Positions 1-64,000 of a DNA stretch of 64,000 nucleotides are shown piece after piece. The position numbers were made by a program, and so were the translations under genes. Origin of the DNA: Flavobacterium psychrotrophum (GTDB lineage Bacteria; Bacteroidota; Bacteroidia; Flavobacteriales; Flavobacteriaceae); assembly GCF_003403075.1 (NCBI RefSeq), contig NZ_CP031557.1:4588001-4652000 (forward strand), read 5' to 3'. Positions within the stretch are counted from its first letter, which is position 1. Each line of letters begins with the position of its first letter. Under the pieces are notes generated by a model. The model was not told the origin of the DNA. It ran no database searches and was given only the letters and a program-made list of their open reading frames with translations.

Positions 1-30
1 ATTGTAGGATTATTGCAATAATCCTACAAT
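1..30. repeat. Perfect 30-bp palindrome over a gene end
   Basis: Two 14-base arms flank a central GC and are exact reverse complements. The palindrome spans the last codons and the TAA stop of the thioredoxin-like gene, so the coding end itself forms the hairpin. It may act as a transcription terminator for that minus-strand gene. The sequence beyond base 1 is not visible, so a T-tract cannot be checked. Confidence 0.6.
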
Positions 31-612
31 CTCTTCCATTGTGCTTAAACCCTTGTCGTGCAGGTACCATTTTTGCAGTTCGGTTTTAGCTTCATCGGTA
101 ACAGTGCCGTGTTTTTCTTTATTTTCTTTGATAAGATTTGCGCCACCTTCGGGGCGTGGTCCCCAGCTTGCTACAGGCTGCTGTGTAGCTGCATCTAAAA
201 CTACCAGTTTAGGTATAGACCTTGCGCCATTAGTCAGGTACGCATCCATAAGCTCAGCGTTATCATCGCGCAAAACCAGTTTAAGGTCAATCTTGTCGGT
301 TGCCTGCGTCATCTTATTAATTACGGGTACTATCTGTGCAGCATCGCCACACCATCCTTCGGTAATTACCAGGAACGTGTAAGCTTTATCGAGCGTTTTA
401 AGCTTTTGGTCAACATCATCCGGTATGTGTATGGTTTTGTCGAGGCGGTTCATGCGTGCCTCATTCAGGGTTGTGTAGTGGGTAAGTGCTTCGCTTTGGG
501 TAGCACCGGTGCTAAGGCCCTGTTCCAGCAATTGGGTTACGTGGTTGCGGTAATCTTTGTAGCCAAAGCTGTTTTTAAGGCTTTGCTCTATGGTGTTTTC
601 AGTTGTTGTCAT
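10..612 (-). CDS. Thioredoxin-family protein with a single cysteine (200 aa)
   Basis: This is a cytoplasmic thioredoxin-fold protein with no signal peptide. The active-site region reads WCGDAAQ at residues 87-93. The first cysteine is kept but the second is replaced by Ala, and Cys88 is the only cysteine in the protein. A cis-proline-like SIPKLVV segment follows about 45 residues later, as expected for the fold. The ATG at 612 is preferred; an in-frame TTG at 633 would add seven residues. Without a second cysteine it cannot form an internal disulfide, so a thiol-binding, bacilliredoxin-like or monothiol role is more likely than classical disulfide reduction. The substrate is unknown. It is divergent from the patatin gene. 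Confidence 0.75.
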   Translation of the reverse strand: MTTTENTIEQSLKNSFGYKDYRNHVTQLLEQGLSTGATQSEALTHYTTLNEARMNRLDKTIHIPDDVDQKLKTLDKAYTFLVITEGWCGDAAQIVPVINKMTQATDKIDLKLVLRDDNAELMDAYLTNGARSIPKLVVLDAATQQPVASWGPRPEGGANLIKENKEKHGTVTDEAKTELQKWYLHDKGLSTMEEIVGLLQ

Positions 613-712
613 GATACTAAACGTTAAACTCAAAAATTAGTTCAACTTTAGCATAGCAAAAAAAACGCCATTTGTCAAAAAACTGTAATTTAGGCAGGCA
701 ATTCACATATAC

Positions 713-1492
713 ATGAAATTTGACGGAAAAAGCATTGGGCTTACCTTTTCGGGAGGCGGTACCAAAGGCATTGCCCACGCGGGTGTTTTAAAGTTTTTTG
801 ACGAAGAGGGCATCCAGCCCAGCCAGATAGCCGGTACCAGCAGTGGTGCCATAGTGTCATCTTTATATGCCTGGGGCAAACAGCCCGAAGAGATACTGGA
901 GTTTTTTAAGTCGATCTATTTCTTTCACTGGAAACATTTTACCTTTCGTAAACCGGGGTTTATAGACTCCTCTGCCTTTCGCGAATATTTTCATGATATT
1001 TTTAAAGAAGCTACGCTAGGCGACCTGCCGTATGATATGCACATAACTGCAACCGACCTCGTATCCGGCAAGTTGCGCATCTTTGGGGATGATACTAAAG
1101 TGGCCGATGCCGTACTGGCATCATCGGCTTTTCCAGGTATTATTTCTCCTTATGAGATTAATGGACGGCTGTATGGCGACGGAGGTATTGTAAACCACTT
1201 TCCTACAGATGTTTTACAAGGTCGCTGCGATGCTAATATTGGCATTTATGTAAGCCCGATACAAAAAATAGAGAAAGATGATTTGCGTTCCATCAAGTCG
1301 GTTACTACAAGGGCGTATGATTTGCTTTCGGCCAACAGCAATATGCAGAAGTTTACCCTGTGCGACTGGGTTATCAGTCCTGAAGAGCTGGCTTTGTATA
1401 GTACTTTTGAGACGAACAAGGCTAAGATGGACGAGATATTCAACATTGGTTATGAATCGGCTAAGAAGTCATATGCTGATTTGATAGTTTAG
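713..1492 (+). CDS. Patatin-like phospholipase
   Basis: The 259-residue protein has the patatin catalytic layout. A glycine-rich oxyanion loop (SGGGTKGIAHAG) lies at residues 13-24, the nucleophile elbow GTSSG at 41-45 with Ser43, and the catalytic DGG at 156-158. Patatins are Ser-Asp dyad lipid acyl hydrolases. No signal peptide or membrane segment is seen, so it is probably cytoplasmic or membrane-associated. The length fits the short bacterial patatins (RssA-like). Its natural lipid substrate is not evident. It starts at ATG 100 bp from the divergent thioredoxin gene. Confidence 0.85.
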   Translation: MKFDGKSIGLTFSGGGTKGIAHAGVLKFFDEEGIQPSQIAGTSSGAIVSSLYAWGKQPEEILEFFKSIYFFHWKHFTFRKPGFIDSSAFREYFHDIFKEATLGDLPYDMHITATDLVSGKLRIFGDDTKVADAVLASSAFPGIISPYEINGRLYGDGGIVNHFPTDVLQGRCDANIGIYVSPIQKIEKDDLRSIKSVTTRAYDLLSANSNMQKFTLCDWVISPEELALYSTFETNKAKMDEIFNIGYESAKKSYADLIV

Positions 1493-1514
1493 GTTTGTTT
1501 GAACTAATTAATGT

Positions 1515-1970
1515 ATGACGAAAAGAGAACAGTATAATCTCATTTTCTACTGGAATACAATTCCGGGTCATGGTACATGGCCTACTATGAGCACTAATGG
1601 TAATAATGAGTATGCAAATCTTTGTATCCTTCAACTATTGTATTACTCAGAAGCTGAGTATTTTATTGATAGTATAGATTTAGCGCTTTCAGGACAGCTA
1701 TACGATCCGGATTTTTTAAATACAGACGGTACTGAAGGTCAGGATATTAAATTTGAAGAACCAAATTTTATTTTTGACCATTATCTAACTATCCATATGA
1801 GCGATATGAAAGAATTATTGCAGGAATGGGTTGATTTTATAAAAGAGGAACAGCAGAAAAAAAAGCGCCCTGCTCAATATAATCTATTCTCTAAATTCCG
1901 TGTAAAAATCTCTTTACTCACGAAAACTTTTATTACTATATTTGCACCATCAAAAACAAAAACCCTATGA
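1515..1970 (+). CDS. Hypothetical protein overlapping pyrH
   Basis: This 151-residue open frame begins at an ATG 22 bp after the patatin stop. The N-terminal part is acidic and aromatic-rich; residues about 115-125 are a Lys/Gln-rich stretch. I recognise no family, signal peptide or transmembrane segment. Its TGA overlaps the pyrH ATG by four bases (ATGA), which suggests translational coupling. A Flavobacterium-type promoter for pyrH sits inside its last codons, so the C-terminal tail may not be conserved. Codon use is more AT-rich than in pyrH. Confidence 0.55.
1937..1944 (+). promoter_or_regulatory. Promoter -7 element for pyrH-frr
   Basis: TATATTTG matches the Bacteroidota -7 consensus TAnnTTTG and lies 22 bases before the pyrH ATG, inside the end of the preceding frame. 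No clear TTG is seen at the -33 position. It would let pyrH-frr be transcribed independently of the upstream unknown gene. Confidence 0.5.
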
Positions 1971-2674
1971 AATATAACCGGATACTGTTAAAGCTAAGCG
2001 GTGAAGCGCTTATGGGCGAGAGGCAATATGGTATAGACCCAGTGAGGCTTGCTGAGTATGCCGCCGAGATCAAACAAATTCATGACAAAGGTGTGCAAAT
2101 AGCCATTGTTATAGGTGGCGGTAACATCTTTAGGGGGTTAGCCGGAGCCAGTAACGGTATGGACAGGGTTCAGGGAGATTATATGGGTATGCTTGCTACC
2201 GTAATTAACGGTATGGCACTACAAGGCGCCCTTGAAGATGCCGGTATGCAAACACGCCTGCAAACTGCCCTTGAAATTAAAGCTATTGCAGAGCCCTACA
2301 TTAAAAGAAAAGCGGTGCGCCATCTTGAAAAAGACCGTATTGTAATATTTGGCGCGGGTACAGGTAATCCATATTTTACTACTGATACTGCTGCAGTACT
2401 AAGGGGTGTAGAAATTAATGCCGATGTGATACTTAAAGGTACACGTGTAGATGGTATTTATACTGCAGATCCTGAAAAAGACCCATCTGCTGTAAAGTAT
2501 GATACGCTTACCTTTAGCGATGTGCTTGCAAAAGGCCTTAATGTAATGGATACTACTGCCTTTACACTTAGCCAGGAAAACGCATTGCCTATTATTGTAT
2601 TTGACATGAACAAGCCGGGTAACCTGGTAAAAGTTTGCGATGGCGAACTTGTAGGTACAACGGTTAACGTTTAA
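1967..2674 (+). CDS. pyrH: Uridylate (UMP) kinase
   Basis: UMP kinase phosphorylates UMP to UDP with ATP, an essential step of pyrimidine nucleotide synthesis. The 235-residue protein has the amino-acid-kinase fold signatures: an N-terminal [10 protein letters not shown] strand, the glycine-rich IGGGNIFRG loop near residue 45-53, [15 protein letters not shown] near 132-146 and the late [13 protein letters not shown] segment. The length is normal for bacterial PyrH. It is followed 28 bp later by frr, the usual pyrH-frr pair of bacteria. The bacterial enzyme is hexameric and allosterically controlled by UTP and GTP (family knowledge). Confidence 0.97.
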
Positions 2675-2702
2675 TTCTTAGAATTTAAGCAAATTAAAAA
2701 CT

Positions 2703-3263
2703 ATGGAAGAGATAGATTTTATATTAGACAGTACTAAAGAGAGTATGGAAGGGTCTTTGGCCCATCTTGAAAAAGAGTTCCTTAACATTCGTGCCGGTAA
2801 GGCAAGCCCTGCCATGCTGGGTGGTGTAAAAGTAGATTACTACGGTGCTGCAACCCCGCTTTCGCAGGTGGCAAACATTAATATTCCGGATGCGCGTACC
2901 ATTACCGTTACGCCCTGGGAAAAGAATATGCTGCACCCTATAGAAAAAGCGATAATGATAGCTAACCTGGGCTTTAACCCTATGAATAATGGTGATAACA
3001 TCATCATCAGTGTTCCTGCATTGACTGAAGAAAGAAGGCGCGACCTGGCAAAACAGGCCAAAGCAGAATCTGAAGATGCTAAGGTAGGTGTGCGTAATGC
3101 CCGTAAGGATGCTAATACCGAAATTAAAAAACTTGAAAAAGACGGCATGAGCGAAGACGTTTGTAAAAGCGCCGAAGAAGACGTTCAGGACCTGACCAAT
3201 GCTTTTATCAAAAAAATTGATGAGCTGCTGGTGCTTAAGGAAGCCGAGATCATGAAAGTATAA
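2703..3263 (+). CDS. frr: Ribosome recycling factor
   Basis: RRF acts with EF-G to split the post-termination ribosome into subunits. The protein is 186 residues, the normal size, and shows the family features: N-terminal helix (MEGSLAHLEKEFLNIRAGKASP), the VDYYGAATPLSQVANI region, and the long C-terminal helices ending in DELLVLKEAEIMKV. It lies just behind pyrH and is followed by a strong terminator, so the pair forms the end of this transcription unit. Confidence 0.97.
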   Translation: MEEIDFILDSTKESMEGSLAHLEKEFLNIRAGKASPAMLGGVKVDYYGAATPLSQVANINIPDARTITVTPWEKNMLHPIEKAIMIANLGFNPMNNGDNIIISVPALTEERRRDLAKQAKAESEDAKVGVRNARKDANTEIKKLEKDGMSEDVCKSAEEDVQDLTNAFIKKIDELLVLKEAEIMKV

Positions 3264-3281
3264 TAACAGCATAGCTGCATG

Positions 3282-3312
3282 AAAGTCCGCCCACTGAGGC
3301 GGACTTTTTTTA
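3282..3312 (+). terminator. Rho-independent terminator after frr
   Basis: A perfect 10-bp stem (3282-3291 with 3298-3307) encloses a 6-base loop, and a T-run continues from the right arm to about 3311. Confidence 0.9.
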
Positions 3313-3335
3313 TATCATATTTTCATAGAATGAAT

Positions 3336-3343
3336 TATCTTTA
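3336..3343 (+). promoter_or_regulatory. Promoter -7 element for the TlpA-like gene
   Basis: TATCTTTA resembles TAnnTTTG. It directly abuts an ATG at 3344, which therefore would lie at or before the transcript start. This supports the next in-frame ATG at 3365 as the real start. Confidence 0.45.
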
Positions 3344-3364
3344 ATGCACCAACAAAATCCAGCT

Positions 3365-4552
3365 ATGAAAAACTTAATTTTAGCAATTGCGATACTGATT
3401 ACCTGTTCTGCCTGTAGCCAGGATAAAAAAGAATTTTTTCTCTCCGGTAAGACAAAAGGCATTGCCGACGGTACTATGTTACTGTTGCGGGATCCTCTGC
3501 TGAATATCTTTATAGATTCGGTAGCTGTTGAGAATAACAGTTTTATCCTTACAACCAAACTGCCTGATTATCCATATCAAATAGTACTTTATAAAGATGC
3601 TGCTACCGCAAAAATAATATGGGCGGAAAAAAACAAGATGACTTTTGATGCGTCAGATTCTGATTTTAAGGATGCGGTAATAACGGGTTCTGTTACTGAT
3701 AATTTGGCTACACAGTTAAGAAGCCAGGCTCATAAGCTTAAGTCGTATAAAGAAATAGTAAACCTTGAACAGGAATTTATAAAAAACAATCCAAACAGTA
3801 TACTAAGCGCGCACAACCTCTCTGTTATGGCAAGCGTTTTTGGTAATGCAAAATCAAAAGAGTTGTTTAATAAACTGTCTGGCAAAAACAAAGAATCTGT
3901 TTATGGGAAAAGAGTTTTGGAGTTTATTAATTCAGACGTTCATAAAACTCCTTTAATTGGTGATAGATACATTGATTTTGCGATGAACGATCAATATGGG
4001 ACTCAACAAAGACTTTCCAGATTTGGTGGGAAAGTACTGTTGCTGGAGTTTTGGGCTTCATGGTGTGTGCCTTGCCGCAAAGAAAACCCTGTACTGGTTA
4101 AAACATATAATGATTTTAAAGACAGCGGATTTGAAATCGTGGCTGTATCGTTAGATGAGGAGAAGAACCATTGGATTAATGCTATAAAAAAAGACAACCT
4201 GACCTGGACACACTTAAGCGATTTAAAAGGGAGAAATAATATTGCAGCATTAGCCTATGGCGTAACCGGTATTCCGGACAATATTCTTATTGATAAGAAC
4301 GGGATAATTATTGGGCGTAACTTGCATGGAGAAAAGCTGCATCAAAAATTAGCAGAAGTTATAGCTAAACCTAATGTTGAAATTACACAGGAAGCTATCG
4401 GTATGAAGGTTAAAATAAAAAGTTCTGTTACATGGCAGGATGAAAATGGCAAAGAGTTGACACAGGCAGAAGCAAAAGCAATGCTTGACAGTAAAAATTA
4501 CACTCCTGAATTAGATACTGATAAAAACATAATGGTTGTAAAAAAAATATAA
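3365..4552 (+). CDS. TlpA-like thiol-disulfide lipoprotein, DUF4369-type N-terminus
   Basis: From ATG 3365 the protein has 395 residues. The first 20 residues form a signal peptide with a Cys-rich end (TCSACSQDKK) typical of a lipoprotein. Residues about 25-110 resemble the DUF4369 domain that precedes Bacteroidota TlpA-like proteins. The thioredoxin domain holds the redox motif WCVPC with Cys234 and Cys237 and a later GIPDNILID cis-proline loop. About 60 residues follow the thioredoxin fold. Such proteins are predicted to reduce periplasmic disulfides, for example in cytochrome c maturation, but the partner is unknown here. It stands alone after the frr terminator. Confidence 0.85.
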   Translation: MKNLILAIAILITCSACSQDKKEFFLSGKTKGIADGTMLLLRDPLLNIFIDSVAVENNSFILTTKLPDYPYQIVLYKDAATAKIIWAEKNKMTFDASDSDFKDAVITGSVTDNLATQLRSQAHKLKSYKEIVNLEQEFIKNNPNSILSAHNLSVMASVFGNAKSKELFNKLSGKNKESVYGKRVLEFINSDVHKTPLIGDRYIDFAMNDQYGTQQRLSRFGGKVLLLEFWASWCVPCRKENPVLVKTYNDFKDSGFEIVAVSLDEEKNHWINAIKKDNLTWTHLSDLKGRNNIAALAYGVTGIPDNILIDKNGIIIGRNLHGEKLHQKLAEVIAKPNVEITQEAIGMKVKIKSSVTWQDENGKELTQAEAKAMLDSKNYTPELDTDKNIMVVKKI

Positions 4553-4599
4553 TTTAGAGGTTGAGTCCCAGTCAGCCTAACTTTTAATTTGTTCCTATT

Positions 4600-4959
4600 A
4601 TGAATATTGTGCCAAAGAACATTAAGATACTTTATGCTGTTTCAGTATTGATACTTGCATTTAACGGCCTGTATTTGTTATCTACATACAATAATATCCC
4701 TGCTACAGTTGTGGTGCATAGCTATAATGGTATTGATACCCTTGGTGATAAGAGTTATTTGCACGGAATTATATATCTCAATGCGGTTATTGTTTTTGTT
4801 ATAGGTATCGCTATTTTTCGATATCATAAATTGATGGTTGTGACTGCCGAAATAGGGATTAAAGATAGGCTGGAGTCAATTTATAACCGTAGGCTTATAC
4901 TTGCTATTGTATCGATTAAAGTTTCAATACTGTTTTCAATAATACTGTTTAAGGGATAA
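4600..4959 (+). CDS. Small integral membrane protein, DUF1648-like
   Basis: The 119-residue protein has three predicted membrane segments (about residues 8-27, 55-73 and 96-116). A polar loop after the first helix (IPATVVVHSYNGIDTLGDKS) resembles the DUF1648 pattern found in SdpI-type membrane proteins. It starts 47 bp after the TlpA-like gene. Function is unknown; a role in envelope stress or toxin immunity would be speculation based on SdpI alone. Confidence 0.6.
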   Translation: MNIVPKNIKILYAVSVLILAFNGLYLLSTYNNIPATVVVHSYNGIDTLGDKSYLHGIIYLNAVIVFVIGIAIFRYHKLMVVTAEIGIKDRLESIYNRRLILAIVSIKVSILFSIILFKG

Positions 4960-5011
4960 CTGTAAAATTGTGTTTATATAGTGCTACATCATAAATCAGC
5001 AGAAAACTCGT

Positions 5012-5019
5012 TATCTTTA
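5012..5019 (+). promoter_or_regulatory. Promoter -7 element for the antitoxin-like gene
   Basis: TATCTTTA lies 21 bases before the ATG at 5041 and matches the Flavobacterium-type -7 element with a final A in place of G. Confidence 0.45.
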
Positions 5020-5040
5020 CATCTCTAAAAAATTACTGCC

Positions 5041-5289
5041 ATGGATGCTGCTAAAAAACTCGAAGTACTGGACTGGGTAATGCACCTTAATGATGAGGCT
5101 GTTTTTAATAAGCTGCTTGCAATTAAGGATAATGCCTATGATAATGATGATGTTGTAGCTTATTCTACAGTAGGGGAGCCTTTAAATATTGAACAATATA
5201 AAGCCCATGCTGAGGAAGGACTAAAAGATATCGAAGCAGGAAGAGTTACATCTCATAAAGATTTTTTAGACGAAATTAAAGGGTGGTAA
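5041..5289 (+). CDS. Orphan antitoxin-like small protein
   Basis: This 82-residue acidic protein has a helical N-terminus (MDAAKKLEVLDWVMHLND) and a C-terminal segment DIEAGRVTSHKDFLDEIKGW. The latter resembles the toxin-binding tails of Bacteroidota addiction-module antitoxins that normally precede a RelE/ParE toxin. No toxin gene follows: only 65 bp separate its stop from the DUF5686 gene, and no RelE/ParE-like frame is present on either side. It may be a solitary antitoxin, an anti-addiction remnant, or an unrelated small regulator. Confidence 0.55.
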   Translation: MDAAKKLEVLDWVMHLNDEAVFNKLLAIKDNAYDNDDVVAYSTVGEPLNIEQYKAHAEEGLKDIEAGRVTSHKDFLDEIKGW

Positions 5290-5354
5290 AGTCACATCTT
5301 ATTTCAGCAGTAATAACAAGGGGCTTTTATTTAGAGAAATCTTCTGTAGTATAG

Positions 5355-7838
5355 ATGAAAATCCTTTCGCTTTTGCTTTTCTTTTTTACGCTCTCTATTG
5401 GGGCGCAAACGGCTATTACCGTAACCGTAAAAGATGCCGATACTAAAGCACCATTGCCGTTTTCTACCGTTACTACAAATGGTAAAAATGTTGTAACAGA
5501 TATAGACGGTAAAGTGGTGGTACATAATCCCGGCACCGTATTTACTACGACGTATACAGGCTATGCCGATAAAAAAACATATCTTAAAGATGGTGTGCTT
5601 TTCTATACCATTTCTCTCAAACAAAAAGCCGAAAAACTTAGAGAGGTTGTAATCAATGCCACTAATCCGGCTAACGATATCATAGGGCGCGCCATTCGCC
5701 GAAAGGTGATAAACGACCCGCAGCGCAAGCTGGAAAGCTATAGCTATAAAACATACGACCGCCTTATTGTAACAGCCGACCCAGATTCTATTAATGGTAA
5801 GCTGGATTCTGTTTACGCTTATGAGAAAGCTGGGCGCATATTAGAAAAAATCGACTCTGCCAGTTTTAAGTTCAAAAAGATAATCGACCGTCAGCATTTG
5901 TACCAAACAGAGAAGGTGTCTGAATTTAAGTTCAATAAGAAACAGGGCGTTAAAGAAGAGGTGCTTGCTACCCGCATGGCGGGTTTTAAAAAACCACTGT
6001 ATGAGTTTATAGGCCTTAAGCTACAATCGCATTCTGCCTATGCCGAAGATATTTATGTTTTCCAGACCAAGTATGCCGGGCCATTGGCTAACGATGCACT
6101 ACAGGAATACAATTATAAAATTCTTGATACTGTAACGGTTAATAACCGCTCTGCTTACATGATATATTTTGATGCAAAACGTCGCGTAAAACGTAAGCTG
6201 AGGGGTATATTATATATTGACAGCCAGAATTATGGTTTGGCAAAAGCCATATTGCGGGTTAAGAATGTGCTGGATATAACATCGGTACATTATTTTGAGT
6301 ATGAGGATGGTCAGCAGTTATGGTTTCCGGATCGTAAAACATTAAAGATTACCAAGGGTAACAATAAAGACGATATCAAAATACTGGGCGAAACCATAAA
6401 GTTTGATGCCGTGGGCAGCCATGATAAGAACCGTAAAAAAGAACCATCAGATTATGTGTACCTCTACTCTGAAGCGTTCAATTTTGATAAAAAATATAAC
6501 GTTCCGGTTGCTATACAACGTTCGTCAGTAGAAATAGAGGTAAAAGACGAGGCAATTAACCGCCCCGATGAATACTGGAACCGCTTTAGGCCGGATACAC
6601 TGGATAGCCGAAGCCTTACAACATACATGGCATTAGACAGCCTGGTGGCTAAAGATAACTGGGAGCAGCGCATTATACTGGGCAGGCGCATTGTAAATGG
6701 GTACATACCCATTGGGGCGATAGACCTCGACCTGCGCCAGATAGCCAAGTATAACAACTATGAGGGCTTTCGCCTTGGGGTGGGGGGTATTACAAACAAC
6801 CGCTTTGCCGAAACCTTCCGTATTAGTGGTTATGGGGCATACGGAACCAAAGACGGTGCGTTTAAGTACAGCCTGGGCAGTGCGGTAAGGGTAGGTAAGT
6901 TCTCAAACTCATGGATAGGTGGTTCGTTTACCGATGATATTAAGGAATTGGCAAGTACGTCATTCGCGACCGATAAGCGTGTGTTTAAAATTTACGATCC
7001 TCGGCCTATCAACCTTTCTACGTTTTATAATTACCAAACCTGGCAGGGTTATATAGAAACCCGTATCATACCTAAAACAGAGAGTATGTGGCAGCTAACG
7101 CGCAGCCGCATCGACCCTAAGTTTAATTACATCTATGCTCCAGATGGCCGTGCTCATGCTTTGTTTAATCTTACTATGGCATCGGTGTCGTTGCAGTGGA
7201 ACCCGTTCAGCGATTTTATGCAAACCCCGGACGGACGTATAGAGGTAGAAAAGCGCTACCCTAAATTCGCCTTTCAGTACACACAAGCGGTATCTGGCAT
7301 CTTAGGCGGTGACTTTAATTTCAGTAAGCTGGATTTTAGGGCAGAGTTTGAAAAAAAATACCTTAATGGGCAAATAGGTACTGCGCTTGTGCAAACGGGT
7401 GTGGCACTTGGCAATACACCGTTAACGCACCTGTACAGCACATCGCCAAACAACCTTGATAAAGACGGCGTAATACAACGTGTAACTATAGGCGGTAAAA
7501 ACAGTTTTGAAACCATGTATTTTAACGAGTTCTTTAGCAGCCGTTATGTAACGGTACAGCTTAAGCACGGGCTTACACGGTTTACAGTTTTTAGAAGCCT
7601 TAAGTTATCGCCCATGCTGGTTACGCGTTTTGCGTGGGGTAACATGGCAAACAAGGCAGACCATCAAGGCATTGAATTTAAGACGCTAGAAAAAGGCTAT
7701 CACGAAAGTGGCTTAGAATTTAACGAGATATTTAAAGGCTTGGGCTTTACAGCTTTTTACCGATATGGTCCTTATCAGTTACCGCAGTTTGATCGTAATT
7801 TGGCGTTAAAGCTATCGTTTGTGCTGAATTTGTTTTAA
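5355..7838 (+). CDS. DUF5686 outer-membrane protein with carboxypeptidase-like regulatory domain
   Basis: The 827-residue protein starts with a signal peptide (MKILSLLLFFFTLSIGAQ). Residues about 20-95 form a CarboxypepD_reg-like beta-sandwich (ITVTVKDADTKAPLPFSTV). The remainder matches the Bacteroidota-specific DUF5686 family, with a beta-strand-rich C-terminal half ending in the hydrophobic strand LALKLSFVLNLF, as expected for an outer-membrane barrel. Size is typical of the family. The role is unknown; similar proteins are predicted surface or outer-membrane components. It is a single gene between the antitoxin-like gene and an AT-rich accessory gene. Confidence 0.85.
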   Translation: MKILSLLLFFFTLSIGAQTAITVTVKDADTKAPLPFSTVTTNGKNVVTDIDGKVVVHNPGTVFTTTYTGYADKKTYLKDGVLFYTISLKQKAEKLREVVINATNPANDIIGRAIRRKVINDPQRKLESYSYKTYDRLIVTADPDSINGKLDSVYAYEKAGRILEKIDSASFKFKKIIDRQHLYQTEKVSEFKFNKKQGVKEEVLATRMAGFKKPLYEFIGLKLQSHSAYAEDIYVFQTKYAGPLANDALQEYNYKILDTVTVNNRSAYMIYFDAKRRVKRKLRGILYIDSQNYGLAKAILRVKNVLDITSVHYFEYEDGQQLWFPDRKTLKITKGNNKDDIKILGETIKFDAVGSHDKNRKKEPSDYVYLYSEAFNFDKKYNVPVAIQRSSVEIEVKDEAINRPDEYWNRFRPDTLDSRSLTTYMALDSLVAKDNWEQRIILGRRIVNGYIPIGAIDLDLRQIAKYNNYEGFRLGVGGITNNRFAETFRISGYGAYGTKDGAFKYSLGSAVRVGKFSNSWIGGSFTDDIKELASTSFATDKRVFKIYDPRPINLSTFYNYQTWQGYIETRIIPKTESMWQLTRSRIDPKFNYIYAPDGRAHALFNLTMASVSLQWNPFSDFMQTPDGRIEVEKRYPKFAFQYTQAVSGILGGDFNFSKLDFRAEFEKKYLNGQIGTALVQTGVALGNTPLTHLYSTSPNNLDKDGVIQRVTIGGKNSFETMYFNEFFSSRYVTVQLKHGLTRFTVFRSLKLSPMLVTRFAWGNMANKADHQGIEFKTLEKGYHESGLEFNEIFKGLGFTAFYRYGPYQLPQFDRNLALKLSFVLNLF

Positions 7839-7962
7839 TATATGTAAGATTTTTTTGTAAGTTTATAAAACCAACCAAACACATAATTTTATATACTTAA
7901 AATTATTGCATAGAATGTATTGGTTTTTGGATACAAGTTAAAATAACATTCATATAGAAAAA

Positions 7963-9918
7963 ATGTCAGAAAACGTTATTGATAAAATCTTGTGGATAGA
8001 AGGATTCTATCCATTTTCTTTAAAATACGACCTTGAAAAAGCTATAAAAAAACATAAACAGGAATTAGAAAATCTAAACGTTGATTCGACTTCGATGTCA
8101 ATTTTTAAATTTTCAAACTATTTTAATGTATACTTCAAAAACATTTGCGAAACTCTCGAATATGTCTTAAGCAAATCGACCTTAAGTAAATCAACTTTCA
8201 TTGATTTAATAATTTCAGATTTAAACAGAACTGAGACTATTATTTCTGAGGACACCAACCGCAAACTCTTTTCTGGGGATTCATATGATAATAATTCGCT
8301 AGCAAATCTGTATATCCAAAAACCTGAATTTCAGAATGACTCAGAGCCGGTGTGGGGATTAATAGATTCCGCTATTGAAACCGCAACACTAAATTTAAAC
8401 TACTTAAATTATGTTAAGTTCATTGAAAATGATGAACCAACAGATGAAATTTCACATGTAGATGTGATTAGAAACATAGGAATAGTTGGATCATCTTTTA
8501 ATGCTATAAAACAAGCTTACGATAGAATAATATGGAAAGGGTATGTAATTGAAGAAAATGAGTCTGGAATAAAATTAAAATCTAATCAATATCATTTGAT
8601 GCTGGATAATATTGCATTAACTAGACTAATGAGAAATGTTAGTAATACTCAAAATGAATTACAGTATTATCCCCAAATTCACAAAACAATCATAAAAATA
8701 TTTCATGCAACACGACATTTTCAAGCAATAAAATTGATAGAGGAAAATGATGGTGAGATGATTTTAAAATATCAGGCAAGATCAAAAAAACCGACAGATT
8801 CTTTTATTTCATTCATTGCACCGATACTTACATATTACCCTTTCTTTCATTCGGAAAAAATTTCTGCGTTTGAAAATTTAACAATTTTAGACCTCGTAAA
8901 TCTTTTTTCTATACTCTGCGATTTTGTCATGGTTCTGCCTATGCCCGGATACGATGATACAGAAGTAAAAGATTTAGCGAAGTTTAAACGCTTTAATCCT
9001 AAAGTCAAAAAATCAACACTGATATCGTATTTTAGAACCACAACTAATTACTCAGAAAAAGAAATTACAGTATTTTTGAATTTGTTGATTCAAAAAGAGA
9101 AAAAATACAATTTATTCCTTTATTCCGTCTATGAAGAGGAAGACTATTATTTCTTTTCGCACTCAACGATAAAAAGGGCCAATATGCTTTATTTGGTTGA
9201 TAAGTGGTTAGAAGCAGGCAATTGTGATTTGGCAGAAAGAGGTCATAAATTTGAAGATTACATTAAAAACTTTTTAAGAACGGAAAAACTTAATGAATTT
9301 GCTAAATTCAAAATTATAGAACAGTCGAGATTTTCTTTTTTAGACGACACCAATACTCGTTTCGAGGAAGAAATAGATTTGGTACTAAAAACCGAAACTT
9401 CTATAATCGTTGCTGAAATAAAATGTACAACTTATCCATTGGATCCGGACGATTTTTATTCATCTTTTCAAACTTTAAAAAAGGCCAAAAGACAAGTGGC
9501 AAGAAAGTCTAAATTCTTAGAAGACAATTGGGAAAAATTTGAACATATACTCGGTCAAAAAGGAGAGAGAAAAATTGAACAAATAATAATCGTAAACTTT
9601 CCACATTACGCGGGAAGAAATATCGATGAAATTCCAATTGCTGATTTTTATCTCTTCCTTTCGTATTTTAAATCTGGAAAATTTGTTAATTTAAAAATAG
9701 AACGTAGTAAGGGCATAACAAGAAATGAAATACTCTATTATGATTCTGTACATTCATTTGAGGGAAATTTCGAACATTTTTTTCGAAATCCAGTTCCGAT
9801 AGAAGACTTAATGGTCAGGCAAAAGATAGAGGAGTATGAAGTAACTTTAAATGGAACTGTACCAAAAACGATATCAGAAAGAGTAATTTACATTGAAAAA
9901 ACACCCGACAAAGACTAA
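7963..9918 (+). CDS. Unknown protein with PD-(D/E)XK-like nuclease domain (651 aa)
   Basis: I do not recognise the full-length family. The first about 420 residues are mainly helical and without known motifs. Residues about 425-560 have the PD-(D/E)XK pattern: Glu431 in RGHKFEDYI, Asp471 in EEEIDLVL, then Glu485 and Lys487 in VAEIKCTTYP, followed by a helix with Lys/Arg/Gln (KKAKRQVARK). This matches restriction-type or Mrr/NERD-like nuclease cores. There is no signal peptide or clear membrane helix. The gene is visibly AT-richer than its neighbours and stands alone between DUF5686 and asnS, two well-conserved genes. It may be a horizontally acquired single-gene defence or DNA-processing factor; that role is inference. 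Confidence 0.6.
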   Translation: MSENVIDKILWIEGFYPFSLKYDLEKAIKKHKQELENLNVDSTSMSIFKFSNYFNVYFKNICETLEYVLSKSTLSKSTFIDLIISDLNRTETIISEDTNRKLFSGDSYDNNSLANLYIQKPEFQNDSEPVWGLIDSAIETATLNLNYLNYVKFIENDEPTDEISHVDVIRNIGIVGSSFNAIKQAYDRIIWKGYVIEENESGIKLKSNQYHLMLDNIALTRLMRNVSNTQNELQYYPQIHKTIIKIFHATRHFQAIKLIEENDGEMILKYQARSKKPTDSFISFIAPILTYYPFFHSEKISAFENLTILDLVNLFSILCDFVMVLPMPGYDDTEVKDLAKFKRFNPKVKKSTLISYFRTTTNYSEKEITVFLNLLIQKEKKYNLFLYSVYEEEDYYFFSHSTIKRANMLYLVDKWLEAGNCDLAERGHKFEDYIKNFLRTEKLNEFAKFKIIEQSRFSFLDDTNTRFEEEIDLVLKTETSIIVAEIKCTTYPLDPDDFYSSFQTLKKAKRQVARKSKFLEDNWEKFEHILGQKGERKIEQIIIVNFPHYAGRNIDEIPIADFYLFLSYFKSGKFVNLKIERSKGITRNEILYYDSVHSFEGNFEHFFRNPVPIEDLMVRQKIEEYEVTLNGTVPKTISERVIYIEKTPDKD

Positions 9919-10073
9919 TATATAGATAAACTTACTTAAAGCCGAAAACTTCACATTCAAATAAATTAAAAATTAATATCCCGTAATACTTTTTACTCTG
10001 ACGCAATTTTGAGACCAAAAATTATTCAGCAAAAAACAACCACTTTTAAACCACAGTTTTTTCCTGTTTTTAC

Positions 10074-10081
10074 TACATTTG
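10074..10081 (+). promoter_or_regulatory. Promoter -7 element for asnS
   Basis: TACATTTG matches TAnnTTTG exactly. Transcription would begin near 10088, leaving about 43 bases of leader before the ATG at 10131. The longer frame that opens at 10089 is therefore unlikely to be translated from its first codon. Confidence 0.5.
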
Positions 10082-10130
10082 CAGGCATTTGCACAATCTC
10101 TGCAAAAACAAAGTACTAATTTTTATAAAA

Positions 10131-11576
10131 ATGAAGCACACAAAAATTAAAGACCTGCTAAACAGCACGAAGCCGATTGATGAAGTAATTGTAAAAGGAT
10201 GGGTAAGAACCTTTAGAAATAATCAGTTCTTAGCCATTAATGACGGGTCTGTAATTCATAATATACAGGCAGTGGTAGATTTTGAAAATACCCCTGCTGA
10301 AACCCTTAAGCGCCTTACTACCGGTGCGGCCGTATTAGTTAAAGGAAACCTTGCCGAAAGCCAGGGTGCAGGGCAGAAATTTGAAATTCAGGCGAAGCAC
10401 CTTGAAATACTTGGCGACAGCGATGCTGAGAAATTCCCGATGCAGCCTAAAAAGCACTCCCTTGAGTTTTTAAGGGAAAATGCCCACCTGCGTGTGCGTA
10501 CCAATGTTTTTGGTGCCATCATGAGGGTGCGTTCGGTGCTGTCGTTCGCTATACACCAGTACTTTCAGGAGCGTGGTTTTGTATATGTAAACACGCCTAT
10601 TATTACCGGTAGCGATGCCGAAGGTGCGGGTGAGATGTTTAAAGTTACCGCACTTCCGTTTGATGGAACACCACGTAATGAAGAAGGTAAGGTAGATTAC
10701 AAGCAGGACTTTTTTGGTAAGGAAACGAACCTTACCGTATCAGGCCAGCTGGAAGGCGAAACTTTTGCAATGGCATTGGGTCAGGTATACACATTTGGAC
10801 CTACGTTTCGTGCAGAGAATTCTAACACCAGCCGCCACCTTGCAGAATTCTGGATGGTAGAGCCTGAAGTTGCGTTTAACAACCTTGACGATAACATGGA
10901 TCTTGCTGAAGATTTTATTCAGTATGTTATTAAATATGCCCTTGATAAATGCCAAGATGACCTTGCATTCCTTAACCAGCGCTTTGCTGATGAGGAGAAA
11001 ACCAAGCCAACAGCAGAACGCAGCGAACTTGGCCTGCTTGAAAAGCTAAACTTTGTATTAGAGAACAACTTTAAGCGTGTAAGCTATACTGAGGCTATTG
11101 ATATCCTAAGGAACAGCAAGCCGAACAAGAACAAAAAATTCAACTATATTATAGAAGAGTGGGGTGCCGACCTGCAAAGTGAGCATGAGCGCTTCCTGGT
11201 AGAAAAACACTTTAAGTGCCCGGTTATCCTTTATGATTACCCTGCAAAAATTAAGGCTTTCTATATGAGGCTTAACGACAATACTGCCGAAGACAGAAAA
11301 ACCGTGCGCGCCATGGATATCCTGTTCCCGGGTATTGGTGAAATTGTAGGTGGTTCTGAGAGGGAAGAGCGCCTTGATGTACTACAGCAAAAAATTGCTG
11401 AACTTGGTATCGATGAAAAAGAGCTTTGGTGGTACCTTGATACACGCCGTTTTGGTACAGCTACCCACGCCGGCTTCGGCCTTGGCTTTGAGCGCCTGGT
11501 GCTGTTTGTTACAGGTATGGGTAACATTCGTGATGTTATTCCTTTCCCAAGGACACCACAAAACGCAGAATTTTAA
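10131..11576 (+). CDS. asnS: Asparagine-tRNA ligase
   Basis: AsnRS charges tRNA-Asn in a two-step ATP-dependent reaction. The 481-residue protein has the class IIb layout: an N-terminal OB-fold anticodon-binding domain ([21 protein letters not shown]), motif 2 with [21 protein letters not shown], and motif 3 with [15 protein letters not shown] near the C-terminus. Length fits bacterial AsnRS. The ATG at 10131 is preceded by an A-rich leader and a -7 element. A strong terminator follows 10 bp after the stop. Confidence 0.97.
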
Positions 11577-11586
11577 ATATATGAAG

Positions 11587-11608
11587 CCTCCCGAAAGGGA
11601 GGTTTTTT
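11587..11608 (+). terminator. Rho-independent terminator after asnS
   Basis: A 6-bp GC-rich stem (11587-11592 with 11597-11602) closes a GAAA tetraloop and is followed by six T residues. Confidence 0.85.
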
Positions 11609-11628
11609 ATGCTTTTAAGGGTGCTGAT

Positions 11629-11653
11629 TGTCATTCCGACGGAGGAGGAATCT
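11629..11653. repeat. Fragment of a dispersed Flavobacterium-type repeat
   Basis: The segment begins TGTCATTCCGACGGAGGAGG and runs into GAATCT. It shares its layout (TGTCATTC ... GAATCT) with the repeat at 37752. Only one half is present here, so it looks like a degraded copy between asnS and the next gene. Confidence 0.4.
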
Positions 11654-11687
11654 ATAATTTCATTATATTTATTTAAAATCTACCATC

Positions 11688-12278
11688 ATGAAAATGAGGA
11701 CAATTATAGCTGCTGCTTTTGGTAGCTACCTGTTTTATAAAGTCTGACTTCAAAAAACGCAGGACACTTTTTTTGATATTTTTATATTTTTGGGTTTGGG
11801 AATTTTTGGACTTGTTTTCCTGATTAATACATTTTCAAAAGACAAGAAAGCCTATAAGTTAACACTAAACAGGAAAAGTTATTTGTCTACATTTGTTTTT
11901 ATGGTTTTAGTAATACCATCGTTGGTTTTAGGATGGAAGATACATTACGATTATACTAAGCCATCGCTTATAGTTGCCGGTATTAAAGTTGACTTAGGTA
12001 ATTTAAAAATGGATTTAAAAAAAGACGGTACTTTCGTTTTTACAAATACCTTTTTTATTGCTGCAAACTATAATTATGGAATGTATAGTATCTCCGGCGA
12101 TACCATCATATTAGACCGGGCAGAAATCGATAATGTGATACATTCTAATAAAATGGTCCTCAAAGAAAAAGAGGTTGAATACAAGGATGGATTTCATAAA
12201 GAGTTGTATCTTGTTGAGCTTAACGCAAAGACAAATGATATTTACGGTGACTATAAAGTCGTTGAAGATAACCGATAA
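11688..12278 (+). pseudogene. Membrane protein gene interrupted by an in-frame TGA
   Basis: An ATG at 11688 opens a frame (MKMRTIIAAAFGSYLFYKV) that stops at TGA 11745-11747. The same frame then continues without a stop to 12278. The downstream part encodes two hydrophobic segments (LGLGIFGLVFLINTF and STFVFMVLVIPSLVLGW) and a soluble beta-rich tail of about 100 residues. Because the frame is unchanged across the stop, a single substitution such as TGG (Trp) to TGA would explain it. Alternatively translation begins downstream of the TGA, at a TTG near 11790 or 11796, or the upstream ATG is chance. I do not recognise the family. Confidence 0.5.
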
Positions 12279-12359
12279 GGCTCTCCTCAAAAAGCATACC
12301 TCTTTTTTTACAACATTAATTTTTTCTAAAATAATGTGGCGGGCAAAAACGGTTTTTTG

Positions 12360-12367
12360 TATCTTTA
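12360..12367 (+). promoter_or_regulatory. Promoter -7 element for rpoN
   Basis: TATCTTTA lies 25 bases before the ATG at 12393. It fits the start chosen for rpoN and argues against an earlier in-frame start at 12336. Confidence 0.4.
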
Positions 12368-12392
12368 TACTGTACAAAAGTCCGATTTCATT

Positions 12393-13865
12393 ATGCTCAA
12401 GCAGAATTTACAACTAAGATTATCGCAAAAACTTTCCCCTCAGCAAATTCAGCTTATGAAGCTGATACAGCTGCCTACACAGGCATTTGAGCAACGCCTG
12501 AAAGAGGAAATGGAAGAGAACCCCGCCCTTGAAGATACTAAAGAGGATGAGTATGAATACGAGAAGGACGAATTTGATAACAACGATGAGTATGACGACT
12601 ATGATGATTATGAAGGAGAGCGTATTGATACCGACGAAATTAACATAGACGAATACCTTAGCGACGACGAAATTCCCAATTATAAGCTACAGGCTAACAA
12701 CTACAGCGACGACGACGAAGACCGCAGTATGCCCTTTGCCGCCACGGTTAGTTTTCACCAAAATCTTACCGATCAGCTAAATACCTTTATTCTTACAGAC
12801 GACGAGCGCGATATCGCTGAGTTTCTGGTGGGGAGTATTGATGACATGGGCTACATTCGCCGCAGTATCCCCGATATTGTAGATGATCTTGCCTTTACAC
12901 AGGGTATTTATACCGATGAGCCCACGGTAGAGCATGCACTGCACATTATACACCAGATGGAACCGGCAGGAGTAGGTGCGCGCGATCTTCAGGAATGCCT
13001 GTTGCTGCAATTAAAAAGCAAAACGCCAACACCGTCTATAGAGCTTGCCATAAACATACTGGAACAGCAGTTTGAAGCGTTTACTAAAAAGCATTATGAT
13101 AAGCTACTGCAAAAGTTTGACATTAAACAGGAGCAGTTGCGCCATGCCATAGACGAGATAGAAAGGCTTAACCCTAAGCCGGGTGGTGCTTACGAGAGTA
13201 ATGCCAAGCCCATAGAGCATGTAGTGCCCGATTTTAGCATCAAAATTGTAGATGGGGAACTGGAACTTTCGCTTAACGGGCGTAATGCGCCAGAACTTCA
13301 TGTAAGTAAAGACTACCAGGAGATGCTGCAAAGCTATAAAGACAGCCGCGATAAGAGCAGCCAGCAAAAAGATGCGGTGCAGTTTATTAAGCAAAAACTG
13401 GATAGCGCCAAATGGTTTATAGATGCCATTCGTCAAAGGCAGGAAACGCTTTATGTAACCATGAATGCCATTATGCACTACCAGGAAGAATACTTTCTGG
13501 ATGGTGATGAAGCCAAACTAAGGCCAATGATTCTTAAGGATATTGCCGATTTGATAGGGTTGGACATAAGTACCGTAAGCCGTGTGGCAAATAGTAAGTA
13601 TGTAGAAACACCTTATGGTACCAAGCTGATAAAGGAGTTTTTTAGCGAGGCCATGAAGAACGACCAGGGCGAGGATGTAAGTACCATCGAAATTAAAAAG
13701 ATACTACAAACCGTTATAGAAGAAGAGGATAAGCGCAAGCCCTTGCCGGATGATAAACTGGCTGATATTCTTAAAGACCGTGGATATCCCATAGCCCGCC
13801 GTACCATTGCAAAATATCGTGAGCAGCTGGATATACCGGTGGCGCGTATGCGTAAGAAAATCTAA
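12393..13865 (+). CDS. rpoN: RNA polymerase sigma-54 factor
   Basis: Sigma-54 directs RNA polymerase to -24/-12 promoters and needs an AAA+ activator to open DNA. The 490-residue protein has the activator-interacting Gln/Leu-rich N-terminus (LKQNLQLRLSQKLSPQQIQLM, residues about 2-22), a very acidic linker (about 50-115, rich in Asp/Glu/Tyr), the core-binding domain, a helix-turn-helix region, and the C-terminal RpoN box (ARRTIAKYRE). Length matches Bacteroidota RpoN. Three bases separate its stop from the following membrane-protein gene, suggesting cotranscription. Confidence 0.95.
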   Translation: MLKQNLQLRLSQKLSPQQIQLMKLIQLPTQAFEQRLKEEMEENPALEDTKEDEYEYEKDEFDNNDEYDDYDDYEGERIDTDEINIDEYLSDDEIPNYKLQANNYSDDDEDRSMPFAATVSFHQNLTDQLNTFILTDDERDIAEFLVGSIDDMGYIRRSIPDIVDDLAFTQGIYTDEPTVEHALHIIHQMEPAGVGARDLQECLLLQLKSKTPTPSIELAINILEQQFEAFTKKHYDKLLQKFDIKQEQLRHAIDEIERLNPKPGGAYESNAKPIEHVVPDFSIKIVDGELELSLNGRNAPELHVSKDYQEMLQSYKDSRDKSSQQKDAVQFIKQKLDSAKWFIDAIRQRQETLYVTMNAIMHYQEEYFLDGDEAKLRPMILKDIADLIGLDISTVSRVANSKYVETPYGTKLIKEFFSEAMKNDQGEDVSTIEIKKILQTVIEEEDKRKPLPDDKLADILKDRGYPIARRTIAKYREQLDIPVARMRKKI

Positions 13866-13868
13866 GCT

Positions 13869-14486
13869 ATGGATAAGTTTATCCGCAGTTTCTCTTATCT
13901 TTTTTACCCGCTTTTTGTGCCGGCCTATGCTACGTTGTTTTATTTTCTGTTTGCCGGAAAGTATCTGCACAACCACGAAATTTACCTGATCTTTATCCAG
14001 GTGCTTATCGTTACCATACTGTTGCCGCTATCCGTATTTTATCTCCTGCGTTCATTAGGGTATGTAAAAACCAAAATGCTTACAGACAAAAAAGAACGTA
14101 AATTACCGCTCTCCATATACTGCCTGCTGCTGTTATTGCTTACAGAATATAGCTTTAGCAGCTTTAGTGTGCCAGAACTGTATTACTATTTTTTAGGCGT
14201 ACTTATTAGTAATGTTGCGGCACTTGGATTAGTGCTTATAGGTAATAAAGCCAGCCTGCACATGATGGCAATGGCTTCGCTCACGGCGTTTGTAATAAGC
14301 TTGTCGGCTTATTACCATGTGCGGTTTATTTATATAATTGCATTTTTTATACTCTGTGCCGGTTTTACGGCCTCTGCAAGATTACAGGCTAAAGCCCATA
14401 CTCCGGGAGAGTTGTTGCTGGGTACACTTTTAGGTATTGTGCCACAGGTGGGCCTTTGGTTTATATGGTTGCTGCCTGCCGGCTAA
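13869..14486 (+). CDS. Integral membrane protein, possibly a degenerate PAP2-like protein
   Basis: The 205-residue protein has about six hydrophobic segments and no signal peptide. A loop segment (KMLTDKKERKLP) and a late ARLQAKAHTPGE segment are reminiscent of the C1 and C3 motifs of PAP2 phosphatases, but the consensus residues are incomplete. I regard phosphatase activity as unproven. It starts three bases after rpoN and is convergent with the beta-barrel gene, from which it is separated by two bases. Confidence 0.6.
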   Translation: MDKFIRSFSYLFYPLFVPAYATLFYFLFAGKYLHNHEIYLIFIQVLIVTILLPLSVFYLLRSLGYVKTKMLTDKKERKLPLSIYCLLLLLLTEYSFSSFSVPELYYYFLGVLISNVAALGLVLIGNKASLHMMAMASLTAFVISLSAYYHVRFIYIIAFFILCAGFTASARLQAKAHTPGELLLGTLLGIVPQVGLWFIWLLPAG

Positions 14487-14488
14487 CA

Positions 14489-15208
14489 TCACAATATATA
14501 AAACATAAGCCCCAGCTTAAGCGAGTGCATACTGAGTTTTTCGCCATCTTGTAGCGTAGTGTTTTTGTACACAGGCGTAAGACCGTAATATGCATAAAAG
14601 TTCCATGTGTTATAACCTGCTGCAACATATAGCCCGGTTGTAAGCTTGTTCATGTTTGCATCATTCCTTACTTTATGTACCGTGTTGCCGTCAGGTTCAT
14701 TTTGCGCTTTATCGTAGATAAGGTAGCTCAGTTTTACACCGGTGTAAATACGCCAAAACTGGTGTGTGGTGTCGTTACTGGTACGCCAGCGAAATTCTAA
14801 CGGAAGTTCGAGGTAATGCAATACAAGCTTATTTTTGTCGAAAGCGGTTTTTGACGTTAGCTCATAAGTGTTTGCGCCTAAAGTATCTTTTACTACAAGG
14901 TTGTGCTTTATGTTATTGTATGAATAGCCAAGGCCTATTGCAATAGCGTGGTTACGCTTTTTATTTAGCGGAATATCCCTCAAAAAACCAAATCCCAAAC
15001 CTGTAGATACCGAATACTGACTGTAACCCTTCGGCATACCCTGCATGATGTTGTAGGTAATGGAAGCATAAAACTGGTCTTCCCTGTATTTAGGGTCTGG
15101 TGTGGGCAGTAGCAGGCTATCACTAACCTGTGTTGTAGGCAGGTCTGTAGTTTGCGCCATAAGGCTAATTGTGGCTAAAAAAAGCAATATTGTAAAAAAG
15201 CTGCGCAT
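14489..15208 (-). CDS. Outer-membrane beta-barrel (porin-like) protein
   Basis: The 239-residue protein has a signal peptide ending in SLMAQ and then alternating hydrophobic-aromatic strands throughout (for example AIAIGLGYSYNNIKHNLV and LHYLELPLEFRWR). It ends with a barrel-type last strand (HSLKLGLMFYIL). This resembles the PorT-like beta-barrel proteins of Bacteroidota. PorT itself is a T9SS component, but this match is only to the general family, so a T9SS role is not claimed. Confidence 0.75.
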   Translation of the reverse strand: MRSFFTILLFLATISLMAQTTDLPTTQVSDSLLLPTPDPKYREDQFYASITYNIMQGMPKGYSQYSVSTGLGFGFLRDIPLNKKRNHAIAIGLGYSYNNIKHNLVVKDTLGANTYELTSKTAFDKNKLVLHYLELPLEFRWRTSNDTTHQFWRIYTGVKLSYLIYDKAQNEPDGNTVHKVRNDANMNKLTTGLYVAAGYNTWNFYAYYGLTPVYKNTTLQDGEKLSMHSLKLGLMFYIL

Positions 15209-15278
15209 AAGCGGGGTATGATTACTGTATTACAAAGATGCAAAAGTTTAGCCGTTTTATAATCATAACATTTTGCTA

Positions 15279-16031
15279 TTATATAAGCTGCAAGTGTGGC
15301 CTTATCTTCAGTTCTATAACGTCGCAGCGTTTTGGCTGACTCAGGCAATACAGTACTGCGGCAGCAATATCAGTAGCCTGTAGCATTTCTTCATTCTCCA
15401 CTTTTTTGAGTTTTTCCTCGGTTGGTTTTTGCTGCATATCTGTGTCAACAGCACCGGGTTCTATCAGGCTTACCTTGATCCCATGTTTATTAACCTCTTT
15501 TCGAAGGGCTTCACTGTAGGCGCGAATGGCGGCTTTAGTGGCAACATAAACAGATCCTGTTGCTTCGCGTACCTGCGCACTAAGCGACCCGATGTTTACA
15601 ATATGGCCTGAGCCGTTCTTTTCCATACGTGTTATGGCACCGCCGCAACACGCCAGGTAACTCAACAAATTAATATTAAGTACATGTTGAAGGTCATTAT
15701 AGCTAACATCTGTTGCATTGCCAAAACCTATTGCTGCATTGTTGACCAGAATGTCCAGATGTTCCAGTTTTTCATCTACCTGTTTAAATACATCTGCAAT
15801 ACCGTCTTCTGTCCCGCAATCCGCTACAAACCCGAAAAGTTTACCTTTCGCAATGGGCAAAATATCAGCAAGTGCGTCTTTAAGATGTTGCTCTTCATGT
15901 CCGAAAAATACAACATTTGCACCCTGAGATGCCAGCAATAAAACAATGGCGCGGCCTATGCCGGTAGTACCGCCCGTTACCAGCACATTTTTGCCGGAAA
16001 CGCTTTGTGGAAGAAGATCCTGAATATTCAT
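15279..16031 (-). CDS. Short-chain dehydrogenase/reductase (SDR)
   Basis: From ATG 16031 the 250-residue protein is a classical NAD(P)-dependent SDR. The cofactor motif TGGTTGIG lies at residues 19-26, NNAA at 97-100, a Ser near 149, and the catalytic pair Tyr162-x-x-x-Lys166. It resembles 3-oxoacyl-ACP reductase-type enzymes, but substrate cannot be told from sequence. A longer in-frame start (16163) lies inside the upstream MscS gene and is unlikely. It starts 10 bp behind the MscS gene, so the two probably form an operon. Confidence 0.9.
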   Translation of the reverse strand: MNIQDLLPQSVSGKNVLVTGGTTGIGRAIVLLLASQGANVVFFGHEEQHLKDALADILPIAKGKLFGFVADCGTEDGIADVFKQVDEKLEHLDILVNNAAIGFGNATDVSYNDLQHVLNINLLSYLACCGGAITRMEKNGSGHIVNIGSLSAQVREATGSVYVATKAAIRAYSEALRKEVNKHGIKVSLIEPGAVDTDMQQKPTEEKLKKVENEEMLQATDIAAAVLYCLSQPKRCDVIELKIRPHLQLI

Positions 16032-16041
16032 GGCTGTAATT

Positions 16042-17109
16042 TTATAAAGTATTTGAAGTATGTACAGCATCCGGATACCCTTTTGTACCATCCTGTATTT
16101 CAACGCGTGTTTTGGGCAGGCTTTCGGGGTAATTTTGCTGAATGAAACCAATGAGTTTCTCACGGATAAATACGCGTAAGTCCCAGTTGGTGGGTGAGTC
16201 TTTACTACTTACCAATGCCCTTATTTCCATGCCTGCGGCTACGGCATTGGTTACCTGTAGTACGTTTACTTTGCCATCCCATAAGTGTGTTGTGCTTAAT
16301 AAACGGGTAAGTTCTGAACGAAGCGGGTCTATAGGCATCATAAAATCGGTGTAAATAAATACAGTGCCCAGTATGTCGGCATTTTCGCGTGTCCAGTTCT
16401 GGAATGGTTTCTCAATAAAATAGGTAGTGGGTACAACGAGGCGGCGTTTATCCCAAATCCGGATTACAACATACGTAAGGTAGATCTGCTCTATCCAGCC
16501 CCATTCTCCTTCTACAATAACCACATCGTCTATGCGTATGGGTTGTGTAATGGCTATTTGTATTCCTGCCAGTAACGTACCCAGTGCTTTTTGTGCCGAA
16601 AAACCCAGTATAATGCCTGCTACACCTGCCGAAGCAAAAACACTTACACCAATAGACCGGATGCTTTCAAAACTCATAAGCGCGGCACCTATAGCAAAGA
16701 CCACAATGAGGAATATGGCAACCCGCTGCAATATGCTAAACTGGGTAAATACCCTGCGAGCGTTGAGGTTGTCTGCGGCGGTAATGTCAAACTTTCTGAT
16801 AAAGCCTGTTTTTACAATAGTGGTAAACAAGATAAGAAACCAGGTGATACTTGCAATGAGCAATAGTACGCCTATATGAGCCGCAATGCGGTTATAGCCT
16901 GTAGCCAGTAAGTTTGCTGTTGCCAGTATATGTATCGCCACCGCAATAAAGAACAAGAGCAGGGGTACTTTTATGCGCTGCGCAAAATTTACCGGAAGGA
17001 TGTTGTTTGGGTTTTTGCCTATTTTCCTGAGTATGTAATAGGCAATGCTAAAAGCCGCAACAAGACCGGCAATGGTAAATATAAGGAAATAGGCAGCGTT
17101 AGTGTCCAT
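16042..17109 (-). CDS. Mechanosensitive channel, MscS family
   Basis: The 355-residue protein has four hydrophobic segments in its first half. The pore-lining TM3 region is glycine/alanine-rich (ASAGVAGIILGFSAQKALGTLLAGIQIA), followed by the MscS beta domain (IRIDDVVIVEGEWGWIEQIYLTYVVIRIWDKRRLVVP), which is highly diagnostic. MscS channels release solutes during osmotic downshift. The ATG at 17109 is preferred over an in-frame TTG six bases upstream. It is transcribed towards the SDR gene, with a gap of 10 bp. Confidence 0.93.
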   Translation of the reverse strand: MDTNAAYFLIFTIAGLVAAFSIAYYILRKIGKNPNNILPVNFAQRIKVPLLLFFIAVAIHILATANLLATGYNRIAAHIGVLLLIASITWFLILFTTIVKTGFIRKFDITAADNLNARRVFTQFSILQRVAIFLIVVFAIGAALMSFESIRSIGVSVFASAGVAGIILGFSAQKALGTLLAGIQIAITQPIRIDDVVIVEGEWGWIEQIYLTYVVIRIWDKRRLVVPTTYFIEKPFQNWTRENADILGTVFIYTDFMMPIDPLRSELTRLLSTTHLWDGKVNVLQVTNAVAAGMEIRALVSSKDSPTNWDLRVFIREKLIGFIQQNYPESLPKTRVEIQDGTKGYPDAVHTSNTL

Positions 17110-17139
17110 AGGCAAAAAGCTTTTGGGTTATGACAGGCT

Positions 17140-17179
17140 CCTAAAATTAAAAAATCCGTTCCCTAAAAGAGAACGGATT
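17140..17179 (-). terminator. Rho-independent terminator after nrdJ
   Basis: A perfect 9-bp stem (17153-17161 with 17171-17179) is followed, on the minus strand, by a T-rich run. It lies 25 bp after the ribonucleotide reductase stop. Confidence 0.85.
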
Positions 17180-17203
17180 AGTGTACTTAACATATATTTA
17201 TGC

Positions 17204-19765
17204 TTAACCGCATTTAGATGAACCACAGTCATTGCAGGTAAGGCAGCCTTCCTGGTAGATAAGGTTGGTACTGTTACAGCTGCTGCATTTTTGCCCGGTT
17301 GCCACGGTACCATCGGTTATGTAGCGTTTCAGGGCGCGGGCAACACCGTTTTTCCAGGTGTTAATGCTCTCGCTGTCCAGTTGCAGGCTGTTGATAAGGT
17401 CTACTGCCTTTTCTATCTGCATACCGTGCCTTAAGGTTCCTGATATCAGCTTTGCATAGTTCCAGTACTCCGGGTTAAACTTATGCGAAAGCCCTTCGAT
17501 AGTAGTCTTATAACCACGTGTGTTTTTATATTGAAAGTCATATCGGGTGGTGCTATCCTCATTTTTGTTTTTGATGATAATGCCCTCATTAACCCAGCGT
17601 GGCAGGGCAATGCCGTCCTCATCATCGGCAAGGCCGGTAAATATTTCATAAGGCCGACCTTCTATAAGCCCTATAAAAGCAATCCATTTGTCCTTGCTGT
17701 TCTGGAAACGTACCACATCAGCCTCAAGTGTTTGCGGCCTTTTTAATGGGAAGGGTGTAAGCCCGTCTGCTGTGGGTGCCGCTTTTTCTTCCTTCTTTTC
17801 AGAAGCAGCGATCAGTACCCCGCTGCGCGAACCATCGCGGTAAACGGTAACGCCTTTACATCCGGCTTCCCAGGCTTCCATGTACAGCTGGGCGACCATT
17901 TCTTCGGGTGTTTCGTTTGGTACGTTTATGGTGACAGATATAGAGTGGTCTACCCATTTCTGGATGCGACCCTGCATACGTACTTTGTTTAGCCAGTCTA
18001 CATCATTACTGGTAGCCTTATAGTAAGGTGATTGCGCTACTATTGCATCAAGGTCTTCCTGACTGTAGTTTTTAGAAGTGTCAAGCCCGTTGATTTCCAT
18101 CCACTCTTTAAAGCGGTGGTGAAAAACAACATACTCTTCCCAGCTGTCGCCTACTTCGTCTATAAAGTCTACACGTACATCTTTATCATTAGGATTTACC
18201 TTTCTGCGGCGTTTGTAAACAGGCATAAATACAGGCTCAATACCAGATGATGTTTGTGTCATCAGGCTGGTGGTGCCGGTAGGGGCTATGGTAAGCAGTG
18301 CAATGTTGCGGCGGCCGTGCTCTGCCATTTCGTAGTACAACTGGCTGTCGGCTTCTTTAAGGCGCAGCATAAAAGGATTGTCTTTTTCGCGTTCGGCATC
18401 ATAAATACCAAAAGCGCCACGCTCCTTCGCCAGGTTAACAGATCCGCGATAGGCTTCAAGGGCTAAGGTTTTATGTAGTTCTTCGGCAAAGTCTACGCCC
18501 TCATCACTACCGTAGCGCAGGCCAAGTGCGGCCAGCATATCACCTTCGGCAGTTATGCCAACACCGGTACGGCGGCCTTCATACGCCTTATGGCGAATGT
18601 TTAACCAAAGTTTTTTTTCAACTCCTTTTATTTCCTCACTTTCAGGATCGGCATCGATCTTAGCGAGTATGGTGTCTATTTTTTCAAGTTCGAGGTCAAT
18701 AATATCATCCATTACCCTTTGTGCCACGGCTACGTGTTTTTTGAATAAAGGGTAGTTAAACGATGCTTCTTTAGTAAACGGTTTTTCTACATAAGACAGC
18801 AGGTTGATGGCCAGCAATCGGCAGCTGTCATAGGCGCAAAGCGGAATCTCCCCGCAAGGGTTGGTAGATAGTGTTTTATAGCCTAGGTCGGCATAACAGT
18901 CAGGCAGTGATTCTTTAATGATGGTATCCCAGAACAGGATACCCGGTTCGGCAGATTTCCATGCGTTGTGAATAATCTTGCCCCAAAGTGCTTTTGCGCT
19001 GATATTTTTAGAATATGCAGGCACGGTGCTAAATATCGGGTATTTCTGGATGTAGTTTTCATCGGCCTTAACGGCACGCATAAAGGCATCATCTATACGT
19101 ACAGATACGTTAGCACCGGTTACTTTGCCTTGCTCCATTTTGGCATCAATAAAATCTGATGCATCCGGGTGGTTTACAGAAACGGATAGCATTAGCGCAC
19201 CACGGCGGCCATCCTGGGCTACCTCGCGGGTAGAGTTGCTAAAGCGTTCCATAAACGGCACCAGTCCGGTAGAAGTGAGTGCTGAGTTTTTTACAGGCGA
19301 ACCCTTTGGGCGTATGTGGCTCAGGTCGTGCCCCACGCCACCGCGGCGTTTCATAAGTTGTACCTGCTCCTGGTCGGTCTTCATGATGCCGCCATAAGAG
19401 TCGCCGTTATCATTGCCTATAACAAAACAGTTAGACAGTGATGCTATTTGGTACGGGTTGCCAATGCCCGTCATGGGGCTGCCCTGCGGTATCAGGTATT
19501 TAAAGTCTTTTATAAGGGCAAATACTTCATCCTCGCTTATCGGGTTACTGTATTTTTTTTCTACACGTGCTATTTCGCTTGCAATACGGCGGTGCATGTC
19601 ATCGGGCGTGCGTTCATAAATGTTGCCATCGCTGTCTTTAAGGGCATATTTGTTAACCCAGACGGTTGCGGCAAGGCTGTCGCCTTTAAAATATTCTAAC
19701 GAAGCTTTTACGGCTTCTTCCTGGGTGTAGGTAAGGGGCGTGGTGTTAAGGGTGGTAGTATTCAT
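17204..19765 (-). CDS. nrdJ: Adenosylcobalamin-dependent ribonucleotide reductase, class II
   Basis: Class II RNR reduces ribonucleotides to deoxyribonucleotides using a radical generated from coenzyme B12, and works with or without oxygen. The 853-residue protein carries the RNR core: NCFVIGN near residue 110, the RRGGVGHDLS stretch, NPCGEIPLCAYDSCRL around residue 305, and IAPTGTTSLM. The C-terminus has redox or zinc cysteine pairs (CSSC, CLTCNDCGSSKCG), as usual for bacterial NrdJ. No small subunit or nrdD gene is visible nearby, so this looks like a stand-alone enzyme. I saw no recognisable cobalamin riboswitch in the roughly 280 bp AT-rich region upstream. Confidence 0.93.
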   Translation of the reverse strand: MNTTTLNTTPLTYTQEEAVKASLEYFKGDSLAATVWVNKYALKDSDGNIYERTPDDMHRRIASEIARVEKKYSNPISEDEVFALIKDFKYLIPQGSPMTGIGNPYQIASLSNCFVIGNDNGDSYGGIMKTDQEQVQLMKRRGGVGHDLSHIRPKGSPVKNSALTSTGLVPFMERFSNSTREVAQDGRRGALMLSVSVNHPDASDFIDAKMEQGKVTGANVSVRIDDAFMRAVKADENYIQKYPIFSTVPAYSKNISAKALWGKIIHNAWKSAEPGILFWDTIIKESLPDCYADLGYKTLSTNPCGEIPLCAYDSCRLLAINLLSYVEKPFTKEASFNYPLFKKHVAVAQRVMDDIIDLELEKIDTILAKIDADPESEEIKGVEKKLWLNIRHKAYEGRRTGVGITAEGDMLAALGLRYGSDEGVDFAEELHKTLALEAYRGSVNLAKERGAFGIYDAEREKDNPFMLRLKEADSQLYYEMAEHGRRNIALLTIAPTGTTSLMTQTSSGIEPVFMPVYKRRRKVNPNDKDVRVDFIDEVGDSWEEYVVFHHRFKEWMEINGLDTSKNYSQEDLDAIVAQSPYYKATSNDVDWLNKVRMQGRIQKWVDHSISVTINVPNETPEEMVAQLYMEAWEAGCKGVTVYRDGSRSGVLIAASEKKEEKAAPTADGLTPFPLKRPQTLEADVVRFQNSKDKWIAFIGLIEGRPYEIFTGLADDEDGIALPRWVNEGIIIKNKNEDSTTRYDFQYKNTRGYKTTIEGLSHKFNPEYWNYAKLISGTLRHGMQIEKAVDLINSLQLDSESINTWKNGVARALKRYITDGTVATGQKCSSCNSTNLIYQEGCLTCNDCGSSKCG

Positions 19766-20044
19766 AACTGGGTAAATTTTGACAAGAAGTGTATCCTCTG
19801 GTTAAAACAAAGTTAATTTTAAAATAACTAATAAATAGTTAAAATTAAAAATGTTTACAAATTTAACTAATTAAGTGTTTGTATTTCAAACGTATAATAA
19901 TTTATGAACATGAAAAAGTTTACAAATTATTTTATAAATATGATTTTTATCATTAAAATATTCGCTATGATATATTTTCGATAATCCAAATTGTTTCCAG
20001 ATTCAGGTGTAATATTTGTATAAGAAAAAGAAAACCTTACTGTT

Positions 20045-20812
20045 ATGAAAGTATTACCTGTTTTACTTATTTGCCTGTTTTTAGATTATACTAATGCCAA
20101 TGCCCAATTAAGTCCCCCGGGTTTGGGAGATACGCACGATGCCTTTTGGTCGGCAATTGGAGTGCAGCAAAAAATAGACGAAAAAACTACCTCGATGACA
20201 TATTTCGGCGAAGGCCGTATTAGTGGTGCCGGCAGTAATGATATGATGAAAGAACAGTCGATACTGGTGCTTAATGAAGAGGTGTACCGTGCTGTAAACA
20301 AAAACTGGAAATACAGCTATGCTCTTAGTTACCGAAGGCAGGACCAGTATGGTAATTACAGCCCGTATGAGTTAGAACATCTCGCAAAACAGCTGGAATT
20401 CAGGGTCTATGGCAGGCTGAGTAATACGACAACAGTGAGCCGCTTGAAATGGAAAAATACCATAAGGCAGGAAGTACGTAAATTTTACACGCCGGATTTT
20501 GATAATCCCGAAGATGTGATGCAGCTGCGCACGCGTTTAAAAACACAGGTTTCACTGCAACTTGGCAGTACTAACGAAAACCGCCTTACAGGAAGTGCTG
20601 AAGCCTTATTTTCGATAAGTGATGAAACCAATGCGGGCTGGGGAAGTTTTGGGTATAAGGAAAGCAGGTTTTGTTTTTATTACTCGTATGCGCCAAAGTC
20701 GCTGCCCGTAACTTTTGATGTGGGTTATATGAACGACCTGATGGGATATGGGCATGATGCTGCCGATGCTAATTACTTAGCATTTGATATTATCCTGGAA
20801 AATCCTTTTTAA
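20045..20812 (+). CDS. DUF2490 domain protein (predicted outer-membrane)
   Basis: The 255-residue protein has a signal peptide (residues 1-20, ending ANAQ) and the DUF2490 pattern common in Bacteroidota: FWSAIGVQQKIDEKTT, a NWKYSYALSYRRQDQY strand and a late FYYSYAPKSLPVTFDVGYMND segment. Beta-strand periodicity suggests a barrel. Function is unknown. It is convergent with the YiiX-like gene, with a two-base gap. Confidence 0.8.
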   Translation: MKVLPVLLICLFLDYTNANAQLSPPGLGDTHDAFWSAIGVQQKIDEKTTSMTYFGEGRISGAGSNDMMKEQSILVLNEEVYRAVNKNWKYSYALSYRRQDQYGNYSPYELEHLAKQLEFRVYGRLSNTTTVSRLKWKNTIRQEVRKFYTPDFDNPEDVMQLRTRLKTQVSLQLGSTNENRLTGSAEALFSISDETNAGWGSFGYKESRFCFYYSYAPKSLPVTFDVGYMNDLMGYGHDAADANYLAFDIILENPF

Positions 20813-20814
20813 AA

Positions 20815-21450
20815 CTAAAGCTTGCTGAGGTTGCCTAAGACGTCTATCTTATTGCTGGTAGAAATTCCGCCCGGGTTGCAGCCGGGCTGCCCTTCGGGAA
20901 TGGGCTTGTTGATGGCTTTATAATATTCAACCCACGCCGGAAAAAAATCGCTAGTGCCGGGTTGCTTGTAGGTCATTGGGTAAAGTGTAAAAAAGGGCTT
21001 GCCACCGTTGGCAAACATAAAGGCATCATAAATTAATTCAGAGCAGTAATACGCGCCATTACTATAAACATATTCAGGATCATAGGGTACACCAAGCTGT
21101 TTAATAGAAAAAGCAATGGCTTGCGGAACAAGGTTTTGGTGTTTCTTTTTAAGCCGTGCTACGAGCATAGGCTTCGCCGTGTTTTTAGAGAATTTTTCCA
21201 GTGTATTTAAACGCACGGCCTTTCCGGCAGCTTCCATAATGTAAAGAGTGTCGTTGCGGTGTACCACCATGCCCATATGGCTAAAGTCGGCGCCTTTGTA
21301 GCCTTCAGTCACGGCTTCTATGGCGTCGCATAAAGGGCCGCAGTCCATATCCTGAAAAATAAGGTCGCCGTCTTTTAGGTCTTTTACACTAACAGTTTGT
21401 GCCGATAAAAACATCGGAAGTAAAAGCAGTATGTAAAGAATCCGTTTCAT
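20815..21450 (-). CDS. YiiX/YebB-like NlpC/P60-superfamily cysteine hydrolase
   Basis: The 211-residue protein has a signal peptide (MKRILYILLLLPMFLSAQ). It shows the permuted papain-like layout: GDLIFQD at residues 28-34, His58 in FSHMGMVV and Cys136 in YYCSELIYDAF. These proteins are lipid- or peptidoglycan-related amidases. Its ATG overlaps the truB stop by one base (TAATG), so it is translationally coupled at the end of the ftsX-DUF3098-uppP-truB operon. The substrate is unknown. Confidence 0.85.
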   Translation of the reverse strand: MKRILYILLLLPMFLSAQTVSVKDLKDGDLIFQDMDCGPLCDAIEAVTEGYKGADFSHMGMVVHRNDTLYIMEAAGKAVRLNTLEKFSKNTAKPMLVARLKKKHQNLVPQAIAFSIKQLGVPYDPEYVYSNGAYYCSELIYDAFMFANGGKPFFTLYPMTYKQPGTSDFFPAWVEYYKAINKPIPEGQPGCNPGGISTSNKIDVLGNLSKL

Positions 21451-22148
21451 TATTCGGCAGGAGTAACAGCGTCTTCAAAATCATTTGGAGATATCGCGTC
21501 TTTCACATCAAACTCGCCAATTTTAGTACGCCTTAATGCAGTAAGGTGTGCGCCGCTGTTTAAGGCTGCGCCAAAATCAAATGCCAGCGAACGGATATAT
21601 GTACCCTTGCTGCACACTACGCGGAAATCTATTTCCGGCAGGGCAATACGGGTAAGTTCAAATTCGTAAATGGTGGTTTTGCGTGAAGCTATTTCTACTT
21701 CTTCGCCTTTTCGGGCATGTTCATACAAACGCTTACCATCTTTTTTAATGGCCGAAAAAACCGGAGGTTTCTGGTCGATCTCCCCGATGAATTGCTGTAG
21801 CATTTCGTTTATAAGGTCTTCTGTAATATGGTCTGTAGGGAACGTTTGGTCAACTTCAGTCTCCAGGTCGTAAGACGGGGTAGTGCCACCCAGCATAAAA
21901 GTGCCGGTGTACTCTTTTTCCATCCCCTGAAGTTCTGATATGCGTTTGGTAAACTTACCTGTACAGATAATAAGCAGGCCGGTAGCAAGTGGGTCTAACG
22001 TGCCGGCATGGCCTACTTTTAGCTTTTTAAGACCAAGGTGTTTTTTAAGTGCCCACTTTACTTTATTAACAGCCTGAAAAGAGCTCCAGGTAAGTGGCTT
22101 ATCGATAAGAAGGACTTTGCCTTCGGTAAATTCTTCCGGAGTGTACAA
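21450..22148 (-). CDS. truB: tRNA pseudouridine-55 synthase
   Basis: TruB converts U55 of the tRNA T-loop to pseudouridine. The 232-residue protein has the catalytic Asp in VGHAGTLDPLATGLL (residues about 42-56), the KEYTGTFMLGGTTPSYDLETE segment, and KGTYIRSLAFDFG. It is somewhat shorter than the E. coli protein because it lacks a long C-terminal PUA extension, which is common in Bacteroidota. It sits 7 bp behind uppP, in the usual Flavobacteriia order. Confidence 0.95.
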   Translation of the reverse strand: MYTPEEFTEGKVLLIDKPLTWSSFQAVNKVKWALKKHLGLKKLKVGHAGTLDPLATGLLIICTGKFTKRISELQGMEKEYTGTFMLGGTTPSYDLETEVDQTFPTDHITEDLINEMLQQFIGEIDQKPPVFSAIKKDGKRLYEHARKGEEVEIASRKTTIYEFELTRIALPEIDFRVVCSKGTYIRSLAFDFGAALNSGAHLTALRRTKIGEFDVKDAISPNDFEDAVTPAE

Positions 22149-22155
22149 AACGAGA

Positions 22156-22968
22156 TTATTTATACATTGTAAAATAAACCAGTAGTGCTGCCCCGGCTAC
22201 AATACGGTACCAGCCCCACGGCTTGAAACCGTATTTTTTAATAACACCTATAAAGCCTTTGATGGCTATAATGGCTACTACAAAAGCAATAACGTTGCCT
22301 AAAAGAAATATTTTAAGGTTATCACCTTCCATAAGCATTTTGTAGCCTTTAACCTCCGCGCCCTCAGGGCCGTAATCTTTCAGTACAATAGAGTACACCG
22401 TTACAGCAAGCATAGTAGGTACAGCAAGAAAGAAAGAGAACTCGGCTGCCGCCTCACGGGAAAGTTTTTGCTGCATACCACCAATGATAGATGCTGCGCT
22501 ACGGCTCGTGCCCGGCATCATGGCAAGGCATTGCCAAAAGCCTATGGTTACCGCTTTCTTTATGCTAATATCTTCTTCTTTAAAAACCTCAGGTTTTGTA
22601 AAAAGGTTTTCTATAAACAATAAGATAACCCCGCCTACAATAAGCATGATGGCTATAGGTACAGGGTCGCCAAGAACGGCATCGATCATGTCGTCAAACA
22701 ATTTGCCCAGTAATAGTGCGGGAATAACGGCACAGGCCAGTTTTACATAAAAATTAAGGCGGCTAAAGTCAAAGAATTTTTTCCAGTACAGGGCTACAAC
22801 AGCCAGTATGGCGCCAAATTGTATGGCGGTCTGGAAAAGTTTTACAAAAGGGTCTTCCTGTATGCCGTAGTATGAACTTGCAAAGATCATATGTGCGGTA
22901 GACGAAACGGGTAGGTACTCAGTAAGCCCCTCAATAATGGCAAGAACGATAGCCTGTATAAGATCCAT
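22156..22968 (-). CDS. uppP: Undecaprenyl-diphosphatase
   Basis: UppP (BacA) dephosphorylates undecaprenyl pyrophosphate so the lipid carrier can be reused for peptidoglycan and other surface polymers. The 270-residue protein is polytopic and holds the family motifs EGLTEYLPVSSTAHM (residues about 14-28) and PGTSRSAASIIGG (near 150-162). It lies three bases after the DUF3098 gene and seven before truB. Confidence 0.96.
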   Translation of the reverse strand: MDLIQAIVLAIIEGLTEYLPVSSTAHMIFASSYYGIQEDPFVKLFQTAIQFGAILAVVALYWKKFFDFSRLNFYVKLACAVIPALLLGKLFDDMIDAVLGDPVPIAIMLIVGGVILLFIENLFTKPEVFKEEDISIKKAVTIGFWQCLAMMPGTSRSAASIIGGMQQKLSREAAAEFSFFLAVPTMLAVTVYSIVLKDYGPEGAEVKGYKMLMEGDNLKIFLLGNVIAFVVAIIAIKGFIGVIKKYGFKPWGWYRIVAGAALLVYFTMYK

Positions 22969-22971
22969 GTA

Positions 22972-23286
22972 TTATTTTGTGTTTTTAAAGTTTTTGATGG
23001 CTTTATCTTCCGGAAATGTTTCGCCTGAATTAACAGTAACGGCTTTCGGATTTGGGTTTTTTAGTATGGCATATATGGTAACGCCAAAACCAATAATTAC
23101 TACGGTAGGTGCAAGGCGTATCCTTCTCCAGCTAAAAAGCTCATCTTCATTAAAAACATTAGGGTCGGCGCTACCGCCGCCACTCATTAGTATAAAGCCA
23201 AGTGCTATAACAGCAAGGCCTATAAGTAATATTTTGTAGTTTACCTTTTCAAAAAGGAACTCGGTTTTTAAAGGGTTGTTTTCCAT
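22972..23286 (-). CDS. DUF3098 membrane protein
   Basis: The 104-residue protein has two transmembrane helices (about residues 17-37 and 57-73) separated by a polar loop with FNEDELFSWRRIRLAP, as in DUF3098. The family is conserved in Bacteroidota between ftsX and uppP, which is exactly its position here. A link to cell-envelope synthesis or division is inferred from context only. Confidence 0.85.
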   Translation of the reverse strand: MENNPLKTEFLFEKVNYKILLIGLAVIALGFILMSGGGSADPNVFNEDELFSWRRIRLAPTVVIIGFGVTIYAILKNPNPKAVTVNSGETFPEDKAIKNFKNTK

Positions 23287-23414
23287 TATGAGTTGTAAAG
23301 TTTTTAAAGTCTTAAAGTTTATAAAGTCAGCTACACGGCTGCCGTTATTTAAAATTCATCATTCAAAATTTAGAATAGAAAAGCGTCTGTCATCTATCCG
23401 TCTTCTCAAACAAT

Positions 23415-24287
23415 CTAATACAAATCGTCTGTCCTTAAATTCAAGAAGCGTTGTGTGGCAAAAAATGTACTTATTGTTGCGATGATGATGCCAAAGCCCA
23501 GTACGCCTGCGAGTACAATGGCTGTAGGAATCCAGTCTTTCCAAATGGTTAGTTCCGGGAACGCGCCATCTAACCAGTATACTAAATAAATAAGTGCCAG
23601 TATGCTTAACAGCGACCCTATTAGTCCCAGTTTAATGCCTTTCCAGATATACGGTTTACGGATAAACGATTTTGTAGCGCCTACCATCTGCATGGTTTTG
23701 ATCGTAAAACGGTGCGAATATATGGATAGCCTAAGCGCGCTGTTTATAAGCAGCATAGCCACAATAGCCAGTACGCCGCTAATAATCAATATCCAGAATG
23801 TAATTTCGTTTATGTTTTCGTTGGCTTTGTCTACCAGTACATTATCATAGCTAATGTCGCCCACGGCAGGGTCACTGCGCAGCTCTACTTCGATGTCTTT
23901 AATGCTGTCCTTTTGTACAAAATCGCCCTTAAGGTGGATGTCGTACGAATCCAGAAGCGGGTTTTCGTCCAGCAGGGTTTCGGCATCAGCCATAAGGTCC
24001 GGGTTGTTTTTGGCAGCGTCTTCTTTGCTTACAAACTTGTAGTCCTTAATAAAGGCGCTGTTTTGCAGGCGTGTGCCAAAAGCCTTGGTAACACTATCGG
24101 TAGCTTCGCGCTTAAAGTATACCGTCATGGGGATGTTCTCCTTAACGTAGCCCGAAATTTTCTCGGTATTAATAACAAATAATCCCAGCGCTCCCAGCAG
24201 GGTAAGCACGATGAAAATACACAGTACTACAGAGAAATACGACGATATTACCCTGCGTTTCTGGAACTTTTCAAAAGATGATGCCAT
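23415..24287 (-). CDS. ftsX: Cell division protein FtsX
   Basis: FtsX is the membrane subunit of the FtsEX complex, which activates peptidoglycan hydrolases at the septum. The 290-residue protein starts with a short cytoplasmic segment and TM1 (VVLCIFIVLTLLGALGLFVI). An extracytoplasmic domain follows (about residues 45-160), then three C-terminal helices of the FtsX permease fold (IISGVLAIVAMLLINSALRL, IGSLLSILALIYLVYWLDG and IVLAGVLGFGIIIATISTFFA). The ATG at 24287 (MASSFEKFQKRRVISSY) is preferred over a start 51 bases upstream. FtsE is not in this window. The minus-strand operon runs into DUF3098, uppP, truB and yiiX-like. Confidence 0.93.
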   Translation of the reverse strand: MASSFEKFQKRRVISSYFSVVLCIFIVLTLLGALGLFVINTEKISGYVKENIPMTVYFKREATDSVTKAFGTRLQNSAFIKDYKFVSKEDAAKNNPDLMADAETLLDENPLLDSYDIHLKGDFVQKDSIKDIEVELRSDPAVGDISYDNVLVDKANENINEITFWILIISGVLAIVAMLLINSALRLSIYSHRFTIKTMQMVGATKSFIRKPYIWKGIKLGLIGSLLSILALIYLVYWLDGAFPELTIWKDWIPTAIVLAGVLGFGIIIATISTFFATQRFLNLRTDDLY

Positions 24288-24396
24288 AGGTTTTTTGGAA
24301 TTTAGCGGTAAAAATAAATAAACTAATCGGGAAGTCATAGTTTATAACGCCCAAAGTTTCTACATTCGTACAATAACCGTAAATTTGCTTCTTTTA

Positions 24397-24431
24397 GCCG
24401 CTGAGCCATTGAGCTGCTGAGCTGCTGAGCC
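24397..24431. repeat. Short imperfect tandem repeat upstream of ftsX and leuS
   Basis: Repeated copies of a GCTGAGC/GAGCTGCT unit lie in the spacer between the divergent ftsX and leuS genes. The spacer then continues with ACTTTA-rich sequence that is an inverted counterpart of sequence after ftsX (23291-23327). No gene is seen in the spacer. Confidence 0.5.
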
Positions 24432-24481
24432 TTCCATACGGGGGCTTTACGACTTTATGACTTTCAACTTTAAGACTAAGT

Positions 24482-27400
24482 ATGCGCTACAACCACAACG
24501 AAATTGAAGCCCGCTGGCAAAAATTCTGGGCAGAAGACGGCACTTTCCGTGCTGAAGATAACTCTGATAAACCAAAATATTATGTGCTCGATATGTTTCC
24601 GTACCCAAGTGGGGCAGGGCTGCATGTGGGCCATCCGCTGGGCTATATAGCCAGTGATATTTATGCGCGCTACAAACGCCACCAGGGCTTTAATGTGCTG
24701 CACCCGCAGGGGTATGACAGTTTTGGACTTCCGGCAGAGCAGTATGCCATACAAACCGGGCAGCATCCCGCCATTACTACCGAAACTAATATTAACCGCT
24801 ACCGCGAACAGCTGGATAAAATAGGCTTCTCTTTCGACTGGGACAGGGAGGTGCGTACCAGCAACCCCGAATATTATAAGTGGACACAGTGGATATTTAT
24901 CCAGTTGTTTAACTCATGGTACAATAAAGATACGGACAAGGCTGAAGACATTGCTACGCTTACTGCAAAGTTTACAGCAAATGGAAATGCAAATATTAAT
25001 GCCGTAAGCGATGATAACATTGCTGCCTTTACGGCTGATGACTGGAACGGTTACACCAAAGCCGAACAGGAGCGTATTTTACTACAGTACCGCCTTACCT
25101 ACCTTGCCGAAACTGAAGTGAACTGGTGTCCTGCGCTGGGCACAGTACTGGCAAACGACGAAATTATAAACGGCGTGAGCGAGCGCGGCGGCCACCCGGT
25201 TATCCGTAAAAAGATGACGCAGTGGAGTATGCGAATATCAGCTTATGCTGAGCGTTTACTACAGGGGCTTGATACCATCGACTGGACAGAATCGCTTAAG
25301 GAAAGCCAGAGGAACTGGATAGGAAAATCAGTTGGGGCAAGTGTGAAGTTTAGGGTTATTACCTCGGACCTCACCCCCAGCCCCTCTCCAAAGGAGAGGG
25401 GGGCTAGCTTCACTCAGGCTGGACAAACAGAATCTGGCCCCGGGTATATGACTGCTGATAGCACCAATGCTAAGGAACTTGTGCAATTTGCCAGGGCTAA
25501 CAGAAAAGGGGCTACTGAAGCAGAAGCACTTTTGTGGGAAGCGGTAAGAGATAAAAAGCTTGGATATAAAATAAGAAGACAACATTATATTGGCAACTAC
25601 ATTGCAGATTTTGTTTCTTTAGATAAAAGGCTGGTAATTGAACTGGATGGAGGTTATCATGATGCTCCTGAACAAAAAGGGCTTGATGAAGCAAGAACTT
25701 TAGATCTTGAGCAAAAACATTCTTTTAAAGTACTTCGTTTTACAAACGCGGAAGTACTTAATGATATCAATGAAGTACTTTCTAAACTACGTATAGCACT
25801 AGACAACCGCAAATCTTATAAAGAGGAGCAGCATTTGAGTGAAGCTGCTCCCCTCTCCTTTGGAGAGGGGCTGGGGGTGAGGTCTGAAGATGATAAGAAT
25901 CCGGGCATCTTAGAAGGCCTTGGCCTTAAAAACTTCATCAGCGACCTTACCGGAAACTTCGACGACCATACCTATGAAGAGCAATACATAGAAGTATTTA
26001 CCACACGCCCTGATACTATTTTTGGTGTTACGTTCATGACGTTGGCACCAGAGCACGAACTGGTTGCTAAAATCACTACGGCGGAGCAAAAAGCTGCGGT
26101 AACCGCATATGTAGAAGCTACTGCAAAGCGCAGCGAGCGCGAACGTATGGCTGATGTTAAAACCATATCGGGAGTATTTACAGGGGCATATGCAGAGCAT
26201 CCGTTTACTAAGGAGCCAATACAAGTATGGATAGGCGACTACGTACTTGCCGGTTACGGCACAGGCGCAGTTATGGCGGTACCTGCGGGCGACCAGCGTG
26301 ATTATGATTTTGCCAAACATTTTGGCATTGAGATAAAAAACATTTTTGACGGACAGGACATCAGCACTGAGGCTTATGGCGCTAAAGATGGCGTAAAACT
26401 TCAGGACTCAGACTTCCTGGATGGCGACGATTATAAAACGGCAACCAAAAAAGTTATCGAAGCGCTGGAAGGCATAGAGCAGGGCAGGGGCAAGACCAAT
26501 TACCGCCTGCGCGATGCCGTGTTCAGCCGCCAGAGGTACTGGGGCGAACCGTTCCCGGTATATTATGTAAACGGTATGCCGCAGATGATAGATAAGGCAC
26601 ATTTGCCAATTCGCCTGCCGGATGTAGAGAAATATTTACCTACCGAAGATGGTCAACCACCATTAGGTAACTCATCTGAATGGGCGTGGAGCATTGCCGA
26701 AAATAAGGTAGTAGCTAACGGCTTTATTGACCATGTTACGGTGTTCCCTCTAGAACTGAATACCATGCCGGGCTGGGCAGGAAGCTCTTGGTACTGGCTG
26801 CGTTATATGGATCCGCATAACGATGATGAGTTTGTATCAGATAAAGCAGAAGCCTACTGGCAGAACGTTGACTTATACATTGGCGGTAGCGAGCACGCTA
26901 CAGGCCACTTATTGTACAGCCGTTTCTGGAACAAGTTCCTTAAAGACCGTGGCTTTGTACAACAAGAAGAGCCGTTTAAAAAGCTGATCAACCAGGGGAT
27001 GATATTGGGTACGAGTGCTTTTGTCTATAGATTGTCGCCTACGTTTTGTGGTGCTATAAATGGTCAAAATTATGATTACGATTATGAATCTGGATTTGGA
27101 TGGGGTGATGATAATCTATTCTTTTCAAAAAGTCTCTTAACGAATACTTCAAATCAACATCCGGACTATATAAAAAATGACTTTTTGGTAAATTTCTTTG
27201 AGAAAGATTTAGCTGATAAATTGGCAACGCTGGATTTTACAGAGATAATATCTGAAGATATAGTTGAGTTATTAGAACTTAGGAATAAAACTATAAAAGA
27301 ACAAACCGAAATATTAAAATTGAACACATTATTCTGTGTAAATAAAATTCCGGCAGATGTGTCTTTTGTTAATTCTTCCGATGAATTGGATATAGAAGCT

Positions 27401-28165
27401 TTTAAGAATTGGAGGTCTTATTATAACAATGCAGAGTTTGTTACTGATGAAAACGGCAAATACATTGTAGGTCGCGAGGTCGAAAAAATGTCTAAGTCTA
27501 AATACAACGTAGTTACTCCGGATAATATTTGTGAGGATTACGGTGCTGATACCCTTCGTTTATACGAAATGTTCCTTGGACCCTTAGAACAGGCTAAACC
27601 GTGGAATACCGCCGGTATTACAGGTGTTTCGGGCTTCCTTAAAAAACTATGGAAACTGTATTTTGATGATAACGGACTTATTGTTACCGCTAACCCGGCA
27701 AGCCCTGAAGCGTATAAGATACTGCACCGCACAATCAAAAAAGTACAGGACGATATCGAGAATTTCTCGTTTAATACATCAGTAAGTTCGTTTATGATCG
27801 CCGTTAATGAGCTTACCGCCATCAATTGCCACGAGCGTTTAATACTGGAGCCGCTTGCCATTATCATTGCGCCTTATGCACCACACATTGCAGAGGAACT
27901 TTGGCACCGCCTTGGGCACCAGGGGAGTGTGAGTAAAGTGGCGTTCCCACTGTTCCAGCCGGAATATCTGGTGGAAAGCAGCAAAGAGTACCCGGTATCC
28001 TTTAACGGTAAAATGCGCTTTAAGATAGAGCTTTCACTTGACTTAACTAAAGAGCAAATTGAAGCCGCCGTAATGGCCGATGAGCGCACCATACAGCAAC
28101 TAAACGGGCAGCAGCCTAAGAATGTAATTATCGTGCCGGGCAAGATTATTAATCTTGTGGGTTAG
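24482..28165 (+). CDS. leuS: Leucine-tRNA ligase with in-frame DUF559 insertion
   Basis: LeuRS charges tRNA-Leu and proofreads mischarged tRNA. The class I signatures are intact: HVGH at residues 48-51 and KMSKS at 1002-1006. The CP1 editing domain is present (IEVFTTRPDTIFG onward) and a C-terminal anticodon-binding region ends in NVIIVPGKIINLVG. The protein is 1227 residues, well above the 900-970 I expect for Bacteroidota LeuRS. Residues about 296-468 are an inserted module: a DUF559/Vsr-like nuclease domain (Asp376, Glu387, Asp389, His393) bounded by inverted repeats that are also translated. A second segment, residues about 851-957, is AT-rich and unlike the LeuRS I know. No stop or frameshift breaks the frame. 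The gene is divergent from ftsX, the usual neighbour. Confidence 0.93.
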   Translation: MRYNHNEIEARWQKFWAEDGTFRAEDNSDKPKYYVLDMFPYPSGAGLHVGHPLGYIASDIYARYKRHQGFNVLHPQGYDSFGLPAEQYAIQTGQHPAITTETNINRYREQLDKIGFSFDWDREVRTSNPEYYKWTQWIFIQLFNSWYNKDTDKAEDIATLTAKFTANGNANINAVSDDNIAAFTADDWNGYTKAEQERILLQYRLTYLAETEVNWCPALGTVLANDEIINGVSERGGHPVIRKKMTQWSMRISAYAERLLQGLDTIDWTESLKESQRNWIGKSVGASVKFRVITSDLTPSPSPKERGASFTQAGQTESGPGYMTADSTNAKELVQFARANRKGATEAEALLWEAVRDKKLGYKIRRQHYIGNYIADFVSLDKRLVIELDGGYHDAPEQKGLDEARTLDLEQKHSFKVLRFTNAEVLNDINEVLSKLRIALDNRKSYKEEQHLSEAAPLSFGEGLGVRSEDDKNPGILEGLGLKNFISDLTGNFDDHTYEEQYIEVFTTRPDTIFGVTFMTLAPEHELVAKITTAEQKAAVTAYVEATAKRSERERMADVKTISGVFTGAYAEHPFTKEPIQVWIGDYVLAGYGTGAVMAVPAGDQRDYDFAKHFGIEIKNIFDGQDISTEAYGAKDGVKLQDSDFLDGDDYKTATKKVIEALEGIEQGRGKTNYRLRDAVFSRQRYWGEPFPVYYVNGMPQMIDKAHLPIRLPDVEKYLPTEDGQPPLGNSSEWAWSIAENKVVANGFIDHVTVFPLELNTMPGWAGSSWYWLRYMDPHNDDEFVSDKAEAYWQNVDLYIGGSEHATGHLLYSRFWNKFLKDRGFVQQEEPFKKLINQGMILGTSAFVYRLSPTFCGAINGQNYDYDYESGFGWGDDNLFFSKSLLTNTSNQHPDYIKNDFLVNFFEKDLADKLATLDFTEIISEDIVELLELRNKTIKEQTEILKLNTLFCVNKIPADVSFVNSSDELDIEAFKNWRSYYNNAEFVTDENGKYIVGREVEKMSKSKYNVVTPDNICEDYGADTLRLYEMFLGPLEQAKPWNTAGITGVSGFLKKLWKLYFDDNGLIVTANPASPEAYKILHRTIKKVQDDIENFSFNTSVSSFMIAVNELTAINCHERLILEPLAIIIAPYAPHIAEELWHRLGHQGSVSKVAFPLFQPEYLVESSKEYPVSFNGKMRFKIELSLDLTKEQIEAAVMADERTIQQLNGQQPKNVIIVPGKIINLVG
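25368..25416 (+). repeat. Left inverted repeat of the leuS insertion
   Basis: Begins ACCTCACCCCCAGCCCC, contains a 9-bp hairpin with an AAA loop, and ends CTTCACTCA. It matches the reverse complement of 25836-25883 with few differences. Confidence 0.85.
25836..25883 (-). repeat. Right inverted repeat of the leuS insertion
   Basis: The reverse complement reads ACCTCACCCCCAGCCCC at its start, then the same hairpin, then CTTCACTCA. It is in inverted orientation to 25368-25416. Confidence 0.85.
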
Positions 28166-28167
28166 TG

Positions 28168-28396
28168 CCTCACCCCCAGCCCCTATAACTCCTGTTTTGT
28201 TATTGACTTTTTGAGTCGTTGAATCTTCGATTTCCAAAGGAGAGGGGAGTGAGCTTCACTCAAGCATTCAGTCATTGCGAGGAGGAACGACGAAGCAATC
28301 TTTTGCCTTATTATTATAAGATTGCTTCATGCTTCGGAATCATTATAATACCGTTCTCTGCTCCCCTCTCCAAAGGAGAGGGGTCGGGGGTGAGGT
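28168..28396. repeat. Non-coding palindrome-bounded element after leuS
   Basis: The leuS-to-next-gene spacer (28166-28513) holds a second copy of the repeat pair. The left arm starts CCTCACCCCCAGCCCCT at 28168 but is broken at 28185-28233 by about 49 unrelated bases, then resumes with CCAAAGGAGAGGGG and GCTTCACTCA. The inverted right arm is at 28360-28396. Between them, GAAGCAATCTT (28292-28302) pairs with AAGATTGCTTC (28318-28328), part of another dispersed repeat. No believable gene lies inside. It resembles a MITE-like relative of the leuS insertion. Confidence 0.7.
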
Positions 28397-28398
28397 TG

Positions 28399-28436
28399 AA
28401 TCCGCACATTCCATAAAACGAATGTGCGGATTTTTC
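28399..28436 (+). terminator. Rho-independent terminator after leuS
   Basis: A perfect 12-bp stem (28399-28410 with 28421-28432) and a T-run follow the repeat element, so the leuS transcript probably includes that element. Confidence 0.85.
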
Positions 28437-28513
28437 ATTTTAAGAAATTTAACAGGAAAAAATGGCACGCTCTTTGGTTTGCCAAAAGTATCAATCTATA
28501 TAAACCATTCAAC

Positions 28514-29203
28514 ATGAAAAAAATCTTACTATTAGGGGCATTATGCTTCTTCGGGGTTCAGTCATCAATCGCACAAGAGGTTAAAACCGATTCAACAACT
28601 ACAAACACAAATCGCGCTAAGCGCAACTTTTACATTGCGGGTGGGGCACAGTTTGTTGATTTTAAACTAAACGACAAACTAAAGGCGTCTAACCTGCCGG
28701 AGGTAAAAGCAGGTGCTTTTGAATTGTCTATTGGTGTTAACAAAACAGGAAAAGATTTTTCGTCTGACCTGGAGTGGAACGTTGATTACTATGCCGACGG
28801 TAAAACCCCGGCTGAGCGTGTCCGCTTTTTGTCTACCGGCGTTAAATGGAGGCCTCATTATGTAGTGTCGCAGTCTAAAGACATGATCTTTACAGCAGGG
28901 CTAGACCTTTCGTGGGTTTTAAATAGCGTAAATATCTATACCCGTGGCAATGTTATCGACCTTAATAACCTTAACCCTGCAGAACACAGTGGGCACATAA
29001 GCCTGTATAACCAAAACGTTTATTTAGGGCCATCGGCTTCATTTGGGGTATTCCAGGATAGTGAATTCCCATTAAGGCTTACCGCTGGCTATGAGTGGAA
29101 CGTGGCGCGCGCCAGCTGGAGATCTGAGGTGGCTCAGGTAGCCAATACCGTTAAAGAAGGTGGACAGGGACGTTTCTATGCAAAAGTAATATGGTATCTG
29201 TAA
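28514..29203 (+). CDS. Secreted or outer-membrane protein of unknown function
   Basis: From ATG 28514 the protein has 229 residues with a signal peptide (MKKILLLGALCFFGVQSSIAQ). A Thr/Asn-rich linker (DSTTTNTNRAKR) follows, then beta-strand-like alternation through to the end (GQGRFYAKVIWYL), consistent with a small outer-membrane barrel. I do not recognise a named family. An upstream extension to 28424 would start within the leuS terminator and is rejected. Confidence 0.7.
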   Translation: MKKILLLGALCFFGVQSSIAQEVKTDSTTTNTNRAKRNFYIAGGAQFVDFKLNDKLKASNLPEVKAGAFELSIGVNKTGKDFSSDLEWNVDYYADGKTPAERVRFLSTGVKWRPHYVVSQSKDMIFTAGLDLSWVLNSVNIYTRGNVIDLNNLNPAEHSGHISLYNQNVYLGPSASFGVFQDSEFPLRLTAGYEWNVARASWRSEVAQVANTVKEGGQGRFYAKVIWYL

Positions 29204-29301
29204 CAACAGGTATGACAAAATAACAGGAGCAAAGCCAGTCTGCAAAGATTGGCTTTCTTTTTGCTGTAAACCTGTTACACTAATTAAAAAGAAAAGAAGA
29301 A

Positions 29302-30003
29302 ATGATAGGATATTATGTGTTGATAGGAATTATAGCACTCGTAAGTTTTGCTGTAAGCTCTAAGTTAAAAAGTAAGTTCGATTTTTACTCGCGCGTGCGT
29401 TTACAAAATGGCATGAGTGGTGCAGAGATTGCCCAGAAAATGCTTAACGATAATGGCATTTATGATGTAAGGGTAATATCTACTCCCGGCCGCCTTACTG
29501 ACCACTATAACCCGCAGGATAAAACCGTAAACCTTAGCGAGGCTGTATATAATGAGCGCAATGCCGCTGCGGCTGCGGTTGCTGCCCACGAGGTAGGCCA
29601 TGCCGTGCAGCACGCCACGGCTTATAACATGCTTAAGCTGCGCACTAATTTAGTGCCTATGGTTAATGTAGCTTCGGGCTTATCGCAATGGCTTGTAATA
29701 GGTGGGCTTCTACTGGGCGCTGCCGCAAAATTCGGATTTGGGTTTTACATAGCTGTGGCCGGGCTGGTACTTATGGCATTTGCTACGGTGTTCAGCCTTA
29801 TTACGCTTCCGGTAGAATATGATGCCAGCAACAGGGCGCTGGCATGGCTAAAGAATAAAAATATGCTTGCCCCTAATGAATATGCCGGTGCGCAGGATTC
29901 GCTTAAATGGGCGGCGCGTACTTATGTGGTAGCCGCCATAGGTGCGGTAGCAAGTTTACTGTACTGGGCACTTCAGGTTTTTGGAGGCCGTTCAAGGGAT
30001 TAA
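29302..30003 (+). CDS. Membrane zinc metallopeptidase, YugP family
   Basis: The 233-residue protein is a predicted membrane peptidase of the Zn_peptidase_2/YugP type. It has an N-terminal helix, the zinc motif HEVGH at residues 96-100 within a helix, and hydrophobic segments at about 120-165 and 205-222. The family occurs widely in Bacteroidota and Firmicutes, but its substrates are not known. The upstream spacer is short and A-rich; a strong terminator follows. Confidence 0.9.
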   Translation: MIGYYVLIGIIALVSFAVSSKLKSKFDFYSRVRLQNGMSGAEIAQKMLNDNGIYDVRVISTPGRLTDHYNPQDKTVNLSEAVYNERNAAAAAVAAHEVGHAVQHATAYNMLKLRTNLVPMVNVASGLSQWLVIGGLLLGAAAKFGFGFYIAVAGLVLMAFATVFSLITLPVEYDASNRALAWLKNKNMLAPNEYAGAQDSLKWAARTYVVAAIGAVASLLYWALQVFGGRSRD

Positions 30004-30027
30004 TCTCCCTTTCTATATATATGATGG

Positions 30028-30062
30028 AAAACCGCTTCAGTAGTACTGAAGCGGTTTTTTTT
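30028..30062. terminator. Terminator between the convergent peptidase and GH16 genes
   Basis: A 13-bp stem (30028-30040 with 30046-30058) encloses a 5-base loop. The T-run on the plus strand suits the peptidase gene; on the minus strand the tract is weaker but it may serve the GH16 gene as well. Confidence 0.8.
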
Positions 30063-30083
30063 GAATTGAGCTGTTCTATAAGT

Positions 30084-31007
30084 TTATTCAGACCTGTAAA
30101 CTTTTACCCAATCTACATACATGGTGCCGGTAGTAATTAAAGTAGGGTCGAGATTATGGAATATATTACCGCCTACTGCCAGATTAAGTACAATATGCTG
30201 GGGCTTTCCATGAAATTGGGGTATAAATTCGTTTCCGGGTTCAGTATGTGGTTTTGTCTCTACTGCTTCTCCGTCAAACATATATATGAGGCTATCACGC
30301 GACCAGATTACCTCATATATATGATAGTCTTGTGTAATGTCTGGAGAAACATTTACTATTTTGGCTATAAGGCGGTCTACGGTTGTAGGCTGGGCTATAT
30401 TAGCTCCGTAAAAGTAATCTGTATTATAAGAACGCGGTGCCTGCCCTATTGCTTCCACAATATCAATTTCTCCATGTGTAGGCCATGGGTCTTTGTAAGA
30501 CCAAAATGCAGACCACATGCCATATCCCGGAGCCGCTTTTACGCGCGCGCTTATGCGTATTTTTTGTGTAGGTGTTGTAGGTGCAAATTCAAAGTTAGAT
30601 TCAATTCTTCCTGAGGTATAGCCAAAATTTGCCAGCCAGGTACCGTGCGGATCTCCTATGCCCCTTACACTCTCTTTTTTTGCTGTAATGCTTAGAATTC
30701 CGTTCCTTACTTCGAGGTTAGCCGGTTGATAATGCTGAAGCTCCCCATTAAAAGCGCCACTGTTCCATATTTGCCATCCGGAAAGGTCACCGTTAAAATT
30801 GTCTTCATAAATCTTAGTATAGCCTTCGTTTTCCAAAGGGTCTTTAGTGGCGGTAGCAGGCTCAGTGTTGGGTGTGGTAATAGTGTCAGTTACATCTTTG
30901 TCGGAGTCAAGTGTTTCATTGTCATCATAAGTACACGTGTAAACACTGGTGATACATATAACCATTAATGAAATAATGATTAAAATAATTTTGTTTTTCT
31001 TTTTCAT
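30084..31007 (-). CDS. Glycoside hydrolase family 16 lipoprotein (beta-glucanase-like)
   Basis: The 307-residue protein begins with a signal peptide and a likely lipobox ending at Cys25 (VYTC). A Thr/Pro/Asp-rich linker (about residues 28-60) follows, then a GH16 beta-jelly-roll. The catalytic signature ExDxxE is HGEIDIVEAIG with Glu180, Asp182 and Glu185. GH16 enzymes hydrolyse beta-1,3/1,4-glucans, agar or carrageenan; the subfamily cannot be told here. It is probably exported to the outer membrane. No SusC/SusD pair adjoins it, so it is not in an obvious polysaccharide-utilisation locus. Confidence 0.9.
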   Translation of the reverse strand: MKKKNKIILIIISLMVICITSVYTCTYDDNETLDSDKDVTDTITTPNTEPATATKDPLENEGYTKIYEDNFNGDLSGWQIWNSGAFNGELQHYQPANLEVRNGILSITAKKESVRGIGDPHGTWLANFGYTSGRIESNFEFAPTTPTQKIRISARVKAAPGYGMWSAFWSYKDPWPTHGEIDIVEAIGQAPRSYNTDYFYGANIAQPTTVDRLIAKIVNVSPDITQDYHIYEVIWSRDSLIYMFDGEAVETKPHTEPGNEFIPQFHGKPQHIVLNLAVGGNIFHNLDPTLITTGTMYVDWVKVYRSE

Positions 31008-31091
31008 GACGGTGTGTATTTAAAGTTCATTTCTAAAAATTTCTCAATACCCGGCCCTTAATCATTGTCTTGTTTTACCCAGCCTTTGATG

Positions 31092-31562
31092 CTATAACTG
31101 TATTTGCCGTTCTATCTGCTGGTCGAGCGATATAAATGTTTCTGTGCGCGATACCCCATTAATGGGTTGTATTTTAGTGTTTAGTAGTTGCATCAGGTGT
31201 TCGTTATCGCGGCAGATAATTTTTATCAGTATACTCCAGTTTCCTGTGGTGTAGTGACATTCGAGCACTTCCGGTATTTTTTTAAGTTCTTTTACAGCTT
31301 CGGCATTACTCGCAGCCCTGTCCAGGTAGATGCCTACAAATGCCATGGTGCTGTAGCCGAGTACTTTTGTATTTACTATAAACTTAGAGCCGGATATTAC
31401 CCCGGCCTGTTCCAGCTTGCGCAGGCGCTGGTGTATGGCTGCACCGGATATCCCTACTTTATTTGCAATTTGTAAGATGGGCTTTCGGGCATCTTCCATA
31501 AGGTCGCGTAGTATCTCTTTATCAATACCGTCTATTTCAATTTGAAGTGAATTTATCTTCAT
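31092..31562 (-). CDS. Lrp/AsnC-family transcriptional regulator
   Basis: The 156-residue protein has the N-terminal winged helix-turn-helix (DKEILRDLMEDARKPILQIANKVGISGAAIHQRLRKLEQAGVI, residues about 14-56). The C-terminal RAM (ACT-like) domain contains YTTGNWSILIKIICRDNEHLMQLL. Lrp proteins sense amino acids and control amino-acid metabolism. Possible local targets include the saccharopine dehydrogenase-like gene 2.2 kb upstream, but that is only a guess. Confidence 0.92.
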   Translation of the reverse strand: MKINSLQIEIDGIDKEILRDLMEDARKPILQIANKVGISGAAIHQRLRKLEQAGVISGSKFIVNTKVLGYSTMAFVGIYLDRAASNAEAVKELKKIPEVLECHYTTGNWSILIKIICRDNEHLMQLLNTKIQPINGVSRTETFISLDQQIERQIQL

Positions 31563-31654
31563 GAATTGTAAATTTTAATCAAAAATACAATTTATGCTTA
31601 CATATTGTATGCTAAAGTAATCTTAAGATATTAGTGCGTTATGCTATTTTTAAG

Positions 31655-31686
31655 AAAGGCTGCCAGATAAATCTGGCAGCCTTTTT
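31655..31686. terminator. Terminator-like hairpin downstream of the Vps62-like gene
   Basis: A perfect 13-bp stem (31655-31667 with 31672-31684) has a TAAA loop. The T-run is clear only on the plus strand, while the nearest gene ending here is on the minus strand. Confidence 0.65.
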
Positions 31687-31712
31687 AAATTAGTGTGTAG
31701 TTATGTGTAGAA

Positions 31713-33593
31713 TTACACATTCCATCGTATAAAATTTCTTGCATAAAGTCCTTCCGGACCAAAACCTTCTTTGACCTCTGCCGGTATCATGTTGAAAAAT
31801 TCGGCTGTTGAAGCAATGCCCTTTACATATATCCAGTCTGCGGTATTTAAGCCCTGGTTGTTTACATAAGTGGCGCTGCTAAAATTGTTTATGCGGTTAT
31901 TGCCTATGCGTCCACTAAATTTTGCCCACGGCTGGTCTGGGTTAATAAGTTTCTCGTTGTCGTCGAGCCCCACAGGTATAAGTTGGTTTTCAGATAGGTA
32001 TGGAGTCCATTCTGTACCCGCTTTTTTACTAACCAGGTCTATAATATTTACCGGTACGCCTTTCGCCTCCCACGTGGTTATCCAGTCGGGGTCATTTAAT
32101 TTTAGCGCGTTGTATGATGCATGGCCATTTTTTGCAACCCTTACCACAGGGTGATTACCCTCGGTTTCATATTCTCCGGGAGAAAAACGTGTTGTTATAC
32201 TGCCGTGTTCGGCAAAGCCTACATTTACTACATTTTCGCAATCGGGAGTTAGAGTTACCTCGATCCACTCCAGGTCGCCCTGATGAATACCATAATTACT
32301 AATGATACAGGTAAAATTGCTGCCAGCCCTTAACGCTCTCACCGTTTGAGGCCCCTGGTAGGCGTATAGAAAAATGTAGGTAAGCACTATGTTGTAATCT
32401 ACCCTTCGTACTGTGTAATACATTGGTGCAGAAATATTGACGCCATTAGCCTGACCCCTAAATGCGGTAGGCAATATTTCAAGGTAATATTCTTTTCCGT
32501 TATAGGTTGCAAGGTCCTGTTGTGTAGGTCTTGAAATACCCGTCCAGGCGCTGTAAAGCATAATGCCATCATTATTGCCACCATCTGCGGTAATTACATA
32601 AATGTTGTTATTGGCAATTACTGCCTGAGGCGACCCGTTTCCGTTGATGCCGGTATACCCTTCCTCTGTCCAGGTAACACCGTCGTTTGTAGAGCAATAC
32701 ATAATGCCGTTGCCTTCATGATCCCTGTAGAACAAGTGCAGTTGGTTCTGGTCTGCTACAAGGCATGGACCATCGCTGGTTTTTGTATTGCCAACATGAA
32801 AACTTGCAGCTTGTTGCCATTTAACGGCATCGGGAGATGTAATGTGCATTATGCCATTACCACCGCCATCGCGAAACATAATGTGGTAGGCACCTTTAAA
32901 CCATGCAATGGTAGGCGACATGCCCCTGCCGGTAGTAAACTGTGTATACTGGCCTTTAAAATCGGCTCTGCGGGGTTCTGCCTTATCAGTAAAAGCAAGC
33001 ATAATGCCGCTACCTCCACCGTCTACGGTAGTAACAAAAAGACGGTTGTTAGCAATAAGGGCATGAGGCACACCATCGCCGTTAATACCTATATATTCCT
33101 GAGGTGACCAGTTTTCGCCGTCGTTAGAATAACGGTGCATTATGCCATTACCATCAATATCGCGGTAAAAAAGATGCAGTTTATCTTTATAGGCAATAAC
33201 ACTTGGCCCGCTGCTGGTTCTTGTATCTGCAACATGAAAATATTTTGCCTGTTTCCAGTTTACAGCATCGGTAGAGATAATGTGCATGATTCCATTTCCT
33301 CCATGATCCTGAAACATGATGTGGTAAGCACCTTTAAACCAGTCCATGCTTGGTGTCACTCCTTTGTTTGTCCTGTAGGGCGGATGGGTTACTGCCCCGC
33401 GTTTCCTTAAAATACTTTTATCAAGTATAAAGTCAATAGAGCAGGGAAGGTAGCGCTCTTCAGATCCTGCATCGGCATCTTTGTAAAAAGTAACTTTTGG
33501 CGCAAATTTAAGTGCCAGGTCATGAAAGGCATAAGCGGCAGATTGCAGCGTGTTATCTGCCGGGCTTGTTTGGGTAGTAGATGTTTGTTCCAT
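31713..33593 (-). CDS. Vps62-like protein interrupted by beta-propeller-type repeats
   Basis: The 626-residue protein has no signal peptide. Residues about 28-60 (LKFAPKVTFYKDADAG, YLPCSIDFIL) and the C-terminal portion from about 365 (TYIFLYAYQGPQ, GDLEWIEVTLTPDCENVVNVGFAEHGS, HPVVRVAKNGHASY) resemble the two parts of the Vps62 family. Between them are two tandem copies of a block of about 130 residues, each with repeated GNGIMH, HLFYRD and GINGDG motifs, like BNR or propeller blades. Vps62-like bacterial proteins have no settled function. The insertion of a propeller in the middle is inferred from motif order. Confidence 0.6.
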   Translation of the reverse strand: MEQTSTTQTSPADNTLQSAAYAFHDLALKFAPKVTFYKDADAGSEERYLPCSIDFILDKSILRKRGAVTHPPYRTNKGVTPSMDWFKGAYHIMFQDHGGNGIMHIISTDAVNWKQAKYFHVADTRTSSGPSVIAYKDKLHLFYRDIDGNGIMHRYSNDGENWSPQEYIGINGDGVPHALIANNRLFVTTVDGGGSGIMLAFTDKAEPRRADFKGQYTQFTTGRGMSPTIAWFKGAYHIMFRDGGGNGIMHITSPDAVKWQQAASFHVGNTKTSDGPCLVADQNQLHLFYRDHEGNGIMYCSTNDGVTWTEEGYTGINGNGSPQAVIANNNIYVITADGGNNDGIMLYSAWTGISRPTQQDLATYNGKEYYLEILPTAFRGQANGVNISAPMYYTVRRVDYNIVLTYIFLYAYQGPQTVRALRAGSNFTCIISNYGIHQGDLEWIEVTLTPDCENVVNVGFAEHGSITTRFSPGEYETEGNHPVVRVAKNGHASYNALKLNDPDWITTWEAKGVPVNIIDLVSKKAGTEWTPYLSENQLIPVGLDDNEKLINPDQPWAKFSGRIGNNRINNFSSATYVNNQGLNTADWIYVKGIASTAEFFNMIPAEVKEGFGPEGLYARNFIRWNV

Positions 33594-33722
33594 AATGTAA
33601 GATGTATGATTAGTAATTATTTATACATACAAGGTTACACCGATTCAAACTTGTAGTTTAAGGTAGAAACACCTGATTTTTGAAAACATAAATGTAAAGT
33701 ATTGAAAAACAAATATTTATAT

Positions 33723-33758
33723 TTTAAATAAAAAAGCCTTCCCTGATAGAGGAAGGCT
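33723..33758 (-). terminator. Rho-independent terminator after the saccharopine dehydrogenase-like gene
   Basis: An 8-bp stem (33735-33742 with 33751-33758) is followed on the minus strand by a long T-rich run. Confidence 0.8.
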
Positions 33759-33783
33759 GTAAGGTGCTGAAGCTTTGGCTTTT

Positions 33784-35154
33784 TTAGCTCGCCACGTTTT
33801 GCGGGTTGTAGCCCATATATGGCATATGCTTTTCGTTAAAAATAATGCCGTAGGTTTCCAGTTCTTCAAGTATAGGAGTGTAAACCTCTCGTGTAATGGG
33901 TAGCTGTACCCCCGGCGTAGTTATTTTACCATTTAGTATTTGCAGGGCTGCAATAGCAACAGGCAGGCCAACGGTTTTAGCCATAGCGGTATAGGTTTGG
34001 TTTTCGCCAATACAAACCATGGTGCTGTCTATCTGTTCTTTTTTGCCGTTAAGTTCATAGCCAAATTTATGGTACATCACGATCATGTCTTTATCTTCCT
34101 GATCCAGCGTCCATTTATCGCCCAGTATTTTTTCCAGTATCTGTGCCGGGGTAGCATTGTGCAGCCCAACAATCTTATTCGGGTTAAAAAGATCCAGCTC
34201 CTGTAATTTATCCCATTGGATGTCGTCTTGGTCTATCTTTAGTATATGGCGCAGTTTTAGTTCTACCGAATCTGTAGGGTGGTACGGTAAAAAGGAATTG
34301 GTAAAGTCGCGGTAGCTCATGTTTTCACTATTTTCCATAGTATAACTGTCATCTGTCATACCCAGGGTAACAAACATATTCCATGATTTAGAATAGCCTA
34401 CACGGCGCAGGGTACCACGGTATAGCGTAAGGGCATTGTCAAGGCCATAAACGCTGCGGTACTTAAGCGAGTCGCGGTTAGCGTAGCCTTCAAAACGGCC
34501 GTAACCCTCTACCTCCATAAACTCGGTACGGCGAAACAGTTTATTGTACGGAATGTATTTGTAGGTACCTTCCTGTATAAATTTTGCCGCGCCGCCCTGT
34601 CCTGCCAGCACTACATTGCGCGGATTCCAGGTAAACTTGTAGTTCCACAGGTTGTTATCACTTTCGGGCGCTACCAGGCCACCGCAAAACGATTCGAATA
34701 ATAATACTTTACCACCTTTATCGCGAATGTCATCAATAACCTTCATGGCGCTCATGTGGTCTATGCCGGGATCGAGTCCGCATTCGTTCATAAATACCAG
34801 TCCGGCTTCTTTTACCTGCGTGTCAAGATCTGCCATTGCAGGGCTTATGTATGATGCGGTAACCATGTGTTTTTTGTAGGTTATGCAGTCTTTAGCAACT
34901 TCAAAATGCAGGTGCGCAGGCAGCATGCTTATTACAATGTCTGCACGGCTTATTTCGTCATGGCGTTGCTGTTCATTAAATATATCAAAGGCAATAGCCC
35001 TGGCATTAGGGTGGCCGTTAGTTTTGCGTGCGGCCAGCTCAGCAGAAAGGTCGCCTATGGTAATGTGCAGGTTTTCAGGAGCTGATTTTTCTAACAGGTA
35101 GTCTATGAGGTATGTTGCCGATCGTCCTGCGCCGATAATTAGTATATTTCGCAT
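33784..35154 (-). CDS. Saccharopine dehydrogenase-like oxidoreductase
   Basis: The 456-residue protein has an N-terminal Rossmann motif (ILIIGAGRSATYLIDYLLE) and the layout of saccharopine dehydrogenase-like proteins with an additional C-terminal domain. NECGLDPGIDHMSAMKVIDDI, near residue 125, is a typical central stretch. Family members act in lysine or polyamine metabolism; the actual substrate here is unknown. A terminator follows. The gene is divergent from the DUF423 gene. Confidence 0.85.
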   Translation of the reverse strand: MRNILIIGAGRSATYLIDYLLEKSAPENLHITIGDLSAELAARKTNGHPNARAIAFDIFNEQQRHDEISRADIVISMLPAHLHFEVAKDCITYKKHMVTASYISPAMADLDTQVKEAGLVFMNECGLDPGIDHMSAMKVIDDIRDKGGKVLLFESFCGGLVAPESDNNLWNYKFTWNPRNVVLAGQGGAAKFIQEGTYKYIPYNKLFRRTEFMEVEGYGRFEGYANRDSLKYRSVYGLDNALTLYRGTLRRVGYSKSWNMFVTLGMTDDSYTMENSENMSYRDFTNSFLPYHPTDSVELKLRHILKIDQDDIQWDKLQELDLFNPNKIVGLHNATPAQILEKILGDKWTLDQEDKDMIVMYHKFGYELNGKKEQIDSTMVCIGENQTYTAMAKTVGLPVAIAALQILNGKITTPGVQLPITREVYTPILEELETYGIIFNEKHMPYMGYNPQNVAS

Positions 35155-35219
35155 TTCAGAGTAGTTGTTTTTTGTAACACGAAAGTAATAAAATGTTATA
35201 TCTGGAGGAAGTTTTTTTA

Positions 35220-35249
35220 TTGTTAAATCTTCAGAAGTTGTTAACTTTA
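35220..35249 (+). promoter_or_regulatory. Flavobacterium-type promoter for the DUF423 gene
   Basis: TTG (35220-35222), a 19-base spacer and TAACTTTA (35242-35249) match the -33/-7 consensus TTG-N17-23-TAnnTTTG. It is followed by an ATG at 35270. It is the most complete promoter of this type that I noticed in the window. Confidence 0.65.
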
Positions 35250-35269
35250 CGTCATTAATTTTACATAAA

Positions 35270-35653
35270 ATGGAAAAGAAGATAGTTACGACTGCGGCAT
35301 TTTTAGGTTTTACAGGAATTATACTGGGCGCGTTTGGTGCACACGGGCTTAAGAAAATCGTGGAGCCGGAATCTGTTCTTGTATTCGAAACCGGAGTACG
35401 CTATCAAATCTATCACGCGCTCTTCCTGCTCTTCATTGGCACTACTGCATTGCTTACAGAAAAAACCAAGAAACATATTTTTACATTAGTAATAATCGGA
35501 ACCTTGTTTTTTTCAGGATCCATCTATCTGTTGGCTGTAAATACCCTGCTTCCTTTTGATTTTGCTAAATTCGGATGGATCACTCCTATTGGAGGATTGT
35601 TACTTATATTAGCCTGGGGGTTGTTATTTTTGAATATAATTAAACGAAAATAA
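35270..35653 (+). CDS. DUF423 membrane protein
   Basis: The 127-residue protein has four hydrophobic segments and the DUF423 N-terminal pattern (FTGIILGAFGAHGLKKIVEP) with the later VRYQIYHALFLLF motif. The family is small, widespread and of unknown function. It is transcribed from its own promoter, between the saccharopine dehydrogenase-like gene and pckA. Confidence 0.9.
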   Translation: MEKKIVTTAAFLGFTGIILGAFGAHGLKKIVEPESVLVFETGVRYQIYHALFLLFIGTTALLTEKTKKHIFTLVIIGTLFFSGSIYLLAVNTLLPFDFAKFGWITPIGGLLLILAWGLLFLNIIKRK

Positions 35654-35693
35654 CGTTTCGCTCGTAATTTTTTACCAAGTAAAGGATTTTTGT

Positions 35694-35701
35694 TATCTTT
35701 G
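35694..35701 (+). promoter_or_regulatory. Promoter -7 element for pckA
   Basis: TATCTTTG is an exact TAnnTTTG match and lies 33 bases before the pckA ATG. A clear TTG at -33 is not present; TTT occurs there. Confidence 0.55.
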
Positions 35702-35734
35702 AGGCCTGAAATAACCCAAACACAGCCTTAAATT

Positions 35735-37336
35735 ATGGATAACTACGGCCTTTTTACGAAAACGATTGCGTTAGAAATCCCAGGAATTACTGGGGCTACA
35801 ATGAGGTACCAGCTTTCGCCGGAAGAACTTCACAACATTACCATTGAAAAAGGGCAGGGGGCAGAAACTGCTACCGGTGCACTAGCCATTAACACAGGAG
35901 CCTTTACAGGAAGGTCGCCTGAAGACCGATTTATTGTAAAAGATGCCATTACAGAAAACAATGTTTGGTGGGGAAAAGTAAACATACCTTTTGATACTGA
36001 TAAGTTTGATGCCTTGTATGATAAGGTTACAGCCTATCTTTCAGGTAAAGAGATTTATGTGCGAGACGGTTATGTTTGCGCAGATTCTAACTACAGGCTT
36101 AACGTAAGGAGCGTAACAGAATATGCGTGGAGCAACCTGTTTTGCTACAATATGTTTTTGAGGCCAAAGCAAGAGGAGTTAGAAAACTTTTCGGCAGACT
36201 GGCATGTAATATGCGCGCCGGGCTTTAAGGCTAACCCTGAGGTAGACGGTACACGCAGCACAAACTTTGCGATACTTAACTTTACCCGTAAAATTGCTCT
36301 TATAGGCGGTACAGGCTACACTGGCGAAATGAAGAAAGGTATTTTTAGTGCGCTTAATTTTATATTGCCGGTTTTTGAAGATACACTCCCTATGCACTGT
36401 AGTGCAAACGTGGGTAAGGATGGCGACACGGCCATATTCTTTGGCTTATCCGGTACCGGAAAAACCACGCTGAGTGCAGATCCTGCACGCAGGCTTATAG
36501 GTGACGACGAGCACGGCTGGACGCGTGAAAACTCGGTATTTAATTTTGAGGGCGGTTGCTATGCTAAAGCCATAAACCTGACCGATGAGCACGAACCTGA
36601 TATTTTCCGTGCCATAAAAAAAGGCGCTTTGCTCGAAAATATAGTGTTTAAACCGGGTACTAACGAGGTAGATTATGAAGATGTAAGTATTACGCCAAAT
36701 ACGCGCGTAAGCTACCCAATAGATTTTATAAATGATATACAGCCCGGATCTGTAGGGCATAACCCCAAAAATATATTCTTTTTAAGTGCCGACTCGTTTG
36801 GTATACTTCCTCCTATCAGTAAGCTTACACCGGCTCAGGCGGCTTACTGGTTTATATCTGGTTATACGGCTAAGGTAGCAGGTACAGAAGAAGGTGTTAA
36901 AGAGCCGCAGCCTAATTTTTCGGCTTGTTTTGGCGCACCTTTCATGCCGTTGCACCCTGCAAGTTATGCAGAGATGCTGATAGAAAAAATGAGGGATACC
37001 GGCGTAAATGTATGGCTTATAAATACCGGATGGACCGGAGGTGCTTACGGTACCGGCAGCAGGATGAAACTGCGCTATACCCGTAGCATGATAACAGCCG
37101 CGCTTAATGGCGAACTTGATGCTGTTGAATACATTGCAGAGCCTTACTTTGGATTAAAGGTGCCGCAAAGTTGCCCAAATGTGCCTGATGAGGTTTTAAA
37201 CCCAAGGGATACATGGAATGATAAAGAAGCCTATGATGAAAAAGCTAAAGAATTAGCGCATAACTTCAGGAAAAATTTTACTAAATTTGAGGAATTCTCA
37301 AATAACGAAATTATCGCCGGCGGTCCGCTGGCATAA
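35735..37336 (+). CDS. pckA: Phosphoenolpyruvate carboxykinase (ATP)
   Basis: PckA converts oxaloacetate and ATP to phosphoenolpyruvate, CO2 and ADP, the first committed step of gluconeogenesis. The 533-residue protein has the family motifs: TGRSPEDRFIVKD near residue 50, HCSANVGKDGDTAIFFGLSGTGKTTLSADP (P-loop near 237-247) and GDDEHGW with metal-binding acidic residues. Late NTGWTGGAYGTGSRMKL is also typical. Length and motifs identify the ATP-dependent form rather than the GTP form. It has its own promoter and terminator. Confidence 0.97.
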   Translation: MDNYGLFTKTIALEIPGITGATMRYQLSPEELHNITIEKGQGAETATGALAINTGAFTGRSPEDRFIVKDAITENNVWWGKVNIPFDTDKFDALYDKVTAYLSGKEIYVRDGYVCADSNYRLNVRSVTEYAWSNLFCYNMFLRPKQEELENFSADWHVICAPGFKANPEVDGTRSTNFAILNFTRKIALIGGTGYTGEMKKGIFSALNFILPVFEDTLPMHCSANVGKDGDTAIFFGLSGTGKTTLSADPARRLIGDDEHGWTRENSVFNFEGGCYAKAINLTDEHEPDIFRAIKKGALLENIVFKPGTNEVDYEDVSITPNTRVSYPIDFINDIQPGSVGHNPKNIFFLSADSFGILPPISKLTPAQAAYWFISGYTAKVAGTEEGVKEPQPNFSACFGAPFMPLHPASYAEMLIEKMRDTGVNVWLINTGWTGGAYGTGSRMKLRYTRSMITAALNGELDAVEYIAEPYFGLKVPQSCPNVPDEVLNPRDTWNDKEAYDEKAKELAHNFRKNFTKFEEFSNNEIIAGGPLA

Positions 37337-37368
37337 TTGTGGATTTTAGAATAGATGTTTTTGGAAAG

Positions 37369-37397
37369 GCTGCCCGGGGACGGGCAGCTATTTTTTA
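37369..37397 (+). terminator. Rho-independent terminator after pckA
   Basis: An 8-bp GC-rich stem (37369-37376 with 37381-37388) with a GGGA loop, then a T-run. Confidence 0.85.
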
Positions 37398-37455
37398 TTA
37401 AAGTAGTATATTCGCTTTTAAAACAATCCGATTTTTACCTTTGGATTTAAACTTT

Positions 37456-37731
37456 ATGTGTAAACAAACCAATAATCAATTTCTGGTGAAAATAGAAAAG
37501 TATGTTGATATTGTATTAGGTTTAGGGTTCTTAGCAGTACTTCCTATGAATCTTATTGAAAATGATACAATTCAGATTATTATTGCTGCCTTAATGTTGA
37601 TTTTTTTGGTTCCTGCGTTAATCATGAAGGCATGGCTAAATAAGGATAACAGTAATTTTAATTATCCTATTATCCCCTTGCTTTTACTGTCAGTTGTCTT
37701 ATTCATCGCAGTAACTTACTTTACTTTGTAA
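37456..37731 (+). CDS. Small membrane protein of unknown function
   Basis: From ATG 37456 the protein has 91 residues and three hydrophobic segments (about 17-34, 40-58 and 70-90). No family was recognised. A TTG at 37441 would add five residues and is less likely. The downstream region holds a dispersed repeat and not another gene. Confidence 0.55.
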   Translation: MCKQTNNQFLVKIEKYVDIVLGLGFLAVLPMNLIENDTIQIIIAALMLIFLVPALIMKAWLNKDNSNFNYPIIPLLLLSVVLFIAVTYFTL

Positions 37732-37751
37732 AAAAGAGGTTTTCCCAAATG

Positions 37752-37832
37752 TGTCATTCTGAACGTAATGAAATGGAGTGAAGAATCTCAATTGACTAAT
37801 TTACATAAGATACTTCCTTCGTCAGGATGACA
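37752..37832. repeat. Dispersed imperfect palindromic repeat
   Basis: The 81-bp element has imperfect inverted ends: TGTCATTCTGAACG on the left and CGTCAGGATGACA on the right. Between them is GAAGAATCTCA. I recognise this style as a common intergenic repeat in Flavobacteriaceae. It lies between two convergent genes and has no coding potential. Confidence 0.6.
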
Positions 37833-37865
37833 AAAATGCTTATCAGATTAACAACGCTTTTAAGT

Positions 37866-38273
37866 TTACTTCACTAAAACCCCGTCTTTAAATATAACAG
37901 GAAGTTCAGTCACGTTGTCTTCATTAATGCTGCCGGCTTTAAATACAAACTTTTTGTCATACAGCTTGTTGCCTATAAAAAAGGTAACCATAAACACATT
38001 GTTAAGTGCCAGTACACTTCCTTCTATCATTTCTATTTTAGTAGCTGTATCCGGTGCTACCTCTGCATAATCGTGGCGCAGGCTGCTGGTTTTTCGCTCT
38101 TCATCATTTATAAGGCCGTGGGCGCTACTTACTACAATGGCAGTTTCCAGTTTTTCGTTACTGTCGTTAATAAGGTAGGCATACCAGGTTTTTTCCATAA
38201 AATCGTCGTTCCATTCCTGCATTGCAGCTACATAAACGTTCTCAACCTGTGGTATAATAATGTCTTTTTTCAT
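37866..38273 (-). CDS. Conserved hypothetical protein
   Basis: The 135-residue protein has no signal peptide, membrane segment or cysteine motif. It begins with IIPQVENVYVAAMQEWNDDF and has a mixed alpha/beta pattern. I believe similar proteins occur in Flavobacteriia, sometimes mislabelled as phenylalanyl-tRNA synthetase subunits, but I cannot assign a function. It is transcribed towards the repeat at 37752, with no clear terminator. Confidence 0.6.
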   Translation of the reverse strand: MKKDIIIPQVENVYVAAMQEWNDDFMEKTWYAYLINDSNEKLETAIVVSSAHGLINDEERKTSSLRHDYAEVAPDTATKIEMIEGSVLALNNVFMVTFFIGNKLYDKKFVFKAGSINEDNVTELPVIFKDGVLVK

Positions 38274-38414
38274 ATCTGTAAATGTTTTACCTAAACGGTG
38301 CGCAAAGCTATATCATTTTAAGAAACCACAAAACGGCTTAATCAACTTTGTGAAACCGTTGTGAACCTTATGCGCTGATTTTTTCTAACTTTAAGATACA
38401 AAAAATAATGAGTC

Positions 38415-38915
38415 ATGAAAAATTTACTTGTCATTTGCCTTATGGCTGCACTAACTGTGGCTACGGGCTGTAAAAAAGAAAATGAAAAAACAACGATAGA
38501 GCAACAGGAACAAGGCACACTGCCAGGCTCTAAGCTGGATACTGTTCCTCCTGCTGAATTAGATACGATAACGGTAGACAGCGTGGCGGCAACAACTAAT
38601 AATGCCGGCTGGTATGGCAGCTACAGCGGAAGCCTGCCTTGTGGCGACTGCAAGGGCATACTGACAAAACTCACCCTAAATGCTGATAATACCTATGCTC
38701 TTTCATCGCAATACCTGGGTAAGGAAGCAAAGCCACATATATATAAGGGTACTTATAATCTTGACGATAAAAAGATCGTAACGCTGGATGCAGAGGGCGA
38801 CCACCTCAAGTTTCAGGTTAAGACTGAAGATGAAATGCTTGTAAAGCTTGATAAATTTGGCGCACCGGAACAAGGTAGCCCTGCGGCAAGATATTTTTTG
38901 CATAAAACAATATAG
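38415..38915 (+). CDS. NlpE-like copper resistance lipoprotein
   Basis: The 166-residue protein has a lipoprotein signal (VATGC, Cys near residue 19) and a linker rich in Glu/Thr/Pro. The NlpE N-terminal domain follows, with the typical GSYSGSLPCGDCKGI motif and LTLNADNTYALSSQYLG. In enterobacteria NlpE activates the Cpx response on surface contact and copper stress; no Cpx system is adjacent, so only the fold is claimed. A possible -7 element TAACTTTA is at 38386. Confidence 0.85.
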   Translation: MKNLLVICLMAALTVATGCKKENEKTTIEQQEQGTLPGSKLDTVPPAELDTITVDSVAATTNNAGWYGSYSGSLPCGDCKGILTKLTLNADNTYALSSQYLGKEAKPHIYKGTYNLDDKKIVTLDAEGDHLKFQVKTEDEMLVKLDKFGAPEQGSPAARYFLHKTI

Positions 38916-39069
38916 TTCCTCATCAAAAAAACACAAGTAGGTGCGTGTTCTGTTAAATTATTTTAACAGGAATTTGAGTATATTTACACATCTTTTTAGA
39001 TTTGAGAATATCCTTAATACCTTCTCTTAATGTATTATATATACATTTGAGGGGGCAATATTACTGCGC

Positions 39070-41310
39070 ATGATACGCCTGCTACTGCTTTTATCCACCA
39101 TTTTTTTTAGCCTGGGTTCATCTGCCCAAAGTACTGGTGCGCTTAGAAATAAGCTTTTATCGGCAAAAGGCGAAAAACAAAAAATAGCTGTTTTAAACCA
39201 GCTGGCTGAAGTATATCTTGATCCGTATCACCCGGCTGTAAAAGCGGCTGACAGTGCTTTTTATTTTGCCGATGAAGCATTAAAACACAGTGTTGTACTT
39301 AAAGATAACTATGCCGTTAGCCATAGTAAAGTACTGCTTGCGCGATCTTATAATCAACTAGGGCAAAAAAGCAAGGCTACCACTTTTGCGAAAGAAGCGC
39401 TGGAACTGGCTACTGCAAAAAATTTTCAGGATGCAAGGGGTGAAGCGCTCGAAGAACTTTACAACCAGCTGAATTTTTATGATGAACTGGAACAAAAAAC
39501 GACCTATCTGGAGCAGGCGCTGGAAGCCTACGGAAAAAAAAGCACCAAAAAGCAGCTTGCAAACATCCTTACCCTGGCATCAGACCATTATAATTATGTA
39601 GGCAACAATGTTAAGGCAATAGAACTGGGCGAGCGTTCGCTTGCTATATATAAAACCATATCCGGGGCAAGCCTTACCAATACCTATCGTGTGCTTGGTA
39701 ACAACTACTTTACGGCAGGGCTTAACAAAAAGGCGATTGAGTACTTTTTGCAGGCTGCCCGTTATGGAGAAGAACTTAACCGCGAACATGAGTTACTGAG
39801 TTATACCTATAATCAGCTCGCAATTATATACAGTCAGTTAAGCGATGACCAGCTTTGCCTTAAATACCTGTATAAATCGTTGCATGAAGCTACGGTAATT
39901 AATGATAAGCAGGCCATATACACAGCACTTAACAACATTTCCGGGTTATTGGTAAAGCTTAAAAAATACAAGGAGAGCGAATCGGTACTGGCGCGAACCT
40001 CTTCAAGATACCCTCCTGAGCTTAAAATTGACAAGATTACACTACAGCTTTGCTTTCTGCATAATTATGTATTCCAAAAAGACTTTGCAAAAGCTGCACG
40101 GTATTGTAAAGCGTTACATGTACTGGCAGATAATTCTGGCAGTGAGCTTCCTGCACCGTTTATATACAACATGAACATTGCGTTTACGCGTTATTATCTG
40201 GGCATTAAAGATTTTGAAAAGGCACGCCTGTATCTTGACAGGATGAAGCCTTTTGCAGATAAAAGTGAGGGCTACAACCGCAAAAAAATGTTTTATATGC
40301 TGGCTTACCAAGTAGACTCTACCCAGGGTAATTACATAAAGGCCATAGAAAACCTTAATAAAGTGCGCGTTGCCGATGATTCTCTTTTTGATATCAGTAA
40401 GAACAACGAAATTTCCCGGTTGCAGATAGAATATGAAACCGAGAAAAAGGATAAGGATATATTGCTGAAAACGCAGAACATAAAACTACTGGGCAAAGAA
40501 ACCGAACTTCAAAAAAGCCGTACCAAAGATGCCCAGTTGATTCGAAACATATCGTTGGGGATAATTTTGCTTGTTGTTATATTTTTTATAATACTGTACC
40601 GTGCTTACAAAAGCAAGCAAAAAACAAATGAACTGCTGTACAGGCAACAAGCCGAAATTACAGATAAGAATAATATACTGAGCCATCTTGTAGATGAAAA
40701 GGAATGGCTTTTAAAAGAAGTACACCACAGGGTAAAGAATAACCTGCAAATTGTTATGAGCCTGCTCAACAGCCAGTCTGCCTACCTTAAAGACAAAGCA
40801 GCGGTAACGGCTATTAAAGACAGCCAGCGCCGTGTGCACGCCATGTCGCTCATTCACCAAAAGCTGTATCAGGCAGAGAATCTTTCGTCTATTAATATGA
40901 AAACGTATATCAGCGAACTGGTGTACTTTTTAAAAGATACGTTTGACGATGGTAATATTGATTTTATAACCAATGTTGACAATGTCGATTTTGATGTTTC
41001 TCAGGTGGTACCGGTAGGGCTTATACTAAATGAAGCCATTACCAACAGTGTAAAATATGCGTTTAAAGGTAAGGGCAGGGGCCAGATAAACATATCCTTT
41101 AAAAATATAGCGGCCGAATTGTATGAACTTCGCATTGCAGATAATGGTGGAGGGATTACTATTGATATAGAAGATACAGATTCCCTCGGCATGAACCTTA
41201 TCCGCGGACTGGGCCAGGACTTAAACGGCACTTTTGAGATGTATAATGAAGGCGGTGCGGTTATTAAGATAACCTTTACCCGCGATATGCATATAAAACC
41301 TGCTTCTTAA
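39070..41310 (+). CDS. TPR-containing sensor histidine kinase, HisKA_2 type
   Basis: The 746-residue protein has a signal peptide (residues 1-20) and a periplasmic region of TPR-like helical repeats to about residue 480. One transmembrane helix (LGIILLVVIFFIILY, about 492-510) follows, then a cytoplasmic kinase. The His box is EVHHRVKNNLQ (His552/His553), typical of HisKA_2 kinases. The ATPase domain has NEAITNSVKYA and DNGGGI. Such kinases often pair with LytTR-type response regulators, but none is next to it, so it is an orphan here. The input signal is unknown. Confidence 0.88.
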   Translation: MIRLLLLLSTIFFSLGSSAQSTGALRNKLLSAKGEKQKIAVLNQLAEVYLDPYHPAVKAADSAFYFADEALKHSVVLKDNYAVSHSKVLLARSYNQLGQKSKATTFAKEALELATAKNFQDARGEALEELYNQLNFYDELEQKTTYLEQALEAYGKKSTKKQLANILTLASDHYNYVGNNVKAIELGERSLAIYKTISGASLTNTYRVLGNNYFTAGLNKKAIEYFLQAARYGEELNREHELLSYTYNQLAIIYSQLSDDQLCLKYLYKSLHEATVINDKQAIYTALNNISGLLVKLKKYKESESVLARTSSRYPPELKIDKITLQLCFLHNYVFQKDFAKAARYCKALHVLADNSGSELPAPFIYNMNIAFTRYYLGIKDFEKARLYLDRMKPFADKSEGYNRKKMFYMLAYQVDSTQGNYIKAIENLNKVRVADDSLFDISKNNEISRLQIEYETEKKDKDILLKTQNIKLLGKETELQKSRTKDAQLIRNISLGIILLVVIFFIILYRAYKSKQKTNELLYRQQAEITDKNNILSHLVDEKEWLLKEVHHRVKNNLQIVMSLLNSQSAYLKDKAAVTAIKDSQRRVHAMSLIHQKLYQAENLSSINMKTYISELVYFLKDTFDDGNIDFITNVDNVDFDVSQVVPVGLILNEAITNSVKYAFKGKGRGQINISFKNIAAELYELRIADNGGGITIDIEDTDSLGMNLIRGLGQDLNGTFEMYNEGGAVIKITFTRDMHIKPAS

Positions 41311-41592
41311 ATAGTTTTCAAGACTATACATTTATTCATTTTACGCATTACTTACAAGTGTGTAAAGATAGTTTATGCAATGATTTTACTAAAATCGCCA
41401 TGCTGTTTATGCTTTAACAAGGCATAAAGTATTGTTAATTCAGCTGGCCTCAAAAATCACTTAACCATTAGTGTTAACAGGGTATAGCAACCAATATTAA
41501 AAATAGATTAGAGTTTTTAATGTTCAGATTGTGAAACCCTTAACACGCCTCCGTCGTAGCTTAGAGGTAGAATTAACAACTAAAATCATTTT

Positions 41593-44256
41593 ATGAAAAA
41601 AACAGCTACTCTTTTAAAAAGCCTGCTATTTTTATGCCTGCTCACAGGGTTTCAGTCCTTTGCGCAAAGCATAACTGTATCTAATACTAACGATAGCGGG
41701 GCAGGATCTTTCAGGCAGGCCGTGGCAGACATTGCCGCAGGCGGAGCCATTCTTTTTAGTGCCGGGGCAAACGGTACTATTACACTACAATCGGCAATTA
41801 CCATTAACAAAAGTATTACTATTAATGGTAATGGCGACGACGATACCGTTTTTAGCGGTGCAGATAATAGCCAGATTTTTGTAGTAACCAATGCACAGAT
41901 GCTTACCATTAACAACGTAGGTTTTACAAACGGATCTGCAACGGTAAATGGCGGTGCAATTTCAGCAACCGGGTCTACAATACTAATCAACAATGCCGCT
42001 TTTACCAATAACAAAGCCGCAGGTGCAACAGCCGGGCAGGGTGGTGGTGCTATCTATGCAGAAGGCGGCGCTCTTACGGTAAACGCTTCATCATTTACAG
42101 GAAATGACGCTACAGGCGCAGCTGGTAGCGGTGGCGCGGTACTTATAGGTGCGGCAGGTAACTTTACGGCTAACGGTACTACATTCTCAGAAAATACGGC
42201 GAACCGTGCAGGTGGTGCTATAGAAGGAAATAGTGGAGCCAATACTACCATTACACTAACAGATGTTACGCTTGATGAAAATACAACAGGCGCTAACCCT
42301 GGCAATGGCGGTGGGCTACACATAACAGGTGCAGGAAATACCGTAATTACCGGTGGTACAGTATCTGAAAATACTGCTGCGGCAGAAGGCGGCGGACTGT
42401 GGAACGGGTCTGGTACAATGACATTACAGTCGGTTACTATTACAGGCAATATAGCCAGTGGTGCGGGAGCTGACCAGGGCGGTGGCGGTATCTATAACCT
42501 TAGCGGAATACTTACTGTTAATACAGGTACAGAAATTACCGGTAATATAGCAAATGGTGCTGCCGGTAGTGGTGGTGGTATACTTAACGATGCTGGCGGA
42601 AGGCTTACTGTAAACGGTGCCCTTATTTCAGATAATACATCAAACCGCGCCGGTGGCGGTATCGAAGATAACTCAGGTGCAAATGGACAGGTTACACTGA
42701 CCAATATAACCCTGACAGACAACGTAACCAATAATTCACCGGGTAATGGTGGTGGCCTTCACGTAACGGGTGCAGGTACTGTGTCTATAAGTGGCGGTAC
42801 GGTATCAGGCAATGAGGCAGGTGCCGAAGGTGGTGGTTTGTGGAATGGAACCGGAACCATGAATATAGACGGTACATTAATAACAAACAACACAGCCAGC
42901 GGCGCATTAGCAGACCAGGGCGGTGGTGGTATTTATAACCTTAATGGTGGTACAGTTACCATTATAAACGCAACCATAAGCAATAACGTAGCCGATGGTG
43001 CTGCGGGTAGCGGTGGAGGTATCCTTAACGATGTAGGTTCGCAGCTTAGTGTTACAGATACCGAGATATCGGGCAATACAGCAGCACGTGCAGGTGGTGG
43101 TATCGAAGACAATTCGGGTACCAGTACTATAGTGCTTACTAACGTAGACCTTATAAATAATAGTACAGGCAGCAGCCCCGGTAACGGTGGAGGGCTACAC
43201 ATAACCGGAGCGGGCAGCGCAACAATTACTGGTGGCGTGGTAAGAGGCAACTCAGCAGTAGAAGGTGGCGGCTTGTGGAATGCAACCGGTACACTTACAG
43301 TTAACGGCGTATACATTACAGCAAATATAGCGCGTGGCGCAACCATTACAGATGGCGGCGGCGGCATATTTAATAACGGCGGTACACTGGTTGTAAATAA
43401 ATCTACCATTGCGGCTAATACAGCTACAGGCTTACTGGGCCGTGGCGGTGGTATACATGTTAATGGCGGTACGGCAGCGATATCAGGAAGTACTATTTCT
43501 GGCAATACATCTATAGCTAATGGCGGTGGTATTTACAGCACGGGTACGCTTACTGTTAATGCAAATACTATTACACTAAACAGCGCTACTGTTAGTGGTG
43601 GAGGTATTTATCACAACGCTGCTACGGCGGCAACAATAAAAAACACAATTGTATCGGGTAATATCGCACTTATATCAGGCCGCGACCTGTTTAGCGATAC
43701 TGCAGCTATTGTATCAGGTGGTTACAACCTGGTAGGCTTTGCAGATAGTGACGACTTTACTTCTAATGAAAATGATATTACAGGTACGTTGCTTGCTCCG
43801 GCAGTTGCCAGTCTGCTACCACTTACGGATGCAGAAGATGGCTTGCCTTACCATGCGTTTGATTGCCCAAGTGCGGCCGCTGATATGGGCGACCCGGCAG
43901 ATACGTTTAATGATCAGTTGGGTATGAGTGTATTTAACAACAGGCGTGACATTGGTGCTTATGAGGCACAGGAACTTTGTAGTACTGCAAGTACAGCTGA
44001 TTTTGCATCGCTAAAAAGCATGGTGTTCCCTAATCCATCAGTAGGCGGGTTGCTAAATGTGCAACTGGCGCAAAACCATACAGGTGATGCACAGATAGCC
44101 GTGTACGAACTGGCTACGGGTAAAATAATACAACAGGCTAAAGCAGACGGAAGCCTTACTACATTAGGCCTCCAGGATGTAGCTACGGGTACATATATAG
44201 TTAAAATTACATCTGATACTGCTACCGAAACCCATAAGGTAATGGTAAACAGGTAA
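41593..44256 (+). CDS. Repetitive beta-helix protein with T9SS sorting domain
   Basis: The 887-residue protein has a signal peptide (ending QSFAQ). A right-handed beta-helix follows, with repeats of about 146 residues holding GGGIYNL, GAAGSGGGILND, GGGIEDNSG and GNGGGLHITGAG motifs. Three full copies start at about 42037, 42475 and 42916. The end (VFPNPSVGGLLNVQL, YIVKITSDT, KVMVNR) is a type A T9SS C-terminal sorting domain. It is probably secreted to the cell surface; adhesin-like function is inferred from the repeats. It is followed by a terminator and the large palindromic element. Confidence 0.88.
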   Translation: MKKTATLLKSLLFLCLLTGFQSFAQSITVSNTNDSGAGSFRQAVADIAAGGAILFSAGANGTITLQSAITINKSITINGNGDDDTVFSGADNSQIFVVTNAQMLTINNVGFTNGSATVNGGAISATGSTILINNAAFTNNKAAGATAGQGGGAIYAEGGALTVNASSFTGNDATGAAGSGGAVLIGAAGNFTANGTTFSENTANRAGGAIEGNSGANTTITLTDVTLDENTTGANPGNGGGLHITGAGNTVITGGTVSENTAAAEGGGLWNGSGTMTLQSVTITGNIASGAGADQGGGGIYNLSGILTVNTGTEITGNIANGAAGSGGGILNDAGGRLTVNGALISDNTSNRAGGGIEDNSGANGQVTLTNITLTDNVTNNSPGNGGGLHVTGAGTVSISGGTVSGNEAGAEGGGLWNGTGTMNIDGTLITNNTASGALADQGGGGIYNLNGGTVTIINATISNNVADGAAGSGGGILNDVGSQLSVTDTEISGNTAARAGGGIEDNSGTSTIVLTNVDLINNSTGSSPGNGGGLHITGAGSATITGGVVRGNSAVEGGGLWNATGTLTVNGVYITANIARGATITDGGGGIFNNGGTLVVNKSTIAANTATGLLGRGGGIHVNGGTAAISGSTISGNTSIANGGGIYSTGTLTVNANTITLNSATVSGGGIYHNAATAATIKNTIVSGNIALISGRDLFSDTAAIVSGGYNLVGFADSDDFTSNENDITGTLLAPAVASLLPLTDAEDGLPYHAFDCPSAAADMGDPADTFNDQLGMSVFNNRRDIGAYEAQELCSTASTADFASLKSMVFPNPSVGGLLNVQLAQNHTGDAQIAVYELATGKIIQQAKADGSLTTLGLQDVATGTYIVKITSDTATETHKVMVNR
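42037..43353 (+). repeat. Three tandem repeats of about 438-441 bp inside the beta-helix gene
   Basis: Units begin near 42037, 42475 and 42916 and run to about 43353, coding for 146-147 residues each. They keep the same motif order with differences at the amino-acid level, so they are diverged and not recently duplicated. The spacing is in whole codons. Confidence 0.75.
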
Positions 44257-44285
44257 TATATTGAAGAGAGAGCGTTTGCAAAAAG

Positions 44286-44323
44286 GAGAGGCGGTCTACT
44301 ATAGGCCGCCTCTCTGCATTTTT
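44286..44323 (+). terminator. Rho-independent terminator after the beta-helix gene
   Basis: An 11-bp stem (44286-44296 with 44304-44314) with one wobble pair and a 7-base loop, followed by a T-rich run. Confidence 0.75.
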
Positions 44324-44328
44324 ATAAG

Positions 44329-44736
44329 TTAACGTGAGTTCGAGTTAAGATATTATTTTCTTTTTAAAACCTACAAGGTTAAAAAAACCTTGCAGGTTCG
44401 CACAGATTGGATTATTAGAGGTTCCTGCAAGGTCTTAAGGACGACACAGGTGTAAGAGTTAGTTGACTATCCAAATAACCCTATTCAGCTTCGGAGAAGC
44501 GGCATGTCTATAGAAAATGATTGTAGGACATGGTCAGGAGTTCCGGAGGAACGGCACATAATTACAAAAATATGCCGCTCCTCCGGAGCTCTGCTCACTC
44601 TGGCGTTACAATTACTATAAATATGTCGCCCCTCCGGGGCTCTCTAACTGGCAAATTTAGTCTTCCGAACACCTGTGTCTTCAGTATCATGTAGGTATAA
44701 ATATCTTATGATTCACTTAAATCGAACTCACGTTAA
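44329..44736. repeat. 408-bp nested palindromic element
   Basis: Perfect 15-bp terminal inverted repeats (TTAACGTGAGTTCGA, 44329-44343 with 44722-44736) enclose further inverted pairs: GACACAGGTGT (44443-44453) with its complement at 44669-44679, and an 18-bp pair near 44539-44556 and 44573-44590. A separate hairpin lies at 44368-44398. No credible gene is inside. The spacer between the beta-helix and ompA genes (44257-44824) therefore holds this element, a terminator and the hairpin below. Confidence 0.75.
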
Positions 44737-44737
44737 A

Positions 44738-44803
44738 TTAAAAGCCACGAATTACACTAATAATCACAAATCAAATTCGTGTTCATTAGTGTAATTCGTG
44801 GCT
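44738..44803 (-). terminator. Long hairpin terminator after the OmpA gene
   Basis: A perfect 19-bp stem (44743-44761 with 44785-44803) has a 23-base loop. On the minus strand it is followed by a T-rich run and lies 22 bp after the ompA-like stop. The stem is a dispersed repeat type (GCCACGAATTACACTAAT) seen in many bacteria. Confidence 0.65.
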
Positions 44804-44824
44804 AAAATACTTTAGAATATAAAC

Positions 44825-45790
44825 TTAGTTGATGTCGTTAAGCAATTTGCTTATTTCGTCAAGCTTAGGTGTAAGTATAATTTCTATACGGCGGTTTTTA
44901 CTTTTGCCCTCAGCCGTTTCGTTGCTGGTTATCGGCGCAAATTCGCTACGGCCTGCCGCAGTAAGGTTTTTAGGGTCTACCGCCTTATTCTCACGAATAA
45001 TGTTTACAATAGCCGTGGCACGCTTTGTAGAAAGGTCCCAGTTATCTGTAACGGCACCACCGCCTGCATAAGGTACATTATCGGTATGGCCTTCAATAAG
45101 CACAGATATATCCGGGTTATCAGCCAGTACCTTTGCAACTTCTACAACGGCTTTTTTACCTTCAGGCCCTACAGTCCATGACCCTGATCCAAAAAGCAAT
45201 TTGTTTTCCATACTTACATATACCTTTCCGTTTTTGTGTTCAACGGTAAGGCCTTTTCCTGTAAAGCTGTTAAGTGCTTTGCTCAGTTTGTCTTTAAGCG
45301 CAACCATGCTGGCTTCCTGTGCAGCCATTTTTCCCTCAAGTTCGTCTACACGGGCAGAACGGTCTTTTAGCTCAGCACTTAGTTTATCCAGCCTGTCTTT
45401 CTCGGCAGCCAGTGCTTTTTCTTTGGCTTCAAGCTGTGCCAGGAGCTCGCGGTTCTTTTTAACGTTAGCATCAAGGGCGCTGCTGCTGTCTTTTTCAAGG
45501 GCAGTGTAGCTTGTTTTTAAATTATCAAGATTGGCCTTTGTAGCAGCATAATCAGCGGCAAGCTTATCGCGCTCGGCAATAGCTTTATCAAGCTGGCTTT
45601 TAAGGTCTTTGCCTTTCAGGTCCAGTTCGTTCTTTTCTTTAGTAAGGGCTGTATTCTGGTCAGCCATCTCACGGTTCTCCTTTTTCAGGTCGGCATACTT
45701 ATTCTCAAGGTCAGTATACACCTTTTTAGAAACGCAGCTCGTAGTAAGTGCCAGCGCCAGTAATCCAGCCGAAATCGTTTTGATCCTCAT
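44825..45790 (-). CDS. OmpA-family peptidoglycan-binding lipoprotein
   Basis: The 321-residue protein has a lipoprotein signal ending TTSC (Cys19). A long coiled coil runs through residues about 25-180, rich in Lys/Glu/Asp/Leu heptads. A C-terminal OmpA domain (VSMENKLLFGSGSWTVGPEGKKAVVEVAKVL, then IEGHTDNVPY and STKRATAIVNIIREN) binds diaminopimelate in peptidoglycan. This places it at the outer membrane, tethering the envelope. The size is typical of Bacteroidota OmpA-like lipoproteins. The gene ends before the dispersed hairpin terminator. Confidence 0.92.
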   Translation of the reverse strand: MRIKTISAGLLALALTTSCVSKKVYTDLENKYADLKKENREMADQNTALTKEKNELDLKGKDLKSQLDKAIAERDKLAADYAATKANLDNLKTSYTALEKDSSSALDANVKKNRELLAQLEAKEKALAAEKDRLDKLSAELKDRSARVDELEGKMAAQEASMVALKDKLSKALNSFTGKGLTVEHKNGKVYVSMENKLLFGSGSWTVGPEGKKAVVEVAKVLADNPDISVLIEGHTDNVPYAGGGAVTDNWDLSTKRATAIVNIIRENKAVDPKNLTAAGRSEFAPITSNETAEGKSKNRRIEIILTPKLDEISKLLNDIN

Positions 45791-45853
45791 ATTTGTGAAT
45801 GTTTTTAGTGGTCAATTAAAACGTTTTTTGCTTTCGCAATAACCTTGCCCTTT

Positions 45854-46615
45854 TTATTCAAATTCTACCAGTACCGGGCAGTGGTCGCTGTGTTTTGCCT
45901 CGGGTAAAATTACCGCACGGGTCAGCCTCGCGCGCATGGGCTCTGTAACCAGCGCATAATCAATGCGCCACCCTTTGTTGTTATTACGTGCATTGGCACG
46001 GTAACTCCACCAGCTGTAGTGGTGCGGGTCTTTATTAAAATGGCGGAAAGTGTCTACAAAGCCATTTTTTATAAAAGCATCTAGCCAGGCACGCTCCTCA
46101 GGCAGGAAGCCCGATACCTTAGCATTGCGTATAGGGTCGTGTATGTCTATGGCTTCGTGGCAAATGTTATAATCGCCGCAAATAACCAGGTTAGGATGCT
46201 CTAGTTTCAGGTTGTTAATGTACTCCTGAAAATCATCCATATATTTAAATTTATGGCTCAGGCGGTCTATGTTGGTACCACTGGGCAGGTACAGGCTCAT
46301 AACACTAAAAGTGTCAAAATCAAGACGCAGGTTGCGGCCCTCAAAATCCATGTGTTCTATGCCGGTGCCATAAACTACGTTATTAGGCTTGTGCTTGCTG
46401 AATATAGCTACGCCACTGTAGCCTTTTTTCTGGGCACTGAACCAGTAGTGGTAGGGGTATCCGGCTTCTTCGAGCAGGTTGACCTCTACCTGGTCGTGTG
46501 TGGCCTTTATTTCCTGAAGGCAAATAATATCGGGGTTGGCGCTTTTAAGCCAGTCAATAAATCCTTTTGTGTAGGCGGCGCGTATGCCGTTTACGTTGTA
46601 TGATATAATCTTCAT
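45854..46615 (-). CDS. xth: Exodeoxyribonuclease III
   Basis: ExoIII is an abasic-site endonuclease and 3'-5' exonuclease in base-excision repair. The 253-residue protein has the family motifs: SYNVNGIRAAYTKGF, LQEIKATHDQ with the metal-binding Glu, the CGDYNICHEAIDIHDP stretch, WWSYRANARNNNKGWRIDY and the terminal SDHCPV with catalytic His. Length matches Xth. It starts at ATG 46615, after a spacer with a degraded repeat. Confidence 0.95.
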   Translation of the reverse strand: MKIISYNVNGIRAAYTKGFIDWLKSANPDIICLQEIKATHDQVEVNLLEEAGYPYHYWFSAQKKGYSGVAIFSKHKPNNVVYGTGIEHMDFEGRNLRLDFDTFSVMSLYLPSGTNIDRLSHKFKYMDDFQEYINNLKLEHPNLVICGDYNICHEAIDIHDPIRNAKVSGFLPEERAWLDAFIKNGFVDTFRHFNKDPHHYSWWSYRANARNNNKGWRIDYALVTEPMRARLTRAVILPEAKHSDHCPVLVEFE

Positions 46616-46658
46616 TAGTATTCTTTGATTCCCAAAAATAGTTAAAATTTTTAAAAGG

Positions 46659-46688
46659 CCTCACCCTGGCCCTCTTCAAAAGAGAGGG
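46659..46688. repeat. Diverged copy of the leuS-insertion repeat
   Basis: CCTCACC then a hairpin CCCTCTT-CAAA-AGAGAGGG, followed by AGCAGCTTTGCTC, resembles the CCTCACCCCC-hairpin-GCTTCACTCA repeat at leuS, with several changes. It is a single arm with no partner nearby. Confidence 0.5.
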
Positions 46689-46788
46689 AGCAGCTTTGCT
46701 CTTATGCTCTGACTGTGTATAAAGCTTAATTTCTTGTCATATCTCTTAAACCTTTTCTAAACCTATACGCTGTATGCCGCAAAATTTC

Positions 46789-46796
46789 TAATTTTG
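46789..46796 (+). promoter_or_regulatory. Promoter -7 element for the hydrolase gene
   Basis: TAATTTTG matches TAnnTTTG, with transcription expected near 46803 and the TTG start codon at 46825. Confidence 0.45.
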
Positions 46797-46824
46797 CACT
46801 TCGGCAACTTTAAATATTTCGACT

Positions 46825-47613
46825 TTGAATAATAAGACTCTCAGCTACAAAAACATCTCCATAAACTATACAGATAGCGGCAAAGGTACTGCTATAGTAT
46901 TGCTTCATGGATTTTTAGAAAACCAGGGCATGTGGGACTTTTTTGTAACCGAATATTCAAAGAAATACAGGGTTATAACTATTGACCTTTTGGGTCATGG
47001 GCAAACGGGCTGCATTGGCTACATACACACTATGGAAGACCAGGCCGATGCTGTAAATGCCATACTGCATGAGCTACGCATTCGCAAGGCGGTATTTATG
47101 GGGCATAGTATGGGGGGGTATGTAGCTTTGGCTTTTGCCGAATTATATCCTGACATGGTTAAAGGGCTGGTGCTGCAAAACAGTACCGCACTGGCTGATA
47201 GCGATGAGCGAAAAATAAACCGCGACCGTGCCGTGGTAGCTGTAAAACAAAGTGCAACTAATTTTGTGCGGATGAGCATTGCTAATCTTTTTAGCGAAGA
47301 AAACCGTGAAAAGTTTGCGCCTGAAATTGAAAAGCTAAAGGCTGAAGCTGTGCAAACTCCTGTACAGGGTATTGTTGCGGCATTAGAAGGTATGAAAGTG
47401 CGTAAAGACCGTGAGGTGATACTGCATTTTGCACCGTACCCAATTTTGCTGATACTGGGCCAAAAAGACCAGAGCCTTTTATATGCTGAACACGCCCCGC
47501 AGGTAGAAGGTACTGCCGTAAAACTGGTAGCCTATCCGTTTGGGCACATGGCACAGATTGAAAACCGCGATGAGGTACTGAAAGAAACACTTGACTTTTT
47601 TAAACAGGTATAA
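46825..47613 (+). CDS. Alpha/beta hydrolase
   Basis: The 262-residue protein has the alpha/beta hydrolase fold: HGF at residues 28-30 (oxyanion), the nucleophile elbow GHSMGG with Ser95, and a late His in PFGHMAQIENRDEV. It is cytoplasmic. The best start is TTG at 46825: the next Met would remove the HGF strand, and the conserved fold begins within 20 residues of the TTG. Substrate is unknown. Confidence 0.85.
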   Translation: MNNKTLSYKNISINYTDSGKGTAIVLLHGFLENQGMWDFFVTEYSKKYRVITIDLLGHGQTGCIGYIHTMEDQADAVNAILHELRIRKAVFMGHSMGGYVALAFAELYPDMVKGLVLQNSTALADSDERKINRDRAVVAVKQSATNFVRMSIANLFSEENREKFAPEIEKLKAEAVQTPVQGIVAALEGMKVRKDREVILHFAPYPILLILGQKDQSLLYAEHAPQVEGTAVKLVAYPFGHMAQIENRDEVLKETLDFFKQV

Positions 47614-47798
47614 TCATATCATTGGTAATACGTAGATTAGCCAATATTGCTTTACTAAGGTTTTTTAAGGTAATGTTGTGAATTTGTCATAGTGCGTGCA
47701 GCGCAACAGAGCTGAATAATCTCTTTTATATATCTTGGGTATATGTCGGCATTTGTAAAAAAGCTGACCTTAGCATACCATCTTTCTGCATAGTTCGT

Positions 47799-47806
47799 TA
47801 TCTTTA
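47799..47806 (+). promoter_or_regulatory. Possible -7 element for the secreted hypothetical gene
   Basis: TATCTTTA lies 20 bases before the ATG at 47826. The roughly 200 bp upstream hold no gene; part resembles an eroded TGTCAT-type repeat, but I could not delimit it. Confidence 0.35.
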
Positions 47807-47825
47807 GGTAACCAACTGTCTAATC

Positions 47826-48761
47826 ATGAAATACATATTACCTCTATTCCTGTTCTTTACAGTTTTAGGCCATGCGCAAAACTATGGTAGTTTTACAAAA
47901 GTTACGGCTGTGCGAGTATCAAACTATAATGGGTTTAACCTTTGCAACATAAGCGCTATTGCTAAACAGGGGCCATTTATAGGGGCTAAGTTGCAGGCTG
48001 TACAAAGCGATGATGAGCAACTGGCTTACGCACTAATTGCCCTTAAAAAAGAGGCGAGGCAGTGGGAGAAAAAAGCGATTCACTGCGATGAGGGTGTTTA
48101 TAACTCCGCTATTCCCATTATGTATATTGTACAGGTAAACCGCTACCGCGATACCATTTTTGCTACCGCAGGAAACAGGTCAGTCGTTGATCCTGCTGAG
48201 CAGGCAGAGTATATAGATGCTACAGGTAAGTTACAAGGGTTGCTGGACGAAAACCTTTGTTTCTTTTTTGAGCGTAATTATGCGGGAGAATTTACTACGC
48301 ACCAAGGCGACTCTATTCCGGCCACAGCGGTACAGCTGAACGGAAAATCGTTATATGGGCAAAAGCGGAAAGGGTTTGAGAAAAACATTGAGATGTTTCA
48401 GACCGTGCGTACCGATTCAGTTTTTGCAGATGGGTTGCAGGTGATAAAAGAGTATTGGATTAATAACTATAAGTTGAAGTTTGATGCAAAAGGCGTGCAC
48501 ACTATTAATGCTTATTTAATGGACTACCGCTTTCCTAAAAAGATTGACCTGACGGTAAATGGTTTGCAGATAGGTGATACGGAAGAAAAACTATACGCAC
48601 TATACCCATGTTCTACAGAATATAAAAACTGGGGCGCTAACCTTAACGATCTAAATAATAACTATTATTATGAAGTGCATTTTACAGATCAAAAAGGCTA
48701 TGCCATTTTTTATATACGCAACAGCAAGATCAACGAGATAGAAATTGCTTTTATGGAATAA
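47826..48761 (+). CDS. Secreted hypothetical protein
   Basis: The 311-residue protein has a signal peptide (MKYILPLFLFFTVLGHAQ). The mature part is mixed alpha/beta with Cys residues at about 40 and 93, and I do not recognise a family. It is convergent with tyrS, separated by the tyrS terminator. No lipobox is present, so it is probably periplasmic or exported. Confidence 0.65.
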   Translation: MKYILPLFLFFTVLGHAQNYGSFTKVTAVRVSNYNGFNLCNISAIAKQGPFIGAKLQAVQSDDEQLAYALIALKKEARQWEKKAIHCDEGVYNSAIPIMYIVQVNRYRDTIFATAGNRSVVDPAEQAEYIDATGKLQGLLDENLCFFFERNYAGEFTTHQGDSIPATAVQLNGKSLYGQKRKGFEKNIEMFQTVRTDSVFADGLQVIKEYWINNYKLKFDAKGVHTINAYLMDYRFPKKIDLTVNGLQIGDTEEKLYALYPCSTEYKNWGANLNDLNNNYYYEVHFTDQKGYAIFYIRNSKINEIEIAFME

Positions 48762-48764
48762 GCA

Positions 48765-48789
48765 TAAAAAAAAGAGGCCGAAGCCTCTT
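48765..48789 (-). terminator. Rho-independent terminator after tyrS
   Basis: A 7-bp stem (48772-48778 with 48783-48789) with a UUCG-type loop on the minus strand is followed there by a long T-run. Confidence 0.85.
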
Positions 48790-48792
48790 AAA

Positions 48793-50091
48793 TTATTTTA
48801 GCGTTAAAACAAATGTTTTGTTCCTGCCAAACTGTATCATAATATACTTTCCTAAGACCAGGTCTTTTTCAGACATTTTGTAGGCATCAGTAACTTTTTC
48901 TTTGTTTACGGCTACGGCATTCGCTGCAAGAGCTTTTCTTGCCTCACCCCTCGACGGGAATATTTTTGTAATATCAGAAAGCAGTTCGATAAGGTCCTGC
49001 TCAGGGCTTAATTGCTCAGGCATAATATCTGCATGGAAAAATTCTCCAAAAATATCGGTAAAGAAATCTTTGGTTACCGCATTAAGCTGCTCGTAGTTGA
49101 ATTTAGAAAATACAAACTCAGATCGTCTAATCGCTTCCTCAAGCTGTTCTTGTCCGTGCACAAAAGTAGTTACCTCTTCGGCAAGCTTTTTTTGTAGCTG
49201 CCTTAAATGTGGCGCTTCTTTATGGGCTTCGATCAAGGTGTTTATTTCATCTTCTGCAAGAAAGGTAAAAATTTTAATGTATTTCTCGGCATCGGCATCG
49301 CTGGTCTTTACCCAAAACTGGTAAAATTTGTAAGGCGATGTTTTATCGGCAGTAAGCCATACATTGCCACCTTCAGATTTGCCAAATTTAGAGCCGTCTG
49401 CCTTAGTAATAAGCGGGCACGTCATGGCATAGCCTTTAGCACCTTCATCGCTCATACGGCGAATAAGCTCTGTACCTGTAGTAATGTTTCCCCACTGGTC
49501 AGACCCGCCAAGTTGCAGCAACGCATTGTGCGCTTTGTACAGGTGGTAAAAATCGTACCCCTGTATCAGCTGGTAGGTAAACTCGGTAAACGACATACCG
49601 CTACCTGCTTCTCCTGTAAGACGTTTTTTAACCGAATCCTTAGCCATCATGTAGTTTACGGTAATGCGCTTGCCCACGTCGCGCACAAAGCCTATGAATG
49701 AAAATTCTTTCATCCAGTCGTAATTGTTTACAAGTATAGGGGCATTAGCCTCGGTTGAATTAAAATCGAGGAACTTCGAAAGTAGTGCTTTAATGCCGTT
49801 TACGTTTTTGTTTAGCGTGGCTTCGTCCAGCAGGTTACGCTCATCACTTTTGCCTGATGGGTCGCCTATCATACCTGTTGCCCCGCCTACAAGCGCTATA
49901 GGCCTGTGGCCATGGTTATAGAGGTGTTTAAGGATAATGATGGGTACAAGGCTGCCTATGTGCAGGCTGTCTGATGTAGGGTCAAACCCTATATAGGCAG
50001 TCGTCATTTCTTTAAGCAGTTGTTCCTCAGTTCCCGGCATAATGTCGTGCACCATACCCCTCCATTTCAATTCGGCTACAAAATTTTTCAT
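48793..50091 (-). CDS. tyrS: Tyrosine-tRNA ligase
   Basis: TyrRS charges tRNA-Tyr. The 432-residue protein has the class I motif HIGS (DSLHIGSLVP, about residues 41-44), LLQLGGSDQWGNITTG, and the KFGKS signature (GSKFGKSEGG) in place of KMSKS. The C-terminal S4 RNA-binding domain contains PSRGEARKALAANAVAVNKEKV. Length fits bacterial TyrRS. It starts at ATG 50091, divergent from an epimerase gene. Confidence 0.97.
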   Translation of the reverse strand: MKNFVAELKWRGMVHDIMPGTEEQLLKEMTTAYIGFDPTSDSLHIGSLVPIIILKHLYNHGHRPIALVGGATGMIGDPSGKSDERNLLDEATLNKNVNGIKALLSKFLDFNSTEANAPILVNNYDWMKEFSFIGFVRDVGKRITVNYMMAKDSVKKRLTGEAGSGMSFTEFTYQLIQGYDFYHLYKAHNALLQLGGSDQWGNITTGTELIRRMSDEGAKGYAMTCPLITKADGSKFGKSEGGNVWLTADKTSPYKFYQFWVKTSDADAEKYIKIFTFLAEDEINTLIEAHKEAPHLRQLQKKLAEEVTTFVHGQEQLEEAIRRSEFVFSKFNYEQLNAVTKDFFTDIFGEFFHADIMPEQLSPEQDLIELLSDITKIFPSRGEARKALAANAVAVNKEKVTDAYKMSEKDLVLGKYIMIQFGRNKTFVLTLK

Positions 50092-50112
50092 CGTTCTAAA
50101 TTAATTCGGCTG

Positions 50113-50120
50113 CAAAAATA
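50113..50120 (-). promoter_or_regulatory. Promoter -7 element for tyrS
   Basis: On the minus strand TATTTTTG lies 21 bases before the tyrS ATG. It is back to back with the epimerase promoter (50145-50152). Confidence 0.5.
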
Positions 50121-50144
50121 CAAAGCCTGAAGATAACACGATTA

Positions 50145-50152
50145 TACATTTG
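50145..50152 (+). promoter_or_regulatory. Promoter -7 element for the epimerase gene
   Basis: TACATTTG is an exact TAnnTTTG match. The expected transcript start (about 50159) makes the in-frame ATG at 50160 unlikely and supports ATG 50220. Confidence 0.5.
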
Positions 50153-50219
50153 TAAAATAATGCGAATAAAAAACCATAGGGCAATGCCATATCGGGCCGA
50201 TATGATTAAATTTGTTACT

Positions 50220-51221
50220 ATGATACTAATTACCGGCGGAACAGGATTAGTAGGAGGCCATTTGCTGCTTAGGCTGGCAGGCGGCACTACAGCCCTGCGC
50301 GCACTTTACCACAACGAAAAAAATATTAGTAAAACAAAAAAGCTATTTGCCCATTATGGTAAAACAGCTGAGTTTGAAACCATACAATGGGTAAACGGCG
50401 ATATTACCGATGTGCCTTCGCTTGAGGAAGCCTTTAACGGTGTAAGCCATGTGTACCATTGTGCGGCAAATATGTCTTTCGATCCGCGGGATGAGGCCAT
50501 GTTGCGTAAAGTAAATATTGAGGGTACAGCTAATATGGTTAACTGTGCGCTCGATTTTGGTGTACAGAAGTTTTGCCACGTTAGCTCGATAGCAGCACTG
50601 GGCGACCCCTTAATAGCGGGTAGCGTTATTACCGAAGAAACCGAGTGGAACCCAGAGATATACCATAGCGATTACCAGATAAGCAAGTATGGTGCAGAAA
50701 TGGAAGTGTGGCGCGGCTGGCAGGAAGGACTAAAAGTTGTAATCGTAAATCCGGGGCTTATATTTGGCTACGGTTACTGGGGTCAGGGGAGTAGTGCGGT
50801 GCTAAAATCGGTTAAAAAGGGACAGTCTTTTTATACTACGGGTAGTGTGGGTGTTGTGGCTGTAGAAGATGTTACTGGAATTATGCTACGCCTAATGGAG
50901 AGTGAGCAGAATGCCGAACGTTATACTTTAGTGGCAGAAAACATAGATTTTAAAAGCCTGCTGGATACCGTAGCAAAAGGAATGAATAAGCGCGGGCCTG
51001 TTATTTATGCTTCTAAACTAATGCTGGCCTTTGCCTGGCGTGCTGACTGGCTGCTTAGTAAACTGATGATGCGCAAACGCCTGCTTACAAAACACATGGC
51101 GCAAACGGCTTTTACTACAGAGCCTTTTGACAGTTCTAAAATAATAAGTACACTTAATTATAGGTTTACAGACATGAAGCCATATCTCGAAAAATTATCG
51201 GCAGAATATATAAAGCAATAA
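50220..51221 (+). CDS. NAD-dependent epimerase/dehydratase-family protein
   Basis: From ATG 50220 the protein has 333 residues and an extended SDR fold. The Rossmann motif is TGGTGLVGG (residues about 5-13), and HCAANMS and a Tyr-x-x-x-Lys-like YQISKYGAE occur as in NAD-sugar epimerases and dihydroflavonol-reductase-like enzymes. The N-terminal 20-residue extension from ATG 50160 is not part of the domain. The substrate is unknown. Confidence 0.85.
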   Translation: MILITGGTGLVGGHLLLRLAGGTTALRALYHNEKNISKTKKLFAHYGKTAEFETIQWVNGDITDVPSLEEAFNGVSHVYHCAANMSFDPRDEAMLRKVNIEGTANMVNCALDFGVQKFCHVSSIAALGDPLIAGSVITEETEWNPEIYHSDYQISKYGAEMEVWRGWQEGLKVVIVNPGLIFGYGYWGQGSSAVLKSVKKGQSFYTTGSVGVVAVEDVTGIMLRLMESEQNAERYTLVAENIDFKSLLDTVAKGMNKRGPVIYASKLMLAFAWRADWLLSKLMMRKRLLTKHMAQTAFTTEPFDSSKIISTLNYRFTDMKPYLEKLSAEYIKQ

Positions 51222-51257
51222 TACGACAGGGTTTAGTTCCTGCTATTCTAAGATGTG

Positions 51258-51668
51258 TTATTCTATTTTATGCTCCCTTTGCTGTCCTGTGCCGAGGCCT
51301 GGCTTGGCTATAAGCTTGTCAGGATTGCCTTTTTTCTTTGGTTTCAGTTTATCGTGCTCACTTCGTATTCTATTAGATACCCGCCCCTGAATTTTTTCAT
51401 AATTTTCCAGGTCAGAGGCATACCAGTTATGGTTTTGAGATAATGTAATACTATCCAGCTTATATTTTTTATAAATATAAGTTCGGGGATCTACACTATT
51501 AGTGTCCAGTATCTGCGATTTATACGATTTTACTGCCTGTAATAGCGATATATCATATAATATATCTACCATTTCGTCTTCGCTTAAAAGGCGCTCGGGT
51601 TTTGGTGCATTTTCATTGCCACAGGAAACAGCCAGTGCTGATAAAAGTATAAAAACCAGTTTTTTCAT
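51258..51668 (-). CDS. DUF4296 lipoprotein
   Basis: The 136-residue protein has a lipoprotein signal (LAVSC, Cys near residue 16) and the DUF4296 pattern LLSEDEMVDILYDISLLQAVKSY. A Lys-rich tail (KPKKKGNPDKLIAKPGLG) ends it. DUF4296 is conserved in Flavobacteriia, usually near pyrC as here, but its function is unknown. A terminator between it and pyrC suggests a separate transcript. Confidence 0.85.
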   Translation of the reverse strand: MKKLVFILLSALAVSCGNENAPKPERLLSEDEMVDILYDISLLQAVKSYKSQILDTNSVDPRTYIYKKYKLDSITLSQNHNWYASDLENYEKIQGRVSNRIRSEHDKLKPKKKGNPDKLIAKPGLGTGQQREHKIE

Positions 51669-51703
51669 GTCGTAAAATTACAATTTTTTCCGGATGTTAT
51701 AAA

Positions 51704-51745
51704 AACGAAACAGCCACACCTTATAGTATTGCGGTGTGGCTGTTT
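51704..51745 (-). terminator. Rho-independent terminator after pyrC
   Basis: A perfect 13-bp stem (51708-51720 with 51733-51745), then a T-rich run on the minus strand. It separates pyrC from the DUF4296 gene. Confidence 0.8.
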
Positions 51746-51766
51746 ATATAAGTTAACTATGGACTA

Positions 51767-53110
51767 TTACTCCCTGTTAAAAAGAAGCCTTTCGCCGCAT
51801 TGTATATCTTTTACCTTAAAGTTGCTGTAAACAAGCTGGCCGTTTACAAAGGTATGGCTAATGCGCGATTTAAAGTTAACACCTTCAAACGGAGACCACC
51901 CGCATTTGTAAAGTATGTTTTCTTTCTTTACATTCCATGGATGACCCGGGTTTACAATAACAAGGTCTGCATAATACCCCTCGCGGATAAAGCCACGTTT
52001 TTCAACCTTAAATATTTTGGCCGGGTTATGAGCCATTTTCTCAACTATTTTTTCTACCGATATTTTCTTTTGATGATAGGCTTCAAACATAGCTACCACA
52101 CTGTGTTGTACTAGTGGCCCGCCGGATGGAGAGCTTGTATATGGGTTTTTCTTTTCGTCAAGTGTATGTGGTGCATGATCTGTGGCAATAACGTCAATAC
52201 GGTCGTCAAGCAGGGCTTTCCATAGGGCATCGCGGTCTGCTTCTGTTTTCACGGCCGGGTTCCACTTTATCAGCGCACCTTTTTTGTCATAATCTGCATC
52301 GGTAAACCAAAGGTGGTGAATACAAACTTCGGCGGTAATCTGTTTTTCCTCCAGCGGAATCTTGTTAGTAAATAACTCTGTTTCCTTAGCAGTAGATATA
52401 TGGAATACGTGCAGCCTTGCTCCGGTTTTCTTAGCTAGTTCTACAGCTCTTGAAGAAGAAATATAACAGGCCTCGGCAGAGCGTATAACAGGGTGAAGCT
52501 TTACCGGGATATTGTCGCCGTATTCTTCTTTGTATTTTTCAAGGTTCTGGCGTATCGTGGCTTCATCTTCGCAATGCGTGGCAATAAGCATTTTAGTATT
52601 GCTAAAGATTTTTTCGAGCACCGCTTCGTCGTCTACCAGCATGTTTCCGGTAGAAGAGCCAAGGAAAAGTTTTATGCCTGCCACGTTGCGCGGGTTGGTT
52701 TTAAGTACTTCCTCAAGGTTATCGTTAGTGCCGCCCATCATGAAAGAGTAGTTGGCATACGAGGTTTCTGCGGCGCGCTGGTATTTTTCTTCCAACAGCT
52801 CCTGCGTTACGGCATTGGGTACCGTATTAGGCTGGTCGATAAATGATGTTACACCACCGGCTACGGCAGCGCGGCTCTCAGTCTCTATCGTGCCTTTGTG
52901 GGTTAACCCGGGTTCGCGAAAATGTACCTGGTCGTCTATAGCGCCCGGTATTAAAAAGCTTCCCTCTGCATCTACGATTTTTACATCGCCAGATTTTGGG
53001 CTTATCTTTTCGGCAATTTCTTTAATGTACTTGTCTTCAATATAAAGATCACCTTCAAAAATTGTACCCTCGTTAACAATTTTGGCGTTCTTAATAAGTA
53101 TCCTGTTCAT
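51767..53110 (-). CDS. pyrC: Dihydroorotase
   Basis: Dihydroorotase cyclises carbamoyl aspartate in pyrimidine synthesis. The 447-residue protein has the amidohydrolase metal motif (DDQVHFREPGLTHKG), LHVFHISTAKETELF with a metal His, and the Asp in IDVIATDHAPHTLDEK. Length fits the class I (PyrC/AllB-like) enzymes common in Bacteroidota, so allantoinase is a remote alternative. It starts seven bases after the glycosyltransferase gene, suggesting an operon. Confidence 0.92.
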   Translation of the reverse strand: MNRILIKNAKIVNEGTIFEGDLYIEDKYIKEIAEKISPKSGDVKIVDAEGSFLIPGAIDDQVHFREPGLTHKGTIETESRAAVAGGVTSFIDQPNTVPNAVTQELLEEKYQRAAETSYANYSFMMGGTNDNLEEVLKTNPRNVAGIKLFLGSSTGNMLVDDEAVLEKIFSNTKMLIATHCEDEATIRQNLEKYKEEYGDNIPVKLHPVIRSAEACYISSSRAVELAKKTGARLHVFHISTAKETELFTNKIPLEEKQITAEVCIHHLWFTDADYDKKGALIKWNPAVKTEADRDALWKALLDDRIDVIATDHAPHTLDEKKNPYTSSPSGGPLVQHSVVAMFEAYHQKKISVEKIVEKMAHNPAKIFKVEKRGFIREGYYADLVIVNPGHPWNVKKENILYKCGWSPFEGVNFKSRISHTFVNGQLVYSNFKVKDIQCGERLLFNRE

Positions 53111-53117
53111 GGTAGTT

Positions 53118-53837
53118 TTATAGTCTGTTCAGCATTTTTTTCCATCTAAGGCGTATTACGCCAAATATAGCTTCTTTAAATATAGCCGAACTCATTTTAC
53201 TTTGTCCTTTAGTACGGTCTGTAAATATTATAGGAACTTCTACAATATTAAAGCCGTTTGCGTAAGTACGGTATTTCATTTCTATCTGAAAAGCGTAACC
53301 TACAAATTTTATGCGTTCAAGGTTTATGCTTTCTAACACCTTTCGGCGGTAGCATACAAAACCCGCTGTGGCATCTCGAATTGTCATTCCGGTAATGGTT
53401 CTTACATAGCTCGATGCGTAGTAGCTCATCAGCACGCGGCTTAATGGCCAGTTAACAACGTTTACACCGGTAACGTAGCGAGATCCTATAGCCATGTCTG
53501 CACCTTTGTGGCAGGCTTCATAAAGCCTTGGCAAATCGGCAGGATTGTGCGAAAAATCGGCATCCATTTCAAAAATGTATTCGTACTTTCTTGCTATTGC
53601 CCACTTAAAGCCATGTACATATGCGGTGCCAAGCCCTGATTTTCCCTGTCGTACCTCAAGGTACAATGCAGGATATTTTTGTTGCAGTTCCCGTACTCTG
53701 GCAGCTGTGCCATCTGGCGAATTGTCGTCTACAACTAAAACGTCAAAAAGTGTATTGAGTTCAAATACAGCCGTTATAATGGCGTCTATATTTTCAATCT
53801 CATTATAAGTAGGAATAATTACAAGTCCGTCGCTCAT
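53118..53837 (-). CDS. Polyprenol monophosphomannose synthase-like glycosyltransferase
   Basis: The 239-residue protein is a GT2-family glycosyltransferase like dolichol-phosphate mannose synthase. It has VIIPTYNEIENID (residues about 6-18), VVDDNSPDGTAARV and the metal-binding MDADFSHNPADLP. It transfers mannose (or a related sugar) from a nucleotide to a polyprenol phosphate, used for glycosylation at the outer face of the membrane. No C-terminal membrane domain is present. ATG 53837 is preferred, 18 bases after a -7 element. Confidence 0.88.
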   Translation of the reverse strand: MSDGLVIIPTYNEIENIDAIITAVFELNTLFDVLVVDDNSPDGTAARVRELQQKYPALYLEVRQGKSGLGTAYVHGFKWAIARKYEYIFEMDADFSHNPADLPRLYEACHKGADMAIGSRYVTGVNVVNWPLSRVLMSYYASSYVRTITGMTIRDATAGFVCYRRKVLESINLERIKFVGYAFQIEMKYRTYANGFNIVEVPIIFTDRTKGQSKMSSAIFKEAIFGVIRLRWKKMLNRL

Positions 53838-53858
53838 CTGGGAGGCCAAAATTTTGTG

Positions 53859-53866
53859 CAAAAGTA
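53859..53866 (-). promoter_or_regulatory. Promoter -7 element for the glycosyltransferase-pyrC operon
   Basis: On the minus strand TACTTTTG gives a transcript start near 53852, which fits the ATG at 53837 and excludes a longer start at 53879. Confidence 0.5.
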
Positions 53867-53930
53867 ATGCTTTTATCAACGGATAAAAAACAATTAAATT
53901 ATAATTAACTTACGGATTTATAAAAAAGAG

Positions 53931-53938
53931 TATTTTTG
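53931..53938 (+). promoter_or_regulatory. Promoter -7 element very close to the DUF4271 start
   Basis: TATTTTTG ends five bases before the ATG at 53943. If this is the promoter, the transcript would be leaderless or nearly so. Confidence 0.4.
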
Positions 53939-53942
53939 CAGC

Positions 53943-54608
53943 ATGAACGATTTTACACTACACGAACGTATTACCGGTGCTCATGACTGGGCTACTGTGC
54001 TGTTTGTGTGCTGTTTTGGGGTTATTGCCATAAACCGTACCGTATTTGAAGCACGCTTTGCAGAGTTTGTAAAACTTGCCTGGAGCGACAAGTATACCAA
54101 GATTTATAAAGACAGCAGCAACCTGCAAAGCTGGTTTACCATTTCTTTCTTTTTTGTGCAGGTAATATCTTACGCTTTTTTGTTGCAGTTTATACTGGGT
54201 TATTTTGGTAAAAGCGAGGGTGGTTTTTTAAACTATATACAGTTGCTTACGATTATAACATCGTTTGTGCTGGCTAAATTTCTGGTCGAAAAAATAATTG
54301 CTACGGCATTTAATATAGAAGATTTTAACGAGCAGTTTAATTTGCACAAGGTAAACTACCGTGCATACATAGGTTTGTTGCTGCTGCCGGTTAATGTTGT
54401 GCTCTTTTATAACCTTGCGCCAAAGGCGCTTGTACTATATATAATTTTAGGGCTTATAGTGGCGGCAAGCATACTCTCTTACCTTATTTCATTAAGGATT
54501 TATCAAAAATTGATACTCAGTAAATTATTTTATTTTATTTTGTATCTTTGCGCTCTTGAAATAGCACCCTATTTTTTTCTCTATTATTGGTTTAATAGAG
54601 CAAGTTAA
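53943..54608 (+). CDS. DUF4271 membrane protein
   Basis: The 221-residue protein has about six membrane segments (for example TVLFVCCFGVIAI, FFFVQVISYAFLLQFIL, LLLLPVNVVLFYN). The N-terminal HDW and ARFAEFVKLAWSDKY pattern fits DUF4271, a Bacteroidota family usually found beside the uroporphyrinogen-III synthase-like gene, as here. Its function is unknown. A gap of 13 bp precedes the hemD-like gene, suggesting an operon. Confidence 0.85.
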   Translation: MNDFTLHERITGAHDWATVLFVCCFGVIAINRTVFEARFAEFVKLAWSDKYTKIYKDSSNLQSWFTISFFFVQVISYAFLLQFILGYFGKSEGGFLNYIQLLTIITSFVLAKFLVEKIIATAFNIEDFNEQFNLHKVNYRAYIGLLLLPVNVVLFYNLAPKALVLYIILGLIVAASILSYLISLRIYQKLILSKLFYFILYLCALEIAPYFFLYYWFNRAS

Positions 54609-54621
54609 CAACCATACTATT

Positions 54622-55371
54622 ATGAAAGTGAAAACAATTTTGGTTTCGCAACCGGAACCTAAAGTAGAAAATTCACCGTACTTCGAGATCCAGAATAAGC
54701 TAAAGGTGAAAGTAGATTTCAGGCCGTTTATTCATGTTGAGGGTGTAAGCGCTAAAGACGTTAGGGCGCAGAAAATCGACCTTAATAATTATACCGCCAT
54801 CATCCTGACAAGTAAAAACTCTATAGACCACTTTTTTAGGGTGGCCGAAGAGATGCGATACAAAGTACCTGAAACCCTTAAATATTTTTGCCAGAGTGAG
54901 GCGATAGCCTTTTACCTGCAAAAGTATGTAGTGTATAGAAAGCGTAAAATTTATGTTGGCCAAAAGGATTTTGCAGATCTTTCTCCGCTAATTAAGAAGT
55001 ATAAAGATGAGAAGTTTTTGCTTCCTTCTTCTGAGCAGCTTAATGACGATATGCCGCAAGTGCTAAACAGCCTTAAGGTAGACTGGACTCCCGGTACATT
55101 TTACCGCACCATGATGAGCGACCTTACAGATCTTAAGGATGTGTATTATGATGTGCTGGCGTTCTTTAGTCCTACAGGTATAAAATCGTTGTTTAAGAAT
55201 TTTCCTGATTTTCAGCAAAACAATACCCGTATAGCAGTTTTTGGTACTACTACGCAAAAAGAAGCTTTAGATCATGGCCTTCGTGTAGATATTATGGCTC
55301 CGGCTCCGGGTACACCAAGTATGACCATGGCGCTTGAAAAATATATAACAGAAGCAAATAAGGGTAAATAA
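54622..55371 (+). CDS. Uroporphyrinogen-III synthase-like protein
   Basis: The 249-residue protein has the two-lobed HemD fold pattern: ILTSKNSIDHFFRVAEEM in the first lobe, FLLPSSEQLNDDMPQ, and VLAFFSPTGIKSLF with a late IAVFGTTTQKEALDHG. HemD cyclises hydroxymethylbilane in haem synthesis. Flavobacteriia often carry a divergent HemD-like copy at this position, so enzymatic activity is likely but not proven. The other haem genes are not in the window. Confidence 0.8.
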   Translation: MKVKTILVSQPEPKVENSPYFEIQNKLKVKVDFRPFIHVEGVSAKDVRAQKIDLNNYTAIILTSKNSIDHFFRVAEEMRYKVPETLKYFCQSEAIAFYLQKYVVYRKRKIYVGQKDFADLSPLIKKYKDEKFLLPSSEQLNDDMPQVLNSLKVDWTPGTFYRTMMSDLTDLKDVYYDVLAFFSPTGIKSLFKNFPDFQQNNTRIAVFGTTTQKEALDHGLRVDIMAPAPGTPSMTMALEKYITEANKGK

Positions 55372-55392
55372 TTACTTTTATATTTCGGTATA

Positions 55393-55427
55393 AAAAAGGG
55401 CTCTCAGGTTTTTTGAGAGCCCTTTTT
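55393..55427. terminator. Bidirectional terminator between hemD-like and LuxE-like genes
   Basis: A 9-bp stem (55398-55406 with 55414-55422) has A- and T-runs on its two sides, so it can end both convergent transcripts. Confidence 0.85.
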
Positions 55428-55461
55428 GTGCTTTATATCTGTTTTAGTCAGTATAGAATAC

Positions 55462-56442
55462 TTACATTACCATTAAATTACATCCTCTGATATCGCTGTT
55501 GTCAAAACGGCCGAGTACCTCAAAACTCTGGTTTGTGTACTTTTTGCCAAGATCTTGTGTGGCGATAAAGGAGCACGAATTGTAGTTTGCCAGGTCTATA
55601 ACATTTATGCCCCCGGTTTTGCCGGTCTCTATATAGGTGAGTGCGTCTTCGGTATCCCTGATTAAGATATCCATCCATGGCGGGCATTCAAAAATACCAT
55701 CGCCTAAAGAATATGCCTGCGACAGCAGTTCTGTCATGCCGTATTCTGAATGTATTTTGCTTACGCCAAATCCGGTGCAAAGCACTTCATGCAGTTCTTC
55801 ACGAATCATTTCTCGACGACGCCCTTTCATGCCTCCGGTTTCCATAATTATAGTATTCTTTAGGCTGAAGCCCTGTTTTTCTACAAGGTCGAGCAGGGCA
55901 TAGGTAACGCCTATGAGTAATACATTTTGTCCGGAATTATCAAGTGTTACAAGTTTTTGTATTAGCTCATCATAATTGCTAAGGTAAAAACCGCTGTGTG
56001 GGTTGTTAGATCCTTTTATAAGGTCTTCTACCATGTATATAAGCGATGACCCGTCACGTTCCAGGTAAGAGGGTAGGAGTGCCAGTACTGCATAGTCTTC
56101 TATATTGCCATAGAACTGTGAAAATGCCATCCTGAAGCTTTGTTCGTAATAACTTAAGTCTGTAACAAGGTGTCGGCTGGTAATGCTGCCGGTGGTACCG
56201 CTACTGGTAAAGGTTTCCTGTACGGTATCTGTTGTGCTTAGTACATTATGCGATTTAAAAAACTGTATGGGCAGAAACGGAATCTCCTGTATTGAGTTTA
56301 CATTTTGCTTATCACGGCCTAAAAAAGTACAAAAGTCGCGGTACACCACATTGTTGTCGAACTGGTGGCGAAATACTTTTAGGGTAATTTTTTCGAAAGC
56401 TTTTTTTGAGGCTATGGTAAATATATCGGTAGCGGTAAGCAC
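55462..56442 (-). CDS. LuxE-like acyl-protein synthetase/acyltransferase
   Basis: The 326-residue protein resembles the LuxE family (acyl-protein synthetase). It has IPFLPIQFFKSHNV and the AMP-binding-like FTSSGTTGSITSRH segment (about residues 81-94), then ETGGMKGRRREM and SEYGMTELLSQAY. In luminous bacteria LuxE activates fatty acids as acyl-AMP; outside Lux operons related proteins have other acyl-activating roles. The best start is GTG at 56442, since no upstream ATG keeps the frame and the domain begins early. Confidence 0.75.
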   Translation of the reverse strand: MLTATDIFTIASKKAFEKITLKVFRHQFDNNVVYRDFCTFLGRDKQNVNSIQEIPFLPIQFFKSHNVLSTTDTVQETFTSSGTTGSITSRHLVTDLSYYEQSFRMAFSQFYGNIEDYAVLALLPSYLERDGSSLIYMVEDLIKGSNNPHSGFYLSNYDELIQKLVTLDNSGQNVLLIGVTYALLDLVEKQGFSLKNTIIMETGGMKGRRREMIREELHEVLCTGFGVSKIHSEYGMTELLSQAYSLGDGIFECPPWMDILIRDTEDALTYIETGKTGGINVIDLANYNSCSFIATQDLGKKYTNQSFEVLGRFDNSDIRGCNLMVM

Positions 56443-56458
56443 AATAATAATCTTTTTA

Positions 56459-56466
56459 CAAATGTA
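56459..56466 (-). promoter_or_regulatory. Promoter -7 element for the LuxE-like gene
   Basis: On the minus strand TACATTTG lies 16 bases before the GTG at 56442, which would give a short leader of about 10 bases. Confidence 0.4.
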
Positions 56467-56472
56467 CTAAAT

Positions 56473-56501
56473 AAAAAAAGCACCGCTTGCGGCGGTGCTT
56501 T
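56473..56501 (-). terminator. Terminator after the T9SS cargo gene
   Basis: A 10-bp GC-rich stem (56477-56486 with 56492-56501) is followed on the minus strand by a T-run. Confidence 0.8.
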
Positions 56502-56523
56502 AAATATGATAATCAAAGAAAGA

Positions 56524-57447
56524 TTATTGCTTGATAAGTTTCTTAGTAGCAGTTTTACCTTCTTCTGTAACTTTAACAATATATACACCAGCTGTAAGGT
56601 TAGATACGTTTACAGTGCTGTTAGATGTTGTAGTGTTTAGAACTTGTTTTCCAAGTACGTCAAATATAGCTACAGCTTTAACACCGTTAGCGTTTGAAGT
56701 AATGTTAAGGATGCTTCCTGAGTTAGGGTTAGGGAACACTTTAAGGCCTTCGATCTGGTTGTTAGCTACAGATGCTACAGTAGTAGCAGTACCTTTAAAT
56801 GATACATCATCAATACTAAATGTACCTCCGTCGCCTTCAGCATTCCAACCGTAGAATCTTACTGTAAGTGTCTCAGTTATATTAGCAAGAGTAGATATTG
56901 TAATTTTGCTACCGTTTTGTCCTTGTGTAGTTGCATCGCTTACAACGAAGAATGTATTACCGTCCTGAGTTGAAAGTGCCGCGTTTGTTGGGTCGATAGA
57001 GATAACACCAAGGTTAGCTGCATAGTTATCAGCGCTTGTTCTTACAGCGTAAGTTCTTACACCTGTTCCAGATCTTTGTGCTCTGAAAGTAAGTTCAGAA
57101 AGAGAAACTTTGTATCCTGTAGCAGGAGATATAGTTGTCTGGAAGTATTTTGTAAGGTCTATAGCTCCTGTTAATGAAGCATACTCGTCAACACCATTAG
57201 TAGCGCCAAGGGCTTGTGTGTTGAAAGAGAAACGGCCAGGTCCAGATGAGTTGTAGTTTTCAGTAACTGCAGGGTTAACGGCAGTAAAACTTGTAAATGT
57301 TACATTCTGAGCTGTAGGAACAGGAGTTGGGTCTGTTGTACCAGAAGTTGCAGTTACTGCAGCAAAATCAAAAGTTGCAGTAAAATCTTGTGCATTAACG
57401 GCAATTGTTGATAAAGCAACAAAAGCCAAAGTGTAAAGTTTTTTCAT
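56524..57447 (-). CDS. Secreted protein with T9SS type A sorting domain
   Basis: The 307-residue protein has a signal peptide (MKKLYTLAFVALSTIAVNAQ). A beta-rich domain follows (residues about 21-220), whose family I do not recognise; the FSIDDVSFKG motif resembles carbohydrate-binding-type sandwiches. The C-terminal sorting domain begins near IEGLKVFPNPNSGSILNI and ends AGVYIVKVTEEGKTATKKLIKQ. It is exported by T9SS and probably attached to the surface. It is last in the minus-strand cluster that starts with the TonB receptor. Confidence 0.85.
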   Translation of the reverse strand: MKKLYTLAFVALSTIAVNAQDFTATFDFAAVTATSGTTDPTPVPTAQNVTFTSFTAVNPAVTENYNSSGPGRFSFNTQALGATNGVDEYASLTGAIDLTKYFQTTISPATGYKVSLSELTFRAQRSGTGVRTYAVRTSADNYAANLGVISIDPTNAALSTQDGNTFFVVSDATTQGQNGSKITISTLANITETLTVRFYGWNAEGDGGTFSIDDVSFKGTATTVASVANNQIEGLKVFPNPNSGSILNITSNANGVKAVAIFDVLGKQVLNTTTSNSTVNVSNLTAGVYIVKVTEEGKTATKKLIKQ

Positions 57448-57476
57448 GTTGATAATTTTTGTTATTATTCTAACAA

Positions 57477-57484
57477 CAAAGATA
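57477..57484 (-). promoter_or_regulatory. Promoter -7 element for the T9SS cargo gene
   Basis: On the minus strand TATCTTTG exactly matches TAnnTTTG and lies 29 bases before the ATG at 57447. It suggests that this gene is also transcribed on its own. Confidence 0.5.
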
Positions 57485-57557
57485 ACAAACAGAGAAAAAT
57501 ATAAAAATATTCCTATGTAAAATTAAGATTAATTTAGCAGGCTTTGCTAAAAGTTAA

Positions 57558-57893
57558 CTACTTGACAATCAGCTTGCGTGTTGCTGTAGCGTCGCCTTCC
57601 TTAACTTTTATGATATAAACGCCCGGCGTAAGCTCAGAAATATTAAGTTCTTTACTGCTAAGTGTAGCCTGAAGGATACGCTTGCCAAGAACGTCAAATA
57701 TTTCAACCTCTTTATTTTGGCCTGATTTTGAAGTAACATATATGCGGCCTCCGCTTACCGGGTTAGGGTAAATATTGAGCCCTTCAATAGGCTCTTTACC
57801 TCCGGAAGGTGCTGGCCTGCTTTCCTGGGCTACAGTGCTCAGCGAAAACAAACAAAACAGCAATAAGGTGATATAAAAGTAGTGTTTCTTCAT
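57558..57893 (-). CDS. Protein consisting only of a signal peptide and a T9SS sorting domain
   Basis: The 111-residue protein has a signal peptide (residues 1-22), about 12 linker residues (QESRPAPSGGKEP), and then a full T9SS type A C-terminal domain (IEGLNIYPNPVSGGRIYV, EIFDVLGKRILQATL, PGVYIIKVKEGDATATRKLIVK). There is no cargo domain. The sorting domain closely resembles that of the neighbouring 307-residue protein. It may be a cargo-less remnant, a decoy, or a small surface peptide. Confidence 0.85.
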   Translation of the reverse strand: MKKHYFYITLLLFCLFSLSTVAQESRPAPSGGKEPIEGLNIYPNPVSGGRIYVTSKSGQNKEVEIFDVLGKRILQATLSSKELNISELTPGVYIIKVKEGDATATRKLIVK

Positions 57894-58042
57894 ACGTTAA
57901 ATAATGATGTAAATGTATAAAATTAATTTCAAATACCGTACCAAAATTTGTTATGAAAAAATATTAAATTTTCAAGCTGTTTTTTAACTTTTCTATGCTG
58001 TTATTCTCTGCTTGTTTGCCAATATTTATAAATGTCATAAAA

Positions 58043-58070
58043 AAATAAGGGATAGCGTTAGCTATCCCTT
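58043..58070 (-). terminator. Terminator after the beta-helix lipoprotein gene
   Basis: A perfect 10-bp stem (58047-58056 with 58061-58070) with a four-base loop, then a T-run on the minus strand. Confidence 0.8.
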
Positions 58071-58102
58071 ATAAACTATCTGAAAGTGTAAACTTTTAGT
58101 AA

Positions 58103-59281
58103 TTATGGGGCAGTAGTTACCCAAGTGCTAGCCCATGATGGTAGCGTTACGCCAGATCCTGCACCTGTAGCGGTAGCAGATTCTGTAAAGATACCTGCAG
58201 CTACAGTTACAGTAGCGCCAGCGTTGTCTTTTCCTTTTGATTTTGCAGGAACGTCAGCAGCAAAAAGTACATTTGTAGCTTTAAGAGAACCAGCAGTTAC
58301 GTTAGCAAGAGTTTCGTCGTTTTCTACGTCAAAACCTACTTTCCAGTTAGCAATAACTACGTTAGAGAAGTTACCTTTAGTACCTCTTCTAAGTTTAAGA
58401 GCGCTGTTTTCAGCAAAAGCTGTAGCATCAGCAGTACTTCCAGGACCTACAAGAGACATGTTAGTAATTGTAGGGTTAGCAATTGGAGCATTGCTGTAAC
58501 CAAATTCAAAGTTGTCAGCCTCTATACCACGGTTACCTTTACCATAGTCAAGTTTAGCATACCAGTTTGTGTTAGTTCCAGACCATCCTTCAGTCCAGTC
58601 AAACTGATCGTCTTCGTTACCCCAAGATACAAGGTTTGTAGTATTTACAGTACCACCAAAGAATTCAAAACCATCGTCTGAACCATGTACTACTGCTACG
58701 TTTTCTACTGTAGTGCCACTACCTACGCCAAAGAAAGAAATACCGTTGAATTCTTTTTCAGGTGTAAACTGAGCTCCAGAATATTTTACTACAAGATATT
58801 TGATGCTTCCTGAGTTATCGTTAGCTATAGTACCACCGTAAGTAAGGTCAGAAACCTCAGCCTGAGCAGTAACAGTACCCCTGTTTATAGGAGCTTTACC
58901 ACAAAGTACAAGTCCACCCCAGTCACCAGCTTTTTTAGTAGCAAGACCACTTGTCATGATTACCGGTTTAGCAGCTGTACCGTTTACATTGATTTTTCCG
59001 CCTTGAGCAACAGCAATGTAAGCCTGAGTACCACCCACACCTTCAATTACAGTACCTGCAGGTATAGTTAGAGTAGCGCCATCTTTAACAACTATTCTTC
59101 CTGTAAGGTGGTAAGTAGTGTTACCATCAAGTGTAACTTCTCCATCATTTATTTCGCCCTGAAAAGCAGCAGGGTTTGCTACAAATGAAGATGAAGGCTT
59201 GTTGTTGTCGTCATCGCCACAAGATGCTGCAACAGCAGCAATAATAGCAAGCGACATGAATTTTCTAAGTGTTGTTTTCAT
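58103..59281 (-). CDS. Beta-helix surface lipoprotein of unknown function
   Basis: The 392-residue protein has a lipoprotein signal ending VAASC (Cys21) and an Asp/Asn/Ser linker (GDDDNNKPSSS). A right-handed beta-helix-like region follows, with DGATLTIPAGTVIEG, GKINVNGTAAKPVIMTS and WGGLVLCGKAPINRGT. The family is common in Bacteroidota beside TonB-dependent receptors, and is sometimes mislabelled as a multidrug transporter. The adjacent receptor supports a shared uptake role; the substrate is unknown. Confidence 0.8.
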   Translation of the reverse strand: MKTTLRKFMSLAIIAAVAASCGDDDNNKPSSSFVANPAAFQGEINDGEVTLDGNTTYHLTGRIVVKDGATLTIPAGTVIEGVGGTQAYIAVAQGGKINVNGTAAKPVIMTSGLATKKAGDWGGLVLCGKAPINRGTVTAQAEVSDLTYGGTIANDNSGSIKYLVVKYSGAQFTPEKEFNGISFFGVGSGTTVENVAVVHGSDDGFEFFGGTVNTTNLVSWGNEDDQFDWTEGWSGTNTNWYAKLDYGKGNRGIEADNFEFGYSNAPIANPTITNMSLVGPGSTADATAFAENSALKLRRGTKGNFSNVVIANWKVGFDVENDETLANVTAGSLKATNVLFAADVPAKSKGKDNAGATVTVAAGIFTESATATGAGSGVTLPSWASTWVTTAP

Positions 59282-59433
59282 ACGTTTTTTTATGATTTAA
59301 TAGTTCAAATTTTGTATTGCAAAGATGATATCCGTTTTCTTTTTAGCGGTTAAGCGTTTGTTGCGCTTTGATTAATTTAAAGCGAATAATTTGTAACATT
59401 AATGTTATCAATATTAATTTAATGTATACAGGA

Positions 59434-59457
59434 AAGGGCAGCCATTTGGCTGCCCTT
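59434..59457 (-). terminator. Hairpin after the TonB receptor gene
   Basis: A perfect 10-bp stem (59434-59443 with 59448-59457) with an ATTT loop. The T-tract on the minus strand is weak, so partial readthrough into the lipoprotein gene is possible. Confidence 0.6.
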
Positions 59458-59482
59458 GTGTAATAAATACATACTGTGTGTG

Positions 59483-62251
59483 TTAGAACTGGTATGATGC
59501 TCCAAGACTAAAGTATACACCTTTTTTATAGTTGATAAGTGTTACATCTCCAATAGATGTTCCTTCCTGTACGCGCTTAATATTTGGGTTAAGTAGGTTC
59601 TTGGCTGCAAAGTTAATTCCAAGCTTTTCGTTGATCTTGCTTCTAAGTATAAAGTCAAGCGTACCTACCGCCTTGTCTACCATGTCGCCACGGCCTACTG
59701 TGCCCAGTGCAAAAATACGGTCTGAGAAATAGTTGAATGCAAGTGTAGGGTTTATGCTGCTTGCTTTTTCATTCCATTCATACAGGTATGATATATCAGC
59801 ATTGGCAAGCCAGTTAGATGCGCCCGAAAATGCACTTTTAGAATTTGTAAAATCTACCTGGAAAACATTTTCGCGTGCTACTTTGTCTTCGTTTAGTTCC
59901 TGGTTTGTGTACAGGTATGATACGTTAAGCCCTCCGGTAAGTTTTCTTGCGTTATTTTCGCCGGTGTTCCAAATCGTTTTTCTCACTTCAAGTTCAGCAC
60001 CTGCGGCCATACCCCAGTCGCCACTGTTTACCCATGATATATCCTGGGTTGATGAAGATATAGTAACCTCGTTTATAGGGTTTTTTATATACTTTCCAAA
60101 AGCGGTAACCGAAAACACTTCGTCACTTTTAGGAAATACTTCCCATTTAATGTCGGCATTGTAGTTATCAGACTCATAAAGGTGTGGGTTACCTACATAA
60201 CTCTGGTTTACTTCGTCGTAAGAAAAAGGTGCATTCTCTTTAAACTGAGGTAGTGTATATGTTTTACTAAAACCAAACCTTAAGTTCTGGTTTTCTGTAA
60301 CAGCATACTTTAACTGGAAGTTTGGCAATAATGCATTCTTGTCAAATTTAGTACTGCCTACCGGCATAATATATGTGTCGTAATCTACTGTTTGGGTAAG
60401 TGTTTCTGCGCGAAGGCCAAATACACCGGTTAACTTAGGGCTAAATTTATATTCGGCAGTAACAAACGCTGCGTGTATATCCAGCTTTCCGGTATATGTT
60501 TGCGGGCGTAGTGCATTAGGAACTTCAACTGTACCCCTTAGTGTTTTAATGGTAAAATAATCAGCAGCATAGTTTGCGGCGTTATAAAAAGCATCAATGT
60601 TATTAGGGTCTACTATTACGCCAGATCCTGCAGCATTTACGTCAAAGTTATACTGTATGGCTTCAAGGTCGCGTTTTTTTGATTTGCCACTGTAGCCTGC
60701 GGTAAGTTTACCTTTGTACAGTTCGTCTTCGCCTTTTGCAAATTTATAGTCAAAACTTACCAATGCAGTAGCTTCTTTCTCAGTAAGATCCTGAAAATAG
60801 CGGTGGTTGTCTGCATCAGATATTGATACGATGCCATATCCAAGGTCGTTACCTGCGCCATCATAAGACATTCTTAGTTTGTTTTGTATCCTGTCTGGCA
60901 TATTGTCTTTAACGGTGTTAAAGCCAGCTGCCCAGTTAAGCTGCATTTTTTCGCCAAATTTGTGCTGACCCAATAGTTGGTTTACAAAAAGATTTGTCTT
61001 TTGGTATTTTTCCCTCCTTATTATACCAGTACCATCTTCGGCAAAGTCTACACCATAACCACGGTATTCATCTGTCCTGTTGCTTGAAGTGTTGATGAAA
61101 AGTGTGTTGAAGTTAATTTTGTTGTTCTGGTCTATTTTATAACCTACGTTTGCCATGCCTGTAGTGTTAGTGGCATAGTTAAAAGATTCGTAATCATAGC
61201 TGTTTCCTATAACGCCTACATTGTTAACGCTACCCTGGCTCTTACCATCTGTAATGCTCATGTACTCGTTGCTAAAAGACCCTGTTGCAAAAAAGTTAAT
61301 TCTTCCTTCTTCGCCTACGTCATAGCTATCGCCGCCTGAAAAACCTATTGAGCCTGCATAAGGCGATTTTTTGTCAAGGTTAAGTGCGTTGTAGTTGTAT
61401 TGTGTAAGTGGGTTAGATGGCTTGTTTATGTTTTTGAAGCCTGAAAAGCCCGGTGCACCATTAAGCCTAAAGTTTTTTTCGCTTACGGCATTTGTGTTAA
61501 TATTGCTACCCAGGTCAATACGGAAAAAGCCATTGCCTTTATAGTCTCTCGAAACGATGTCTACGTTACCACCGGCAAAGTCTCCATATATTTTGTTGTT
61601 ATATACTTTATCAATAGATACGTATTCTACAATTTGAGTCGGGAAGATGTCTAATGAAATGTTTTTTCTTTCTACATTATTACTTGGTATAGAAAGTCCG
61701 TTCATGGTTGTAGAGTTGTAACGGTCGCCCATACCACGCACATAAATGTTGCCGCTCCCTTCCTGCTTGGTAACACCGCTTGTTTTTGCAACTGCCGATG
61801 CTACATCACTTACACCTTTACGGGCCAGTTCCTGCGCGCCGATATTTGTCTTTATTTCGGTAGCATTTTTTTGTTCCAGTAAAAGGGTAGATTCTTTTTG
61901 GCGGTTTACTGTTGTTTCAATAACAACGTCTTTAAGTTCTACACTTGTAGATCCTAATACTTCATCTATAGTTTTGGTTTCGCCTGCAGCAAGGGTTACC
62001 GCTATTTCTTTTGTTTCATATCCCAAAAATGTAAAAACAATGGTTTGAGCACCTGCGGGAACTTTTAAAGTATAGGTTCCTGCCTCATCCGTATTGGTAG
62101 AAATGCTTGTGCCTTTTACGGCTACACTGGCAAATGGCAGGGCTTCGCCGCCCATGTCTTTGTCAGTCACTTTTCCGGTAACGGTTGCCTGGTCCTGGGC
62201 ATAGCCCATTACAAAGGTAAGTAGTGTAATTAATAAGAATTTAAGTTTCAT
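59483..62251 (-). CDS. TonB-dependent outer-membrane receptor
   Basis: The 922-residue protein has a signal peptide (MKLKFLLITLLTFVMGYAQ), an N-terminal CarboxypepD_reg domain (residues about 22-95), then a plug domain with YVRGMGDRYNSTTMNGLSIPSNN. A 22-strand-type barrel ends in YFSLGASYQF. Such receptors import metal complexes, vitamins or glycans with TonB-ExbBD energy. The lack of a SusD partner and the presence of a beta-helix lipoprotein downstream distinguish it from a classical polysaccharide locus. The substrate is unknown. Confidence 0.92.
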   Translation of the reverse strand: MKLKFLLITLLTFVMGYAQDQATVTGKVTDKDMGGEALPFASVAVKGTSISTNTDEAGTYTLKVPAGAQTIVFTFLGYETKEIAVTLAAGETKTIDEVLGSTSVELKDVVIETTVNRQKESTLLLEQKNATEIKTNIGAQELARKGVSDVASAVAKTSGVTKQEGSGNIYVRGMGDRYNSTTMNGLSIPSNNVERKNISLDIFPTQIVEYVSIDKVYNNKIYGDFAGGNVDIVSRDYKGNGFFRIDLGSNINTNAVSEKNFRLNGAPGFSGFKNINKPSNPLTQYNYNALNLDKKSPYAGSIGFSGGDSYDVGEEGRINFFATGSFSNEYMSITDGKSQGSVNNVGVIGNSYDYESFNYATNTTGMANVGYKIDQNNKINFNTLFINTSSNRTDEYRGYGVDFAEDGTGIIRREKYQKTNLFVNQLLGQHKFGEKMQLNWAAGFNTVKDNMPDRIQNKLRMSYDGAGNDLGYGIVSISDADNHRYFQDLTEKEATALVSFDYKFAKGEDELYKGKLTAGYSGKSKKRDLEAIQYNFDVNAAGSGVIVDPNNIDAFYNAANYAADYFTIKTLRGTVEVPNALRPQTYTGKLDIHAAFVTAEYKFSPKLTGVFGLRAETLTQTVDYDTYIMPVGSTKFDKNALLPNFQLKYAVTENQNLRFGFSKTYTLPQFKENAPFSYDEVNQSYVGNPHLYESDNYNADIKWEVFPKSDEVFSVTAFGKYIKNPINEVTISSSTQDISWVNSGDWGMAAGAELEVRKTIWNTGENNARKLTGGLNVSYLYTNQELNEDKVARENVFQVDFTNSKSAFSGASNWLANADISYLYEWNEKASSINPTLAFNYFSDRIFALGTVGRGDMVDKAVGTLDFILRSKINEKLGINFAAKNLLNPNIKRVQEGTSIGDVTLINYKKGVYFSLGASYQF

Positions 62252-62392
62252 TTCGTGTTGTTATAATTTTGGTGCAAAGATGCCGCCAAGGCATGAACCG
62301 AATGTTAGTTAAACGTTAGGTTTGGATTTACGATTTATTATTAAATTGTTAACAGATTAAATTACAGTTAACACTATTTGATACTTTTGTAT

Positions 62393-62400
62393 TATCTTTA
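62393..62400 (+). promoter_or_regulatory. Promoter -7 element for the response regulator
   Basis: TATCTTTA lies 35 bases before the ATG at 62436. The spacer between the TonB receptor and regulator (62252-62435) is AT-rich and has no other recognisable feature. Confidence 0.45.
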
Positions 62401-62435
62401 CCTTTACCCCGCTAAAACATTCATATAGCATCAAA

Positions 62436-63119
62436 ATGAAGAAAAAAGACATTAAGATCTTACTGGTCGATGATGAGCAGGATATCCTTGAAATTGTGGG
62501 GTATAACCTTTCTCAGGAAGGCTATCAGGTTATTACTGCGGTAAACGGAAGAGAGGCTGTGGCCAAGGCTAAAAAAGAATTGCCACACCTTATTATTATT
62601 GATGTAATGATGCCGGAAATGGATGGCATGGAAGCGGTAGAAAACATCAGGAAAATGCCTGAGCTGGCTAATGTTATTATTACCTTTTTAACGGCACGTA
62701 GCGAAGATTACAGCCAGGTAGCAGGTTTTGATGCCGGTGCAGACGACTACATTGCAAAGCCAATTAAGCCAAAATTACTGGTAAGCAAAGTTAAGGCACT
62801 ACTGCGCAGGCTTAAAGAAGATGAAAGCAAAGAAGATGTTTTACGCGTAGGCAATATCGAAATTAACCGCGAAGAGTACAAGATTATAATGGAAGACCGC
62901 GAAATTGTATTGCCAAGAAAAGAATTTGAACTGTTTTATCTGCTGGCTTCTAAGCCGGGTAAAGTGTTTAAAAGAGAAGAAATTCTTGACAAGGTTTGGG
63001 GTAACGAAGTTGTAGTGGGTGGCCGTACCATAGACGTACACATACGCAAGCTTCGCGAAAAAATAGGAGACGAAATATTTAAAACAATTAAGGGAGTGGG
63101 CTACAAGCTCGAAGTTTAG
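62436..63119 (+). CDS. OmpR/PhoB-family response regulator
   Basis: The 227-residue protein has a receiver domain with the acidic pair (LLVDDEQD), the phospho-acceptor Asp56 (IIIDVMMPEMDG) and Lys in YIAKPI. The C-terminal winged helix binds DNA (GRTIDVHIRKLREKIGDEIFKTIKGVGYKL). Its layout is PhoB-like. The stop overlaps the next gene's GTG by one base, so kinase and regulator are translationally coupled. The regulon is unknown; PhoB-like function is inferred from family and pairing. Confidence 0.94.
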   Translation: MKKKDIKILLVDDEQDILEIVGYNLSQEGYQVITAVNGREAVAKAKKELPHLIIIDVMMPEMDGMEAVENIRKMPELANVIITFLTARSEDYSQVAGFDAGADDYIAKPIKPKLLVSKVKALLRRLKEDESKEDVLRVGNIEINREEYKIIMEDREIVLPRKEFELFYLLASKPGKVFKREEILDKVWGNEVVVGGRTIDVHIRKLREKIGDEIFKTIKGVGYKLEV

Positions 63120-64000
63120 TGAATATAAAATTTAAAAAGTCATACAGGTTTGCCGTAAAATCGGCCATATACATTTCTTTGTTTGCCGCTATAATGCTGG
63201 CGGCGCTTATGTACTATATGTACACCATTAACTGGGGATTTGTAGCCATATTTTCGCTTACACTACTTGTCTTTTCATTTTTTGTACTCCAGTACCGGGT
63301 AGAGCATTTTATATATCGCAGGGTAAAGAAAATTTACGACGATATAGCCTTGCTCGAAGCAAGCCCCCTGCGTGGCCAGCGCATTACTACAGATATGGCT
63401 ACGCTTACAAAGGAGCTTGAAAAATTTGCCCGTGATAAAAAACTGGAGATTGAAACCCTTAAAATACAGGAAGAATACAGGCGGGAATTTTTAGGTAACG
63501 TATCGCACGAACTAAAAACCCCGCTTTTTACCGTTCAGGGCTATTTGCTTACCTTGCTGGATGGCGCCATGAACGATAAAACCCTTAGAAAAAAATACCT
63601 GCAACGTGCCGAAAAAGGTGTAGAACGCCTTACTTATATTGTTCAGGATCTCGACATGATTACTAAAATGGAAGTGGGCGACCTTAACCTGCAGTTTACC
63701 CGTTTTAATATTGTAGAGCTTATACAAAACGTTTTTGACCTGCTCGAAATGAAAGCCGATAAAAAGGGTATCATTTTAATGTTTGATGCAAAATATATTA
63801 AGCCTATAATGGTATTTGCAGATCAGGAAAAAGTACAGCAAATTGTAACCAACCTGGTTATGAACTCTGTAAAATATGGTAAAGAAAACGGCACTACAGA
63901 GGTAAGTATCGAAGATCTTGTAAACAACAAAGTTATTGTGCGTGTAAAAGATAATGGCGAGGGTATAGAGCAAAAGCATATACCGCGCCTGTTTGAACGT
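63119..64000 (+). CDS. Sensor histidine kinase, PhoR-like (3' end beyond window)
   Basis: The frame opens at a GTG that overlaps the regulator's TAG stop by one base, and it is open to the window end (294 codons, partial). Two transmembrane helices lie at about residues 14-34 and 40-57, with a very short loop and no sizeable periplasmic domain. The His box is FLGNVSHELKTP with His130, the N-box Asn249 lies in NLVMNSVKYG, and the G1 box is DNGEGI (278-283). It is a HisKA/HATPase_c kinase partnered with the preceding regulator. Confidence 0.92.
   Translation, partial: MNIKFKKSYRFAVKSAIYISLFAAIMLAALMYYMYTINWGFVAIFSLTLLVFSFFVLQYRVEHFIYRRVKKIYDDIALLEASPLRGQRITTDMATLTKELEKFARDKKLEIETLKIQEEYRREFLGNVSHELKTPLFTVQGYLLTLLDGAMNDKTLRKKYLQRAEKGVERLTYIVQDLDMITKMEVGDLNLQFTRFNIVELIQNVFDLLEMKADKKGIILMFDAKYIKPIMVFADQEKVQQIVTNLVMNSVKYGKENGTTEVSIEDLVNNKVIVRVKDNGEGIEQKHIPRLFER

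Follow-up and report, generated by a model that had tools for sequence, protein, structure and literature searches.

A palindrome-ended DUF559 nuclease resident in frame in leuS of Flavobacterium psychrotrophum: a candidate non-splicing mobile element with miniature relatives

In our study, the DUF559 insert within the leuS gene of Flavobacterium psychrotrophum is best read as a protein-resident, homing-type nuclease with REPIN-like miniature relatives, and a probability of about 0.6 is given to the view that the insert constitutes a whole mobile nuclease element that does not splice. Judged from the sequences, two inverted ends, each composed of a C-rich tail and a GC-rich hairpin, flank a predicted nuclease of the Vsr/I-Bth0305I type, and the whole is placed in frame within the host protein, in a variable loop or linker at leuS and metH. 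On the same grounds, one and the same site is empty, full or occupied by both ends without the nuclease in different species, and in carrier genomes there are dispersed miniature end-pairs that share the orientation of the element and, broadly, its sequence class. The nuclease itself would be the factor driving movement.

The element and its host frame in leuS

The leuS gene was found as a single open frame of 1227 amino acids, module included, at 24482-28165 on the forward strand of the window, i.e. the whole stretch of 64,000 nucleotides that was analysed (TIGR00396 leuS_bact, 3e-267). The first-pass annotation had described a 516 bp block of 172 codons (25368-25883) with inverted repeats inside this frame, and the description was confirmed. 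The whole element, made up of left arm, DUF559 nuclease and right arm in frame, spans 25364-25887 on the forward strand, and its outer inverted arms (25364-25404 and 25847-25887) are 41 nt long and 95% complementary, reaching about 60 nt when gaps are allowed. The left arm (25364-25416, forward strand) carries the C-rich tail, the hairpin CCCCTCTCC-AAA-GGAGAGGGG at 25381-25401 and an inner AGCTTCACTCA, and the right arm (25836-25887, reverse strand) is an inverted copy of it with the hairpin at 25850-25870; an inner inverted pair is formed by 25399-25416 and 25836-25853. Both arms are themselves palindromic, of the form CCCCTCTCC-N3-GGAGAGGGG. With up to three mismatches, such palindromes were detected three times in the window against 0 in 100 shuffles, and 26 times genome-wide against 0 for the reversed pattern. 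The left-arm unit is also dispersed elsewhere in the same genome.

The nuclease module of 131 amino acids (25448-25840, forward strand; Pfam DUF559 part 25478-25792) gave a DUF559 profile match at LeuRS residues 333-437 with an E value of 1e-27. It is positioned between the LeuRS strands that lead to the CP1 editing domain, which lies downstream of the insertion loop at 25979-26467 on the forward strand (PF13603, residues 500-662). The genome, a single contig of 99.97% completeness, has a leuS count of one; a second intact leuS, which would make this copy dispensable, was not found in it.

The third palindrome of the window (28363-28383) is the right end of a nuclease-free repeat pair situated directly 3' of leuS (28167-28396, by eye). 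The left end of this pair is broken by unrelated DNA, its inner TTCACTCA is common to the element (by eye), and the region (28160-28400) also holds another repeat-like stretch (GTCATTGCGAGGAGGAACGACGAAGCAATC). Within LeuRS, a second variable stretch was observed before KMSKS at residues ~846-990 (window ~27018-27460), which is different in the sister genome (L009 in G118) and shows no such palindrome by eye. The other DUF559 gene of the genome (L007, G000:C1:3614789-3615103) is a short frame with an internal TAA and has no such palindrome within its 3.3 kb region. Two palindromes of this genome (L203 and L204, at G000 4764535 and 4430336) stand at gene 3' ends and form the last residues of the frames (SPQPSPKERE and SPRPSPKKRE).

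A family of in-frame nucleases in Bacteroidota

The first-pass annotation concerned one locus, whereas in-frame DUF559 insertions with arms were found in other genes also, and the family is phylum-wide. Matches to DUF559 at E<=1e-10 were present in 55 of 150 genomes of the genus, with 83 matches in total. Regions were taken for the best 63 of these 83 matches and yielded 60 frames, of which 52 are in-frame insertions in four genes only, at recurring sites: metH (19), leuS (15), a UvrD/RecB-like helicase (10) and recG (8). Stand-alone frames made up eight of these best 60. Among the remaining 20 matches, 19 lie in short frames and one (G147:C14) in a frame of leuS length beside a leuS match. 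In one leuS frame of 1386 amino acids (L044, G016), two DUF559 modules were observed, which occupy separate sites and differ in arm class.

In the Bacteroidota sample, DUF559 was detected at E<=1e-12 in 167 of 392 genomes, and in a scan of named genomes the best 80 of 567 loci were all titled Bacteroidota. For the loci of these two phylum-wide searches (the named-genome loci being the same best 80 of 567), 77 of 110 domains had at least 100 amino acids of the same frame outside the domain. DUF559 is known outside Bacteroidota too, from profile source names and control genomes; the in-gene survey covered Bacteroidota. About 20 host gene families carry the module, some at the frame edge. Model scans identified ileS, metG, uvrC, icmF, aroC, cinA, cca, ade, mazG and an ABC-F ATPase as hosts across the phylum, and further aminotransferases, alpha-xylosidase, wecB, gmk, leuC, type I restriction subunits and DNA methylases. 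In Bacteroidota, ileS, metG, uvrC, icmF, cinA, ade, mazG and wecB are split by the module. In gmk, leuC and a sugar reductase (L220) it is found at one edge of the host match, and in cca and aroC the host match covers only the part after it, so these cases may be fusions or incomplete.

The Asp376, Glu387, Asp389 and His393 pattern originally pointed out in the leuS copy is present, and the corresponding residues (D54, E65, D67 and H71 in module numbering, offset by 322) are conserved in 131 of the 133 in-gene copies, the leuS copy included. The conserved acidic residues and the histidine are presumably catalytic, as in Vsr. One exception is a uvrD copy (L096, G110) in which the catalytic Asp is changed, yet its genome has 12 P4 repeats, which stands against the mobile reading; the other (L097, G044) has no recognisable arms and belongs to a genome without P1 repeats. 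Median dN/dS values were 0.14-0.28. If selection acted only to keep the frame open, an active site would not be preserved, and the pattern of conservation indicates that the active site of the nuclease is under selection. A separate nuclease start at Met323, which had been put forward for the leuS copy, is not general, as 44 of the 133 in-gene modules lack a Met within the 45 residues that precede the core (Met only, with GTG and TTG starts not counted).

The structure predicted for the module (pLDDT 85) has the same fold as NGO0050, I-Bth0305I and Vsr, and the family profile match together with this fold places it among the PD-(D/E)XK, DUF559/Vsr-like proteins. In a 486-residue LeuRS model, a confident nuclease is held on disordered arms, and the LeuRS strands and CP1 are also confident; the relative placement of the domains is uninformative because the pTM is 0.53. 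LeuRS probably folds around the tethered nuclease and remains active.

The arms are not limited to the leuS copy. In 101 of 132 in-gene copies they scored better than all 20 shuffles, as they did in 26 of 39 copies that stand alone; of 39 control positions taken within the same host genes, 2 reached this level. An end design of C-rich tail and GC-rich hairpin is common to the copies and occurs in several sequence classes, with tails of CCTCACCCCCAGC or AGCCCCCC next to the hairpins (by eye). Arm class tracks nuclease lineage, with 16 changes against 24.5 when shuffled within site (0/200), site being held constant, and with 7 against 12.3 within leuS site 1 (2/500), in a test where 88 of 173 arms were classable, the tree was drawn from few columns and near-copies inflate the outcome. 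The recG arms are mostly lost or worn (median z 0.4), yet the recG copies persist, and this too stands against the mobile reading. In the nuclease tree the recG copies form one group and the uvrD copies another, an arrangement that also fits long vertical inheritance with losses.

Site states, dispersed palindrome pairs and competing explanations

The leuS loop measures 15-46 amino acids in 59 loci without DUF559 and 128-221 in 15 filled loci; one of the loci without DUF559 (L165) retains a right-arm remnant. At metH site 1 the linker is 15-17 amino acids when empty and 148-168 when filled, and at metH site 2 arm-free linkers are 17-34 and full elements 160 amino acids long. Both arms without nuclease were found at metH site 2 in L057 (34 amino acids) and L074 (44 amino acids); L074 retains residues resembling the module edge, and the two arms of L057 may have come from an independent miniature insertion and not from a deletion. 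No target-site duplication was seen by eye at the metH junctions, where the host loops are too variable for a firm reading. In the genome of F. psychrotrophum itself, a solo in-frame palindrome with the inner sequence of the element lies in an HTTM/VKGC membrane-protein gene (L192, G000:C1:3786516-3788075), adding about 60 amino acids between the HTTM and VKGC lumenal domains, and is missing in 23 readable relatives.

At least nine changes of the leuS insert were counted on the leuS tree of 73 genomes, and the correlation between domain and host identity was low (leuS 0.19, recG 0.04, uvrD 0.19 and metH 0.45). In some close domain pairs the dS of the domain was below that of the host flanks (0.45 versus 1.57 for L067/L082), which may be compatible with transfer into the same site; this comparison is suggestive only, because the pairs were chosen by domain-identity rank. 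The proposal that a mobile nuclease element had entered a tolerated spot before CP1, like an intein but without splicing, is supported by the empty and filled sites in relatives, the arms around most other copies, the patchy presence and the lack of intein or intron matches.

Among the P2 places listed (150 places in 24 genomes), 39 neighbour pairs closer than 500 bp were found, all 39 oriented outward like the element ends. Of these listed pairs, 33 are spaced at 45-141 bp and six at 348-423 bp, five of the latter being metH nuclease elements. A separate listing shows an array of at least 14 CCCCTCCAAAGGAGGGG palindromes, mostly 153 bp apart, at G139:C1:95891-98047.

With palindrome thresholds of 1, 3 and 5 tried and the element's own arms included in the counts, P1 (at least three copies) was present in 11 of 16 leuS carriers against 1 of 134 others, P2 (at least five) in 13 of 19 metH carriers against 13 of 131, and P4 (at least five) in 6 of 10 uvrD carriers against 5 of 140. 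The class match is not exclusive: P4 (at least three) occurs in 7 of 16 leuS carriers against 13 of 134 (p 0.001), and an excess of P2 (at least three, p 0.013) was likewise seen among uvrD carriers. When the four classes were summed, at least ten copies were found in 29 of 42 in-gene carriers and in 6 of 108 others, and out of 10 phylogenetically independent pairs 8.0 pointed the same way and 0.0 the other way. Independent-pair tests of single classes were not significant (median p 0.06 for leuS-P1, 0.125 for metH-P2 and 0.5 for uvrD-P4). For genomes with RAYT, at least ten copies were seen in 29 of 101 against 6 of 49 (p 0.04), with independent pairs at 4.4 to 0.2 of 17. Therefore, the matching nuclease is a better predictor of the palindromes than the RAYT transposase.

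These counts bear directly on the proposal that another enzyme (e.g. the RAYT Y1 transposase) moves the palindromes, which would then be an ordinary REP/REPIN or MITE family with DUF559 as cargo between two ends. Nuclease-free pairs are indeed common, and six genomes hold at least ten palindromes without in-gene DUF559 (G005, G046, G056, G073, G113 and G149), four of them without any DUF559 match at E<=1e-10; one of these, G056, has 27 P2 palindromes and is a candidate for nuclease loss or for another mover. Weak RAYT associations are also seen at ten or more copies (p 0.04), for P4 at three or more (p 0.02) and for P5 (p 0.05). However, RAYT gives a null result at the thresholds used for the nuclease (p 0.34 for P1 at three or more, 1.0 for P2 at five or more and 0.10 for P4 at five or more), its independent pairs have median p values of 0.125 and 0.5, and G016 has 14 P1 copies and is listed without a Y1_Tnp match. 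With no GTAG tag seen beside the hairpins by eye, and with arm class following nuclease lineage, we consider this proposal unlikely.

An old and immobile domain fusion recruited by the host, such as a nuclease for repair that has been joined to LeuRS or MetH, would suit the low dN/dS, the retained active site and the single recG and uvrD groups, but it is at odds with the patchy presence, with the occurrence in about 20 host gene families (some at the frame edge), with the inverted ends bracketing most copies and with the empty and nuclease-less states of the same site, and is quite improbable. Entry into an essential gene would be easiest if the module were removed or skipped at the RNA or protein level (by an unknown intron, intein-like splicing or ribosomal bypass), and the arms could pair in RNA. 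Against this, neither an Rfam intron match nor an intein family was found, and the leuS insertion point is a variable loop around which the model retains the LeuRS strands. Ribosomal bypass, suggested earlier for this locus, is a poor fit because the nuclease codons are conserved in the host frame. Removal of the module is hence considered very improbable.

Under the preferred reading of a mobile nuclease element, the nuclease would be made as a LeuRS domain and would cut uninterrupted alleles and/or matching palindromes, and repair of the break would copy the element or the miniature pairs into the cut. Residence in an essential gene would provide steady expression and also protection of the frame, because most disabling mutations would harm the host gene too. 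Whether this amounts to a separate class of mobile element is in our judgement evenly balanced. Such a class would be a permanent domain of an essential protein that reaches the same loop of other genomes by homing, with no splicing device, and controls genome-wide miniature palindrome pairs matching its own ends; it would be a RAYT/REPIN counterpart built on a Vsr-type nuclease, with embedding in an essential frame as its persistence strategy. If true, this would explain why GC-rich palindromes and Pro/Gly-rich peptides occur in proteins of Bacteroidota, put forward a candidate nuclease for selfish palindromic DNA that lies in frame and present an independent counterpart of the RAYT/REPIN arrangement. 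Moreover, a nuclease domain is part of some genes whose annotation names an aminoacyl-tRNA synthetase, MetH, UvrC or another protein.

Comparison with known systems

Palindromic DNA in frame in protein genes is a feature of the Rickettsia palindromic elements, reportedly described in the papers of Ogata, and the present elements resemble them and the in-frame MITEs in this respect. To our knowledge, neither of these carries a nuclease, and we know of no mover for the Rickettsia elements. In their way of working, the homing endonucleases of the I-Bth0305I type would be the most similar. The kinship to I-Bth0305I that marks an EDxHD homing endonuclease was found in both sequence and fold; the present module differs in its size of about 130 amino acids and in that no self-splicing intron or intein was found here. 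A group I/II intron was considered and rejected, since a comparison of 24300-28500 with Rfam, allowing E values up to 0.1, gave one sub-threshold miRNA match only. According to the review PMC3943268, it is through introns or inteins that homing nucleases can live in conserved genes; the present family appears to live there without either, by being tolerated as part of the frame. Inteins with homing endonuclease domains are likewise nuclease inserts in frame in essential proteins, whereas the insert here appears to stay part of the protein and has palindromic DNA at both of its ends. No intein or Hint family was present among the Pfam or NCBIfam matches, and the junctions were read by eye.

In the RAYT/TnpA-REP system, as described in PMC8266576, inverted hairpin repeats flank a nuclease gene and inverted pairs of the same kind are dispersed in the genome. 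The likeness is that dispersed inverted pairs co-occur with the enzyme here also, with exceptions; the differences are that GTAG was not seen (by eye) and that the nuclease here lies inside host proteins. RAYT identity was rejected, as the enzyme between the ends is of the PD-(D/E)XK fold, Vsr-type, and not HUH (Y1). Caulobacter VsrA, also a DUF559 protein, has been connected with DNA damage, and a role in mismatch repair is proposed for it (PMC12907096). It belongs to the same Pfam family, whereas its gene is free-standing and the module here is in the host frame. No earlier description was found in the open-access literature. The present element could alternatively be viewed as a variant of homing or REP-type elements, its mechanism being one that we infer. 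Since the element departs in a defining feature from every known class that was considered, we rate this kind of element as new relative to these classes.
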